Shown here: positions 1-46,028 of the stretch, piece after piece | Layout: every line of letters begins with the position of its first letter | How positions within the stretch are numbered: the first letter of the stretch is position 1 | Origin: Nitrospinota bacterium | Lineage (GTDB): Bacteria; UBA8248 | Assembly (NCBI GenBank): GCA_009839615.1 | Contig: VXPH01000047.1 | Location: 1 to 46,028 of the forward strand | Direction: 5' to 3' | DNA: 46,028 nucleotides | The notes under the pieces: model-generated | Seen by the model: the letters and a program-made list of their open reading frames with translations, nothing else | The model's database searches: none | Told to the model about the DNA's origin: nothing | Program-made: the position numbers and the translations under genes

Positions 1-750
1 CCCGTCACCATCATGACCGCGGGCGCGCCGCCCTCCCCCACAATCATCGCCACCATGGAGGAGGACCTCGGTGCGCGGGTCGTCCACGCCTACGGGCTCA
101 CCGAAACCTACGGCCCCCACACCGTCTGTGCATGGCATCCGGAATGGGACGACCTCCCCGCCGCGGAGCGTGCGCGTCTCAAGGCGCGCCAGGGGGTCCC
201 CTTCGTCATGACGGGGGAATGCGAGGTCCGGGACGCAGAGATGCGCGCGGTTCCCTGGGACGGAAAGACCCAAGGCGAGGTCATGATGCGCGGAAACAAC
301 GTCATGGCCGGCTATTACGACAACCCCGCTGCCACCGAGGAAGCCTTTCGGGGCGGTTGGTTTCACAGCGGAGACATCGCCGTCGCGCACGAGGATGGTT
401 ACGTCGACCTCCAGGATCGCGCCAAGGACATCATCATCTCGGGCGGGGAGAACATCTCCACCATCGAGGTCGAGAAAGCCATCGCCACTCACCCGGCGAT
501 TCTTGAGGTCGCCGTCGTCGCCGCGCCCGATGAGAAATGGGGCGAGGTGCCCAAGGCCTTTGCCGTCAAGAAGGAGGGGATGGAGGTGAGCGAGGAGGAG
601 ATCATCGAACACGTAAAGAGCCGCCTCGCCCGCTTCAAGGCACCCAAGCGCGTGGAGTTCGGTCCGCTCCCCAAGACCGCTACGGGCAAAATCCAGAAGT
701 TCGTCCTCCGCGATAAGGAATGGGCCGGCCGCGAGAAGCGGGTGAACTAG
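1..750 (+). CDS. Acyl-CoA synthetase (AMP-forming), C-terminal fragment
   Basis: The reading frame is open from the first base, so this is the 3' part of a gene that begins before the window; the ATG at 13 in the ORF track is internal. The fragment holds the core of the ANL superfamily of adenylating enzymes. It has the YGLTETYGP motif (A5 region), the GWFHSGDIA and DGYVDLQDRAKD motifs (A7/A8 hinge) and the C-terminal KTATGKIQK motif with the lysine that contacts the adenylate. These enzymes activate a carboxylic acid with ATP and pass it to coenzyme A. The sequence around VKSRLARFKAPKRVEFG resembles medium/long-chain fatty acyl-CoA ligases of the AlkK type. Exact chain-length preference cannot be read from this part. 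A stem-loop follows about 40 bases after the stop. Confidence 0.93.
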   Translation, partial: PVTIMTAGAPPSPTIIATMEEDLGARVVHAYGLTETYGPHTVCAWHPEWDDLPAAERARLKARQGVPFVMTGECEVRDAEMRAVPWDGKTQGEVMMRGNNVMAGYYDNPAATEEAFRGGWFHSGDIAVAHEDGYVDLQDRAKDIIISGGENISTIEVEKAIATHPAILEVAVVAAPDEKWGEVPKAFAVKKEGMEVSEEEIIEHVKSRLARFKAPKRVEFGPLPKTATGKIQKFVLRDKEWAGREKRVN

Positions 751-1217
751 GAGCCGCGCGTTCACATGGATGAAACCCAAAGAGATGTTTCGCTCCGCTT
801 CGGAGCCGATTTTCCGTATCTTTGCCATTATCTTTGTGCGGTTTTGCGGGAACGAGAGGCGACGTCGACCTGCGAATCGAGAGTGGCTTCTTCGGAGCGG
901 ACGCGGCAGCCCTTCCAGACCGGGCTCCTTCGATACAAACGCTCCATACCCAGTCGCTTTTGACCTGCGGCGGCTACTCAGGGCGAGGTTGATATGCGGT
1001 ATGCAAGACGATGGTTTGACTCGATTGATGAATGAGTGTCAAAGGCCCCCGCTCCCAGGATCGGCTTAATCAGCAGCCCTGAATAGAGAGGAGTCGCTGC
1101 TTGCGCTTATATGAGCGATTCGGTGTGAAATAGCCCTCGGCCTCCTTGCCCGCCGGGTCTTCAGGGCCTACACTCCGGGTAAATCTATTTTCAACAACCA
1201 TTCGGGAGGAAAGTTGC
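751..1217. other. 467-base intergenic region, no gene recognised
   Basis: Between the acyl-CoA synthetase stop and the NIPSNAP start I see no convincing gene. The two ORFs offered here (766-963 and 770-1069) overlap each other in different frames, lack good ribosome binding sites and have no recognisable motif. There is one compact stem-loop near 792-806. I looked for tRNA arms, transposase remnants and terminal inverted repeats and saw none. The last 15 bases before 1218 hold the GGGAGGA ribosome binding site of the NIPSNAP gene. Confidence 0.6.
792..813 (+). terminator. Stem-loop with short T run after the acyl-CoA synthetase gene
   Basis: GCTCCG-CTT-CGGAGC forms a perfect six-base-pair stem with a three-base loop, followed within three bases by TTTT. 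It lies about 40 bases downstream of the acyl-CoA synthetase stop. The T run is short, so this is a weak candidate intrinsic terminator. Confidence 0.35.
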
Positions 1218-1832
1218 ATGATTTACGAGATGCGCACGTATCGGCTGACCGTTGGCGGCGTGGCCGAGTTCGAGGAGAATTTCGCCAAAGTCATCGACAA
1301 GAGGAACGAACTCTCTCCAATCATGGGGTTTTTCCATACCGAGGTCGGGGACCTGAACCGCATTAGGCACATCTGGCAGTATGAGAGTCTGGATCACCGC
1401 GCCGAGGTGCGCGCGAAGACGGTCTCCATGGACTGGTGGCCGCCGCCCAACGGACACCTGATCCTCGAGCAGGAGAGCGCGGTTTTGACGACCCCCCCGT
1501 TCCGGCCCGAACCGCGGCTCGGGGCCTACGGCAGCGTGTATGAGTTCAGGACCTACACCGTGCAGCCCGGCAAGACGGGCGAAGTCCTGAGCCGGTGGAG
1601 CGAGCACATCGCGGCGCGGGAAGAACTCTCCCCGCTGGCGGCGCTCTTCATGACCGACGTGGGGCCGCTCAACCAGTGGATTCACGTCTGGGCGTATGAG
1701 GACATGAACCACCGCGCCGAGATTCGCAAGAAAGCGCACGAGCTTCCGAACTGGCCTCCGGGCTCGCGTCCGTTCCTGGACACGCAGAATTCGGAGATCT
1801 GGGTGCCCGCTTCCTTCTCGCCCATGCACTAG
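1218..1832 (+). CDS. NIPSNAP family protein with two tandem domains
   Basis: The product has about 204 residues. It contains two copies of the NIPSNAP (dimeric alpha-beta barrel) domain, starting at MIYEMRTYRL and at VYEFRTYTVQ roughly 108 residues later. Each copy carries the family pattern of a hydrophobic EMRTY/EFRTY strand, an ELSP segment, and an H-x-W-x-Y-E-(S/D)-(L/M)-(D/N)-HRAE segment. Bacterial members are of unknown biochemical function and are often found with catabolic genes. The start at 1218 is preferred over 1146 because GGGAGGA lies just upstream and the domain begins at once. The gene stands alone, convergent with uppP only ten bases away. Confidence is high for the family and nil for a specific reaction. 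Confidence 0.9.
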   Translation: MIYEMRTYRLTVGGVAEFEENFAKVIDKRNELSPIMGFFHTEVGDLNRIRHIWQYESLDHRAEVRAKTVSMDWWPPPNGHLILEQESAVLTTPPFRPEPRLGAYGSVYEFRTYTVQPGKTGEVLSRWSEHIAAREELSPLAALFMTDVGPLNQWIHVWAYEDMNHRAEIRKKAHELPNWPPGSRPFLDTQNSEIWVPASFSPMH

Positions 1833-1842
1833 GCGAGGCGCG

Positions 1843-2649
1843 TTAGACCGTGGTGAACAGGTAAATGAGGGAGAGTGTGCCCGCCCCCCAGCAGTAGTAG
1901 CGAAAGCGCGCCAGGTTGCCGTCCCGCACGAGCCGGATGAGCCAGCCCAGGGCGACGGCGCCCACGACCGCCGCGGCCAGCGCGCCGACGGCGTAGGGGA
2001 GCAGCTTCGCACCGAGCGGGCCTTCCAGGTCTTTCACCTTGAGCGCGAATGCGCCCAAAATAGCGGGCACCGAGAGCAGGAAGCTGAAGCGCGCGGCCTG
2101 CTCACGCGCCACGCCGCGCATGAGGGCGGCGGCGATGGTCGCCCCCGAGCGCGAGATGCCCGGCACGATGGCGAACGCCTGGAATACGCCGATGATGAGG
2201 GCGTCTTTGGCCGTCATCTGCGCTTCTCCCCGGCCCCCGCCCTCCCGGGGTTCGCTCAGGCATAAAATACCGCCCGTCACGAGCAGCGCGCAGGCGGCGA
2301 GCCTGGGGGAGGCGAACATCCCCTCGACCAGATCGCCCAGAAAGACGCCCACTATACCTGCGGGAACCGAGCCGAGAATCAGGAGCCACCCCGTTCTGGC
2401 CGCGCCGTCGCCTGAATCTTTGCCCGCCAGGGACGAGACCCACCCCCGCAAGATGCGCCATAGGTCCTTTCCATAGAAGACGAGGACGGCGGCGAGCGTG
2501 CCGACGTGGAGCAGGACGTCGAAGAACAACTCGGGTTCTTTCAGCCCCAGAATGCTCTGGCCCAGAACGAGGTGCCCCGAACTGCTGACCGGCAGAAATT
2601 CGGTCAGGCCTTGCAGGACGCCGAGAATGAGGGCGTGTTCCCAGAGCAT
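1843..2649 (-). CDS. uppP: Undecaprenyl-diphosphate phosphatase
   Basis: This integral membrane enzyme of 268 residues hydrolyses undecaprenyl diphosphate to the monophosphate, recycling the lipid carrier for peptidoglycan and other wall polymers. It shows the BacA/UppP signatures: GLTEFLPVSSSGH at residues 14-26 with the catalytic glutamate and the SSSGH serines/histidine, and PGISRSG at 163-169 with the conserved arginine. Several hydrophobic helices fill the rest, and the length is typical. An AAAGG ribosome binding site precedes the ATG. It is the last gene of a four-gene operon, 21 bases after manC, which links carrier recycling with GDP-mannose supply. Confidence 0.97.
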   Translation of the reverse strand: MLWEHALILGVLQGLTEFLPVSSSGHLVLGQSILGLKEPELFFDVLLHVGTLAAVLVFYGKDLWRILRGWVSSLAGKDSGDGAARTGWLLILGSVPAGIVGVFLGDLVEGMFASPRLAACALLVTGGILCLSEPREGGGRGEAQMTAKDALIIGVFQAFAIVPGISRSGATIAAALMRGVAREQAARFSFLLSVPAILGAFALKVKDLEGPLGAKLLPYAVGALAAAVVGAVALGWLIRLVRDGNLARFRYYCWGAGTLSLIYLFTTV

Positions 2650-2670
2650 GTCAGCCTTTCACGGGATGGT

Positions 2671-3786
2671 TCACAGGAATCGCCCGCCTTTTTCCCCGAG
2701 ATTCTTGACCATCCCGCCGATCTTTTCCGCGTCTGCCACCGGGCAGATCAGGAGCGCATCGTCCGTCTCGACGATGATGAGGTCCTCGACCCCGACGGCG
2801 GCGACGAACTTCTTGTTCGAGCGGACGATGAGGTTCTTCGCGTCGATGGATTCGGTTTCGCCCCCTTTGGGCAGTATCCAGACGTTGCCGGCCTCATCGC
2901 GCCGCAGGACGCCTCGAAGGGCCGGCCAAGTGCCCAGATCGTTCCAGCCGACGTCGACCGGCAGGACGATGAGGCGGCGCGTTCGCTCCATCACCGCGTG
3001 ATCAATGCTGATGGATTCGCACGTCTCCCACAATTTCGAGAAAGCGGCGGTGTCGCGTTTCAGGTATGCGGATGCCGATCGGCTTAAAACAGCGCCCAGG
3101 CGGGGCAGGTGGGTTTCAAGTTCATCGATCAGGCGGGTGGCCTGTGCGATGAAGATGCCGCTGTTCCAGTAATGCCTGCCGGAAGCCGCATACCTCTTGG
3201 CCTGCGCGAGCTGTGGTTTTTCCCTGAAACTCCTGGCGCGAAACGCCTCGACCTCTCCCGCGTCCTCGATGCGCTCGCCGCGTTCGATGTAGCCGAAGCC
3301 GGTCTCGGGGGAATGCGGCGGCACCCCGAGAGAGACGATTGAGCCATGTTCGTTCGCCAGCCGCGCCCCCGCCTTGATGAGTTTTCGGAACTCCCTCGTT
3401 TTTCCGACGAACTGGTCGGCTGGAACGGCGCATATCGTTGCGCCCGGCTCACGCGATTCGATGAGGCGCGCCGCCAGGCCGAGGCAGGGCGCGGTGTTTC
3501 TCCCCGCAGGCTCATGGACGACGTTGCGTTTCGGGACGTCGAGATTTCTCAACCACTTCCGGTGTGCCGCCGAGGCCATGACGAGCGTTCGCTCTGGCGG
3601 TGCGAGGCCGCGTACGCGCTTGAGCGTCGCATCAAGCAGCGAGAGGCCAGCGTAATTCGGAGGAATTCCTCCGCCCGGCGGCAGGAATTGCTTGGGCTTC
3701 GACTTTCTGCTCACCGGCCAGAAGCGCGTGCCTAAGCCTCCTGCCATGATGACCGCCCACAAGGAGGGCGTGCTGCGCCGGGTCAC
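2671..3786 (-). CDS. manC: Mannose-1-phosphate guanylyltransferase
   Basis: This cytoplasmic nucleotidyltransferase forms GDP-mannose from mannose 1-phosphate and GTP. The N-terminal signature MAGGLGTRFWPVSRKSKPKQ is the sugar-nucleotide-binding G-x-G-x-R...PKQ motif of the ManC/GMP family. VDVGWNDLGTWPAL near residue 300 is the typical guanylyltransferase metal/sugar-contact segment. At 371 residues it is the short, monofunctional form without the fused phosphomannose isomerase cupin domain. The start is GTG and overlaps the stop of the upstream membrane-protein gene by four bases (GTGA), implying translational coupling. With the phosphomannomutase two genes upstream it supplies GDP-mannose for an O-antigen, capsule or glycolipid; no glycosyltransferases are present in the window to say which. 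Confidence 0.94.
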   Translation of the reverse strand: MTRRSTPSLWAVIMAGGLGTRFWPVSRKSKPKQFLPPGGGIPPNYAGLSLLDATLKRVRGLAPPERTLVMASAAHRKWLRNLDVPKRNVVHEPAGRNTAPCLGLAARLIESREPGATICAVPADQFVGKTREFRKLIKAGARLANEHGSIVSLGVPPHSPETGFGYIERGERIEDAGEVEAFRARSFREKPQLAQAKRYAASGRHYWNSGIFIAQATRLIDELETHLPRLGAVLSRSASAYLKRDTAAFSKLWETCESISIDHAVMERTRRLIVLPVDVGWNDLGTWPALRGVLRRDEAGNVWILPKGGETESIDAKNLIVRSNKKFVAAVGVEDLIIVETDDALLICPVADAEKIGGMVKNLGEKGGRFL

Positions 3787-4373
3787 TGGAAAATCCCCCT
3801 GAACAGGAGAAAACCGCCCAAAAGCAATACGATAAAGAGGATGGTCAATAAATTAAAGCGGCGATCGATGAAACTTCGTATCGGCGGGCCGAAGCGGTGG
3901 ATGAGCGCAGCCTCGATGAAAAAGCGCGCCGAGCGGCTCACGATCGACGCAATCAGGAAAACCCAGAAATCGATGTGGAACGCGCCCGCCGAGATGGTGA
4001 ACACCTTATAGGGTATCGGCGTGAAGCCCGCGACCCCCACCGCCCAGGCGTCATAGGCGCGGTAGTATTCCTGAACGATCTGGTATTTATCCGCCACCCC
4101 GTAGAACGCGATGATGGGCTCGCCGACGCTTATCAAGAGATAAAAACCAATGAAATAGCCCAGCGCGCCGCCCAGAACGGAGGACGCCGAGCAGACGGCG
4201 GCGTAAAGATATGCTCTTTGCGGCCTGGCGAGGGCCAGGGCCATCAGGAGCGGGTCCGGCGGTATGGGGAAGAAGACGGATTCCGTCGTCGATACGACGA
4301 CGAGGGCGGGCAGGGCGTAGCGCGAATCCGCCCAGCTCAGCACCCACTCGTAGAGCGTGCGGAGGCTACGCAT
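3783..4373 (-). CDS. DedA/YqaA-like membrane protein (SNARE-associated/VTT domain)
   Basis: The protein has about 196 residues and four or five hydrophobic segments. It belongs to the YqaA branch of the VTT/DedA superfamily: an N-terminal acidic/proline re-entrant region (STTESVFFPIPPDPLLMAL), a glycine-rich GGALGYFIG helix and the FTPIPYKVFTISAG segment typical of the family. DedA relatives support membrane homeostasis and lipid-carrier or phospholipid translocation; that role here is family knowledge, not proof. The start at 4373 (MRSLRTLYEW) is chosen over the ORF-track start at 4556 because the extra 61 residues lie inside the phosphomannomutase gene in another frame. This ATG overlaps the phosphomannomutase stop by eight bases (ATGCGTAG). 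Its place between pmm and manC suggests a role tied to envelope polymer building. Confidence 0.85.
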   Translation of the reverse strand: MRSLRTLYEWVLSWADSRYALPALVVVSTTESVFFPIPPDPLLMALALARPQRAYLYAAVCSASSVLGGALGYFIGFYLLISVGEPIIAFYGVADKYQIVQEYYRAYDAWAVGVAGFTPIPYKVFTISAGAFHIDFWVFLIASIVSRSARFFIEAALIHRFGPPIRSFIDRRFNLLTILFIVLLLGGFLLFRGIFQ

Positions 4374-5745
4374 CCGGCAGGGAGACGGCGGGGTATTTTT
4401 GAATCTCTTGGTATACTTCGTTCCGGTACGCGCGCAGGGAGGGTTCGTCGATCGCCTCGAAACGCATGACGAGGACGGGCTGGGTGTTTGAGGCGCGTAT
4501 GAGCCCCCAGCCCTTCTCGAAATTGATTCGAGCGCCGTCAACTTCAATGGTTTCATAAATATTCTTAAAGTAATTCTTTAAGTCATCCACGATCTGGAAC
4601 TTTTCCTCATCCGGGCACGCGACCCGGATCTCGGGCGTGGAGACCGACGTGGGGATTTCAGATACCCGCTCGGCGAGCGTCGCCCCCGAATCGCAAAGAA
4701 GATGCAGGAGCCTGGCGGCCGTGTAGATGGCGTCGTCATAGCCCAGATAGCCGTCCACGAAGAAAATGTGGCCCGAAAGTTCACCGCCCAGAGGCGCCTT
4801 CTCCTCCAGGATCTTGGCGCGCACGAGTGAGTGCCCCGTTGCGCTCATCACCGGGCGACCGCCCATTTGTTTCACGGCGTCGGCGAGGCGCGATGAGCAC
4901 TTCACGTCGAAGACGATGGCCTCTCCGGGGCTTCGCGCGAGAATGGGCGCGGAAAGGAGCATGAGCAGCTCATCCCCCCAGATGATTCTGCCGGTGGCGT
5001 CCACCGCGCCGATGCGGTCCCCGTCGCCGTCCAGCCCGATTCCCGCCTCCGCACCCGTTTCCCGCACTTTGGCAATGAGGGATTCGAGGTTTTCGGGCAC
5101 CGTGGGGTCGGGGTGGTGATTCGGATAGGAGGCGTCGGGCTCCGTGAAGAGCTCCACCACCTCGGCGCCGATTTTTCTCAGTACCTGGGGCGCCACCGTG
5201 CCTCCGACGCCGTTTCCCGCATCCACCACGACCTTGACGGGCCGCGAGAGCGCGAGATCCTTTGAAGCCCGCTCGATGTATTGGGGCTTGATGTCGACTT
5301 CTGTGAACGCGCCCCGCGCCTCGGCCCGGTGGATGCGGTCCTCCTCGATGATTTTTCTGATTTCTTGGATTTCCGCGCCGTGAATCGCCTCGCGTCCGCG
5401 GGTGATCTTGAAGCCGTTGAATTCCGGCGGGTTATGGGAGCCCGTGATCTGCACCGCCCCCGCCACGTCGAGGTGGTGCGTCGCGAAGGAAACCACCGGG
5501 GTGGGCGCCATGCCGACCCCGATGACGCGGCAGCCAGACGCAGTGAGGCCCTTTTGGATGGCATCGTAGAAATCGGGGGAGGAGAAGCGGTTGTCGCGCC
5601 CGACGGCGATGGCGGCCCCATTCGCGCCGCCCAGGTGCGTGCCGAGGGCGCCGCCGATGGTCTCGACAATCTCGTTCGTGAGGTCTTTCTCCACCACGCC
5701 GCGAATGTCGTATTCCCTGAAGATCAGCGGGTTGATGCCGGACAC
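4366..5745 (-). CDS. manB: Phosphomannomutase/phosphoglucomutase
   Basis: This is an alpha-D-phosphohexomutase interconverting hexose 6-phosphate and hexose 1-phosphate. The phosphoserine loop TGSHNPPEFNGFK is at 101-113 with Ser103. The metal loop GLDGDGDR is at 237-244, the sugar-specificity loop GGELSGH follows, and the C-terminal phosphate-binding RASNTQPVLVMRFEA is present. The GELSGH and RxSNT motifs match the AlgC-type PMM/PGM group, which uses both mannose and glucose phosphates. I place the start at GTG 5745 (VSGINPLIFREYDIRG) because AGGGAG sits six bases upstream and family members begin just before FREYDIRG. The ORF-track start at 5835 adds 30 unsupported residues. It is the first gene of the pmm-dedA-manC-uppP operon, with a good promoter about 50 bases upstream. 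Confidence 0.92.
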   Translation of the reverse strand: MSGINPLIFREYDIRGVVEKDLTNEIVETIGGALGTHLGGANGAAIAVGRDNRFSSPDFYDAIQKGLTASGCRVIGVGMAPTPVVSFATHHLDVAGAVQITGSHNPPEFNGFKITRGREAIHGAEIQEIRKIIEEDRIHRAEARGAFTEVDIKPQYIERASKDLALSRPVKVVVDAGNGVGGTVAPQVLRKIGAEVVELFTEPDASYPNHHPDPTVPENLESLIAKVRETGAEAGIGLDGDGDRIGAVDATGRIIWGDELLMLLSAPILARSPGEAIVFDVKCSSRLADAVKQMGGRPVMSATGHSLVRAKILEEKAPLGGELSGHIFFVDGYLGYDDAIYTAARLLHLLCDSGATLAERVSEIPTSVSTPEIRVACPDEEKFQIVDDLKNYFKNIYETIEVDGARINFEKGWGLIRASNTQPVLVMRFEAIDEPSLRAYRNEVYQEIQKYPAVSLPDA

Positions 5746-5793
5746 ACAAAGCTCCCTTTCGGGTGAATGGTCGTTTCCCTGCAAAACGGGCGA

Positions 5794-5822
5794 ATTATTG
5801 CACCCCCCTCGTTGCCGGGCAA
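5794..5822 (-). promoter_or_regulatory. Candidate sigma-70 promoter for the phosphomannomutase operon
   Basis: On the minus strand TTGCCC (5817-5822) is separated by exactly 17 bases from AATAAT (5794-5799). These match four and five of six consensus bases. The start codon of the phosphomannomutase gene lies about 50 bases downstream. A perfect dyad, GTTGCC-G-GGCAAC (5811-5823), overlaps the -35 element and could be an operator. Confidence 0.45.
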
Positions 5823-5844
5823 CCTCATTTTTCAATCCCGCCTT

Positions 5845-5874
5845 GTGTCATTCTCCATCGAGTGAGGGTATAAT
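5845..5874 (+). promoter_or_regulatory. Candidate sigma-70 promoter for the plsC-dciA operon
   Basis: A perfect TATAAT (5869-5874) on the plus strand is preceded at 18 bases by GTGTCA (5845-5850), four of six matches to TTGACA. plsC starts about 110 bases downstream. It lies back to back with the phosphomannomutase promoter, the two -35 elements being about 23 bases apart. Confidence 0.42.
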
Positions 5875-5986
5875 GCCTTTACGTCCGCCCGTGAGCGGTT
5901 ACGCTCTACGCCTTCTGGATGGTTCGGCCATTGAAAACCAAGAAATTCAATGATTTTTCATCCCTGCATGACGGGAGACCCTCGAG

Positions 5987-6685
5987 TTGATCGCGGGTAC
6001 GGGTCTATTGAGCGAGCGGGTGATGATAAGGCTGGGGCGCGGCTTCGTGGGTCTTCTGGTGCGCCTGTTCACGAAAATGAAAATCACCGGGATGGAAAAC
6101 ATTCCGCCGGGGGGAAACATCCTCTTTTTGAGCAATCATATCTCCGCCCTCGATGTCCTGGTGATCCCCTGGGCCATTTATTTGAAATATCCCGAGGAAC
6201 TGCTTCGCCAGGCGGGCAAGGAGGAGCTTTTCGACATCCCCGTCGTGGGCTGGATACTGAGCAAATGGCGGGGGTTCCCCATCAAACGCGGCGGTGCGGA
6301 CAGGAAATCCATCCGCATGATCGAGGAGTACATCAAAGAGGGAAAAGTCATCCTGTATCCCGAGGGTACGCGGAGCCGCGACGGGCGGCTCATGCGGGGA
6401 AACCGGATGGTGGGCCGAATCGTGCGAAACACCACGCCCACGGTCGTCCCCGTCTCCATCAAGGGAACAGACCGGGTGATCCCGGTGGGCAAGACAATTC
6501 CCCGCCCGGGAACGAGGGTCGAGTTGCGGTTCGGTGCGCCGATGGATTTGAGCGATGAATACGCGATCACCAACACGAAAGAGTCGAGCCAGAAGATCAT
6601 CGATCGCGTCATGACGGCCATCGGGGAACTGCAAAACGGGAGAATCCCTGAAATTCTTGAGAAAAAAGGTGTTCCGGGTGAATAG
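5987..6685 (+). CDS. plsC: 1-acyl-sn-glycerol-3-phosphate acyltransferase
   Basis: This membrane-associated acyltransferase makes phosphatidic acid from lysophosphatidic acid. The catalytic NHxxxxD motif is NHISALD (His51, Asp56). Block II is RGFPIKRGG near 95-102 and block III is YPEGTRS at 124-130. The hydrophobic N-terminus probably binds the membrane surface. The 232-residue length is typical. The start is uncertain: TTG 5987 has GGGAGA about eight bases upstream, while GTG/ATG at 6020-6023 would give a protein 11-12 residues shorter. It is the first gene of a long plus-strand run and its stop overlaps the dciA start by eight bases. Confidence 0.93.
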   Translation: MIAGTGLLSERVMIRLGRGFVGLLVRLFTKMKITGMENIPPGGNILFLSNHISALDVLVIPWAIYLKYPEELLRQAGKEELFDIPVVGWILSKWRGFPIKRGGADRKSIRMIEEYIKEGKVILYPEGTRSRDGRLMRGNRMVGRIVRNTTPTVVPVSIKGTDRVIPVGKTIPRPGTRVELRFGAPMDLSDEYAITNTKESSQKIIDRVMTAIGELQNGRIPEILEKKGVPGE

Positions 6686-7175
6686 GCCTCCCTTCTCGAA
6701 GCCCAGGAGATTTGCATCCATCCTGAGGGAATTGCGCCGGAAAGAGCCCTGGGGCAGGCGGCTGGCGAGGAATTTCGTGTTTCGCATCTGGCCCAGGGCC
6801 GTGGGAGAGGGCATCTCTCGTGCGGCCCGTCCTGTATCCATCAAAAACAATTGTCTGTATGTGGAAGTGGCGAACTCGAGCTGGTTGTATGAACTCGAGC
6901 TCAGAAAGCAGGATTTGCTGGCGAGAATCAACGAGCACATGGAGGATTCCCGCATCAGCGAGATTCGTTTCAGACTCTCGAACGCAGGCCTCGCCTTTGA
7001 TTATGATGACGAGGAGGGTGAAGCAACAGCGTTTTCCAGGAAAGCGACGCCGATTTCCTCGGGCGATGGAGCCGCCATCGAGGAGGCCATCGCCGACATC
7101 GGGGATGAGCAATTACGCCGCGCGACGGAAAAACTCATTCGCCACATTCGTGCTCATGGCAAATCCAAATTATGA
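6678..7175 (+). CDS. dciA: DciA-like protein (DUF721), probable replicative helicase operator
   Basis: The product has about 165 residues with a DUF721 domain over roughly residues 12-95. The diagnostic stretch is IWPRAVGEGISRAARP...NNCLYVEVANSSW...LLARIN, which matches the KH-like fold of DciA. DciA is the ancestral loader/operator of DnaB in bacteria that lack DnaC or DnaI. No DnaC/DnaI gene is visible here, while dnaB itself lies 10 kb downstream. The C-terminal 70 residues are acidic/basic low-complexity, as in other DciA proteins. I prefer the GTG at 6678, which overlaps the plsC stop by eight bases (GTGAATAG) and has AAGGTG upstream; TTG 6657 is the ORF-track alternative. Family assignment is firm; helicase loading here is inferred. 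Confidence 0.82.
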   Translation: MNRPPFSKPRRFASILRELRRKEPWGRRLARNFVFRIWPRAVGEGISRAARPVSIKNNCLYVEVANSSWLYELELRKQDLLARINEHMEDSRISEIRFRLSNAGLAFDYDDEEGEATAFSRKATPISSGDGAAIEEAIADIGDEQLRRATEKLIRHIRAHGKSKL

Positions 7176-7215
7176 TAATATCCGGCGCGAGAAATTCTTG
7201 GAGAGGTTGCATTCC

Positions 7216-8955
7216 ATGATGAAATTCTACGGCAAGTTGATTTTGCCTTTTGTCCTGATCCTGGCGGGGTGTGCGCCCTTGGAATCCGAGGTGAAGCCCG
7301 CTGCGCCCGCCCCCGTTGTCAAGCTGCGTCCGTTTTCAGACAAAATAAAGGGAACGTCGAAGTCCTATTTTCATTTCATCTCCGGCTATCGCGAAGAATT
7401 GGCGGGAAACCTCAAGGATGCGGAATCGTCATATGTCCAAGCGGTCGAGAACAATCCGGACTCCTCATTCTTGTCGACTCGCCTGGCATCGCTTCTCGTT
7501 CGCCAGGGGAAACTGGCCGAGGCCGAAAAATTCGCCCTCAAGGCGACGGCGCAGGATGCGAAGAACCTCGAGGCCCATTTCGTTCTGGGGGGCATATACG
7601 CTTCGCGGACGAAACTGGAGGAGGCCGTCGCCACTTACAACAAGTTGCTGGAAATGAGTCCCGATCACCAGGAAACGCGCCTGCTCCTGGGCAGCGTCTA
7701 CCTGGATTTGGGCAAGTATCCAGAAGCCGTCGAGACGCTGGAAGCCTTCGTCGAGTCGGGGAGAAGGCCCATTCTCGGCCGGTATAACCTGGCGCAAGCC
7801 TATGCGGGCATGAAGAAGTACGACGAGGCGGAGAGGGAAATCTTCAAAATCTTGGAGAGGCAGCCGAGATTCATCCGCGGCATGCTGCTTCTCGCCAGAA
7901 TCTATGAAGCGCAAGAAAAATTCGACGATGCGGAAGCAACCTATATCAAGGCGCAAAAAATCGAACCCGACAATCGGCTCATTCGCTCCCGCCTGGGGCA
8001 ACTCTACATCCGCAAGAAGGATATGAAGCAGGCTCTGGAAGAATTCAAAGCGCTCGGATCGGAAGAACCCGACAACGTGAGCGTGCACCGCACCCTCGGT
8101 TTCTTGAACTTCGATCAAAGAGAATACCAGGACGCGCTTCAGGAGTTCCGGTTCGTCCTAGCGAGGAATCCGAAAGACGAAATGGTGCGCAAGTATATCG
8201 CGAGGATTTACGAAGAGTTGAAGCAATATGAGCGCGCCGAGGAGGAGCTTCTCGAATTGTTGTCGCTGTTGCCCAAGTCGCTGGACGGGCACATCCAACT
8301 CGCCTGGTTGTACATCGACCAGAAAAAATGGAAGAAGGCGAGCGACGTTCTGGACAAAGCCGAAAAGCACCATCCCGAGGAAGGTCGGGTCCACTATACG
8401 CGCGGTTTGGCGCTCTCCAGGCAGAAGAAGTTCACCGAAGCTCTGCCCTATCTTCAAAGAGCGGTGAAGCTGGAGCCCGACCGGGAAGGGTATGCGTATT
8501 CTCTCGCCTCGGCTTTTTATGAGCTGAAGCGCTGGGACGACGTGGAGGCGACGACGAGAAAGCTCATTCAAAAGAACCCGAAGCACGCCAACGCCTTGAA
8601 CTTGCTGGGCTATATGTTCTCCGAACTCGACAAGAACCTCGACGAGGCGGAGAAACTGCTGGATCGCGCCTTGGCGATCGAGCCGGAGAACGCCGCTTTT
8701 CTCGACAGCATCGGGTGGGTCTACTACCGTCAGGGCCGCTTCAAGGAAGCGCTCGTGAAAGTGCAGCACGCGGCGACGAAGATGCCCAAGGATGCCGTCA
8801 TCCTTGACCACCTGGGCGACATATATTTCGCCTTGCATGACCTCGAAAATGCGCTTCTCCACTGGAAGCGCGCCTCCGAGGCGGACCCGGAAAACGAAAA
8901 ACTGAAAAAGAAGATTCAAAAGCACTTCCAGAAAAAGAATAAGCCCGTCATGTAG
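7216..8955 (+). CDS. Large tetratricopeptide-repeat lipoprotein (about 15 TPRs)
   Basis: The product is 579 residues. MMKFYGKLILPFVLILAGC is a type II signal peptide with an LAGC lipobox, so the mature protein is probably lipid-anchored. The rest is almost wholly about fifteen TPR units of 34 residues (one of 35), each with the usual G/A-x-x-Y and A...P pattern, for example LGQLYIRKKDMKQALEEFK. The array folds as a superhelical protein-binding scaffold; no catalytic domain is seen. The start at 7216 has GAGAGG nine bases upstream; the ORF-track start at 6820 lies inside dciA. It sits directly before a LolB-like lipoprotein gene, suggesting an outer-membrane assembly or lipoprotein-trafficking role, but the partner is unknown. 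Confidence 0.88.
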   Translation: MMKFYGKLILPFVLILAGCAPLESEVKPAAPAPVVKLRPFSDKIKGTSKSYFHFISGYREELAGNLKDAESSYVQAVENNPDSSFLSTRLASLLVRQGKLAEAEKFALKATAQDAKNLEAHFVLGGIYASRTKLEEAVATYNKLLEMSPDHQETRLLLGSVYLDLGKYPEAVETLEAFVESGRRPILGRYNLAQAYAGMKKYDEAEREIFKILERQPRFIRGMLLLARIYEAQEKFDDAEATYIKAQKIEPDNRLIRSRLGQLYIRKKDMKQALEEFKALGSEEPDNVSVHRTLGFLNFDQREYQDALQEFRFVLARNPKDEMVRKYIARIYEELKQYERAEEELLELLSLLPKSLDGHIQLAWLYIDQKKWKKASDVLDKAEKHHPEEGRVHYTRGLALSRQKKFTEALPYLQRAVKLEPDREGYAYSLASAFYELKRWDDVEATTRKLIQKNPKHANALNLLGYMFSELDKNLDEAEKLLDRALAIEPENAAFLDSIGWVYYRQGRFKEALVKVQHAATKMPKDAVILDHLGDIYFALHDLENALLHWKRASEADPENEKLKKKIQKHFQKKNKPVM

Positions 8956-9016
8956 GGCTGTGTGAATTTCGCCGCGCCCGCGGGCTCCCGCCCGGATTTT
9001 CTCGACTTCTCTCACA

Positions 9017-9871
9017 ATGGACATTGGATTCTTGCGAGCCTTGCGTCTTTGTCTGGCATTTTTGTTCTGCACCATGACCGCTTGCGCGCTTCTTGAGACG
9101 GGGCAAGTCGGGGAGGTCCCGCCGCTCGATGCGTCGCGCGCGGAAATCATCGCCAAACTCAAAGCGAGGCGATATCCTCGCTCGTACCGGGGTGCCGTAT
9201 TCATGCGGTTGCGGTTCCACGGCGAGCACTCGAAGGCGAGGAGCGAAAACCCCCTGGTTCCCGAAGGTTCGTTCTCCGGCCAGGCGGCGCTCGTCCTGAG
9301 AAAGCCCGATTCGCTGCGCATGGAGCCTCTCTCTCCGTTCGGCACGCCCCTCCTGGTCGTCGTTGCGCAGGGCGCTTCGTTTCGCGCCTACTCCCCCTCG
9401 CGCAACGCCGTATACATGGGCCGGACGAACGGGCGGGGAATCGAGGGGATTCTGGGTATCCCGCTGAACAGCGAAATTTTCATCAAGCTGCTGCTGGGGG
9501 ACTGGGCGGCCGTGCTGGGGGGCGAGGAAAATCTCGAATTGAAGAAGCCGGGCTCCGTCTACCTGCTCGAGACGAGGCGAGGCGCCCGAGGGGTGGTTTC
9601 GGGTTTCGTCGAACTGGAGCCTCGGAATTTTCATCCCGTGAAAATGGAAATCCGCACGCGACGGGGAGCGATTGTGGTCCGCTATGGCGGGTTTATCAGA
9701 ACCGGAGAAACATGGCGTCCTTCGCAGGTGGAGATTCTGGGGTCTGAGGGAAAGAACCGGCTCCAAATTACCTATCCCGCCGGTGAGGGCGCGGTGGAGG
9801 CGGAACTTCCGGACGAGTTGTTCCGCCTGGTGCCCCCCCGGGGCGCCAGAACGCTGTGGCTGGGAGGATAG
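9017..9871 (+). CDS. LolB-like/DUF4292-type outer-membrane lipoprotein
   Basis: The 284-residue product starts with a hydrophobic signal and a lipobox-like MTAC near residue 23. The remainder is beta-rich: GSFSGQAALVLRKPDSLRMEPLSPFGTPLLVV resembles the first strands of LolA/LolB-type unclosed beta barrels that hold lipoprotein acyl chains. The gene lies directly before ispE and prs, the same order as lolB-ispE-prs in gammaproteobacteria, which supports a LolB-like role in inserting lipoproteins into the outer membrane. Sequence similarity to true LolB is weak by eye, and the DUF4292 family is an equal reading. There is no strong Shine-Dalgarno before ATG 9017. ispE follows after eight bases. 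Confidence 0.7.
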   Translation: MDIGFLRALRLCLAFLFCTMTACALLETGQVGEVPPLDASRAEIIAKLKARRYPRSYRGAVFMRLRFHGEHSKARSENPLVPEGSFSGQAALVLRKPDSLRMEPLSPFGTPLLVVVAQGASFRAYSPSRNAVYMGRTNGRGIEGILGIPLNSEIFIKLLLGDWAAVLGGEENLELKKPGSVYLLETRRGARGVVSGFVELEPRNFHPVKMEIRTRRGAIVVRYGGFIRTGETWRPSQVEILGSEGKNRLQITYPAGEGAVEAELPDELFRLVPPRGARTLWLGG

Positions 9872-9879
9872 TCCGTTAC

Positions 9880-10767
9880 ATGAGCGGCAAAGACGTTTCC
9901 GCACCCGTGGTTTTGAAAACGCCTGCGAAAATCAACCTGCGTCTGAGGATTCTGGGTCTGCGCGCCGATGGTTATCACGAACTCATCACATGGATGCAGC
10001 AGGTATCGCTGTATGACGAGGTTCGAATCGAGCCGGGCGGCCAGAGGATTCTCGTGAATACGGACAGGGAGGACGTACCAGGCGGCAGGGAGAACATCGT
10101 GCACCGCGCGGCGAGAGCATTGAGAGAAGCATCGGGGCGAAAAGCGCTCGGCGCGCGCATCTACTTGAAAAAGAACATCCCCGCGGGCGCAGGGCTGGGC
10201 GGAGGGAGCGCCAACGCGGCGGGTGCGCTCCGGGTGCTGAACCGGGCCTGGAATCTCGGGATGGGGGAGGCGAAGCTTTGCGAGGTGGCCGCGCGGGTCG
10301 GTTCGGACGTTCCGTTTTTTCTGGGTGGCCCGGCGGCGGTTTGCCGGGGGCGGGGCGAGCGCGTCGAAGCGAGAGAAGCCTTGAGGAGCGGCTGGTTCCT
10401 GCTGGTCAAGCCGTCCGTCGCGTTATCCACGCAGGAAGTCTATGCCTGGTCCCGTGAGAAGCTCGGCCGGGAAGGACGCAATTTCGACGAAACGAACGGC
10501 CCGGCGCGCCTCGGGAGGTATGAATACGGCAATGATTTGGAGGGAGTCGTTTTCCCGAGATTTCCGGAGCTTGAGAGCCTGTGCGCCATGCTGGTTCGAG
10601 AGGGCGCCGTGAGGGCCATGATGAGTGGCAGCGGCTCGACGGTTTTCGGCTTTTTTCGCCGGAAACGGGAGGCCGAGCGGGCGGCAATCCGCATCAGGAA
10701 GAGTGAACAGGGGAAGAATTGCGAATGTTTCCTTACGACTCCGCTTCAGGAGAGGTGTTTTTCGTAA
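9880..10767 (+). CDS. ispE: 4-diphosphocytidyl-2-C-methyl-D-erythritol kinase
   Basis: This is a GHMP kinase of the MEP isoprenoid pathway, phosphorylating the 2-hydroxyl of CDP-methylerythritol. The N-terminal AKINLRLRILGLRADGYHEL motif, the glycine-rich ATP loop PAGAGLGGGSANAAG and the C-terminal MSGSGSTVFGFF motif are all present and in order. The length is about 295 residues, as usual. The ATG at 9880 has GGGAGGA about ten bases upstream and is preferred to GTG 9856, which lies inside the previous gene. The product feeds isoprenoid synthesis, including the undecaprenyl carrier recycled by UppP. A 144-base AT-rich gap with a possible promoter separates it from prs. Confidence 0.96.
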   Translation: MSGKDVSAPVVLKTPAKINLRLRILGLRADGYHELITWMQQVSLYDEVRIEPGGQRILVNTDREDVPGGRENIVHRAARALREASGRKALGARIYLKKNIPAGAGLGGGSANAAGALRVLNRAWNLGMGEAKLCEVAARVGSDVPFFLGGPAAVCRGRGERVEAREALRSGWFLLVKPSVALSTQEVYAWSREKLGREGRNFDETNGPARLGRYEYGNDLEGVVFPRFPELESLCAMLVREGAVRAMMSGSGSTVFGFFRRKREAERAAIRIRKSEQGKNCECFLTTPLQERCFS

Positions 10768-10835
10768 AAAAAATGGAAAAGCGAGATAAAATTTCTGAAA
10801 AAACGGGAAATAGAGAGAATTTCGCCTCCCGCCAC

Positions 10836-10864
10836 TTGCCTCCGCCTGGAAAATCAAGTATCAA
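10836..10864 (+). promoter_or_regulatory. Candidate promoter for prs-rplY-pth
   Basis: TTGCCT (10836-10841) and TATCAA (10859-10864) are spaced by exactly 17 bases, each with four of six consensus matches. They lie in the only AT-rich gap of this stretch, 48 bases before the prs start. The upstream 60 bases hold A-runs that could act as an UP element. Confidence 0.35.
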
Positions 10865-10911
10865 AAATCGCCCTTTGTGATTGAATGAACAATACTTTGT
10901 GAGCGGGAACG

Positions 10912-11856
10912 GTGAACGGACATCAGCTAAAGGTCTTCGGCGGGCGCTCGAATCCGGCCCTGAACCAGAGTATTTTTGAATCTTTGTACATCCGTCCCGG
11001 CTCGATCGAAATCATCGATTTCAGCGATGGTGAAACTTTTGTCCGAATAAACGAGAATATCCGGGGCGCGGACGTGTTCGCCGTGCAGAGTCTGTGCTCT
11101 CCCGGGAACGCGAACCTGATGGAGATGCTCATCATGCTCGATGCGTTCCGGCGCTCATCAGCCGAGCGCATCACGGCGGTGATCCCCTATTTCGCATACG
11201 CGCGCCAGGACCGGAAGGTGCAGCCGAGAGTGCCCATTACCGCGAAACTCGTCGCCAACCTGCTGGCCGCCTCGGGGGCGGATCGCGTCATCGCCATGGA
11301 TTTGCATGCGGGCCAGATACAGGGGTTTTTCGATATTCCCGTGGACCATCTGTATTCGGCGCCCATCATGATAGAGTATTTCAAGAAGAAGGAGTTGAAG
11401 GATCTCGTGGTCGTCTCGCCCGACGCCGGAGGCGTGGAGAGGGCCCGTGACTACGCGAGGAGGCTGAACGCGAGCCTCGGCATCATCGACAAACGCAGGG
11501 AGCGGGCGAACCACTCGGAAGTGATGAACATCATCGGCGACGTGAAAGGATGCGACGTCCTGGTCGTGGATGATCTTTGCGATACGGCGGGCACCATGAG
11601 CCAGGGTGCCGATGCGCTCATGGCGGCCGGCGCGCGGCAGGTATACGCATGCTGCACGCATGCGGTATTGTCGGGCCCGGCGGTGGAGAGAATCGAGAAA
11701 TCGAGCATCGTCGAATTCGTCGTGAGCGATTCGATACCGCTTTCGGATCAGGCGAAAGGATGCTCTCGCATCAAGGTCCTGGAGGTAGGGAGGCTTTTGG
11801 CCGAGGCGATTCGCCGCATTCACGAGAATGCGTCCGTCAGCAGTTTGTTTGAATGA
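10912..11856 (+). CDS. prs: Ribose-phosphate pyrophosphokinase
   Basis: This cytoplasmic class I PRPP synthetase transfers pyrophosphate from ATP to ribose 5-phosphate, feeding nucleotide, histidine and tryptophan synthesis. Diagnostic segments are FSDGETFVRINENIRG, the ATP-flap VIPYFAYARQDRK, MDLHAGQIQGFF and the PRPP-binding loop DVLVVDDLCDTAGTM. The length of 314 residues is standard. The start is GTG with GAGCGGG upstream. It lies in the conserved order ispE-prs-rplY-pth. Confidence 0.97.
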   Translation: MNGHQLKVFGGRSNPALNQSIFESLYIRPGSIEIIDFSDGETFVRINENIRGADVFAVQSLCSPGNANLMEMLIMLDAFRRSSAERITAVIPYFAYARQDRKVQPRVPITAKLVANLLAASGADRVIAMDLHAGQIQGFFDIPVDHLYSAPIMIEYFKKKELKDLVVVSPDAGGVERARDYARRLNASLGIIDKRRERANHSEVMNIIGDVKGCDVLVVDDLCDTAGTMSQGADALMAAGARQVYACCTHAVLSGPAVERIEKSSIVEFVVSDSIPLSDQAKGCSRIKVLEVGRLLAEAIRRIHENASVSSLFE

Positions 11857-11892
11857 CCATTCTGAGCGTCGGCGGCATATCTGGAGCGAAAA

Positions 11893-12570
11893 ATGGAAAA
11901 TTTGACTTTATCGGTGGATAAAAGAACGCAAACGGGAAAGAGCGGCGCCCGCGCGGTGAGAAAAGCCGGCAACGTTCCGGGTGTCGTGTACGGGATTAAA
12001 GATTCCACGCCCTTGACCATTAAGCCGAAGGAGTTGGAGACCCTGCTCGGCACGAGGGCCGGTGCCAATGTCGTTTTCCAGCTCAACGTCGAGGGCGAAG
12101 CTGCCTCGGAGCGTCCGGTAATCGTAAAGGAGCTTCAGCGCGACCCGATGAAGGGCACGATCCTCCATGCGGATTTTCTGGAAATCAGGATGGACGAGAA
12201 GATCGAAATCGCCGTGCCTCTCTCCTTGTCGGGTGAGGCGCCCGGAGAAAAGATGGGCGGCACGCTTTCCCAATTGCTGCGTGAACTGGAGATATCCTGT
12301 CTGCCGAACGCCATTCCGGAGCTTATCGAGGTCGACATTTCGGAGGTGGAAATCGGCGATGTGATACACGTGCGCGATCTTCAGCTTCCAGAGGGCGTAG
12401 AACTGGTGGCCGACCTCGATGATCCCGTCATGACGGTCATGGTTCCCGTCGAAGAAGAGGAAGAAGAGGTCGAGGATGAATTGCTTGTCGCCGAAGGCGA
12501 GGGAGAAGAAGCAGCGGCAGAAGAAGCTTCTGACGATGAGGGGGACAAAGCGGCTGAATCTTCCGACTGA
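11893..12570 (+). CDS. rplY: 50S ribosomal protein L25/general stress protein Ctc
   Basis: This is the long CTC form (225 residues) of the 5S-rRNA-binding protein L25. The N-terminal L25 domain (about 1-95) begins LTLSVDKRTQTGKSGARAVRKAGNVPGVVYG, and the C-terminal TL5/CTC beta domain (about 100-185) contains HADFLEIRMDEKIEIAVPL. A strongly acidic tail of Glu/Ala repeats follows from about residue 190. The protein binds 5S rRNA in the large subunit. It is followed after 42 bases by pth, the usual pairing. Confidence 0.96.
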   Translation: MENLTLSVDKRTQTGKSGARAVRKAGNVPGVVYGIKDSTPLTIKPKELETLLGTRAGANVVFQLNVEGEAASERPVIVKELQRDPMKGTILHADFLEIRMDEKIEIAVPLSLSGEAPGEKMGGTLSQLLRELEISCLPNAIPELIEVDISEVEIGDVIHVRDLQLPEGVELVADLDDPVMTVMVPVEEEEEEVEDELLVAEGEGEEAAAEEASDDEGDKAAESSD

Positions 12571-12612
12571 TGGTTCTTGCGCGAAGCCCGAGAAAATGAG
12601 ACTGGGGTTCGA

Positions 12613-13158
12613 ATGGCTGCTGCTGTCCTGATCGTCGGACTCGGCAACCCCGGAATGGAATATGCGTTGACGAGGCACAATCTGGGGTTCTGGGCGGTGG
12701 ACAGGATGGCCCGCGCCCATCGGGTGGCGATGAGTGATTCAAAATACCATTCCGTCCTGGGCGCCGGGTCGCTCAGAGGCTGGAAATTCACGCTCGCCAA
12801 GCCTCAGACGTTTATGAATTTAACCGGCAAGGCCGTGAGGGCGCTCCTGCGCGGTGAAGGGCTGGGGCCTGAAAATTTGCTTGTGATGCACGACGATATG
12901 GATATCGCGCTCGGTCGTGTGAAGTTCAAGAAATCGGGTGGAGACGCAGGCCATCACGGGGTCGGCAGCATCATCCACTCACTGGGAACGGATATGTTCT
13001 CTCGCTTGCGTATCGGGGTGGGCAGACCACCGAGTGGAGTGAACGGCGCAGACTGGTTGTTGGATTCTTTTCTGGATCATGAACTCGAAGCAGTGGAACC
13101 TGCTGTTGATGAAGCGGTGCAGAGGGCGTTTGATTTCGTTGTCGGCAATAGACCCTGA
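12613..13158 (+). CDS. pth: Peptidyl-tRNA hydrolase
   Basis: The enzyme cleaves the ester bond of peptidyl-tRNAs released from ribosomes, recycling tRNA. Catalytic residues of the family are in place: Asn12 in GLGNPG, His22 in TRHNLGFW and the aspartate of VMHDDMD near 94. KPQTFMNLTG and GGDAGHHGVGSI are further signatures. The length of about 181 residues is close to the usual 185-195. The start at 12613 (MAAAVLIVGLGNPG) is chosen because the family begins just before this strand; the ORF-track TTG at 12577 adds 12 residues without homology. Confidence 0.96.
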   Translation: MAAAVLIVGLGNPGMEYALTRHNLGFWAVDRMARAHRVAMSDSKYHSVLGAGSLRGWKFTLAKPQTFMNLTGKAVRALLRGEGLGPENLLVMHDDMDIALGRVKFKKSGGDAGHHGVGSIIHSLGTDMFSRLRIGVGRPPSGVNGADWLLDSFLDHELEAVEPAVDEAVQRAFDFVVGNRP

Positions 13159-13240
13159 ATCCGTCTTGCTCATCGTAAAAATGAAAGTTCATCTAAATAC
13201 CTCTCGCTAAACAGCCCGTGAGGAGGAGGAAAGGGAGATA

Positions 13241-15238
13241 ATGGTTGCTTTCTCAAACATGGCCGCAATCTTCGGGATTGCGGGGTTGGTTCTGGCGGCG
13301 GTGATTTACAACTGGATTTCAAAGCAATCAGACGGCAACGATCTGATGCGGAAACTCGCTGGCCAGATTCATGAAGGCGCAATGGTGTTCCTGAAAAGGG
13401 AATACAAGATTCTCGCGATTTTCGTCGTGGTCGTCTTCGTTCTTCTGAGCGTCGCCATATCCCCGAAAACGGGCGTGGCGTTCATCGTCGGTGCCATTTG
13501 CTCGGTTCTCGCCGGCTTTTTCGGCATGAACTCGGCCACGAAGGCGAACGTGAGAACGGCGGCTGCGGCGAATTCGGGCGGTGGCCAGGAAGGCGCGCTT
13601 TCCATGGCGTTCTTCGGCGGAACCGTCATGGGTCTTTCCGTCGCGAGTCTGGGACTTTTGGGCGTGGGCGCGTTGTTCTGGTATTTCGACGTGCTGGGGA
13701 ATGCGACGAACGTGACCATCATCAACGGCTTCTCGATGGGTGCCAGCTCCATCGCGCTGTTCGCGCGCGTGGGCGGCGGCATTTTCACGAAAACGGCGGA
13801 TGTGGGCGCAGACCTCGTCGGCAAGGTGGAGGCGAACATCCCCGAGGACGATCCGAGGAATCCAGCTGTCATCGCCGACAACGTGGGCGACTGCGTGGGG
13901 GACGTCGCGGGAATGGGCGCCGACCTGTTCGAATCCTACGTCGGCGCCATCATTTCGACGATTTTCATCGGCTCGACCATCGGCACAGCCCTGGGCGCTA
14001 ACAGCTCGGCGGCGATGGCGCTGCCTCTGCTGCTGGCCATGATGGGCCTGATCGCCTCCTCCATCGGCATTGCCTCGATGAAGGTGTTGGCTTCGAAAAA
14101 CCCGGCCGTCGCGCTCAGAAGCGCCACCTTAATCGCTACGGTCATATTCATCATCCTGGCGTATTTCATCACGAGCGCTTTGGGACTGAAAGCCGGCGTG
14201 TTCGGCTCGGTTCTCTTCGGCGCGGCCGGCGGCATCCTCATCGGCTGGCTCACCGAGTATTACACCGGAACAGGTGGAAAGCCCGTCGGCGAAATCGTCG
14301 CCGCCTCCGAAACCGGAGTGGCGACGAACATCATCGGCGGCTTCGCAGTGGGTCTCGAGAGCGTATGCGCGCCGTTGATCGTGTTGGCGGTGGTTACCCT
14401 GGTCTCGAACGGCTGGGCGGGTCTTTACGGTATCTCCATCGCCGCCGTGGGAATGCTGGCGACGATCGGCATCACGATGTCGGTCGATGCGTACGGCCCG
14501 ATTGCCGACAACGCGGGCGGGATCACGGAAATGAGCGAGTTGGGGCCGGAGACGCGGCAGATTACCGACGGCCTCGATGCGCTGGGGAACACCACGGCGG
14601 CCATCGGCAAGGGTTTCGCCATCGGCTCCGCCGCCCTGACGGCGCTGGCATTTTACGCCGCATACACGAAAGCGGCCGATCTGCAGCAGATCAACCTCAC
14701 CGAGGCGAAAGTGGTGGCCGGCATGTTCATCGGCGGGGCGATCCCGTTCCTCATCGGGGCGCTCACCATGAAATCCGTCGGCAAGGCGGCGTTCATCATG
14801 ATTCAGGAAATCAGGCGTCAGTTCCGCGAGATTCCCGGCATCATGGAGGGCACGGCGGACCCCGACAGCGCGCGCTGCGTCGACATCAGCACCCAGGCCG
14901 CGCTCAAGGAAATGGTGCTCCCCGGCGTCGTGGCTGTCGTCGCTCCCATCGTGGTGGGGTATCTGATGGGCAAGGAGGCTTTGGGCGGCATGCTCGCCGG
15001 CGCCCTGCTCTCGGGCGTTCTCGTCGCCTTGCTGATGGCGAATGCGGGTGGAGCCTGGGATAATGCGAAAAAAGAGATAGAAGACGGCAAACTCGGCGGC
15101 AAGGGCTCCGAGGCCCATAAGGCCGCGGTCGTGGGCGACACGGTGGGAGACCCGATGAAGGACACCTCGGGCCCGTCGATGAACATCCTGATCAAGTTGA
15201 TGTCCATCGTTTCCCTCGTTTTGGCGCCGCTTTTCTAG
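13241..15238 (+). CDS. hppA: Membrane-bound ion-pumping pyrophosphatase, potassium-dependent type
   Basis: This 665-residue protein has about 16 membrane helices and couples hydrolysis of inorganic pyrophosphate to proton or sodium export. The signature [11 protein letters not shown] is at 187-197, followed by [30 protein letters not shown]. The [17 protein letters not shown] and [21 protein letters not shown] segments hold the other acidic clusters. [10 protein letters not shown] near 449-458 carries alanine where potassium-independent enzymes have lysine, so it should need potassium. Glu231 in DLFES is compatible with either sodium or proton transport. A strong AAGGGAG site precedes the ATG. 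The gene is probably monocistronic, with its own gaps on both sides. Confidence 0.96.
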
Positions 15239-15272
15239 TGAGAGCGAGGGTTTATTAACCAAAGGAGAATTC

Positions 15273-15294
15273 AGCGGCGCTTCTTGGAGCCGCT
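15273..15294 (+). other. Stem-loop downstream of hppA
   Basis: AGCGGC (15273-15278) pairs with GCCGCT (15289-15294) around a ten-base loop, 35 bases after the hppA stop. There is no T run, so it is not a typical intrinsic terminator. It might stabilise the hppA 3' end or be part of the rpsF leader. Confidence 0.35.
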
Positions 15295-15338
15295 ATGGCC
15301 CACCGGGGGCATGTGTGCTAACCTTCAGCCATTATTGG

Positions 15339-15393
15339 CTCCTCGCTCCGGTCGAAAAGAGACCGGGGCCGCTCAGTCCGGGAGGAGGATTGA
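15339..15393 (+). promoter_or_regulatory. rpsF leader resembling the S6:S18 complex-binding motif, sequestering the ribosome binding site
   Basis: The bases just before rpsF fold into an outer stem CTCCTC (15339-15344) with GAGGAG (15382-15387). Directly inside is a nine-pair hairpin (15345-15353 with 15361-15369, loop GAAAAGA). A 12-base bulge on the 3' side (15370-15381) contains CCG at 15378-15380. A bulged CCG flanked by a stem and a hairpin is the hallmark of the described S6:S18 autoregulatory motif, which mimics the 16S rRNA site. The outer stem pairs with the Shine-Dalgarno GGGAGGAGG of rpsF (start 15394). Binding of S6:S18 could thus lock translation off. The operon encodes both S6 and S18, as required. 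Confidence 0.72.
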
Positions 15394-15804
15394 ATGAGAC
15401 AGTACGAAACGATGGTTTTGCTGTCCCCCGAACTCACCGATGAAACCGTGGAAGAAAAGATTTCCGGTTTCGAGAAAAAGGTGACCGAGGGGGGTGGAGA
15501 AGTTCTGAACGTCGATCGATGGGGCAAGAAGCGCCTCGCCTATCCCATTCAGCGCCAGCGTCACGGCATCTATTTCATCGTCACATATCATTCGGAGCCG
15601 GTAGTGGTGGCGGACATCGAGCGTGATATGCGCATCGATGAAGAGACGTGGCGCTATATGACGGTGCGGATGGATGAGGTTCTCCTGAGAAAACTCGAGA
15701 AAAACGCAAAAAGCGCAGCCGCCAGAGAAAGAGAGAGCGCTTCGGAGGGGGGTGATGGCGATTCCCAACGCCGACCCACGCCCGCCTCGTCAGACAACTC
15801 GTAA
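15394..15804 (+). CDS. rpsF: 30S ribosomal protein S6
   Basis: This ribosomal protein of 136 residues binds 16S rRNA as a heterodimer with S18. It begins MRQYETMVLLSPELTDE and contains the family segment DRWGKKRLAYPIQRQRHGIYF and ERDMRIDEETWRYMTVRMDE. The C-terminal 35 residues are a charged, Ser/Glu/Lys-rich extension, a little longer than in E. coli. It is first in the conserved rpsF-ssb-rpsR-rplI operon. A GGGAGGAGG ribosome binding site lies in a predicted regulatory stem. Confidence 0.97.
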   Translation: MRQYETMVLLSPELTDETVEEKISGFEKKVTEGGGEVLNVDRWGKKRLAYPIQRQRHGIYFIVTYHSEPVVVADIERDMRIDEETWRYMTVRMDEVLLRKLEKNAKSAAARERESASEGGDGDSQRRPTPASSDNS

Positions 15805-15821
15805 ATGACGAGGGGATATTT

Positions 15822-16244
15822 ATGGCTCAGATGAATTCTGTTTACCTCCGCGGCAATATGACGCGCGATCCGGAAAAACGGTTTCTGCCTTCCGGAAATT
15901 CCGTGGTTTCTTTCGGGTTCGCGGTCAACCGGCGGTACCGCAGCGGCGATGAGTGGAAAGAGGATACGTGCTTCGTGGACGTGGTGGTCTATGGGCGGCA
16001 AGGCGACTGGGTGATGGAGCAGACAAGCAAAGGCAGCCCGCTCGTGGTGGAAGGGCGTTTGAGCTACCGTGCATGGGAAGCACAGGACGGCTCGAGGCGC
16101 AGCAAGCATGAAGTGGTGGCGAACAACGTCCATTTCCTGTCCACCCGGGCCGAGATGACGGGAGGCGGCGGGGCGAGGAGCACGGAATCCTATACGCCGC
16201 CAGCCCAGGACTCGCCAATGACGGATGACGACATACCATTTTGA
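15822..16244 (+). CDS. ssb: Single-stranded DNA-binding protein
   Basis: The 140-residue protein has an N-terminal OB fold (about 1-105): NSVYLRGNMTRDPEKRFLPSGNSVVSFGFAVNRRY and the W-K-E-D-T-x-F-V-D-V strand. A short flexible linker leads to the acidic tip DDDIPF, which recruits DNA repair and replication partners. The linker is short compared with E. coli SSB (178 residues). SSB coats single-stranded DNA at forks. Placement between rpsF and rpsR is the classic arrangement and links replication supply to ribosome synthesis. Confidence 0.97.
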   Translation: MAQMNSVYLRGNMTRDPEKRFLPSGNSVVSFGFAVNRRYRSGDEWKEDTCFVDVVVYGRQGDWVMEQTSKGSPLVVEGRLSYRAWEAQDGSRRSKHEVVANNVHFLSTRAEMTGGGGARSTESYTPPAQDSPMTDDDIPF

Positions 16245-16278
16245 CGCGCAAGTTTGTTGCCAGTTTTAGGAGATAGAT

Positions 16279-16548
16279 ATGGCGCTTGTTCCCCGTGGAT
16301 TCGGTGATAAGAAAAGGAAGAGAAAAAAGCGTTTTCAGCGCAAGAAAATATGCCGCTTCTCGGCGGATGGCGTGGCGTATATCGACTACAAGGACGTGAA
16401 AACGCTTCGAAACATGGTGAGTGAGCGGGGAAAAATCATTCCCCGCCGGGTGACCGGCACCTCCGCCCGCTTCCAGCGGCAGTTGACGACGGCGATTAAG
16501 CGCGCCCGCTACATGGCGTTGATGCCCTACACCGTAGACCATTCATAA
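16279..16548 (+). CDS. rpsR: 30S ribosomal protein S18
   Basis: This is a small basic protein of 89 residues. The lysine-rich N-terminus ([17 protein letters not shown]) leads into the conserved core [47 protein letters not shown]. It binds the 16S rRNA central domain with S6 and is the proposed effector partner in rpsF-leader autoregulation. TAGGAGATAGAT precedes the ATG as a strong ribosome binding site. Confidence 0.98.
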
Positions 16549-16565
16549 GCCGGAGATATTGAACG

Positions 16566-17207
16566 ATGCGCTTGATATTGCGTAAGGACATAGAGAATCT
16601 CGGAGAGGTGGGAGACGTCGTCGAAGTAGCCGACGGCTACGGGCTCAACTACCTCATTCCGAAAGGCCTGGCGCTTCACGCCACGGCGAGCACGGTGCGC
16701 GCGACGCAGCACGAACAGCGGCTGCGCGATGCGCAAATCCAGGCGGCGAAGCGAAGCGCGCAGGATTTTGCGGGCGAATTCTCGGGTATAGAGCTCGAAT
16801 TCTCGATGCGCGTGGGCGCGGACGGCAGGCTGTTCGGTTCGGTGACGAACCGGATGATCGAGGACGCCCTGCAGGAGAAGGGCCTTGACGTGAACCGCCG
16901 GAGAATCGTTCTGGATGAGCCGATCAAAAAGGTCGGTACGTATGACGTCGACATCCGCCTGCACCAGGAGGTGAGGGCGTCGGTTCAGGTAAGGGTGATG
17001 CCCGATGAGGCGTCCCTGGCGGATGAGGCCGAAGCGGAAGAAGCTGCTGCCGGTACGGAAGAGGCGGCTGTAGCCGAGGTGGAAGAGGCTGTTGAGGGAG
17101 CGGATGAGGTTCAGGCCGAAGCAGCAGCCGAGGCTGTTGCGGTGGTTGTCGAAGATGAGCCGGAAGAAAAACCGGACGCAGAAGAAGAGGAAGAGAAAGC
17201 CGAATAG
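16566..17207 (+). CDS. rplI: 50S ribosomal protein L9 with acidic C-terminal extension
   Basis: L9 spans the large subunit with two globular domains joined by a helix. The N-terminal domain MRLILRKDIENLGEVGDVVEVADGYGLNYLIPKGLA is at 1-40. The C-terminal rRNA-binding domain follows the helix (LFGSVTNRMIEDALQEKGLDVNRRRI, ending near VQVRVM at about 145). About 65 further residues consist of Glu/Ala/Val repeats, so the protein is 213 residues against a usual 148-150. The tail resembles the one on L25 in this window. It is the last gene of the S6 operon, followed by two stem-loops, the second with a T run. Confidence 0.95.
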   Translation: MRLILRKDIENLGEVGDVVEVADGYGLNYLIPKGLALHATASTVRATQHEQRLRDAQIQAAKRSAQDFAGEFSGIELEFSMRVGADGRLFGSVTNRMIEDALQEKGLDVNRRRIVLDEPIKKVGTYDVDIRLHQEVRASVQVRVMPDEASLADEAEAEEAAAGTEEAAVAEVEEAVEGADEVQAEAAAEAVAVVVEDEPEEKPDAEEEEEKAE

Positions 17208-17214
17208 CGTTTCG

Positions 17215-17238
17215 CATACCCGGTCGCTTACCGGTATG
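17215..17238 (+). other. Stem-loop just after rplI
   Basis: CATACC-(C)-GGT closes with ACC-GGTATG around the loop CGCTT, giving nine pairs and one bulged C. It begins eight bases after the rplI stop. With no T run it is more likely a 3'-end stabiliser than a terminator. Confidence 0.4.
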
Positions 17239-17270
17239 TAGCAGCAACACCCATGACTTCATATAGATAG

Positions 17271-17300
17271 AAGGGGTTGCCGAATGCCGGCGCCCCTTTT
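17271..17300 (+). terminator. Intrinsic terminator after the rpsF-ssb-rpsR-rplI operon
   Basis: AAGGGG(T) pairs with (G)CCCCTT, with an inner GCC/GGC extension, and the stem runs directly into TTTTAT. It stands 64 bases after the rplI stop and 110 bases before dnaB. This suggests dnaB is transcribed at least partly on its own. Confidence 0.6.
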
Positions 17301-17410
17301 ATCCGTTGGGGCTGGGAATTACGTTTTTAGGTAGTTTGATCTTGGCTCCATCTGATGTAATCTAACGTCCACGCCCGTTCTTTCCACTTGGCAGACATTG
17401 GAGTTTCAAA

Positions 17411-18835
17411 GTGGAAATGCCCGCTCGTAACGAGCGGTCCGCGGAGTCGGGCCATCTCCCTCCACAGAACATAGAAGCCGAACAGCGCGTTCTGGGCGCT
17501 TTGCTGCTCGACGGATCGATGGTGCCGCCCGTCATGGAGGTATTGCGGCCCGAGCATTTCTACCGCATGAGCCATCGCGTGATTTACGAAGGCATGCTCG
17601 GCCTTTTTGAGAAATCCGAACCCATCGACCTGCTCACCCTGGCCGACGCCCTGAAGAAGGCGGGAACGCTTGATACCGCGGGCGGGCCCGAATACGTCGC
17701 GCGTCTGGCGGACGATGTTTCCAGCGCCAGGCGCGCGGAAACCTATGCGAAACTCGTCAGAAGCACCGCATTGCTCAGGGAACTCATACACACCTCGAAC
17801 GCCATCGCCCAGAGAGCATTCACGGGCGAGGAGGATATCGACACGCTCGTGGACGACGCCGAGCGCGCGATGCTGGAGGTCTCGTCCGGCCGTTACCAGC
17901 AAAGCGTAGAGGGAATGCGCGACATCATCAAACATACGTTTCCCTACTTGGAGGATCTCTACGATCGCAAGGAACTCGTCACCGGCGTGCCCACGGGGTT
18001 CACTGACTTCGACAAGCTGACGAGTGGTTTGCAGCCCGGGGAATTGGTCATCGTTGCCGGGCGCCCCAGTATGGGGAAGACGGCGTTCGCGCTTTGCATC
18101 GCCGAATACGCCGCTTTGGCGTCGAAAACCGCCACGGCGATATTCAGCCTCGAGATGAGCGCGCGCGCATTGGCGATTCGGATGATGTGCGGCCGCGCCA
18201 TGGTGAATTCCAGACAGCTTCAAAGCGGCTATATGCCGTCCCAGAAATGGCCGGATTTGATGCGGAGTGCGGGCGAGCTGTCGGATGCCGCCATCTACGT
18301 GGACGATGCGACGGATTTGTCCGTGTTCGACATCCGGGCGAAATGCCGCCGCATCCAGGCGGATCAGGGCCTTGGCCTCGTTGTGGTCGACTATCTCCAG
18401 CTTGTGCACCACAGGGGCCGCTCCATGGAGAATCGCCAGCGCGAGATCAGCGAAATATCCAGGGGGCTGAAGAGCCTGGCGAAAGAACTCGATGTGCCCG
18501 TCGTGGCCCTGAGTCAGCTTTCGAGGGCGGTGGAATCCAGAGAGGGAAAGCGCCCCAACCTGGCCGATTTGCGCGAGTCGGGGTCGATTGAACAGGATGC
18601 GGATGTCGTGGCCTTGCTGTATCGCGAGGAGTATTATGAGCCGAAGCCCGAGAACAAGGGGCTCGCCACCGTCATTCTCGCCAAACAGCGCAACGGGCCG
18701 ACCGGTGAATTGGATCTCAGGTTTTTCCCGGATTATGCGCGATTCGTGAACCTTGATACATACCATGAGGGCGCCGCCGTCGGCTCGCAACATGCGGAAC
18801 CGGGCTATCCCGATGAAGCGGATGCGCCGTTCTAG
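17411..18835 (+). CDS. dnaB: Replicative DNA helicase
   Basis: The 474-residue hexameric 5'-3' helicase of the replication fork. The N-terminal collar domain (PPQNIEAEQRVLGALLLDGS) spans about 15-150. The RecA-like domain carries Walker A GRPSMGKT at 217-224, FSLEMSARALAIRMM, Walker B VVVDYLQLV, the SQLSRAVESREGKRPNLADLRESGSIEQDAD block and the arginine-finger region LAKQRNGPTG. There is no intein. I chose GTG 17411, which has GGAG seven bases upstream, over ATG 17417. Downstream of rplI is its conserved place. Its probable loader DciA is encoded at 6678. Confidence 0.97.
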   Translation: MEMPARNERSAESGHLPPQNIEAEQRVLGALLLDGSMVPPVMEVLRPEHFYRMSHRVIYEGMLGLFEKSEPIDLLTLADALKKAGTLDTAGGPEYVARLADDVSSARRAETYAKLVRSTALLRELIHTSNAIAQRAFTGEEDIDTLVDDAERAMLEVSSGRYQQSVEGMRDIIKHTFPYLEDLYDRKELVTGVPTGFTDFDKLTSGLQPGELVIVAGRPSMGKTAFALCIAEYAALASKTATAIFSLEMSARALAIRMMCGRAMVNSRQLQSGYMPSQKWPDLMRSAGELSDAAIYVDDATDLSVFDIRAKCRRIQADQGLGLVVVDYLQLVHHRGRSMENRQREISEISRGLKSLAKELDVPVVALSQLSRAVESREGKRPNLADLRESGSIEQDADVVALLYREEYYEPKPENKGLATVILAKQRNGPTGELDLRFFPDYARFVNLDTYHEGAAVGSQHAEPGYPDEADAPF

Positions 18836-18877
18836 GGACGAAACACCAAAAATGTCTCCCCGAAGGGAGCTGTCTTT

Positions 18878-20062
18878 TTGAGCGAACATTTGCTGCCGTC
18901 CGGATACCGCAACGCTCTTTTCATCGATCTGGACATCCTGAGTCGAAATTATAAAAATCTGACGGGTTTGCTTCTCTCGCAAGAGCCGTTCGCCGTCGTG
19001 AAGGCGGAGGCCTACGGGCACGGGGGCGTGGAGGTTGCTCGCGTCGTGTATGAAGCGGGCGCCAGATGGTTCGGTGTGGCGGCGGTTGAGGAGGCGGAGG
19101 CGCTTCGCGCCGCCGGTGCTGATGAAGGGCGAGACGGATTCGCCGATGCGCGCATATTGGTGATGAGCGATACGTTGGCGTATAACGCGGGAAGAATGGT
19201 CGAGGCGGATTGCGACGCCGCCGTCTGGCACATGGAGCAGGTGAGAGGCCTGGCAAGCGCGGCGAGAGGAGCGGGCAGAAAAGCGAGAATCCACGTCAAG
19301 GTGGATACGGGGATGGGGCGTCTGGGATTGCGGCCGGCGGAAGCCGTCGATTTCATCGAGAGGGCCTCGCAGGAGGAGGGAGTCGAGATCGCCGGGCTGA
19401 TGAGCCACTTCGCCCGGGCGGATGAAGTAGAGGGAGAGGCCGCGACGAGCGCGCAGATTCGCGAGATGGAGGCGCTGGTCCACGCGCTTGGGGAGAAAAA
19501 CCTGCTTCCTCCCCATATCCACATGGCGAACAGCGCGGGTTTATTGAATTATCCCCGGGCGCCCGGCAACCTCGTGCGGTTGGGCATCGCGCTTTATGGC
19601 TCCTCGCCGCAGTTTTCGAATAGCGTTGCTCTCAAGTGCGCCATGACGTGGGTTGCGAGAGTGTTGCAGGTGAAAGAGGTCGAAGCGGGCCGGTCGATCG
19701 GATACGGCGGAACGTATGAGAGACGTTCACCCGGTCGAATCGCAATGGTGTCGACAGGGTATGGGGATGGGTATCCGCGTATTTTGTCCAACCGCGCGGA
19801 TGCTTTGGTCGGCGGCGTGCGGGTTCCGGTAGCGGGGCGCGTATCCATGGACATGCTGGCGCTAGATGTGACGAATATCGAAAATATCGCGCCGGGGGAT
19901 GAAGTCGTCCTTTTGGGAGACCAGGGGGATGGGGCCGTCGGTTGCGAGGAGATAGCCGAGAGGGCCGAGACGATACCCTATGAGATCATGTGCGGGGTGG
20001 GCGTGCGCGTGCCGAGAATTTACCTGCGAGGGGGTCGGGTGACCCATGTCCGCAAGCTGTAG
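18878..20062 (+). CDS. alr: Alanine racemase
   Basis: This PLP enzyme of 394 residues makes D-alanine for peptidoglycan. The PLP lysine is Lys42 in AVVKAEAYGHG (most enzymes have KADAYGHG). The second catalytic base is Tyr276 in SIGYGGTY. The HIHMANSAGLL and VSTGYGDGYPR motifs bind substrate and cofactor phosphate. The start is TTG with AGGGAG eight bases upstream. A dnaB-alr neighbourhood is common among deltaproteobacteria and Firmicutes. The gene ends 35 bases before the ABC ATPase gene. Confidence 0.96.
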   Translation: MSEHLLPSGYRNALFIDLDILSRNYKNLTGLLLSQEPFAVVKAEAYGHGGVEVARVVYEAGARWFGVAAVEEAEALRAAGADEGRDGFADARILVMSDTLAYNAGRMVEADCDAAVWHMEQVRGLASAARGAGRKARIHVKVDTGMGRLGLRPAEAVDFIERASQEEGVEIAGLMSHFARADEVEGEAATSAQIREMEALVHALGEKNLLPPHIHMANSAGLLNYPRAPGNLVRLGIALYGSSPQFSNSVALKCAMTWVARVLQVKEVEAGRSIGYGGTYERRSPGRIAMVSTGYGDGYPRILSNRADALVGGVRVPVAGRVSMDMLALDVTNIENIAPGDEVVLLGDQGDGAVGCEEIAERAETIPYEIMCGVGVRVPRIYLRGGRVTHVRKL

Positions 20063-20097
20063 CGTATGTTTGCTTTACGTGAGCGAGTGCTGTCGTG

Positions 20098-20847
20098 ATG
20101 AAAATTGAATACAAGGCGGTGAAAAAAAGTTTTGGCGAGAACCATGTGCTGCGCGGCGTGGATTTTCAGGTTCCAGGCGGGCGCATCACCGCCATCATCG
20201 GGCGGAGCGGGGAGGGCAAAAGCGTTTTGCTCAAGCACTCGCTCGGTCTTCTTCGACCCGATAGTGGTCAGATTCTCGTGGATGACCACGACATTTCGAG
20301 ATTGCATGGAAAAAAGCTCAACGAGGCGCGCTCCAAATTCGGAATGCTCTTTCAGGGAGCTGCCCTGTTCGATTCGATGACGGTGGAGGAGAACGTAGCG
20401 TTCCCCCTGGTGGAGCACTCCACGCTTACGCGACCGGAAATCACAGAGCGCGTGAAGGAGACGCTGCACCTCGTCGGACTCGACGGGGTGGAATCGCGGA
20501 TGCCCTCCCAGTTGTCGGGCGGCATGAAAAAGCGCGTAGGGCTGGCGAGAGCGATAATCCGAGAACCTGAAATCATCTTGTACGACGAGCCGACGACGGG
20601 GCTCGACCCGATACTCACGGACTCCATCCACCGCCTGATCATTCAGATGCAGGAAGCCTTGCAGGTGACCTCCCTGATGATAAGCCACGACGTGGAAAAA
20701 GTGCTCGAGTTCGCGCACTACATCGGGATGCTGCACGAGGGCAGGATGGTGTTCGCTGGCAGCCCGGATGAGGTTCGCGCATCTCAAGACCCTCTCGTGC
20801 GCCAGTTCATCGCAGGCAGTTCCGAGGGGCCCATCGAAGTCCTGTGA
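20098..20847 (+). CDS. ABC transporter ATPase of the MlaF type
   Basis: The 249-residue ATPase has Walker A GRSGEGKS (about residues 36-43), a Q-loop within GMLFQGAALFDSMTVEEN, the signature LSGGMKKRVGLARAI, Walker B IILYDEPTTGLDP and a switch histidine in SHDVE. The FQGAALFDSMTV and GGMKKRVGLARAI wording is characteristic of MlaF/Ttg2A/Mkl ATPases, which energise phospholipid transport between inner and outer membranes. No MlaE permease or MlaD substrate-binding gene is next to it, so its membrane partners must be elsewhere. GTG 20095 is an equally possible start. Its stop overlaps the tgt start (GTGA). Confidence 0.85.
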   Translation: MKIEYKAVKKSFGENHVLRGVDFQVPGGRITAIIGRSGEGKSVLLKHSLGLLRPDSGQILVDDHDISRLHGKKLNEARSKFGMLFQGAALFDSMTVEENVAFPLVEHSTLTRPEITERVKETLHLVGLDGVESRMPSQLSGGMKKRVGLARAIIREPEIILYDEPTTGLDPILTDSIHRLIIQMQEALQVTSLMISHDVEKVLEFAHYIGMLHEGRMVFAGSPDEVRASQDPLVRQFIAGSSEGPIEVL

Positions 20848-22049
20848 ATACGTCCTTGCATTTCCTGGTCACCGCGCAAGACACGGGGAGCAAAGCCCGC
20901 ACGGGTCGTCTCTCGCTTCCACACGGCGAGGTGGACACGCCGGCTTTCATGGCCGTCGGCACCCAGGCGACCGTGAAGACTTTGGCGCCCGAGGATTTAT
21001 CGGCGGCGGGCTGTCAGATCATTCTCGCCAACGCGTATCATTTGTCGCTGAGGCCGGGCGATGAGGTAATCGCCGGATTGGGTGGCCTTCACAGGTTCAT
21101 GGGCTGGGACGGCCCGATTCTCACCGACAGCGGCGGATACCAGCTTTTCAGCCTGGCGCCCCTCGCCAGGATATCCGATGAAGGAATCGATTTTCAGAGC
21201 CATCTCGATGGCGCGCGAATGATGCTCACGCCCGAGCGCGCCGTCCGGATTCAGGAAAATTTGGGGCCCGACATCGCCATGGTGCTCGATGAACCCCTGG
21301 GTTTTCCGCATACGCAAGATGAAGCCCGCCAAGCCCTGACTCGAACGACCCTTTGGGCGCGAAGAGCGAAAGAGGCGCACTCCCTTGAAGGTCAGGCGCT
21401 TTTCGGCATCGTTCAGGGCGGGGGGTTCGAAGATTTGCGGGCGCAAAGCGCAAGGGAATTGGTGGAGATAGATTTTCCGGGCTACGCGGTCGGCGGCCTT
21501 TGCCTGGGAGAGACGAAGGTGGAGACCGAATCTCTTCTCGACGCCGCGACGGACGTCTTGCCGATCGATAAGCCGCGCTACGTCATGGGAATGGGCACGC
21601 CGGCGGACCTGATTCGCGGCGTCCGCAAAGGTGCGGACATGTTCGATTGCGTCATGCCGACCCGGCATGCGAGGCGAGGGAACCTTTTTTCATGGAGCGG
21701 CAGGCTCTCCATCAAGAATGCCGTCCACGCCGAGGCGACTGAGCCTATCGACTCCGGTTGCGGGTGTCATACCTGCCGCAAGGGCTACAGCCGGGCGTAT
21801 CTCAGGCATTTGTTCCAGGCGGGGGAAACGCTGGGCCAGCGCCTCATGACGATTCATAATTTGTATTTCTATCAGGATTTGCTCGCGCGGGTCCGAGCGG
21901 AAATCAACGAAGGCCGTTTTTCGTCCTGGGCGGAGGCGCAACTCGCAGGTCCTCTGGGTCAGGATCCGGAAGGTCCTCCGGGAGGTGGCGGCGGATTGCA
22001 GCGGGACCGCTCGGGACGCCTGGTTTCGCGGATGTCCGCCCGAGAATAA
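20844..22049 (+). CDS. tgt: tRNA-guanine transglycosylase (queuine tRNA-ribosyltransferase)
   Basis: This enzyme swaps guanine 34 of GUN-anticodon tRNAs for a queuosine precursor. The general-base loop DSGGYQ has Asp95, the covalent nucleophile is Asp268 in MFDCVMPTR, and zinc is bound by Cys306, Cys308, Cys311 and probably His338. The expected DECTPYP segment of the bacterial substrate pocket is instead DEPLGFP, and GGLAVGE is GGLCLGE. These replace two residues that distinguish preQ1-using from queuine-using enzymes. The last 25 residues are a Gly/Pro/Arg-rich tail beyond the usual end. The GTG start overlaps the ABC ATPase stop by four bases. yajC-secDF follows as usual, but queA is absent from the neighbourhood. 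Confidence 0.94.
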   Translation: MNTSLHFLVTAQDTGSKARTGRLSLPHGEVDTPAFMAVGTQATVKTLAPEDLSAAGCQIILANAYHLSLRPGDEVIAGLGGLHRFMGWDGPILTDSGGYQLFSLAPLARISDEGIDFQSHLDGARMMLTPERAVRIQENLGPDIAMVLDEPLGFPHTQDEARQALTRTTLWARRAKEAHSLEGQALFGIVQGGGFEDLRAQSARELVEIDFPGYAVGGLCLGETKVETESLLDAATDVLPIDKPRYVMGMGTPADLIRGVRKGADMFDCVMPTRHARRGNLFSWSGRLSIKNAVHAEATEPIDSGCGCHTCRKGYSRAYLRHLFQAGETLGQRLMTIHNLYFYQDLLARVRAEINEGRFSSWAEAQLAGPLGQDPEGPPGGGGGLQRDRSGRLVSRMSARE

Positions 22050-22072
22050 GCGACTGATTCTTAATGCCTTTG

Positions 22073-22101
22073 TTGACAAGGAGCGGGGGCTTTGCTACGA
22101 A
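22073..22101 (+). promoter_or_regulatory. Candidate promoter for yajC-secD-secF
   Basis: A perfect TTGACA (22073-22078) is followed after 17 bases by TACGAA (22096-22101). It lies in the tgt-yajC gap, 50 bases before the yajC start. GGCTTT-GCTAC-GAAGCC, a small dyad, overlaps the -10 element. Confidence 0.45.
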
Positions 22102-22150
22102 GCCTTGGCTATGAGGACAAGCGGGGCGTTTTTCCATGGAGATATAGGGG

Positions 22151-22540
22151 ATGTTGGATTCTTTAGCGGCATGGTTGGCTGATTTTTCTGTTGCGTACGC
22201 CATGGCTCCTCCTTCCGGCGGGGGTGGAGGGCAGCCCAGTTTCCTGATTCAACTGGCGCCGTTCCTGATGATTTTCGCCATCATCTATTTCATCATGATC
22301 AGGCCCCAGCAGAAGAAACAGCAGGAAATTCGCAGGATGCAGGAAGCTCTCAAACCCGGAGATCAGGTCGTCGCGAGTGGAATTCTGGGAGAAGTGGCGA
22401 GGATCAAAGACGACATCGTGACGCTGAAAGTGGATGAAAACGTGCGTGTTCGCGTGCAAAAGTCATTTATTACGGTTGTGGGTTCGAGCGCGAATGCGGA
22501 GCAGAACAAGGCTCCCCAGAAAGAAAAACCAGAAAAATAA
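22151..22540 (+). CDS. yajC: Preprotein translocase subunit YajC
   Basis: YajC is the small accessory of the SecDF complex in the inner membrane. The 129-residue protein has one strong membrane helix (FLIQLAPFLMIFAIIYFIMI, about 31-50) followed by the diagnostic RPQQKKQQEI. It continues with LKPGDQVVASGILGEVARI and a soluble beta domain. A Gly-rich stretch precedes the helix, and the C-terminus is a charged tail. The tgt-yajC-secD-secF order is widely conserved. Confidence 0.95.
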   Translation: MLDSLAAWLADFSVAYAMAPPSGGGGGQPSFLIQLAPFLMIFAIIYFIMIRPQQKKQQEIRRMQEALKPGDQVVASGILGEVARIKDDIVTLKVDENVRVRVQKSFITVVGSSANAEQNKAPQKEKPEK

Positions 22541-22549
22541 AAGTGAAGT

Positions 22550-22579
22550 CATTTCGCCTTCATTCGGTGAAATGGTTTT
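22550..22579 (+). terminator. Stem-loop with T run between yajC and secD, possible attenuator
   Basis: CATTTCGCC pairs with GGTGAAATG (nine pairs with one G-U) around TTCATTC, and the stem is followed by GTTTTC. It lies ten bases after the yajC stop. Because secD and secF follow with no separate promoter that I can see, partial termination would lower SecDF relative to YajC. Confidence 0.4.
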
Positions 22580-22585
22580 CGAGAG

Positions 22586-22604
22586 GGGTGGCACGGCGCC
22601 ACCC
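22586..22604 (+). other. Second stem-loop just before the secD ribosome binding site
   Basis: GGGTGGC (22586-22592) pairs perfectly with GCCACCC (22598-22604) around ACGGC. The secD Shine-Dalgarno AAGGAGAG begins only six bases later, so the hairpin could affect secD translation or mark an mRNA processing site. Confidence 0.45.
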
Positions 22605-22621
22605 GGCGTAAGGAGAGTTTC

Positions 22622-24172
22622 ATGAGGGGTGTAAGCTGGCGGGCGGCCCTGATTGCAATCGTAATCGTCGTCTCCGCGTTTTATCTGATTCCACCGGAGG
22701 AGCGCATCAACCTCGGGCTTGATTTGCAGGGCGGGATCCATCTGGTCCTCGAGGTGCAGTCCGAAAAAGCGGTGGAATCGAAGATGAGCCGCTACTTCAC
22801 GGAGCTTAGAAACCGCCTTTCGATAGACGACATACGCACCCGTACCTACAAGCGCGACGGGCTGAGGCTGACCGTGACCCTTCATCGCCCCGGTGACAGG
22901 GGGCGTTTCCTCTCGATGATGCAGAACTACCCCGACCTCACCCTGGAGCGTGAAGAAGGCACGCCGCCGACGTTCGCATATTTCCTCTCATCACAACAGG
23001 TGGAACGCACGAAAGAGCAGGCCATCGTACAGGCGCTGGAGACGATTCGGAACCGTATCGATCAGTTCGGCGTGCGTGAACCCACGCTCCAGCGCCAGGG
23101 AGAGCGGCGGATCATCATCCAGCTTCCGGGCGTGGAAGACCCTTCCCGGGCGAAGTCTTTGATCGGTAAAACGGCGCTCCTGGAGTTCAAGATGGTGGAC
23201 AACCAAGCCAATGTCGCCAGCGCGCTGGAACGGGGCCGCGCGCCCGAGGGGCTGCAGCTTTTGTACCAGGTGACCCGGGACAGTCAGACGGGCGAGGTGC
23301 TCGAGCGCACGCCCTTATTGGTGAAAAGAGAAGCCGCCCTGACCGGGGACAACCTGACCGATGCGCGCGTGGAAATCGGTGATCGCTTCAACCAGTCCTA
23401 CGTGGCCATCGCGTTTGATTCCGTGGGGGGAGATGCGTTCGACCGTCTTACGGCGGCCAACGTGGGCAGGCGCCTCGCCATCGTGCTCGACGGCGTCATT
23501 TACAGCGCACCCGTCATTCAGGAGCGAATCAGCCAGGGCAGGGCGCAGATAACGGGGAGTTTCACGCTCGAAGAAGCGACGGATCTGGCGATTGCCCTGA
23601 GAGCGGGCGCGCTCCCCGCTCCGGTGGAGGTTTTAGAAGAAAGAAACGTCGGCCCATCACTCGGGGCCGATTCTGTCCGTCAGGGCCTCATCAGCATCAT
23701 CGTAGGATTCGTTCTCGTTCTGATGTTCATGGGGATCTATTACAAGTTGAGCGGCGCGGTGGCGATCATGGCGCTCTTGTTCAACCTGTTGATACTCATG
23801 GGCGCGCTCGGCTTCTTCGGCGCCACGCTGACCCTGCCGGGCATCGCGGGCATCGTGCTCACGGTCGGTATGGCGGTCGACGCCAACGTCCTGATTTTCG
23901 AGCGCATCCGGGAAGAATTGCGGCTGGGGAAAACCATTCGCTCCGCTATCGATTCGGGATACGGCAAGGCCTTTCTCACGATTCTGGACGCAAACGTAAC
24001 GACGCTCATCGCAGCGCTTGTGCTCCTGCAGTTCGGGACGGGACCCATCAAGGGATTTGCCGTCACCTTGAGCATCGGCATCGTAGCGAGCATGTTCACC
24101 GCGATTTTCGTCACCCGATTCGTATATGACTTCTTCCTGTACCGAACCGACGTGAGGAGTTTGAGCATCTAA
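22622..24172 (+). CDS. secD: Protein translocase subunit SecD
   Basis: SecD is the larger half of the proton-driven SecDF motor that pulls preproteins through SecYEG. The 516-residue protein has an N-terminal membrane helix and a large periplasmic P1 domain starting with the D1 motif NLGLDLQGGIHLVLEV. Five C-terminal helices follow, with AGIVLTVGMAVDANVLIFERIREEL (the D5 motif with the conserved aspartate near residue 420). Its stop overlaps the secF start by one base (TAATG). Confidence 0.97.
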   Translation: MRGVSWRAALIAIVIVVSAFYLIPPEERINLGLDLQGGIHLVLEVQSEKAVESKMSRYFTELRNRLSIDDIRTRTYKRDGLRLTVTLHRPGDRGRFLSMMQNYPDLTLEREEGTPPTFAYFLSSQQVERTKEQAIVQALETIRNRIDQFGVREPTLQRQGERRIIIQLPGVEDPSRAKSLIGKTALLEFKMVDNQANVASALERGRAPEGLQLLYQVTRDSQTGEVLERTPLLVKREAALTGDNLTDARVEIGDRFNQSYVAIAFDSVGGDAFDRLTAANVGRRLAIVLDGVIYSAPVIQERISQGRAQITGSFTLEEATDLAIALRAGALPAPVEVLEERNVGPSLGADSVRQGLISIIVGFVLVLMFMGIYYKLSGAVAIMALLFNLLILMGALGFFGATLTLPGIAGIVLTVGMAVDANVLIFERIREELRLGKTIRSAIDSGYGKAFLTILDANVTTLIAALVLLQFGTGPIKGFAVTLSIGIVASMFTAIFVTRFVYDFFLYRTDVRSLSI

Positions 24173-25101
24173 TGGAAATTATCCGGCCAGACGCATCGTT
24201 CGACATCATCGGGAAGATCAAGCTCTTCGTCGGAGTCTCCACCGCGTTCGTCTTGCTGTCTCTTCTCCTGCTGATGACCAAGGGAATCAACTACGGCATC
24301 GATTTCACCGGCGGTACGCTGGTTCAGGTGCAGTTCAAGGAAGCCAAGCCGATTGGCGACGTGCGAAGCGCCGTCGGCGGACTTTCTCTGGGCGATACGG
24401 TCATCCAGAATTTCGGCTCCGAGGGGGAGTTCCTGATTCGCGTGGAGAAAAGCTCGGGCGACATCAAGGGCGTCGAATCCATCGTGAAAACGGCGCTCGT
24501 CAAGAAATTCGGCAAAGACGCGTTCGAGATGCGGCGAACCGAAATGGTGGGTCCCAAAGTAGGCGCGGACCTGCGCCAGAAGGCGCTCAGCAGCATGCTC
24601 TTCGCCCTCATCGGCATCCTGATCTACATCAGCTTCCGCTTCCAGTTTCGCCAGGCCATCGCCTCGGTCGTGGCGCTTTTGCACGATGTCATCATCACGC
24701 TCGGCGTCTTTTCCTTGTCCGGCAAGGAGTTCACGCTCCCGATCGTGGCGGCGGTTTTGACGATCATCGGTTATTCGCTGAACGACACCATCGTCGTGTT
24801 CGACCGCATTCGCGAGAATACGCGCGCATCAAGGCGAGCAGAGTATTCAGGACTCGTGAACAAATCCATCAACCAGACGCTTTCACGCACGCTCCTCACC
24901 TCAGGCACCACGCTGGTCGCCGTACTGGCGTTCCTCATCCTGGGGGGCGACATCATCTCCGACGTGGCGTTCGCCCTCGCAGTGGGCATCGCGGCCGGTA
25001 CGTATTCCTCTATCTACGTGGCGAGTCCCATCCTGCTGGCATGGCCGGAGACGGCGCGCCGTGGCTCCGGACGCAAGAGAAGTTCCGCCGCCAAAGCCTG
25101 A
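24172..25101 (+). CDS. secF: Protein translocase subunit SecF
   Basis: The 309-residue partner of SecD has six membrane helices and a small periplasmic domain. It shows YGIDFTGGTLVQVQF (F1 motif), VALLHDVIITLGVFSL and the GYSLNDTIVVFDRIREN motif with the conserved aspartate. It ends in a short basic tail rich in Arg/Lys/Ser. It is the last gene of the large plus-strand block and converges with argG across a 137-base gap. Confidence 0.97.
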   Translation: MEIIRPDASFDIIGKIKLFVGVSTAFVLLSLLLLMTKGINYGIDFTGGTLVQVQFKEAKPIGDVRSAVGGLSLGDTVIQNFGSEGEFLIRVEKSSGDIKGVESIVKTALVKKFGKDAFEMRRTEMVGPKVGADLRQKALSSMLFALIGILIYISFRFQFRQAIASVVALLHDVIITLGVFSLSGKEFTLPIVAAVLTIIGYSLNDTIVVFDRIRENTRASRRAEYSGLVNKSINQTLSRTLLTSGTTLVAVLAFLILGGDIISDVAFALAVGIAAGTYSSIYVASPILLAWPETARRGSGRKRSSAAKA

Positions 25102-25200
25102 CATATACCTTGGGACAGGGCAGGGGGTTACGGCTCGCTAGAGCATTTACCCATCCGCGCCCGGATCATGAATTCTTCGTTCGGCGTCCTCACCCAACAG

Positions 25201-25228
25201 AAGATTCCGTGCAATCTTAGGTTCTAAG
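25201..25228. other. Alternative small stem-loops in the secF-argG convergent gap
   Basis: AAGATT (25201-25206) can pair with AATCTT (25213-25218). Alternatively CTTAG (25216-25220) pairs with CTAAG (25224-25228). The two share bases, so only one forms at a time. Lying about 100 bases after secF and 10-40 bases after the argG stop, they may end transcripts from both sides, although neither has a good T run. Confidence 0.25.
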
Positions 25229-25238
25229 TCCTGGAATT

Positions 25239-26442
<1,204 letters not shown>

Positions 26443-26453
<11 letters not shown>

Positions 26454-27381
26454 CATTTCCTCCGGCTAGAATTTGAAGGAGAATCTTCTGGGCGTGGAGG
26501 CGATTTCCGGCCTGCGTGAAAACGACGCTGCGGGGGCCGTCGATGACGTCCGCCGTCACCTCCTCCCCCCTGTGGGCGGGAAGGCAGTGCATGAATACGG
26601 CGTTCTCATGAGCCGCCCGGAATACTTCCTCGTTCACCTGGTATGGGGCCAGGGCTTTCTGGCGGCGCTCGTTCTCGTCTTCCTGTCCCATGGAGGCCCA
26701 CACGTCCGTGTAGACGGCGTGGGCGCCCGCGCATGCTTCTGCCGCGTCCTCGGTGACGTGGATTCGCGCGTTCGATTTTTCCGCCGAACCCCGGGCCAGC
26801 TCCAGAATTCCCGAATCGGGCCAGTAGCCTTCCGGACACGCCGCGCTGACGTCGACGCCGACCAAAGCGCCCACGATCAGCAGCGAATGCAGTACGTTGT
26901 TCCCGTCGCCCAGGTAGGCGAGCTTCAGTCCCTCCAGCGTACCGTAGTGCTCTCTCATCGTCAGGAAATCGGCGAGCGCCTGGCAGGGGTGGTGCAGGTC
27001 CGTCAGGCCGTTGATGACGGGAACGCTCGCGTTCGCGGCGATTTCCTCCACGCGCGCATGCGCATAGGTTCTGACGACGATGCCGTCCACGTATTCACTC
27101 AAAACCCTGGCGCTGTCCGCAGGGGTTTCCCCCCGGGCGATCTGCGTGTCGTTCGGCGCCAGGAAAATGGTGCTGGCCCCCAGTTGGGTGAGACCCGCCT
27201 CGAAGGAAACCCGCGTCCTCGTGGAGTGCTTCTCAAAGATGAGCGCAAAGTTCTTTCCCGCCAGCGCGGGGCGTAGTTTCCCCTGCATGGTTTCTTTTTT
27301 CTGGACGAGCGCCTCCTCGATGAGTTCCAGCGTTTGCGCGGCGCTCAGTTCCGCGCCGGTCAGATAATCAAACTTTTTCAT
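26443..27381 (-). CDS. argF: Ornithine carbamoyltransferase
   Basis: This cytosolic trimeric enzyme makes citrulline from ornithine and carbamoyl phosphate. The carbamoyl-phosphate loop STRTR, the ornithine-side HHPCQALAD motif and the C-terminal [12 protein letters not shown] motif are intact. The SMG loop is represented by ASMGQEDE. The length is 312 residues, as usual. The ATG overlaps the argD stop by four bases (ATGA). Confidence 0.97.
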
Positions 27382-28571
27382 TTCGCCAGATCCGCCAGCG
27401 CCTCATCGAGGAAATTCATCAGCTTGTCGATCATCTCTTTTTCCACGACGAGGGGGGGAATGAGCCGGATGACTTTCTGGACGGCCACGTTGAGCAAAAA
27501 GCCCGCTTCGAGTCCCTTCGTGACGATGGAAGTCGCGTCCACGTCGACCTCGCAGCCGATGATCAGCCCCTTGCCCCGGATATCCTTGATGATGGCGTGC
27601 CGCTTCGCCAGTTCCTCGAGGCCTGCGTTGGCGTAGGCTCCCATCTCCTGCACGTGCTCCAGGAAGCCGGGCGCGGTGATGGCGTCCACCGCGGCGCAGC
27701 CCGCGGCGGTGGCCAGGGGGTTGCCTCCGAACGTCGCTGCATGATCGCCGGGCTCGAACGCCATGGCCTTGTCCGAGGCGACCAGCGCGCCGATGGCCGT
27801 GCCGCCCGCCAGGGCCTTCGCCAGGCTCATGGCGTCGGGCGCCACGCCCTCGTGTTCGTATGCCCAGAGTTTCCCCGTCCTGCCCAGACCGACCTGGACC
27901 TCATCGAACAACAGCAACAAATCGTTCGCGTCGCATATCTCCCGCAAACCCTTGAGATAGCCATCGGGCGGTACGTTCACGCCGCCTTCGCCCTGGATGG
28001 GCTCCACCATGATGGCGCAGGTCTGCTCCGAAACCGAGGCGGCCACCGACTCCACGTCGCCGAAGGGCATGTAGCGGAAACCGGGGAGCAGCGGCTTGAA
28101 CGCCCCGTGAAACTTCGCCTGGCCCGTGGCGGTGAGAGACGCCATGGTGCGGCCGTGAAAGCTCATGTCGAAGCTCAGTATCTCGTGGCGGCCTTCCCCG
28201 TATTTCTGGAACGAATACTTTCTGGCGAGCTTGAGCGCCGCCTCGACGGCCTCCGTGCCGCTGTTGCAGAAAAACGCCTTATCCCCGAAAGAAAGCCGGT
28301 TGAGCTTCTTCGCCAGATCGATCTGGGGTTCGATGTGGTAGAGGTTCGAGACGTGGATGAGCTTTCCGGCCTGTTCCCTGATGGCGGAGACGACGCCCGG
28401 GTGGCAATGCCCGAGGTTACACACCGCCAGACCGGATACGAAATCCAGATATTCTTTTCCGTCCGCATCCCAGACGCGGCATCCCTCGCCGCGGACCAAC
28501 GCGATGGGGTAGCGCCCGTACGTGGGGGCGACGTTGAGTTCGGCGTCCGAGATCAATGTGGCGTTGTCCAT
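27378..28571 (-). CDS. argD: Acetylornithine aminotransferase
   Basis: This is a PLP class III aminotransferase converting N-acetylglutamate semialdehyde to N-acetylornithine; family members often also serve lysine synthesis. It has FCNSGTEAVEAALKLARKY, the SFHGRT cofactor region, LLLFDEVQVGLGRTG with the PLP aspartate, and the Schiff-base lysine in SLAKALAGG. The TFGGNPLA motif follows. The start at 28571 (MDNATLISDAELNVAPTYGR) is preferred to 28622 because it has a GGGGAA site and matches family length (397 residues). It lies 19 bases after argB. Confidence 0.95.
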   Translation of the reverse strand: MDNATLISDAELNVAPTYGRYPIALVRGEGCRVWDADGKEYLDFVSGLAVCNLGHCHPGVVSAIREQAGKLIHVSNLYHIEPQIDLAKKLNRLSFGDKAFFCNSGTEAVEAALKLARKYSFQKYGEGRHEILSFDMSFHGRTMASLTATGQAKFHGAFKPLLPGFRYMPFGDVESVAASVSEQTCAIMVEPIQGEGGVNVPPDGYLKGLREICDANDLLLLFDEVQVGLGRTGKLWAYEHEGVAPDAMSLAKALAGGTAIGALVASDKAMAFEPGDHAATFGGNPLATAAGCAAVDAITAPGFLEHVQEMGAYANAGLEELAKRHAIIKDIRGKGLIIGCEVDVDATSIVTKGLEAGFLLNVAVQKVIRLIPPLVVEKEMIDKLMNFLDEALADLAK

Positions 28572-28590
28572 GCTTTTCCCCAAAAAGAAA

Positions 28591-29466
28591 CTATCTGACG
28601 ATTTGCGTGCCCACGCCTTCATCCGTGAACACTTCGAGCAAAACCGCGTGCGGAACCCGGCCGTCCACGATGTGCGTTTTCGTGACGTCCGATGAGAGCG
28701 CGTCCAGACACGCGTCGACTTTCGGGATCATCCCGCCGGTGATGATTTTCTCTTCCTTGAGCCTTTTGACGTCATCGCGCCTGATGGTGCTGATGAGGTT
28801 CTCGTCATCGTCCAGTATGCCCGGTACGTCCGTCAGGAGGATGAATTTTTCCGCATGAAGCGCGCCCGCGATGGCGCCGGCGGCCGAGTCGGCGTTGATG
28901 TTGTAGACGTTGCCGTCCTCCCCAACGCCCAAGGGAGCGATGACGGGGATGAAACCGCCGTCGGTGAGATGGTGGATGATGTCGGGCTTTATCGCCAGCA
29001 CCTCGCCGACGCGCCCCAAGTCATACTCCACGTCTTCTCCGCCCGGTCCTTTTCTGCTCATGATCAATTTCTTCGCCGTCGTGAGGCCGGCGTCCGAGCC
29101 GGAAAGGCCCACGGCGTTTCCTCCGTGCCGGTTGATGAGCCTCACGATGCTCTTGTTCGTGGCGCCGGAAAGCACCATCTCCACCACGCCGACCGTTTCC
29201 TCGTCCGTTACCCGGAGGCCTTCGATGAACTCGCTGGTCTTGCCGATTTTCTTGAGGGTCTCGCCGATTTGAGGACCGCCGCCGTGGACGACGACCACGT
29301 TGATTCCCACGTACTTGAGAAGCACGATGTCCTGGGCGAAGGGAGCGTGAAGCGCGGGCTGCACCTGCGCCGCGCCGCCGTATTTGACGACGATGGTCTT
29401 TCCCGCGAACTGTTGGATGTAGGGCAGCGCTTCAACCAGCGTCGCCGCCCTGTCTCTTGGTTCCAT
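28591..29466 (-). CDS. argB: Acetylglutamate kinase
   Basis: This amino-acid-kinase family enzyme phosphorylates N-acetylglutamate, the committed and often arginine-inhibited step. Signatures are VVKYGGAAQ, VVHGGGPQI, the IGLS-like AVGLSGSDAGL segment and NINADSAAGAIAGAL. The N-terminal helix MEPRDRAATLVEALPYIQQFAGK is of the length found in hexameric, arginine-sensitive enzymes, so feedback inhibition is possible but not shown. It is first in the arg operon, with a good promoter upstream. Confidence 0.96.
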   Translation of the reverse strand: MEPRDRAATLVEALPYIQQFAGKTIVVKYGGAAQVQPALHAPFAQDIVLLKYVGINVVVVHGGGPQIGETLKKIGKTSEFIEGLRVTDEETVGVVEMVLSGATNKSIVRLINRHGGNAVGLSGSDAGLTTAKKLIMSRKGPGGEDVEYDLGRVGEVLAIKPDIIHHLTDGGFIPVIAPLGVGEDGNVYNINADSAAGAIAGALHAEKFILLTDVPGILDDDENLISTIRRDDVKRLKEEKIITGGMIPKVDACLDALSSDVTKTHIVDGRVPHAVLLEVFTDEGVGTQIVR

Positions 29467-29521
29467 GTCCGAGCCTTCAAAAACGAAGAATGAGATACGG
29501 GTCTCTCGTCACAAGCCGAGA

Positions 29522-29551
29522 AATATACACTCCCCCATGGCGCGAGGCCAA
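29522..29551 (-). promoter_or_regulatory. Candidate promoter for argB-argD-argF-argG
   Basis: On the minus strand TTGGCC (29546-29551) and TATATT (29522-29527) are separated by 18 bases, matching four and five of six consensus bases. The argB start lies 55 bases downstream. I could not see a convincing ArgR box pair around it. Confidence 0.48.
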
Positions 29552-29569
29552 CGGGGAAGGGCAGAAGGT

Positions 29570-30928
29570 TTAGAGAATATAGCGGCTCAAGTCAAGGTCT
29601 TCGACGATGTCGCTCAGGCGCTCGCGCACGTAGGCGGCGTCTATCTCCACGTTTTCGCCGGACATCTCGGGCGCCCGGAAGGAAATTTCCTCGAGAAGCC
29701 GCTCCATGATGGTGTGGAGTCTTCTGGCGCCGATGTTCTCGGTCTGCTCGTTGATGCGGAAGGCGAAGTCGGCCACTTCCTTGACGGCGTCTTCCCCGAA
29801 GGTGATGCCTACGCCCTCGGTCGCCAGAAGGGCGGGGTATTGCCGCACGAGCGCATTTTCGGGTTCCTGGAGAATGCGGATGAAATCGTCGCGGTCCAGG
29901 GAGTCGAGTTCCACGCGGATGGGGAAGCGGCCCTGGAGTTCGGGCAGGAGGTCCGAGGGTTTGGCCATGTGGAACGCTCCCGCCGCGATGAAGAGGATGT
30001 GGTCCGTTTTCACCGGGCCGTACTTGGTTTGTACGGTGGAGCCTTCCACGATGGGGAGGAGGTCTCTTTGTACGCCTTCACGCGAGACATCGGGGCCGCC
30101 TCTGCCGTTGTTCTGGGCGGCGACCTTGTCCACTTCATCGAGAAAGACGATGCCGGACTGCTCGGTGCGCTCGATGGCCTCGGCGTTCAGGCTGTCCGAG
30201 TCGATGAGTTTGTCCGCTTCTTCCTGCGCGAGATACTCGAAAGCCTCGGGCACCTTCATGCGTCTGCTCTTGGGGGCCTGGGGCATGAAGTTTCCCATGA
30301 TTTCCTTCATGTTGATGCCGATCTGCTCCAGATCGCTCCCGCCCATGAAGTGAATTTCCGGGCCCCTATCCGCGACTTCTATCTCCACTTCCCGGTCGTC
30401 GAGCTTCCCCTCGAGCAGCAGGGCGCGAAACTTCTCCCGCGTCCTCTGATAACTCTCCTCCCCGAGCGGGTCCTTGGATTGCCCGCGTTCGTCCATGTCG
30501 CCGAATCCGGGGGGATGAGGCAGCAGAAGGTCGAGAAGGCGCTCTTCGGCCAGCTCCTGGGCTTTGGTCTTGTTGATATCGCGCTGTTCTTCCTGAACGA
30601 TGTTGCGCCCCAGTTCGACGAGGTCGCGAATCATGCTCTCCACGTCCCGGCCCACGTAGCCCACCTCGGTGAATTTACTGGCCTCGACCTTGATGAACGG
30701 GCTTTTCGCGAGCTTGGCCAGGCGCCTTGCGATCTCGGTTTTTCCGACGCCGGTTGGGCCTATCATGATGATGTTCTTCGGCGCCACATCCTCCGCCATC
30801 TCGGGCGGTAGTTGCTGCCTGCGCCAGCGGTTTCTGAGCGCAACCGCCACTGCACGTTTGGCGTCCTTCTGGCCGACGACGTAGCGGTCGAGCTCCTCGA
30901 CGATTCGTGCTGGTGTGAGATTTTCCAT
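29570..30928 (-). CDS. hslU: ATP-dependent protease ATPase subunit HslU
   Basis: HslU is the AAA+ unfoldase ring that feeds the HslV peptidase. Walker A GPTGVGKT is at 57-64, Walker B is in [11 protein letters not shown], and sensor motifs follow in [12 protein letters not shown]. The intermediate I-domain lies between, including the [17 protein letters not shown] segment. The C-terminal tail LSRYIL is the docking peptide that inserts between HslV subunits. The length of 452 residues is normal. The ATG overlaps the hslV stop by one base (TGATG). Confidence 0.97.
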
Positions 30929-31476
30929 CAAAGGGTTTCCACTGAAATGTTGCTGTTGGTGTAGACGCAGATGTCAGCGGCGATTTCCAGAGATTTTCTT
31001 ACGATTTCATCGGCGCTGAAGTCAGGCTCCAGACTCAGCATACCGCGCGCAGCGGCGATGGCCATGGGGCCGCCGCTGCCGATCCCGAGCACGCCGTCAT
31101 CGGGCTCGATGATGTCGCCCGTACCCGAGAGGATGAGCGAGGTTTCTTTATCCGCCACCGCCAGAAGGGCTTCCAGGCGGCGAAGGACCCTGTCCGTCCG
31201 CCAGTCCTTGCCCATCTCCACGGCGGCGCGGGACAGGTTCCCCCGGTATTCTTCGAGTTTTCCCTCGAAGCGCTCGAACAGGGCGATGGCGTCGGAAGCC
31301 GAACCCGCGAAACCGGCCAGCACTTTCCCGTCGCCGAGCTTTCGGATTTTCACGGCGCCGTGCTTCACCGCCGCGTTTCCCATGGTGACCTGCCCGTCCC
31401 CGCCCAAGGCCGTTCGTCCCTTGTAGCGCAGCGCGAGAATGGTCGTGGAGCGGATAATTTCACCTGGCGTCGTCAT
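30928..31476 (-). CDS. hslV: ATP-dependent protease peptidase subunit HslV
   Basis: HslV is a proteasome-like N-terminal-threonine hydrolase. The conserved core [25 protein letters not shown] starts at residue 10, so Thr11 is the expected nucleophile after removal of a ten-residue propeptide ([10 protein letters not shown]). The G-x-x-G-R/S-A-like [18 protein letters not shown] segment and [14 protein letters not shown] are intact. The length is 182 residues. The start abuts the xerC stop (TAGATG), and hslU overlaps its end. Confidence 0.97.
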
Positions 31477-32418
31477 CTATCGTCCTCGATCGGGTTTCAT
31501 CTTCGCCCTGGGGTGCGCGTCGTCATACACGGCGCGCAGGTGCGAGAAATCCACCTGCGTATATCTTTGCGTCGTGGAGAGGCTCGCGTGTCCCAACAGT
31601 TCCTGAATCGAGCGAAGGTCGGCCTCCTGGCTCTCCAGCAGATGCGTCGCCGCCGTATGGCGGAGGGCATGCGGAGTGAAATGATAGCTGAAACCTCCCT
31701 TTTTTTCATACGCGCGGAAAATAGAGCGTACCAAGGCCGGGGAAATCCGCTTGTTCCGCTTGTTGAGAAAAAGGGGCGTATCCTCGTGAGGAGCTATTTC
31801 TTCTTGAGCGAGATGGTTGTCTACGGCCTTCGCCGCCTCCTTGGTGATGGGCACGATTCTCTCTTTCCTTCCTTTGCCGCGAACGCGGATGAGCCTTTCC
31901 TCCATGCTCAAATCGGAGCGGTTCAGCCCCGTCAATTCGCTGACCCGCAGGCCCGAGCCGTAGAGAAGCTCGAAGATCGCCTTGTCCCGCTTGCCCTCGG
32001 GGGTGGACGTGTCGGGCAACTCCATGAGGCGGACGGCGTCATCCACGGGCAGGAAGGTCGGCAAAGGCCTGTTTTCTTTGGCAGAGGGTACTTCCCCCGC
32101 CGGGTCGGTTACGGAGAAGCCCTCTCGCCTTAAAAACCGAAAGAGGCTGCGTATGCTCGACAGATGCCGGTTCACGGTCGTTGAAGAAACTCCCTTGCGG
32201 TACAAAAATCCGAGGTACCCGCGAACGGCCAAAGAATCGACCTGGTCGAGCGGAACCGGTTTTTGCGCCCAATCGGTGAGGAATTCATCGAAGTCCTGCA
32301 AGTCTGCTACGTATGCGCGAAGCGTGTGTTCCGAACTGTCGCGCTCGTCGCGCAGGTGCGCTTCAAAAAGTCCCCGGGCTTCGCTCAGACTGTTGATGCG
32401 GCGAGTTTGCTTCGCCAT
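31477..32418 (-). CDS. xerC: Tyrosine recombinase XerC
   Basis: This site-specific recombinase resolves chromosome dimers at dif, usually with XerD. The N-terminal SAM-like core-binding domain spans about 15-100. The catalytic domain holds the full pentad: Arg in LYGSGLRVSEL, Lys in VRGKGRKERIVPI, His and Arg in PHALRHTAATHLL, His in LLGHASLSTTQRY and the tyrosine of RYTQV. The length of 313 residues is typical for XerC. The location between trmFO and hslV is the conserved housekeeping position, so this is not a phage integrase. The start lies 34 bases inside trmFO. Confidence 0.93.
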   Translation of the reverse strand: MAKQTRRINSLSEARGLFEAHLRDERDSSEHTLRAYVADLQDFDEFLTDWAQKPVPLDQVDSLAVRGYLGFLYRKGVSSTTVNRHLSSIRSLFRFLRREGFSVTDPAGEVPSAKENRPLPTFLPVDDAVRLMELPDTSTPEGKRDKAIFELLYGSGLRVSELTGLNRSDLSMEERLIRVRGKGRKERIVPITKEAAKAVDNHLAQEEIAPHEDTPLFLNKRNKRISPALVRSIFRAYEKKGGFSYHFTPHALRHTAATHLLESQEADLRSIQELLGHASLSTTQRYTQVDFSHLRAVYDDAHPRAKMKPDRGR

Positions 32419-33719
32419 TGCTCCAAATCCTCGATGGCGCGATTCGTGACGTGCTTTTTTCTGAATTTCTTGGGAACGCGCTTTTCCAGGGGCGGGAAGA
32501 GGCCGTAGTTGATGTTCATGGGCTGGAAGTTTCTGGGGTTCGCTTCGATGATGTAGCGGTTCAAGGCGCCGAGCGCCGTCGTTGCGGGCGGGGGAGTGAT
32601 GGGTTCTCCCTGCATGGTGGCTGCCGCGTTGATTCCGGCGATCAGGCCGATGGCGGCCGATTCGAGGTATCCTTCGACGCCGGTGAGTTGGCCCGCCATG
32701 AAGACATGCGGGTGACGCTTGAGTTGCAAGGTTATCCGCATCAGGCGCGGCGCATTGATGTAGGTGTTCCGGTGGAGACTTCCGTAGCGCAGAAAACGCG
32801 CATTCTCGAGAGCGGGGAGCGTCGAGAAGATGCGCTTTTGCTCCGGATAGCGCAACCTGGTCTGAAAGCCCACCATGGAGAAATAATCCCCCGTCAAATC
32901 CTCGCGCCTGAGCTGGGCGACCGCGCAGTAGGTCTCTCCCGTGCCGGGATGTTCGAGGCCCACGGGCTTCATGGGCCCGAACGCCAGGGTGTCTTTTCCG
33001 CGGGCGGCCATTTCTTCGAGAGGCAAACAGCCCTCGAAATAGATGGCGCGCTCGAATTCCCGAAGGGGAATTTTCTCGCCCTCGAGCAGTTCCTCGACGA
33101 ATCGGTAATACTGCGATTCGTTGAGGCCCAGGTTGAGGTAATCGCCCTCTTCGCCTTCTTCGTTGCCCTTTCCGTAGCGCGAGCCCATGAACGCCACAGA
33201 CATGTCGATGCTGTCCGCGTGCAGGATGGGCGAGATGGCGTCATAGAAATACAGGTACTTGCCTTGCGTCAGGCGGGCGATTTCTGCGGAGAGGGAATCG
33301 CTCGTCAGCGGACCGGTGGCGACGATGGTGAGGGTTTTATCCTCCAAATCCCTGATTTCTTCTCTGTGGACGGTGATTCTCGGATCGTTTTCGATCGCTT
33401 CGGTGATCGTCCGGCTGAAAGACGCCCTATCGACGGCCAGCGCCAGGCCTGCGGGAACCCGGCAGGAATCCGCGCCTCGCAGGATGAGCGAATCGAGTTT
33501 TCGCATCTCTTCTTTGAGCAGGCCGGAGGCGTTTTCCACCGAATTCGAGCGGAACGAATTCGAGCAGACGAGTTCGGCCAACCCGCTGGTTTCATGAGCC
33601 GGCGTTTTTTTGTGGGGGCGCATCTCGTAAAGGTCGACCTCGACGCCCCGTTTGGCCGCCTGCCAGGCGGCTTCACAGCCTGCCAGGCCACCGCCGATGA
33701 TCCGCAACCTTTCGCTCAA
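32385..33719 (-). CDS. trmFO: Methylenetetrahydrofolate-tRNA-(uracil-5-)-methyltransferase TrmFO
   Basis: This flavoprotein methylates U54 of tRNA to ribothymidine using methylenetetrahydrofolate. The FAD-binding IIGGGLAGCEAAWQAAKRG motif opens the protein, followed by YEMRPHKKTPAH and LVCSNSFRSNS. The C-terminal part has GQLTGVEGYLESAAIGLIAGINAA, closing the FAD site. The length is 444 residues. The start is TTG and overlaps the topA stop by four bases (TTGA). TrmFO is found in Firmicutes, deltaproteobacteria and related groups in place of SAM-dependent TrmA. Confidence 0.96.
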   Translation of the reverse strand: MSERLRIIGGGLAGCEAAWQAAKRGVEVDLYEMRPHKKTPAHETSGLAELVCSNSFRSNSVENASGLLKEEMRKLDSLILRGADSCRVPAGLALAVDRASFSRTITEAIENDPRITVHREEIRDLEDKTLTIVATGPLTSDSLSAEIARLTQGKYLYFYDAISPILHADSIDMSVAFMGSRYGKGNEEGEEGDYLNLGLNESQYYRFVEELLEGEKIPLREFERAIYFEGCLPLEEMAARGKDTLAFGPMKPVGLEHPGTGETYCAVAQLRREDLTGDYFSMVGFQTRLRYPEQKRIFSTLPALENARFLRYGSLHRNTYINAPRLMRITLQLKRHPHVFMAGQLTGVEGYLESAAIGLIAGINAAATMQGEPITPPPATTALGALNRYIIEANPRNFQPMNINYGLFPPLEKRVPKKFRKKHVTNRAIEDLEQWRSKLAASTV

Positions 33720-36247
33720 GCCGAAGCCTCCTGGGCGGGAGTGGTTTTTGAGGCTTCCATCCGTTCGATGAGTTCAGGGGGACATTCTACCGCGTATCCG
33801 CACTCTTTTTGAGGGCAAACAAGCCTGTTCCCGTTTCTCTTGGTCGTTTTGACGGTGAGGATGGGATGCCCGCAAGAGGGGCAGGGCTGAGCCACGGGCC
33901 AGTCCCAGGCGACCGTCTTGCACGCCGGGAAGCGATTACACCCATAGAATGGCTTTCCGGTGCGGCGGGAACGCCGCTCGACCAGTTCTCCGGCGCAACC
34001 CTCTGTGGGGCAGGACACGCCGGTGGATTTAGGAGCGGCGGCTGCCTGTCCATTGCCGAGCGCTTTTCTTTTCTTGTGCGCGTCGGGAAATGCCGTACAG
34101 GACAGATATAATCCAAAGGGCCCTCGTTTCGCCTGCATGGGCGCGCCGCACTCTTCGCAAGGCTGAGCGAGTTCCTCGATGCGGGCCAACTCTTCCGCCG
34201 CTTCCGGCTCGGGCTCGCCCTCGGTGGGAATGTTCTCCGAGTAACGACAACTCGGGTATCCCGAACAGGAAATAAACCAGCCGTTTCTGCTGAATTTCTT
34301 CACCAGCTCACGCTCGCATTCGGGACAATTCCTGCCGATAGGCTCTCCTTTGGTCTTGAGATTCGGCAGTTCCTTTTTGGCTGTCTGAATCTTCTGGTCG
34401 AAACTATCGTAAAAATCTCTCATCACGGGCAGCCACGGCGTCGTCCCTTTCTCGATGTCGTCCAGGTATTTTTCCATCTTCGCCGTAAAGCCCACGTCGA
34501 TCTGGTCGGGAAAACCCTGGATGAGGAGACGGTTCACCTCCCGGCCAAGGGAGGAGGGCGTAAATTGCCTGCGCCTTCTCTCGATGGTGACGTATTTGCG
34601 TTTCTCCAGGGTGTCCAGGATGCTCGCATAGGTGCTGGGGCGACCCACGCCGTCTTCTTCGAGCTCTTTCACCAAAGAGGCTTCCGTGTAGCGGGGCGGA
34701 GGCTGGGTGAAGTGCTGCTCGGCGGCGACGCCGGTGGGCGCGGATTCGGATTTGATGAACGATAGGGGGTCGCCGTCCTCGAGAGGCGGCAGGAGCCTGT
34801 CCTGCTCCGAGTTGGATGGCTTGGCTTTCGGGGTGTCCGCGCCGATCCCGGGCTCGAAATTGGTTTCATATACCCTTAAGAAACCTTTGAATTTCAAGAC
34901 GGAACCGCTTGCCCGCAGGAGGAGCACCTCATCCTCCGCGTTACTCGCCGCCTGGCCGTCAGGCGTGATGTCCACGCTCGTCTGATCATAGACGGCGGGC
35001 GCCATCTGGCTCGCGAGGAAGCGCCGCCAGATGAGGCTGTAGAGGGAGAATTGTTCGGGTTTCAGGAAAGCGCGCACCTTATCGGGCGTGAGTCCGACGT
35101 CGGTCGGCCGAATCGCCTCGTGCGCGTCCTGGGCCGTCTCTCTCGTCTTGAAGACGTTAGGCTTGCGGGGGAGGTGGTCTTGGCCGTATTGCGTCTCGAT
35201 ATAGGCGCGCGCCGCGGTGACGGCCTCGGGCGCGAGTCGCACGGAATCCGTCCGCATATAGGTGATGAGGCCGACGTTTCCCGCTTCGCGTCCTAAATTC
35301 ACCCCTTCATACAATGACTGGGCGATGCTCATGGTCTTTTTCGCGCCGTAGCGCAATTTGCCGGAGCTTTCCTGCTGGAGGGTGCTGGTGATGAAGGGAG
35401 CGGGTGGTCTGCGCCGGCGCTCTTTTCTCTCTACCCTGGAAACCCGCAAGGCGGAGGCCGCTATTTTTTCCGCCAACTCCATCGCCCTGGCTTCGTTCGG
35501 AATTTCCGCCTCTTTTCCGTCGATTCGGTGCAGTTTGGCTTCAAACGGCGGCTCGAAGCCTGCTTTTTCGAGATGCGCCGTGATGCTCCAGTATTCTTTC
35601 GGCTCGAAGGCCTCTATCGCGTCTTCGCGCTCACATATCAGTTTGAGCGCGACCGACTGCACCCGGCCCGCGCTGAGCCCGAAAGCGACCTTGTTCCAGA
35701 GAATTTCGCCGGAGAGCTTGAAGCCCACGATTCTGTCCAGTTTTCTGCGGGTTTCCTGCGCGTCCACTTTTCTCTGATCGATTCGCCCGGGCTGCGAGAG
35801 CGCCTCCTGCACCGCGCGCTTCGTGATCTCGTTGAACGTCACCCGGTAGAATTTATTTTCCGCATCGGAACCCCCGAGGAGCTCCTGGATATGCCAGGCG
35901 ATGGCCTCACCCTCGCGGTCCGGGTCCGGGGCCAGATAAATCTCTTTCGCCGCCGTGGCCGCTTTGCGCAACTGATCTATTGTCTTCGCTTTTCCCTGGA
36001 TGACGCCGTAATCGGCCTTGAAGTCGTTGTGAACGTCTATTCCCATTTTGCGCTCACCCGTTTTCTGCAAGTCCCGCACATGGCCGCGCGATGCGAGGAT
36101 GTCGAAATCCGCACCCAGGAATTTCTGGATGGTGCGTACTTTCGTCGGCGACTCCACGATAAGGAGCTTGGGCGCGGACTGCCGGGTATTGCTCCTGGAA
36201 GGAGCGCGTTTCGGGGCCGCTCTTTTCGGGTTCTTTTTATTGGTCAT
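33716..36247 (-). CDS. topA: DNA topoisomerase I
   Basis: This type IA topoisomerase relaxes negative supercoils. The TOPRIM domain begins LLIVESPTKVRTIQKFLG and carries DPDREGEAIAWH at 108-119. The active tyrosine is Tyr330 in GLITYMRTDSVRL. The toroid domain follows with EDGVGRPSTYASILDTL. The C-terminus holds four zinc-ribbon modules; the second (CEECGAPM...SCTAFPDAHK) lacks its fourth cysteine. A basic Lys/Arg/Ser-rich tail of about 25 residues precedes the TOPRIM domain. The length is 843 residues. A possible 52-codon ORF ends directly at its ATG. Confidence 0.97.
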   Translation of the reverse strand: MTNKKNPKRAAPKRAPSRSNTRQSAPKLLIVESPTKVRTIQKFLGADFDILASRGHVRDLQKTGERKMGIDVHNDFKADYGVIQGKAKTIDQLRKAATAAKEIYLAPDPDREGEAIAWHIQELLGGSDAENKFYRVTFNEITKRAVQEALSQPGRIDQRKVDAQETRRKLDRIVGFKLSGEILWNKVAFGLSAGRVQSVALKLICEREDAIEAFEPKEYWSITAHLEKAGFEPPFEAKLHRIDGKEAEIPNEARAMELAEKIAASALRVSRVERKERRRRPPAPFITSTLQQESSGKLRYGAKKTMSIAQSLYEGVNLGREAGNVGLITYMRTDSVRLAPEAVTAARAYIETQYGQDHLPRKPNVFKTRETAQDAHEAIRPTDVGLTPDKVRAFLKPEQFSLYSLIWRRFLASQMAPAVYDQTSVDITPDGQAASNAEDEVLLLRASGSVLKFKGFLRVYETNFEPGIGADTPKAKPSNSEQDRLLPPLEDGDPLSFIKSESAPTGVAAEQHFTQPPPRYTEASLVKELEEDGVGRPSTYASILDTLEKRKYVTIERRRRQFTPSSLGREVNRLLIQGFPDQIDVGFTAKMEKYLDDIEKGTTPWLPVMRDFYDSFDQKIQTAKKELPNLKTKGEPIGRNCPECERELVKKFSRNGWFISCSGYPSCRYSENIPTEGEPEPEAAEELARIEELAQPCEECGAPMQAKRGPFGLYLSCTAFPDAHKKRKALGNGQAAAAPKSTGVSCPTEGCAGELVERRSRRTGKPFYGCNRFPACKTVAWDWPVAQPCPSCGHPILTVKTTKRNGNRLVCPQKECGYAVECPPELIERMEASKTTPAQEASA

Positions 36248-36406
36248 TTATTTCTCATGCCCGCGGATTGTCGCTCGGGGCGCCGTCTGCGGGTGAAATA
36301 TCCTGATGGGCGGCAATTGTATATCGACTTGCGATCGCTTGCGCTTCGCGGGCCAATTCGTCAAATCTGGAATTCCTCCTCGACGATGAGCCGATCGCTC
36401 GATCAT
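36248..36406 (-). CDS. Possible small ORF filling the dprA-topA gap
   Basis: The minus strand holds a 52-codon ORF (MIERSAHRRGGIP...IRGHEK). It starts on the last base of the dprA stop (TAATG) and stops directly against the topA start (TAAATG). An internal TTG at 36364 follows AGGAGG by ten bases and would give a 38-residue product. The predicted peptide is basic and rich in Arg and Pro, with no domain I recognise and no hydrophobic segment. The exact fit between both neighbours is what argues for translation. Against it, the composition is not typical of a folded protein, and another minus-strand frame also stays open through much of the region. It may equally be a translational bridge that carries ribosomes from dprA to topA. 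Confidence 0.28.
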   Translation of the reverse strand: MIERSAHRRGGIPDLTNWPAKRKRSQVDIQLPPIRIFHPQTAPRATIRGHEK

Positions 36407-37581
36407 TAAACCCGTTCGTACATGCCCGAGGTCGTTTGCCTCACGAGGCCTTCCAACTCCAGGCGCAACAAGGCGGATGAAACTTCCTGCGCAGGCAGCC
36501 CCCGTTGTCGGGTCAGTCCCTCGATGGTGTTGTCCCCGTTCTCCAGTAAGGTTAAAAGCGCATTTTCATCATCCGTGAGATTCGGATGCGGCGTTGCCTT
36601 TGCAGCTTCGCTTTTTTCAGGGGGCAACGCCCTGACTCGAATCTGCGCTGGATTATCTAGCATATTTCGGACGTACTCTGGAAGGGCGTTGATGATATCG
36701 TCCGCATTTTCCACCAGATGCGCCCCTTCTTTGAGAAGGCGATGGCAGCCGGCGCTTTTCTGGGTATGGACGGGCCCGGGAACGGCCATTACCTCGCGTC
36801 CCTGCTCAAGCGCCAGCCGGGCGGTCAAGAGCGCACCGCTTCGCTGCGCGGCCTCGACGACGACCGTCGCCAAAGACAAACCGCTGATGAGGCGGTTTCT
36901 TCTCGGAAAGTTCTCTTTTCTCGGATGGGTGCGAAGGTGAAATTCCGATACCACGGCGCCCTGAGCGGCGATCTCCCCTCGGAGTTCCTTATGGTCGGCG
37001 GGATAGTTCTGGGTCAGACCGCACCCGAGGACGGCGATGGTTCTGCCTCCCGCATCCAGCGTGGCCTTGTGCGCTTCCGCATCGACCCCGTAGGCCATTC
37101 CGCTGACGATGGTGATTCCCCTCCTGGCGAGATCGGCGGCAAGCTGCCTCGCCACCCGCCTCCCGTAATCGGTCGGACGCCGCATGCCGACGATGGCGAC
37201 GGCGAGACGATCCTCGGCGAGGATTTCGCCCTCGGTGAAAAACGCGCCCGGAGGGGCGTAAATCTCGCGCAGGGATTCAGGATACCGGGCGGAATCGCGC
37301 GTGATGATTCCTGCGCCCAGTTTCGAAGCCTCCTGGCGGATTGTGGCGGCCAAATCGTCGGGAGAATCCTTTTCGAGAACTTCACGCGCTTTTCGGCCGC
37401 AAAGGCGCGCGAACACGTCCGGGGACGCTTCGAAGGCCTCCGCAGGGTGTTCGAATGCTTCCGTGAGGCGGCTCAGGCGCTCGGGAGTCATGCCCGGCAG
37501 GGTTTGCAGGACAAGCCAGGCATCGGCTTCGCTCAGGGGATCCCGGTTCTTTGAGCGCATCAATGGGTTCCAGGTGCTCAT
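36406..37581 (-). CDS. dprA: DNA-processing protein DprA
   Basis: DprA loads RecA onto incoming single-stranded DNA during natural transformation. After an N-terminal SAM-like region (LVLQTLPGMTPERLSRL), the Rossmann-like core holds AIVGMRRPTDYGRRVARQLA, GITIVSGMAYGVDAEAH, TIAVLGCGL, FPRRNRLISGLS and SGALLTARLALEQGREVMAVPG. A C-terminal winged-helix (DML1-like) domain covers about 325-391. The length is 391 residues. The ATG has GGAG seven bases upstream. It starts the dprA-topA-trmFO-xerC-hslVU unit. dprA is widespread and alone does not prove competence. Confidence 0.95.
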   Translation of the reverse strand: MSTWNPLMRSKNRDPLSEADAWLVLQTLPGMTPERLSRLTEAFEHPAEAFEASPDVFARLCGRKAREVLEKDSPDDLAATIRQEASKLGAGIITRDSARYPESLREIYAPPGAFFTEGEILAEDRLAVAIVGMRRPTDYGRRVARQLAADLARRGITIVSGMAYGVDAEAHKATLDAGGRTIAVLGCGLTQNYPADHKELRGEIAAQGAVVSEFHLRTHPRKENFPRRNRLISGLSLATVVVEAAQRSGALLTARLALEQGREVMAVPGPVHTQKSAGCHRLLKEGAHLVENADDIINALPEYVRNMLDNPAQIRVRALPPEKSEAAKATPHPNLTDDENALLTLLENGDNTIEGLTRQRGLPAQEVSSALLRLELEGLVRQTTSGMYERV

Positions 37582-37611
37582 TCACTATCTCCGGCGTTAA
37601 TCACCCCCGGA

Positions 37612-37642
37612 TCCATAACACGGAGTCTGTATCTTGTGTCAA
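37612..37642 (-). promoter_or_regulatory. Candidate promoter for the dprA-topA-trmFO-xerC-hslVU unit
   Basis: On the minus strand a perfect TTGACA (37637-37642) is followed after 18-19 bases by TTATGG/TATGGA (37612-37618), a weak -10. The dprA start is about 30 bases downstream and a terminator lies just upstream. Confidence 0.4.
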
Positions 37643-37649
37643 TGCGCGG

Positions 37650-37677
37650 AAAAAACCGGGGCGATCGGTGAATCGCC
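37650..37677 (-). terminator. Intrinsic terminator after cpoB
   Basis: On the minus strand GGCGAT-TCACCG-ATCGCC forms a six-pair stem, followed after four bases by TTTTTT. It starts about 12 bases after the cpoB stop and cleanly separates the rng-cpoB unit from dprA. Confidence 0.6.
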
Positions 37678-37689
37678 GATTTATCCCCA

Positions 37690-38487
37690 TCAGGGTTTTT
37701 TTCGCGTGTAGTACTCGAGATTTTGAAGTTGGACCTTCGCCTTTTTGGACAGTGGATGCGCGGGGAATTTTTCGACCAGATTTTCGAATTCAAGCGTAGC
37801 GTTGAGTGGCAACCCGCGCCGGATATAGGTGAGTCCCCGCTTGTAATAGGCGTCGGGAACTTTACGGCTCTTGGGGTGTTTCGTAATGAGGCCCTGAAAC
37901 TCATCCAGCGCCTCGGGGTATCGCTTGAGCGCGTAGTAGGCCTCCCCGAGCCAGTACCGGGAATGGGGCGCCAACTGATTTTTGGGAAACAGGCCCAGGA
38001 AACGGCGAAACCCGCGAACGGCCTCCTCGTTCTTCCCGTCCCTGACGGCGCGATACGACTTGTTGTAGAGCGCCTGCGGGGTGATGGAGGCGACTTTCGC
38101 CTTTGCGGCGTGTGTTCCGGGCGAGGGTTTGGGAGACGATGGTTTCGGCGCTCCCGTCCTTCTCCGGGGGGATGGGGGAGCCGAGAAGCTCTTTGCGATG
38201 ATGTTTTCGCGCCTCAGCCTTTCCACGGTGGCTTCCAGGGCGCTGTTTTTCTTTTGCAGATCCCCAACGGTCCTGGTGAGCGCCTCGATCTTCCCGGCGG
38301 ATTCGGACAGTTGGGCTTCGATACGCGCATTGCGCTCCCTGGCGGAGGACAATTCCTTTGCAAGCGCCTTGGCGTCCGGGGCGTTCCGGGGCGCCTCCGG
38401 TGGAGCGGTTTCCGGGTTCAGTTGTGCAAAATTGGCGCACCCCGCTGCCATCATGGCGAATGCCAATGCGCATACACTCCGCCGCAT
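37690..38487 (-). CDS. CpoB/YbgF-like TPR lipoprotein of the Tol-Pal system
   Basis: The 265-residue product has a type II signal (MRRSVCALAFAMMAAGC) with an AAGC lipobox. A Pro-rich linker and a coiled coil (LAKELSSARERNARIEAQLSE, about 40-95) follow. After a second basic Pro/Ser linker, the C-terminal 125 residues hold three TPR units starting at PQALYNKSYRAVRDGKNEEA, the pattern of YbgF/CpoB. E. coli CpoB is periplasmic and links Tol-Pal to cell-wall synthesis during division; here it is probably lipid-anchored. No tol or pal genes are next to it, so the BamD family is a less likely alternative. Confidence 0.8.
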   Translation of the reverse strand: MRRSVCALAFAMMAAGCANFAQLNPETAPPEAPRNAPDAKALAKELSSARERNARIEAQLSESAGKIEALTRTVGDLQKKNSALEATVERLRRENIIAKSFSAPPSPRRRTGAPKPSSPKPSPGTHAAKAKVASITPQALYNKSYRAVRDGKNEEAVRGFRRFLGLFPKNQLAPHSRYWLGEAYYALKRYPEALDEFQGLITKHPKSRKVPDAYYKRGLTYIRRGLPLNATLEFENLVEKFPAHPLSKKAKVQLQNLEYYTRKKP

Positions 38488-38538
38488 GTCATCTGTCCTC
38501 AGGGCGGCAAGATCACGTAAAAAACGCAGGGCGCCTCA

Positions 38539-40164
38539 TTATAAACGGACGACCTCGAAGCCTTCACGATGCAGTTCGGCGTCGCCTTTGATGACGAGTT
38601 GTATGTTGAGCATGTTTTCGAGCTCTTCCACGTTTCTTCTTTCTTCGTCCAGGAGGATGTCCACGACCTCGGGGTGGACGTTGATGAGGAATTTTGCGGC
38701 GTCCTTGTGCGCTCTTCTCATCCGGCGCACCTCTCGCATGGCTTCATAGCTCACCGAGATCGCGGATTTCACCTGTCCGCGTCCTTCGCAATAGGGGCAT
38801 GCCGTGCAGAGCGTTCTCTGGATGCTGTCGCGGACGCGCTTTCGGGTCATCTCGACGAGCCCGAGTTCGCTTATCTTCAAGATGTTGGTGCGCGAGCGGT
38901 CCTTTCTGAGCTCCTCCTTGAAGGTGTTGAATACTTTTTCTTTGTTTTCCTCTTTCTCCATGTCGATGAAATCGACGATGATGATTCCGCCCAGGTTGCG
39001 CAAGCGCAATTGGGACACGATTTCGCGCACCGCCTCCAGATTGGTTTGGAGAATCGTCTCTTCGGGGCTCTTCTTGCCCACGAATCGTCCGGTGTTGACG
39101 TCGATCGTCGTAAGCGCCTCGGTCTGATCGATCACGATATAGCCGCCGTTCCTGAGCCACACGCGCTGGCCCAGAGCGCGCTCGAGTTCGAGCTCGACGC
39201 CGAAATAATCGAATATCGGCTCATCGCCGTCGTAGCGCTGGAGTTTGGGAACGAGATGCGGATAGTAGCTTTGCAGGAATTCCCTGGTCTTCAGGTATTG
39301 TTCCTTGTCGTCGATGATCATTCTGTCTACGGAGGAATTGAACAAATCCCTTACGGTCCGCTCGATGATGCTCAGGTTCGAATGAATCCGCGATGGTGAG
39401 GAAGCCGATTCGTTTTTGACCAGAATATCTTCCCAGAGCGCGTGCAGGAAATTCACGTTGGCTTCGATGTCCTGGGCGGGCATGGTTTCGCTCGCCGTGC
39501 GCACGATGTATCCGGCGCCGGGCTGGCGGTTCTTGCGGACGAGCTTTTTGAGTCTCTTCCTCTCTTCTTCGTTTTCGATTCGACGGCTGATACCGATTTG
39601 CTTGATCGTGGGCATGTAGACCACGTATCGGCCGGGCAACGTGATGTAGCTCGTCAGCCGGGATCCTTTGGTGCCCAAGGGCTCCTTGCTGACCTGGACG
39701 ATGACGTCCTGGCCGTCTTTGAGCAAATCCTCGATGTGGCGCTCTTCCTCCCAGCGGCGGGGGCGCCTGCCGATGAGGTTTCGATGCGAGCCGTTTCGCT
39801 GTTCGCCCTTGCCGCCTTCGTGCCCGGCCCCGTTGCCGAAGTCGTCTCCGTTACCGAAGTCGTTGCCTTCAAAGTCCAGGTCATCGTCATCTTCTGATTG
39901 TTCAGCCGCAAATTTTCTGTAATTCTCGATGGACTCGATGGTATCGACGTCGCTCACGTAGAGAAAGCCCGCCTTTTCCAGCCCGATGTCCACGAACGCC
40001 GCCTGCATTCCCGGCAGCACTTTCGTCACTTTTCCCTTGTATATGTTGCCGACGATGCTTTTTCCGCTTTCGCGTTCGATATAAAGCTCGGCCGCTACTC
40101 CGTTTTCGAGCAGGGCGATTCGCGTCTCGAACGGCTCGGCGTTGATGACGATTTCAGACGGCAT
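38539..40164 (-). CDS. rng: Ribonuclease G/E
   Basis: This endoribonuclease processes rRNA ends and decays mRNA. The S1 domain starts near residue 38 (VGNIYKGKVTKVLPGMQAAFVDIG). A low-complexity insertion of about 50 residues, rich in Asp, Gly and Asn (FGNGDDFGNG), interrupts it at about 90-140. The catalytic DNase-I-like region has TIDVNTGRFVG and IIIVDFIDM with the two metal-binding aspartates. The zinc-link CPYCEGRG follows. The length of 541 residues without a long C-terminal scaffold fits RNase G rather than E. coli-type RNase E. The start overlaps the end of the radical SAM gene by 11 bases. Confidence 0.94.
   Translation of the reverse strand: MPSEIVINAEPFETRIALLENGVAAELYIERESGKSIVGNIYKGKVTKVLPGMQAAFVDIGLEKAGFLYVSDVDTIESIENYRKFAAEQSEDDDDLDFEGNDFGNGDDFGNGAGHEGGKGEQRNGSHRNLIGRRPRRWEEERHIEDLLKDGQDVIVQVSKEPLGTKGSRLTSYITLPGRYVVYMPTIKQIGISRRIENEEERKRLKKLVRKNRQPGAGYIVRTASETMPAQDIEANVNFLHALWEDILVKNESASSPSRIHSNLSIIERTVRDLFNSSVDRMIIDDKEQYLKTREFLQSYYPHLVPKLQRYDGDEPIFDYFGVELELERALGQRVWLRNGGYIVIDQTEALTTIDVNTGRFVGKKSPEETILQTNLEAVREIVSQLRLRNLGGIIIVDFIDMEKEENKEKVFNTFKEELRKDRSRTNILKISELGLVEMTRKRVRDSIQRTLCTACPYCEGRGQVKSAISVSYEAMREVRRMRRAHKDAAKFLINVHPEVVDILLDEERRNVEELENMLNIQLVIKGDAELHREGFEVVRL
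39831..39866. repeat. Two tandem copies of an 18-base repeat inside rng
   Basis: CGTTGCCGAAGTCGTCTC and CGTTACCGAAGTCGTTGC lie head to tail and differ at four positions. They encode the repeated Asp-Phe-Gly-Asn-Gly motif of the S1-domain insertion, so the insertion has partly grown by tandem duplication. Confidence 0.65.
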
Positions 40165-42958
40165 GTTCTATCGCGCGGGGCGTCCCCGCTCTCCAGTGGA
40201 CGGCGATTTTCCGAATCCGGGTTCTCAGGCACGCCTCGGGAGACAACCCGAAGCACCTGGCGAGAATTTCCGTCACTTTCGGCTTGATGCCGTCCCCATA
40301 GCGCAGTGTAAGGTGCAGGCGAATGACGGCGTTCGTCGATGGTTCGAGCGAAAAGCGAGCGATGGATGGCCGTGCGTCGAAATGTTTTATCTTTCCTTTG
40401 TGCTCGCGCGTTATTTCGATGCACTCCTCATCCATGAAGTCTCCGATGACGGTTTCGATCTGCGAACCCGGCGCTTCGGGCAAGTCGAGGTCTTTTCGGG
40501 GCAAAGAGATTTCATAGGTCGCGGCGCTGAGCGCATTGGCGGACGAAGTCGCTTTCTTCTCGATGCGCCATCCCGAGCGGGGTTTGAGGCCTCGGGGCAG
40601 TTCTCGCTTCAGGTTTTGGAATAAATCACGCAGCCGGATTTGTCCGTTGACCTCCAACAGTGAGAAATCCACCACTTCCGCGCGGCTTTCCACCCCTACG
40701 GGCAGTGCATGGGAGAAGACGATTTTCGGGTGCGGGTTGAAGCCTCTGGAATGTTCGAGGCGATAGCCCGCGCGCTGAATGGCGCGGATGAAGGTTCTCA
40801 AAATCTCCAGGTGACTCAAAAAGCGCAGGTCCCCGGATTTTTCGTAGATGAACCTGAATTTGCGGATGGGCGCGTCGGGCTGTTCTTCGGCGAGGCCGGG
40901 GTTGTCCTCGTGTGCCCCCTCGAAACCCACCGGTACGGGGCCGGATTCCCGAGCGGCGCTCTTGCGCTTCTTTTGTCTGGGGCGCTGCGTCTCGGGCCGG
41001 GCTTTGGCGATCGCGAGTTCCACCGGCTCGGCAGGAGCAATGTCTTGCCCGGGCGACAGATCCGCCGCCTGAACGGGCGCGTTGATGACAGTGAGAGGGG
41101 AGTTCTCGAGCGGCAAGGGCTTTTCGTAGTGGTATTTGATGCCCTTGTATTTATCCAGAATCCCGCATTGGCCGCACGCCTCATAGCGGCAATCGCCGAT
41201 GGTGACCTCGCGAAGAGATCGTTTCCAGTCGGCGAGTTGGTACTCCTTGGTTACGCCGCAGTCGAGGTGGTCCCAGGGCAGGGGCGCATCTTCGGGTATT
41301 TCGCGGTATGCGTACCACTCCGGGTCGAGACCATGTGTTTCAAAAGCGGCCATCCATTTTCCGTAGTCGAAAAACTCCATCCAGCCGTCGAATTTGCATC
41401 CCATGTCGACCGCCGTCTCGATGACGTCCGCCTGGCGGCGGTCGCCTTTCGAGATGACCGCTTCCAGAAAACTGTGCTCGGGGTTCGACCAGTGCAGCTT
41501 GATCCGCCTGTCAGGCACAGCCCGTTTGATGAAATCGAGTTTCGCCTTGATTTCCTCTTTCGTGTTCTGGGGAAACCACTGGAACGGCGTGTGGGGCTTC
41601 GGCACGAAGGTGGAAAGGCTGACGTTGATGAAGCGGAACGGCTCGCCCGTCTCGCGCGAGCGCATCTTCATGCAGGACATGAGCATGTCCGCCATTTCCT
41701 GTAAATCGTCGAAATTCTCGGTGGGGAGACCGAGCATGAAATAGAACTTCACGCCCGGCCAGCCGGTGTCGAGGATGTCCTGCAGGTTTCGCTTGAGGTC
41801 AGCTTCGGTCAACACCTTGTTGATGACGTTGCGCAGGCGTTCGCTGCCGGCCTCGGGCACCAGGGTGAAGCCCGTGCGGCGTACCCGCGCAATCTGGGCC
41901 AGGAGATCCGGGCTCATCGCTCCCACACGCAGGGAAGGCAGGGAGATGGAGGTCTGCATCGGGGCGAGACGCTCCATCATGCGGGGAACCAGGCCCTTCA
42001 GGGGCTGGTAGTCGGCGATGCAAAGCGACGAGAGGCTGATTTCCTCATAACCCGTATTTCTGAGGGATTCCTCGGCGAGTTCGAGAACTTTGTGCGGGTC
42101 TCGATCCCGAACGGGGCGATAGACCATCCCCGCATGGCAAAAACGGCACCCGCGTGTGCAGCCGCGCTGCACCTCGAGCGTCACCCGGTCGTGCACCACC
42201 TGGGTGTAGGGAACGATGGGCTGCGTGGGGTGGGGCGAATCGTTCAAATCCTCCAGCACGCACGCCAGTACGGGTTCCCGGTGTCCGCTGACGTGACGGA
42301 AACCCTTGACCTCACCGTCGGGCTGGTGCTCGACCACATAGCGACTCGGCACGTAGACCCCGTCAATCTTCTCCAGCATATCAAGCAGCGCTTCTCTCGA
42401 CGCGTTCGCTTCCCGCCACCTTTCATGGGCCTTGATGACCTCCGGGAAGAGTTCTTCCCCGTCGCCGAGGGCGACGGCGTCAAAAAAAGGCGCCATCGGC
42501 TCTACGTTGAACGTCACGGGACCGCCCGCAATGACGAGCGGGTCTTCTCTCCTTCTTTGTGTGGCGCGTCTGGGGATACCGGCCAAATCCAGTAGCAAGA
42601 CGACGTTGCTGGCGGCCAGTTCGTAAAGAAGCGATATACCCAGGATATGGAATTCCCGGACGGGTGTCCGGCTCTCCAGGGTGGTCAGAGGCGCGTTTTT
42701 GCTTCTCAGGATGGTTTCGAAATCATCCCAGGGGAGGAAAACCCGCTCGGCGGCGACTTCTTCATCCTCGTTGAGGAGGTGATAGAGTATGCGGATGCCG
42801 TTGTGAGACATGCCGACTTCATAGGTATCCGGGAAGGCAAGGGCGACGCGATTCCTGACCCTGCCGAGGTCTTTGCGGATCGAATTGACCTCGTTTCCCA
42901 GATAACGCGATGGTTTCTGGACGAAGGGGAAAACGTCCCGTGCGTAGTCTAAACTCAT
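40154..42958 (-). CDS. Radical SAM protein fused to DUF2344 (TIGR03960 plus TIGR03936 type)
   Basis: The product has about 934 residues. Residues 1-250 form a B12-binding-like region (PDTYEVGMSHNGIRILYHLLN). The radical SAM core carries C-x3-C-x2-C as RGCTRGCRFC (Cys267, 271, 274) for the [4Fe-4S] cluster. A cysteine group DCRYEACGQC near 590-598 may bind a second cluster. After a basic linker, residues 698-934 are a DUF2344 domain (IRKFRFIYEKSGDLRFLSHLE). These two halves are separate genes in many bacteria and are often beside rng. The reaction is unknown. The start at 42958 (MSLDYARDVF) drops 44 unsupported residues of the ORF-track start. Confidence 0.88.
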   Translation of the reverse strand: MSLDYARDVFPFVQKPSRYLGNEVNSIRKDLGRVRNRVALAFPDTYEVGMSHNGIRILYHLLNEDEEVAAERVFLPWDDFETILRSKNAPLTTLESRTPVREFHILGISLLYELAASNVVLLLDLAGIPRRATQRRREDPLVIAGGPVTFNVEPMAPFFDAVALGDGEELFPEVIKAHERWREANASREALLDMLEKIDGVYVPSRYVVEHQPDGEVKGFRHVSGHREPVLACVLEDLNDSPHPTQPIVPYTQVVHDRVTLEVQRGCTRGCRFCHAGMVYRPVRDRDPHKVLELAEESLRNTGYEEISLSSLCIADYQPLKGLVPRMMERLAPMQTSISLPSLRVGAMSPDLLAQIARVRRTGFTLVPEAGSERLRNVINKVLTEADLKRNLQDILDTGWPGVKFYFMLGLPTENFDDLQEMADMLMSCMKMRSRETGEPFRFINVSLSTFVPKPHTPFQWFPQNTKEEIKAKLDFIKRAVPDRRIKLHWSNPEHSFLEAVISKGDRRQADVIETAVDMGCKFDGWMEFFDYGKWMAAFETHGLDPEWYAYREIPEDAPLPWDHLDCGVTKEYQLADWKRSLREVTIGDCRYEACGQCGILDKYKGIKYHYEKPLPLENSPLTVINAPVQAADLSPGQDIAPAEPVELAIAKARPETQRPRQKKRKSAARESGPVPVGFEGAHEDNPGLAEEQPDAPIRKFRFIYEKSGDLRFLSHLEILRTFIRAIQRAGYRLEHSRGFNPHPKIVFSHALPVGVESRAEVVDFSLLEVNGQIRLRDLFQNLKRELPRGLKPRSGWRIEKKATSSANALSAATYEISLPRKDLDLPEAPGSQIETVIGDFMDEECIEITREHKGKIKHFDARPSIARFSLEPSTNAVIRLHLTLRYGDGIKPKVTEILARCFGLSPEACLRTRIRKIAVHWRAGTPRAIEHAV

Positions 42959-43274
42959 TGTAATCAACCTGTTAAAGCCTCTCGCCAAATGCGAGGAGGC
43001 GTATTTTCTTCTTTTGGTCCCCGACCTGCGCCTTTTGGGGGTCTGGGCGAACCGATCCCTTATAATGACGGAAACGGGATGAATTGGCAACCGAGCTATA
43101 CGAGAATGGGGGCCGTCCCGCTTGCATACGGCTGTAGACGCATATTGAGCGCCCGGATCGAACGAGGGGGCTTTGCCCCTGATTCGGGCGAAAGGGTATT
43201 TTCAATTTGTCGTTCCGGGAGATATTATCTTGCGGATTCTTGACCTCTTCTAATCGATTCAGGGAGCCGTGCGG
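42959..43274. other. 316-base divergent intergenic region between the radical SAM and sulfatase genes
   Basis: This gap should hold promoters for both neighbours. On the plus strand there is a perfect TATAAT at 43061-43066, without a good -35, and an AT-rich GATATTATC near 43221-43229. A long stem-loop fills 43150-43190. AGGGAG at 43261-43266 is the sulfatase ribosome binding site. The 84-residue ORF at 42989-43243 has no recognisable motif and crosses the stem-loop, so I do not call it a gene. Confidence 0.5.
43150..43190. other. Long two-part stem-loop upstream of the sulfatase gene
   Basis: CGCCCGGATC (43150-43159) pairs over ten bases with GATTCGGGCG (43181-43190, one G-U). Inside, after a five-base bulge GAACG, AGGGG pairs with CCCCT around GCTTTG. 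The 15-pair structure ends 84 bases before the sulfatase ATG. It has no adjacent long T run on either strand. Confidence 0.6.
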
Positions 43275-44738
43275 ATGGAACCGATGAATTTCCTGCTCTT
43301 GATGGACGATGAACACACGCAAAAAATGATGGGCTGCTATGGGCACCCGCTCGTCAAAACGCCGAACATCGATGCGCTCGCCGAGTCGGGTACGCGGTTC
43401 GAGAGCGCCTATACGAACTGCCCCATCTGTGTGCCGGCCCGAGCGAGTTTCGCCACGGGCAGGTACGTGCATGAAATCAGCGCCTGGGACAATGCGCATC
43501 CCTACGAAGGAGAGCCCCCGAGCTGGGGCCATCGGCTTCAGGAAGCAGGTGTGAGAACCGCCTCGGTCGGCAAGCTCCATTACCGAAACGCCGAGATTCC
43601 CGCCGGTTTCGACGAGCAGATCATACCCCTGCATCTGCCCAAAGGGGGGGTGGGTGATATTTTCAGCGCGGTTCGGGACGAGAAGGGTTTGCCGCCAAGG
43701 GAGCATCCGGAGTGGATGGCCGAGCGCATCGGGCCGGGAGATTCCAAATATATCGCCTATGACGGGCAAGTCACCGATATGGCCTGTGAGTGGATAGCCA
43801 GGCAAGCGACGGAAGATGGTGAGCGGCCATGGGCGTTGTTCGTCTCGCTTACGTGCCCGCATTTTCCCTTCATCGGACCGCCCGAGTTCTACGACCTCTA
43901 TCCGCTCGAAGACATACCGCTGCCCAGGCCGCACCCTTCCGGCGGTTACGATTGGCACCCCTGGATTGCCGCGCTCCACGAATGCGCTCCGTACGATGAT
44001 TATTTTGACGACCACAAGCGCCGCGTCGCCCTCGCTTCATATTTCGCCATGATCAGCTTCGTGGATTCGAACGTCGGAAGAATCCTGAAAACCCTGAACG
44101 AATCGGGTTTCAAGGACAACACGCGGGTGCTCTTCGCCAGCGATCATGGAGACAACCTGGGCGAGCGCGGTCTTTGGGGAAAATCCACCATGTATGAGGA
44201 ATCCGTCGCCGTGCCTCTCATCGTATCGGGCCCGGATATTCCAAGGGGCAAGGTTTCGCGAACGCCGGTCTCGCTCATCGACCTCTATCCCACGGCGCTC
44301 GATTGCGGGGGCTTGCTCGCGGGCCATGAGGAAGAGCCGCTGCACGGCGACTCCTTGTTCCGGATCGCCAACGAACCCGATGAGCGCGAGCGCGAGATTT
44401 TCAGCGAATTCCATGCGCTCGGCGCCAGGACGGGAATGTTCATGGTTCGACGCGGGCGCTACAAGTACATCCATTACGTGGGGTATGAACCCGAACTCTT
44501 CGATCTGGAAGACGACCCCGAGGAGCGTCACGACCTCTCCGGGAGCCCTGCCCACCAGTCCGTTCTCTCGGCGCTCGAAGCATGTCTTTTGCGGATCCTC
44601 GACCCCGAGGAGGTGGACAAGCGCGCGAAGGCGGAGCAGGCGGCGCTTGTCGAGCGGCACGGCGGGCGTGACGCGGTGATCGCCATCGGGAACAGTTTCG
44701 CGTCCCCGCCTCCGGGCGAGAGCGAATACGGGGAATAG
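43275..44738 (+). CDS. Sulfatase, formylglycine-dependent
   Basis: This is an alkaline-phosphatase-superfamily sulfatase of 487 residues. The N-terminal metal site starts LLLMDDEHTQKMMGCYGH. The sulfatase signature ICVPARASFATGR contains Cys52 in C-x-P-A-R, the sequence converted to formylglycine. LFASDHGDNLGERGLWGKSTMYEESVAVPL holds the second metal-binding Asp-His and the catalytic lysine region. Overall it resembles choline-sulfatase and arylsulfatase-like hydrolases of sulfate or phosphonate esters; the substrate is not determined. No export signal is evident, suggesting cytoplasmic action. The ATG at 43275 has AGGGAG eight bases upstream and is preferred over GTG 43269. A maturase is not in the window. 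Confidence 0.9.
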   Translation: MEPMNFLLLMDDEHTQKMMGCYGHPLVKTPNIDALAESGTRFESAYTNCPICVPARASFATGRYVHEISAWDNAHPYEGEPPSWGHRLQEAGVRTASVGKLHYRNAEIPAGFDEQIIPLHLPKGGVGDIFSAVRDEKGLPPREHPEWMAERIGPGDSKYIAYDGQVTDMACEWIARQATEDGERPWALFVSLTCPHFPFIGPPEFYDLYPLEDIPLPRPHPSGGYDWHPWIAALHECAPYDDYFDDHKRRVALASYFAMISFVDSNVGRILKTLNESGFKDNTRVLFASDHGDNLGERGLWGKSTMYEESVAVPLIVSGPDIPRGKVSRTPVSLIDLYPTALDCGGLLAGHEEEPLHGDSLFRIANEPDEREREIFSEFHALGARTGMFMVRRGRYKYIHYVGYEPELFDLEDDPEERHDLSGSPAHQSVLSALEACLLRILDPEEVDKRAKAEQAALVERHGGRDAVIAIGNSFASPPPGESEYGE

Positions 44739-44744
44739 GGGAGG

Positions 44745-45887
44745 CTAACCGAACGCGGGCGTGAGACTTCTTCTCCTCATGCCGACGTTCAATACCAGGG
44801 CGATGGCGATGAACGACGAGATGGAAGCGCTCCCCCCGTAGCTGACCAGCGGAAGCGGGATTCCGACGATCGGCATCAAGCCGAGCGTCATCCCGATGTT
44901 GAAGATGGTGTAGAGGAAAAACGCCGTAGTGATGCCTGCGGCGAGAAGGGCGCCTTCCTTGTCGGCGGCGTTCAGCGCTGCGCTCAGACACCGCAGAATG
45001 AAAATGAAGAACAATGCCAGGACGGTGACGCTGCCGATAAAGCCCAGTTCTTCGCTCAGTACGGAGAAGATGAAATCGGTGTGTTTCTCCGGCAGGAAAT
45101 GAAGTCTGCTCTGCGTTCCCTGGAGAAGTCCTTTGCCCCAGATTTCTCCGCTGCCGACGGCGATGATGCTTTGCATACTCTGGTAGCCTGCGCCGAGGGG
45201 GTCGGCATCGGGGTTGAAAAGCGTCAGAATGCGGCGGCGTTGATATTCCTTGAGAAAAAACCAGCCCAGCGGTGCGCATGCGACTGCCAGGCAGCCGATG
45301 GTGAGGATGACCCTTCGCTTCACGCCGACGACGAGGACCATCGCTCCCGCTATCAGGAAGACGGTGAGTCCGGTGCCCAAATCGGGTTGTTGAACGATCA
45401 GCAACACGGGCACGATTGCCAGAAGAAACGCCGGGATGAGTTCTTTGAATCCAATGGGGTTTTCTTCTCCGCGGGAGCCGAAATATCTGGCCAGCACGAG
45501 GATGACCGCCAGACGCGCGAGTTCAGAGGGCTGGAGTCGAAAGGGGCCGAAAACAAGCCAGCGCTTCGCTCCGTATACCACCTGTCCCGAGAGGAGGACG
45601 GCGATGAGCAAAACGATGACGAGGGCGTAGAAAAAATAGGCCCATCGCGTAAAGAACCGGTAGTCGACAAAGAGGATACAGAGCAATACGCATAACCCGA
45701 TGGATGACCACAGCGCTTGTCTGAGGTGCAGGGAATTTTTCAAAAAGACGGGATTGGAATGAATGGCGCTGTAAATCATGAAAATACCCGTCAAGCTGAG
45801 CAAAAGCGTTGCGAGAACGAGCAGCCAGTCCATCTGAGATACGGCTCGCTGAAAAGGAGACGATCGGGAAGGAGGGATGCCTGTCAT
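44745..45887 (-). CDS. rodA: Rod-shape-determining SEDS glycosyltransferase RodA
   Basis: RodA polymerises lipid II during cell elongation, working with PBP2. The 380-residue protein has about ten membrane helices. SEDS family motifs are present: AKRWLVFGPFRLQPSELARLA, QQPDLGTGLTVFLIAGAM with the catalytic-site aspartate, LHFLPEKHTDFIFSVLSEELGF and GIPLPLVSYGGSASISSF. It is RodA rather than FtsW because it follows a PBP2 gene and has the GAKRW/LPEKHTDFIFS variants. The ATG overlaps the mrdA stop by four bases (ATGA). Rod-shaped growth is implied. Confidence 0.95.
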   Translation of the reverse strand: MTGIPPSRSSPFQRAVSQMDWLLVLATLLLSLTGIFMIYSAIHSNPVFLKNSLHLRQALWSSIGLCVLLCILFVDYRFFTRWAYFFYALVIVLLIAVLLSGQVVYGAKRWLVFGPFRLQPSELARLAVILVLARYFGSRGEENPIGFKELIPAFLLAIVPVLLIVQQPDLGTGLTVFLIAGAMVLVVGVKRRVILTIGCLAVACAPLGWFFLKEYQRRRILTLFNPDADPLGAGYQSMQSIIAVGSGEIWGKGLLQGTQSRLHFLPEKHTDFIFSVLSEELGFIGSVTVLALFFIFILRCLSAALNAADKEGALLAAGITTAFFLYTIFNIGMTLGLMPIVGIPLPLVSYGGSASISSFIAIALVLNVGMRRRSLTPAFG

Positions 45888-46028
45888 CTGCGCTCTCCGG
45901 GAACCCGGTTGCGCGGAACAAGCCGTTTTTCTCCGGTTGTTTTATTCGAGGCCAGTATTTTTCGCTCGTTTTTCTCGAGATAGAAGGTAATCAGCTCTTT
46001 GGCGTATGGGGCGAAAAAAGACCCCGGT
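45884..46028 (-). CDS. mrdA: C-terminal end of penicillin-binding protein 2 (partial)
   Basis: The minus strand is open from the window edge to a TGA that overlaps the rodA ATG. It encodes 47 residues beginning PGSFFAPYAKELITFYLEKN and ending in a basic NRVPGERR tail. APYAKELI...YLEK resembles the last helix of class B PBP2 transpeptidases (APIARxVLxxYL), and mrdA-rodA is a near-universal gene pair. The fragment is too short for the ORF track. The transpeptidase domain lies outside the window, so identity rests on the tail pattern and on the neighbour. Confidence 0.75.
   Translation of the reverse strand, partial: PGSFFAPYAKELITFYLEKNERKILASNKTTGEKRLVPRNRVPGERR

Follow-up and report, generated by a model that had tools for sequence, protein, structure and literature searches.

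A probable S6:S18-responsive rpsF leader in an uncultivated Nitrospinota genome

In the genome of an uncultivated Nitrospinota bacterium (assembly GCA_009839615.1), the short leader preceding rpsF is very probably the known S6:S18-binding autoregulatory element, through which an excess of S6:S18 would repress the operon by occluding the Shine-Dalgarno (SD) sequence. The leader lies in a window of 46,028 nucleotides (contig VXPH01000047.1), the whole stretch of DNA that was analysed, and all features described below are on its forward strand. The nearest named relatives of the source MAG are Nitrospinota and Candidatus Tectomicrobia MAGs. With this finding, the range of an autoregulatory RNA already proven elsewhere would come to include an uncultivated lineage, that of Nitrospinota/Tectomicrobia-type genomes, in which the Rfam model misses it. 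Its main practical point is that this model, RF02893 (RpsF_leader), is too narrow and under-reports the motif.

Architecture of the leader

The entire motif, together with the spacer to the ATG, occupies positions 15339-15393. Its closing stem, H1, consists of six Watson-Crick pairs between the anti-SD strand CTCCTC (15339-15344), which is paired in 100% of the 16 distinct family leaders and is also supported by the covariance model R1 presented below, and GAGGAG (15382-15387), which includes the rpsF SD and ends six bases before the ATG at 15394. H2 is a nine-pair hairpin with one G-U pair that joins GCTCCGGTC (15345-15353) to GACCGGGGC (15361-15369); both strands show compensatory changes among relatives, and the terminal loop GAAAAGA (15354-15360) is variable. 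On the 3' side, H2 is connected to H1 by a 12-nt bulge, CGCTCAGTCCGG (15370-15381), which carries CCG at 15378-15380 (bulge positions 9-11) and in which the CC is invariant in the 16 distinct family leaders. By analogy with the E. coli element, CC 15378-15379 is expected to be the contact site of S18, equivalent to C719/C720 of 16S rRNA. The first-pass annotation, made from the letters alone, had described the CTCCTC/GAGGAG stem, the nine-pair hairpin and a 12-base bulge presenting CCG, and all of these proved exact to the base. A further small hairpin (AGCC 15327-15330 with GGCT 15337-15340) was considered as part of the motif and rejected: its conservation does not extend to the whole family, and the predicted transcript start lies beyond its 5' arm.

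Operon context and putative promoter

The leader stands immediately 5' of rpsF and in the same operon as rpsR, which is the context expected of an S6:S18 leader. According to Pfam assignments, hppA (H+-pyrophosphatase) is followed by rpsF-ssb-rpsR-rplI and dnaB. rpsF (15394-15804) encodes ribosomal protein S6 (bS6; PF01250, E 1.9e-29), ssb (15822-16244) a single-strand binding protein (PF00436), rpsR (16279-16548) ribosomal protein S18 (bS18; PF01084) and rplI (16566-17207) ribosomal protein L9 (PF03948 and PF01281). The S18 protein is 61% identical to that of E. coli and, in an alignment of the two, keeps the RNA-contact residues IKRAR, with K74, R75 and R77 corresponding to E. coli K60, R61 and R63. 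The 16S rRNA of the same genome likewise keeps the CC at the S18 site (GGAAGAACACCTGTGGCG / ACACCTGTGG). At the 3' end of hppA, a terminator-like hairpin with a weak T-run (15228-15246) may separate this gene from the rpsF operon.

A block at 15296-15324, recognized from conservation only, is the probable rpsF promoter: TGGCCC at the -35 position, a 17-nt spacer and the extended -10 element TGTGC-TAACCT. The pattern TGGCC[C/G]/17-18/TGTGN-TARNNT occurs upstream of the motif in 17 family leaders, of which three (L011, L013 and L017) depart from it slightly. A standard sigma-70 promoter scan found nothing for the block upstream of rpsF; the block is similar to a promoter of the extended -10 type, its -35 element being unusual. 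Since the pattern has a single exact match in the whole genome, it does not, as it stands, define a general class of promoters. Transcription would probably start near 15331, that is, about 8 nt before H1 if the promoter is real, and the leader would then be little more than the operator itself.

Conservation and covariation

rpsF was found in all 17 other family members examined and the leader motif in 16 of them. The motif is absent upstream of rpsF in the remaining member (L018, genome G009, contig DFQF01000027.1, UBA3496), a smaller genome that has kept rpsF with an AT-rich leader. Across the 16 distinct family leaders, 96.7% of the cells are paired and the covariation score exceeds that of all 500 shuffles. 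Within the family, two-sided changes are confined to H2; H1 shows no such change among these 16 leaders, only U-A to U-G replacements, as expected of a strand that must double as the SD. Leaders from other families were therefore collected as a test of H1, giving a comparison set of 99 sequences (98 rpsF leaders of other bacterial families and that of E. coli).

In an alignment of 42 leaders (A4), 97.4% of the cells are paired and changes on both sides affect 9 of the 12 pairs (4/6 in H1 and 5/6 in H2), a level reached by none of 500 shuffles; cells with two-sided changes number 68, against 16.3 in shuffles. These values are to be read with the proviso that fitting the alignment to the model biases it towards the structure, and that some of its rows are related sequences, so that they are not independent. 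Compensatory changes are thus present in both stems, which was the outcome looked for when covariation among the rpsF leaders of relatives was proposed as a check. The change of the innermost H1 pair from U-A to C-G is common to the whole family and may represent one event.

Covariance model searches

Ten leaders from other families served as the seed of the covariance model R1, from which both this family and E. coli were left out. As the length of the bulge varies, the sequences of an initial seed alignment (A2) did not share one register, and it had to be rejected; the seed alignment finally used (A3) comprises leaders of equal bulge length. The match of R1 at 15337-15389 is the best in the window and in the whole genome (34.3 bits, the next scoring 13.3), with E values of 6e-8 and 4.9e-6, respectively. 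Among 42 leaders outside the seed, R1 also recovers, at 22.0 bits, the leader of E. coli, for which there is experimental proof.

A search with the Rfam S6:S18 model had been suggested as a further check, and this one turned out negative: RF02893 gives no match at the site, either at its gathering cut-off (37 bits) or at E values up to 10. Only one of 14 control genomes passes the cut-off. The one that passes is E. coli, because its leader by itself scores 110.1 bits, far above the cut-off. The rpsF leader of B. subtilis has been reported to bind S6:S18; as a control genome, B. subtilis fails the cut-off. Clear leaders from other families (L031, L022, L023, L024, L027 and L028) are likewise without a match to RF02893, even at E values up to 5. 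A missing Rfam match was therefore rejected as a sign that the motif is absent, E. coli being found and other clear cases missed. We attribute the failure at the present site to the narrowness of the model and, since the cut-off is not reached, class the site under the broader published motif and not under RF02893.

Mechanism and alternative readings

In E. coli, a leader-lacZ fusion is repressed fourfold by S6 and S18 together, and this repression requires the conserved CC and the H1 and H2 stems, being lost in CC mutants (Babina et al. 2015, PMC4647458). K60 and R63 of E. coli S18 are expected to contact the CC of the leader, which mimics C719/C720 of 16S rRNA (PMC4647458). From the work in E. 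coli and B. subtilis we infer S6:S18 binding, translational repression and coupling down the operon for the window leader as well. Once there is more S6 and S18 than free 16S rRNA, the S6:S18 dimer would become available for the leader and would bind the bulged CC(G) beside H2, as it does at CC 719-720 of the rRNA. Binding would lock H1, the weak stem that closes the motif and pairs the SD with CTCCTC, and ribosome entry would be blocked. Repression would then reduce the amount of S6 and also, by coupling or decay along the operon, that of SSB, S18 and L9. The first-pass annotation had already proposed that the repressor directly blocks ribosome access in this lineage; occlusion of the SD is well supported as the likely mode, but it is not specific to the lineage, the same arrangement being found in E. 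coli (PMC4647458).

The predicted folding of the leader without protein raises the question of how firmly H1 forms by itself. In the minimum-energy fold of the leader alone, H2 is kept and H1 is replaced by another hairpin, in which TCAGTCC (15373-15379) pairs with GGATTGA (15387-15393), covering the CC and leaving the SD in the loop. The predicted energies are -27.0 kcal/mol for H2 with this alternative hairpin and -25.5 kcal/mol for H1 with H2, and the predicted probability of forming H1 without protein, about 0.24 for this leader, ranges over 0.24-0.97 among relatives. According to these predictions H1 is marginal in the protein-free leader, and its weakness is consistent with a stem that needs stabilisation by protein. 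They can also be read as pointing to a genus-specific two-state leader, whose protein-free RNA prefers the second hairpin, so that S6:S18 must outcompete it and the threshold of repression is set in this way. This reading is unlikely. All seven members of the genus can form some version of the second hairpin, and for four of them it is predicted to be the best fold, but most other genera of the family lack it, as does E. coli; the SD sequence by itself accounts for the CC-GG core, and the gap of 1.5 kcal/mol lies within the error of the model. It would, besides, add to the S6:S18 operator and not replace it. Slightly less likely still is the full claim that the operator of this genus is bistable, with a CC-hiding, SD-exposing hairpin in competition with the SD-hiding H1; if this were so, the leader would genuinely switch between two states, with an 'on' state built into the RNA.

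The two remaining alternatives dispense with the operator as it is known. The leader might be of a different ribosomal-protein kind that departs from the usual use of S6:S18, like the unrelated rpsF leader of Chlorobi, or it might be a structure without protein ligand that only tunes basal translation. We consider this very improbable. The silence of RF02893 at the site would fit it, as would the precedent of a lineage-specific rpsF leader in Chlorobi (PMC7247131), but the match to a model built across families, the fixed position of the CC and a geometry equal to that of E. coli all speak against it; moreover, the Chlorobi motif is reported to be unlike the rRNA site (PMC7247131), which the motif in the window resembles. 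Chance pairing between a purine-rich ribosome binding site and an upstream pyrimidine run has some initial appeal, in that an SD-like GAGGAG readily pairs with CTCC-type runs. Its probability is nevertheless negligible, since none of 351 shuffled leaders reaches the pairing score of the window leader, the motif recurs in 16 of 17 relatives and the stems covary across families. With the shuffles, the covariation within the family, the R1 match and the covariation over 42 leaders taken together, we regard this reading as refuted. The identification as an S6:S18 motif, first made from the letters alone, is by comparison well supported by the R1 match, the covariation and the E. coli geometry.

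Comparison with known S6:S18 leaders

The large bulge and the direct pairing of the SD had been put forward as making this leader a useful variant of the family. This does not hold, as E. coli and cross-family leaders share both features. Parsed by the same script, the E. coli leader has an H1 of GTTCCTT/AAGGAGC. Its bulge, TGAATAATCCGT, likewise measures 12 nt and carries CCG at positions 9-11, and six bases separate H1 from the ATG, which is exactly the register of the window leader. An SD inside H1 is the published arrangement in E. coli (PMC4647458). Outside the family, 49 of the 99 leaders (E. coli included) have the motif over the SD; the bulge measures 9-12 nt in 40 of these 49, and in 45 the CC starts four bases before the 3' strand of H1, the same offset as in the window. 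Pairing of the SD in H1 is thus the general arrangement of the motif family, and many bacterial families share the geometry of the E. coli leader, with a bulge of 12 nt, a CC that begins four bases ahead of the SD strand and the SD itself within H1. Judged by its sequence, the leader is an ordinary S6:S18 operator, which illustrates a known switch well and is no variant.

The closest well-studied counterpart is the E. coli rpsF_leader (RF02893; Matelska 2013, Fu 2014, Babina 2015). Both leaders have H2 stacked directly on the SD-containing closing stem, and both operons contain rpsF, rpsR and rplI. They differ in the innermost H1 pair (C-G in the window, U-A in E. coli), in H2, which is GC-rich and short-looped in the window whereas the E. 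coli loop is long, in the presence of ssb in place of priB, and in that the Rfam model does not match the window leader. S6:S18 leaders of other families (L136, L163, L022 and L146) share with the window the arrangement CUCCU(U/C)-GCUC...GGGC-bulge with CC-(A/G)AGGAG and the same position of the CC; their bulges are mostly of 10-12 nt, compared to 12 nt here, and the other differences are in sequence details only. The S6:S18 leader of Chlorobi, like that of the window, precedes rpsF-ssb-rpsR-rplI (PMC7247131), but it is reported to be a separate structure, whereas the leader described here has the rRNA-like CC bulge.
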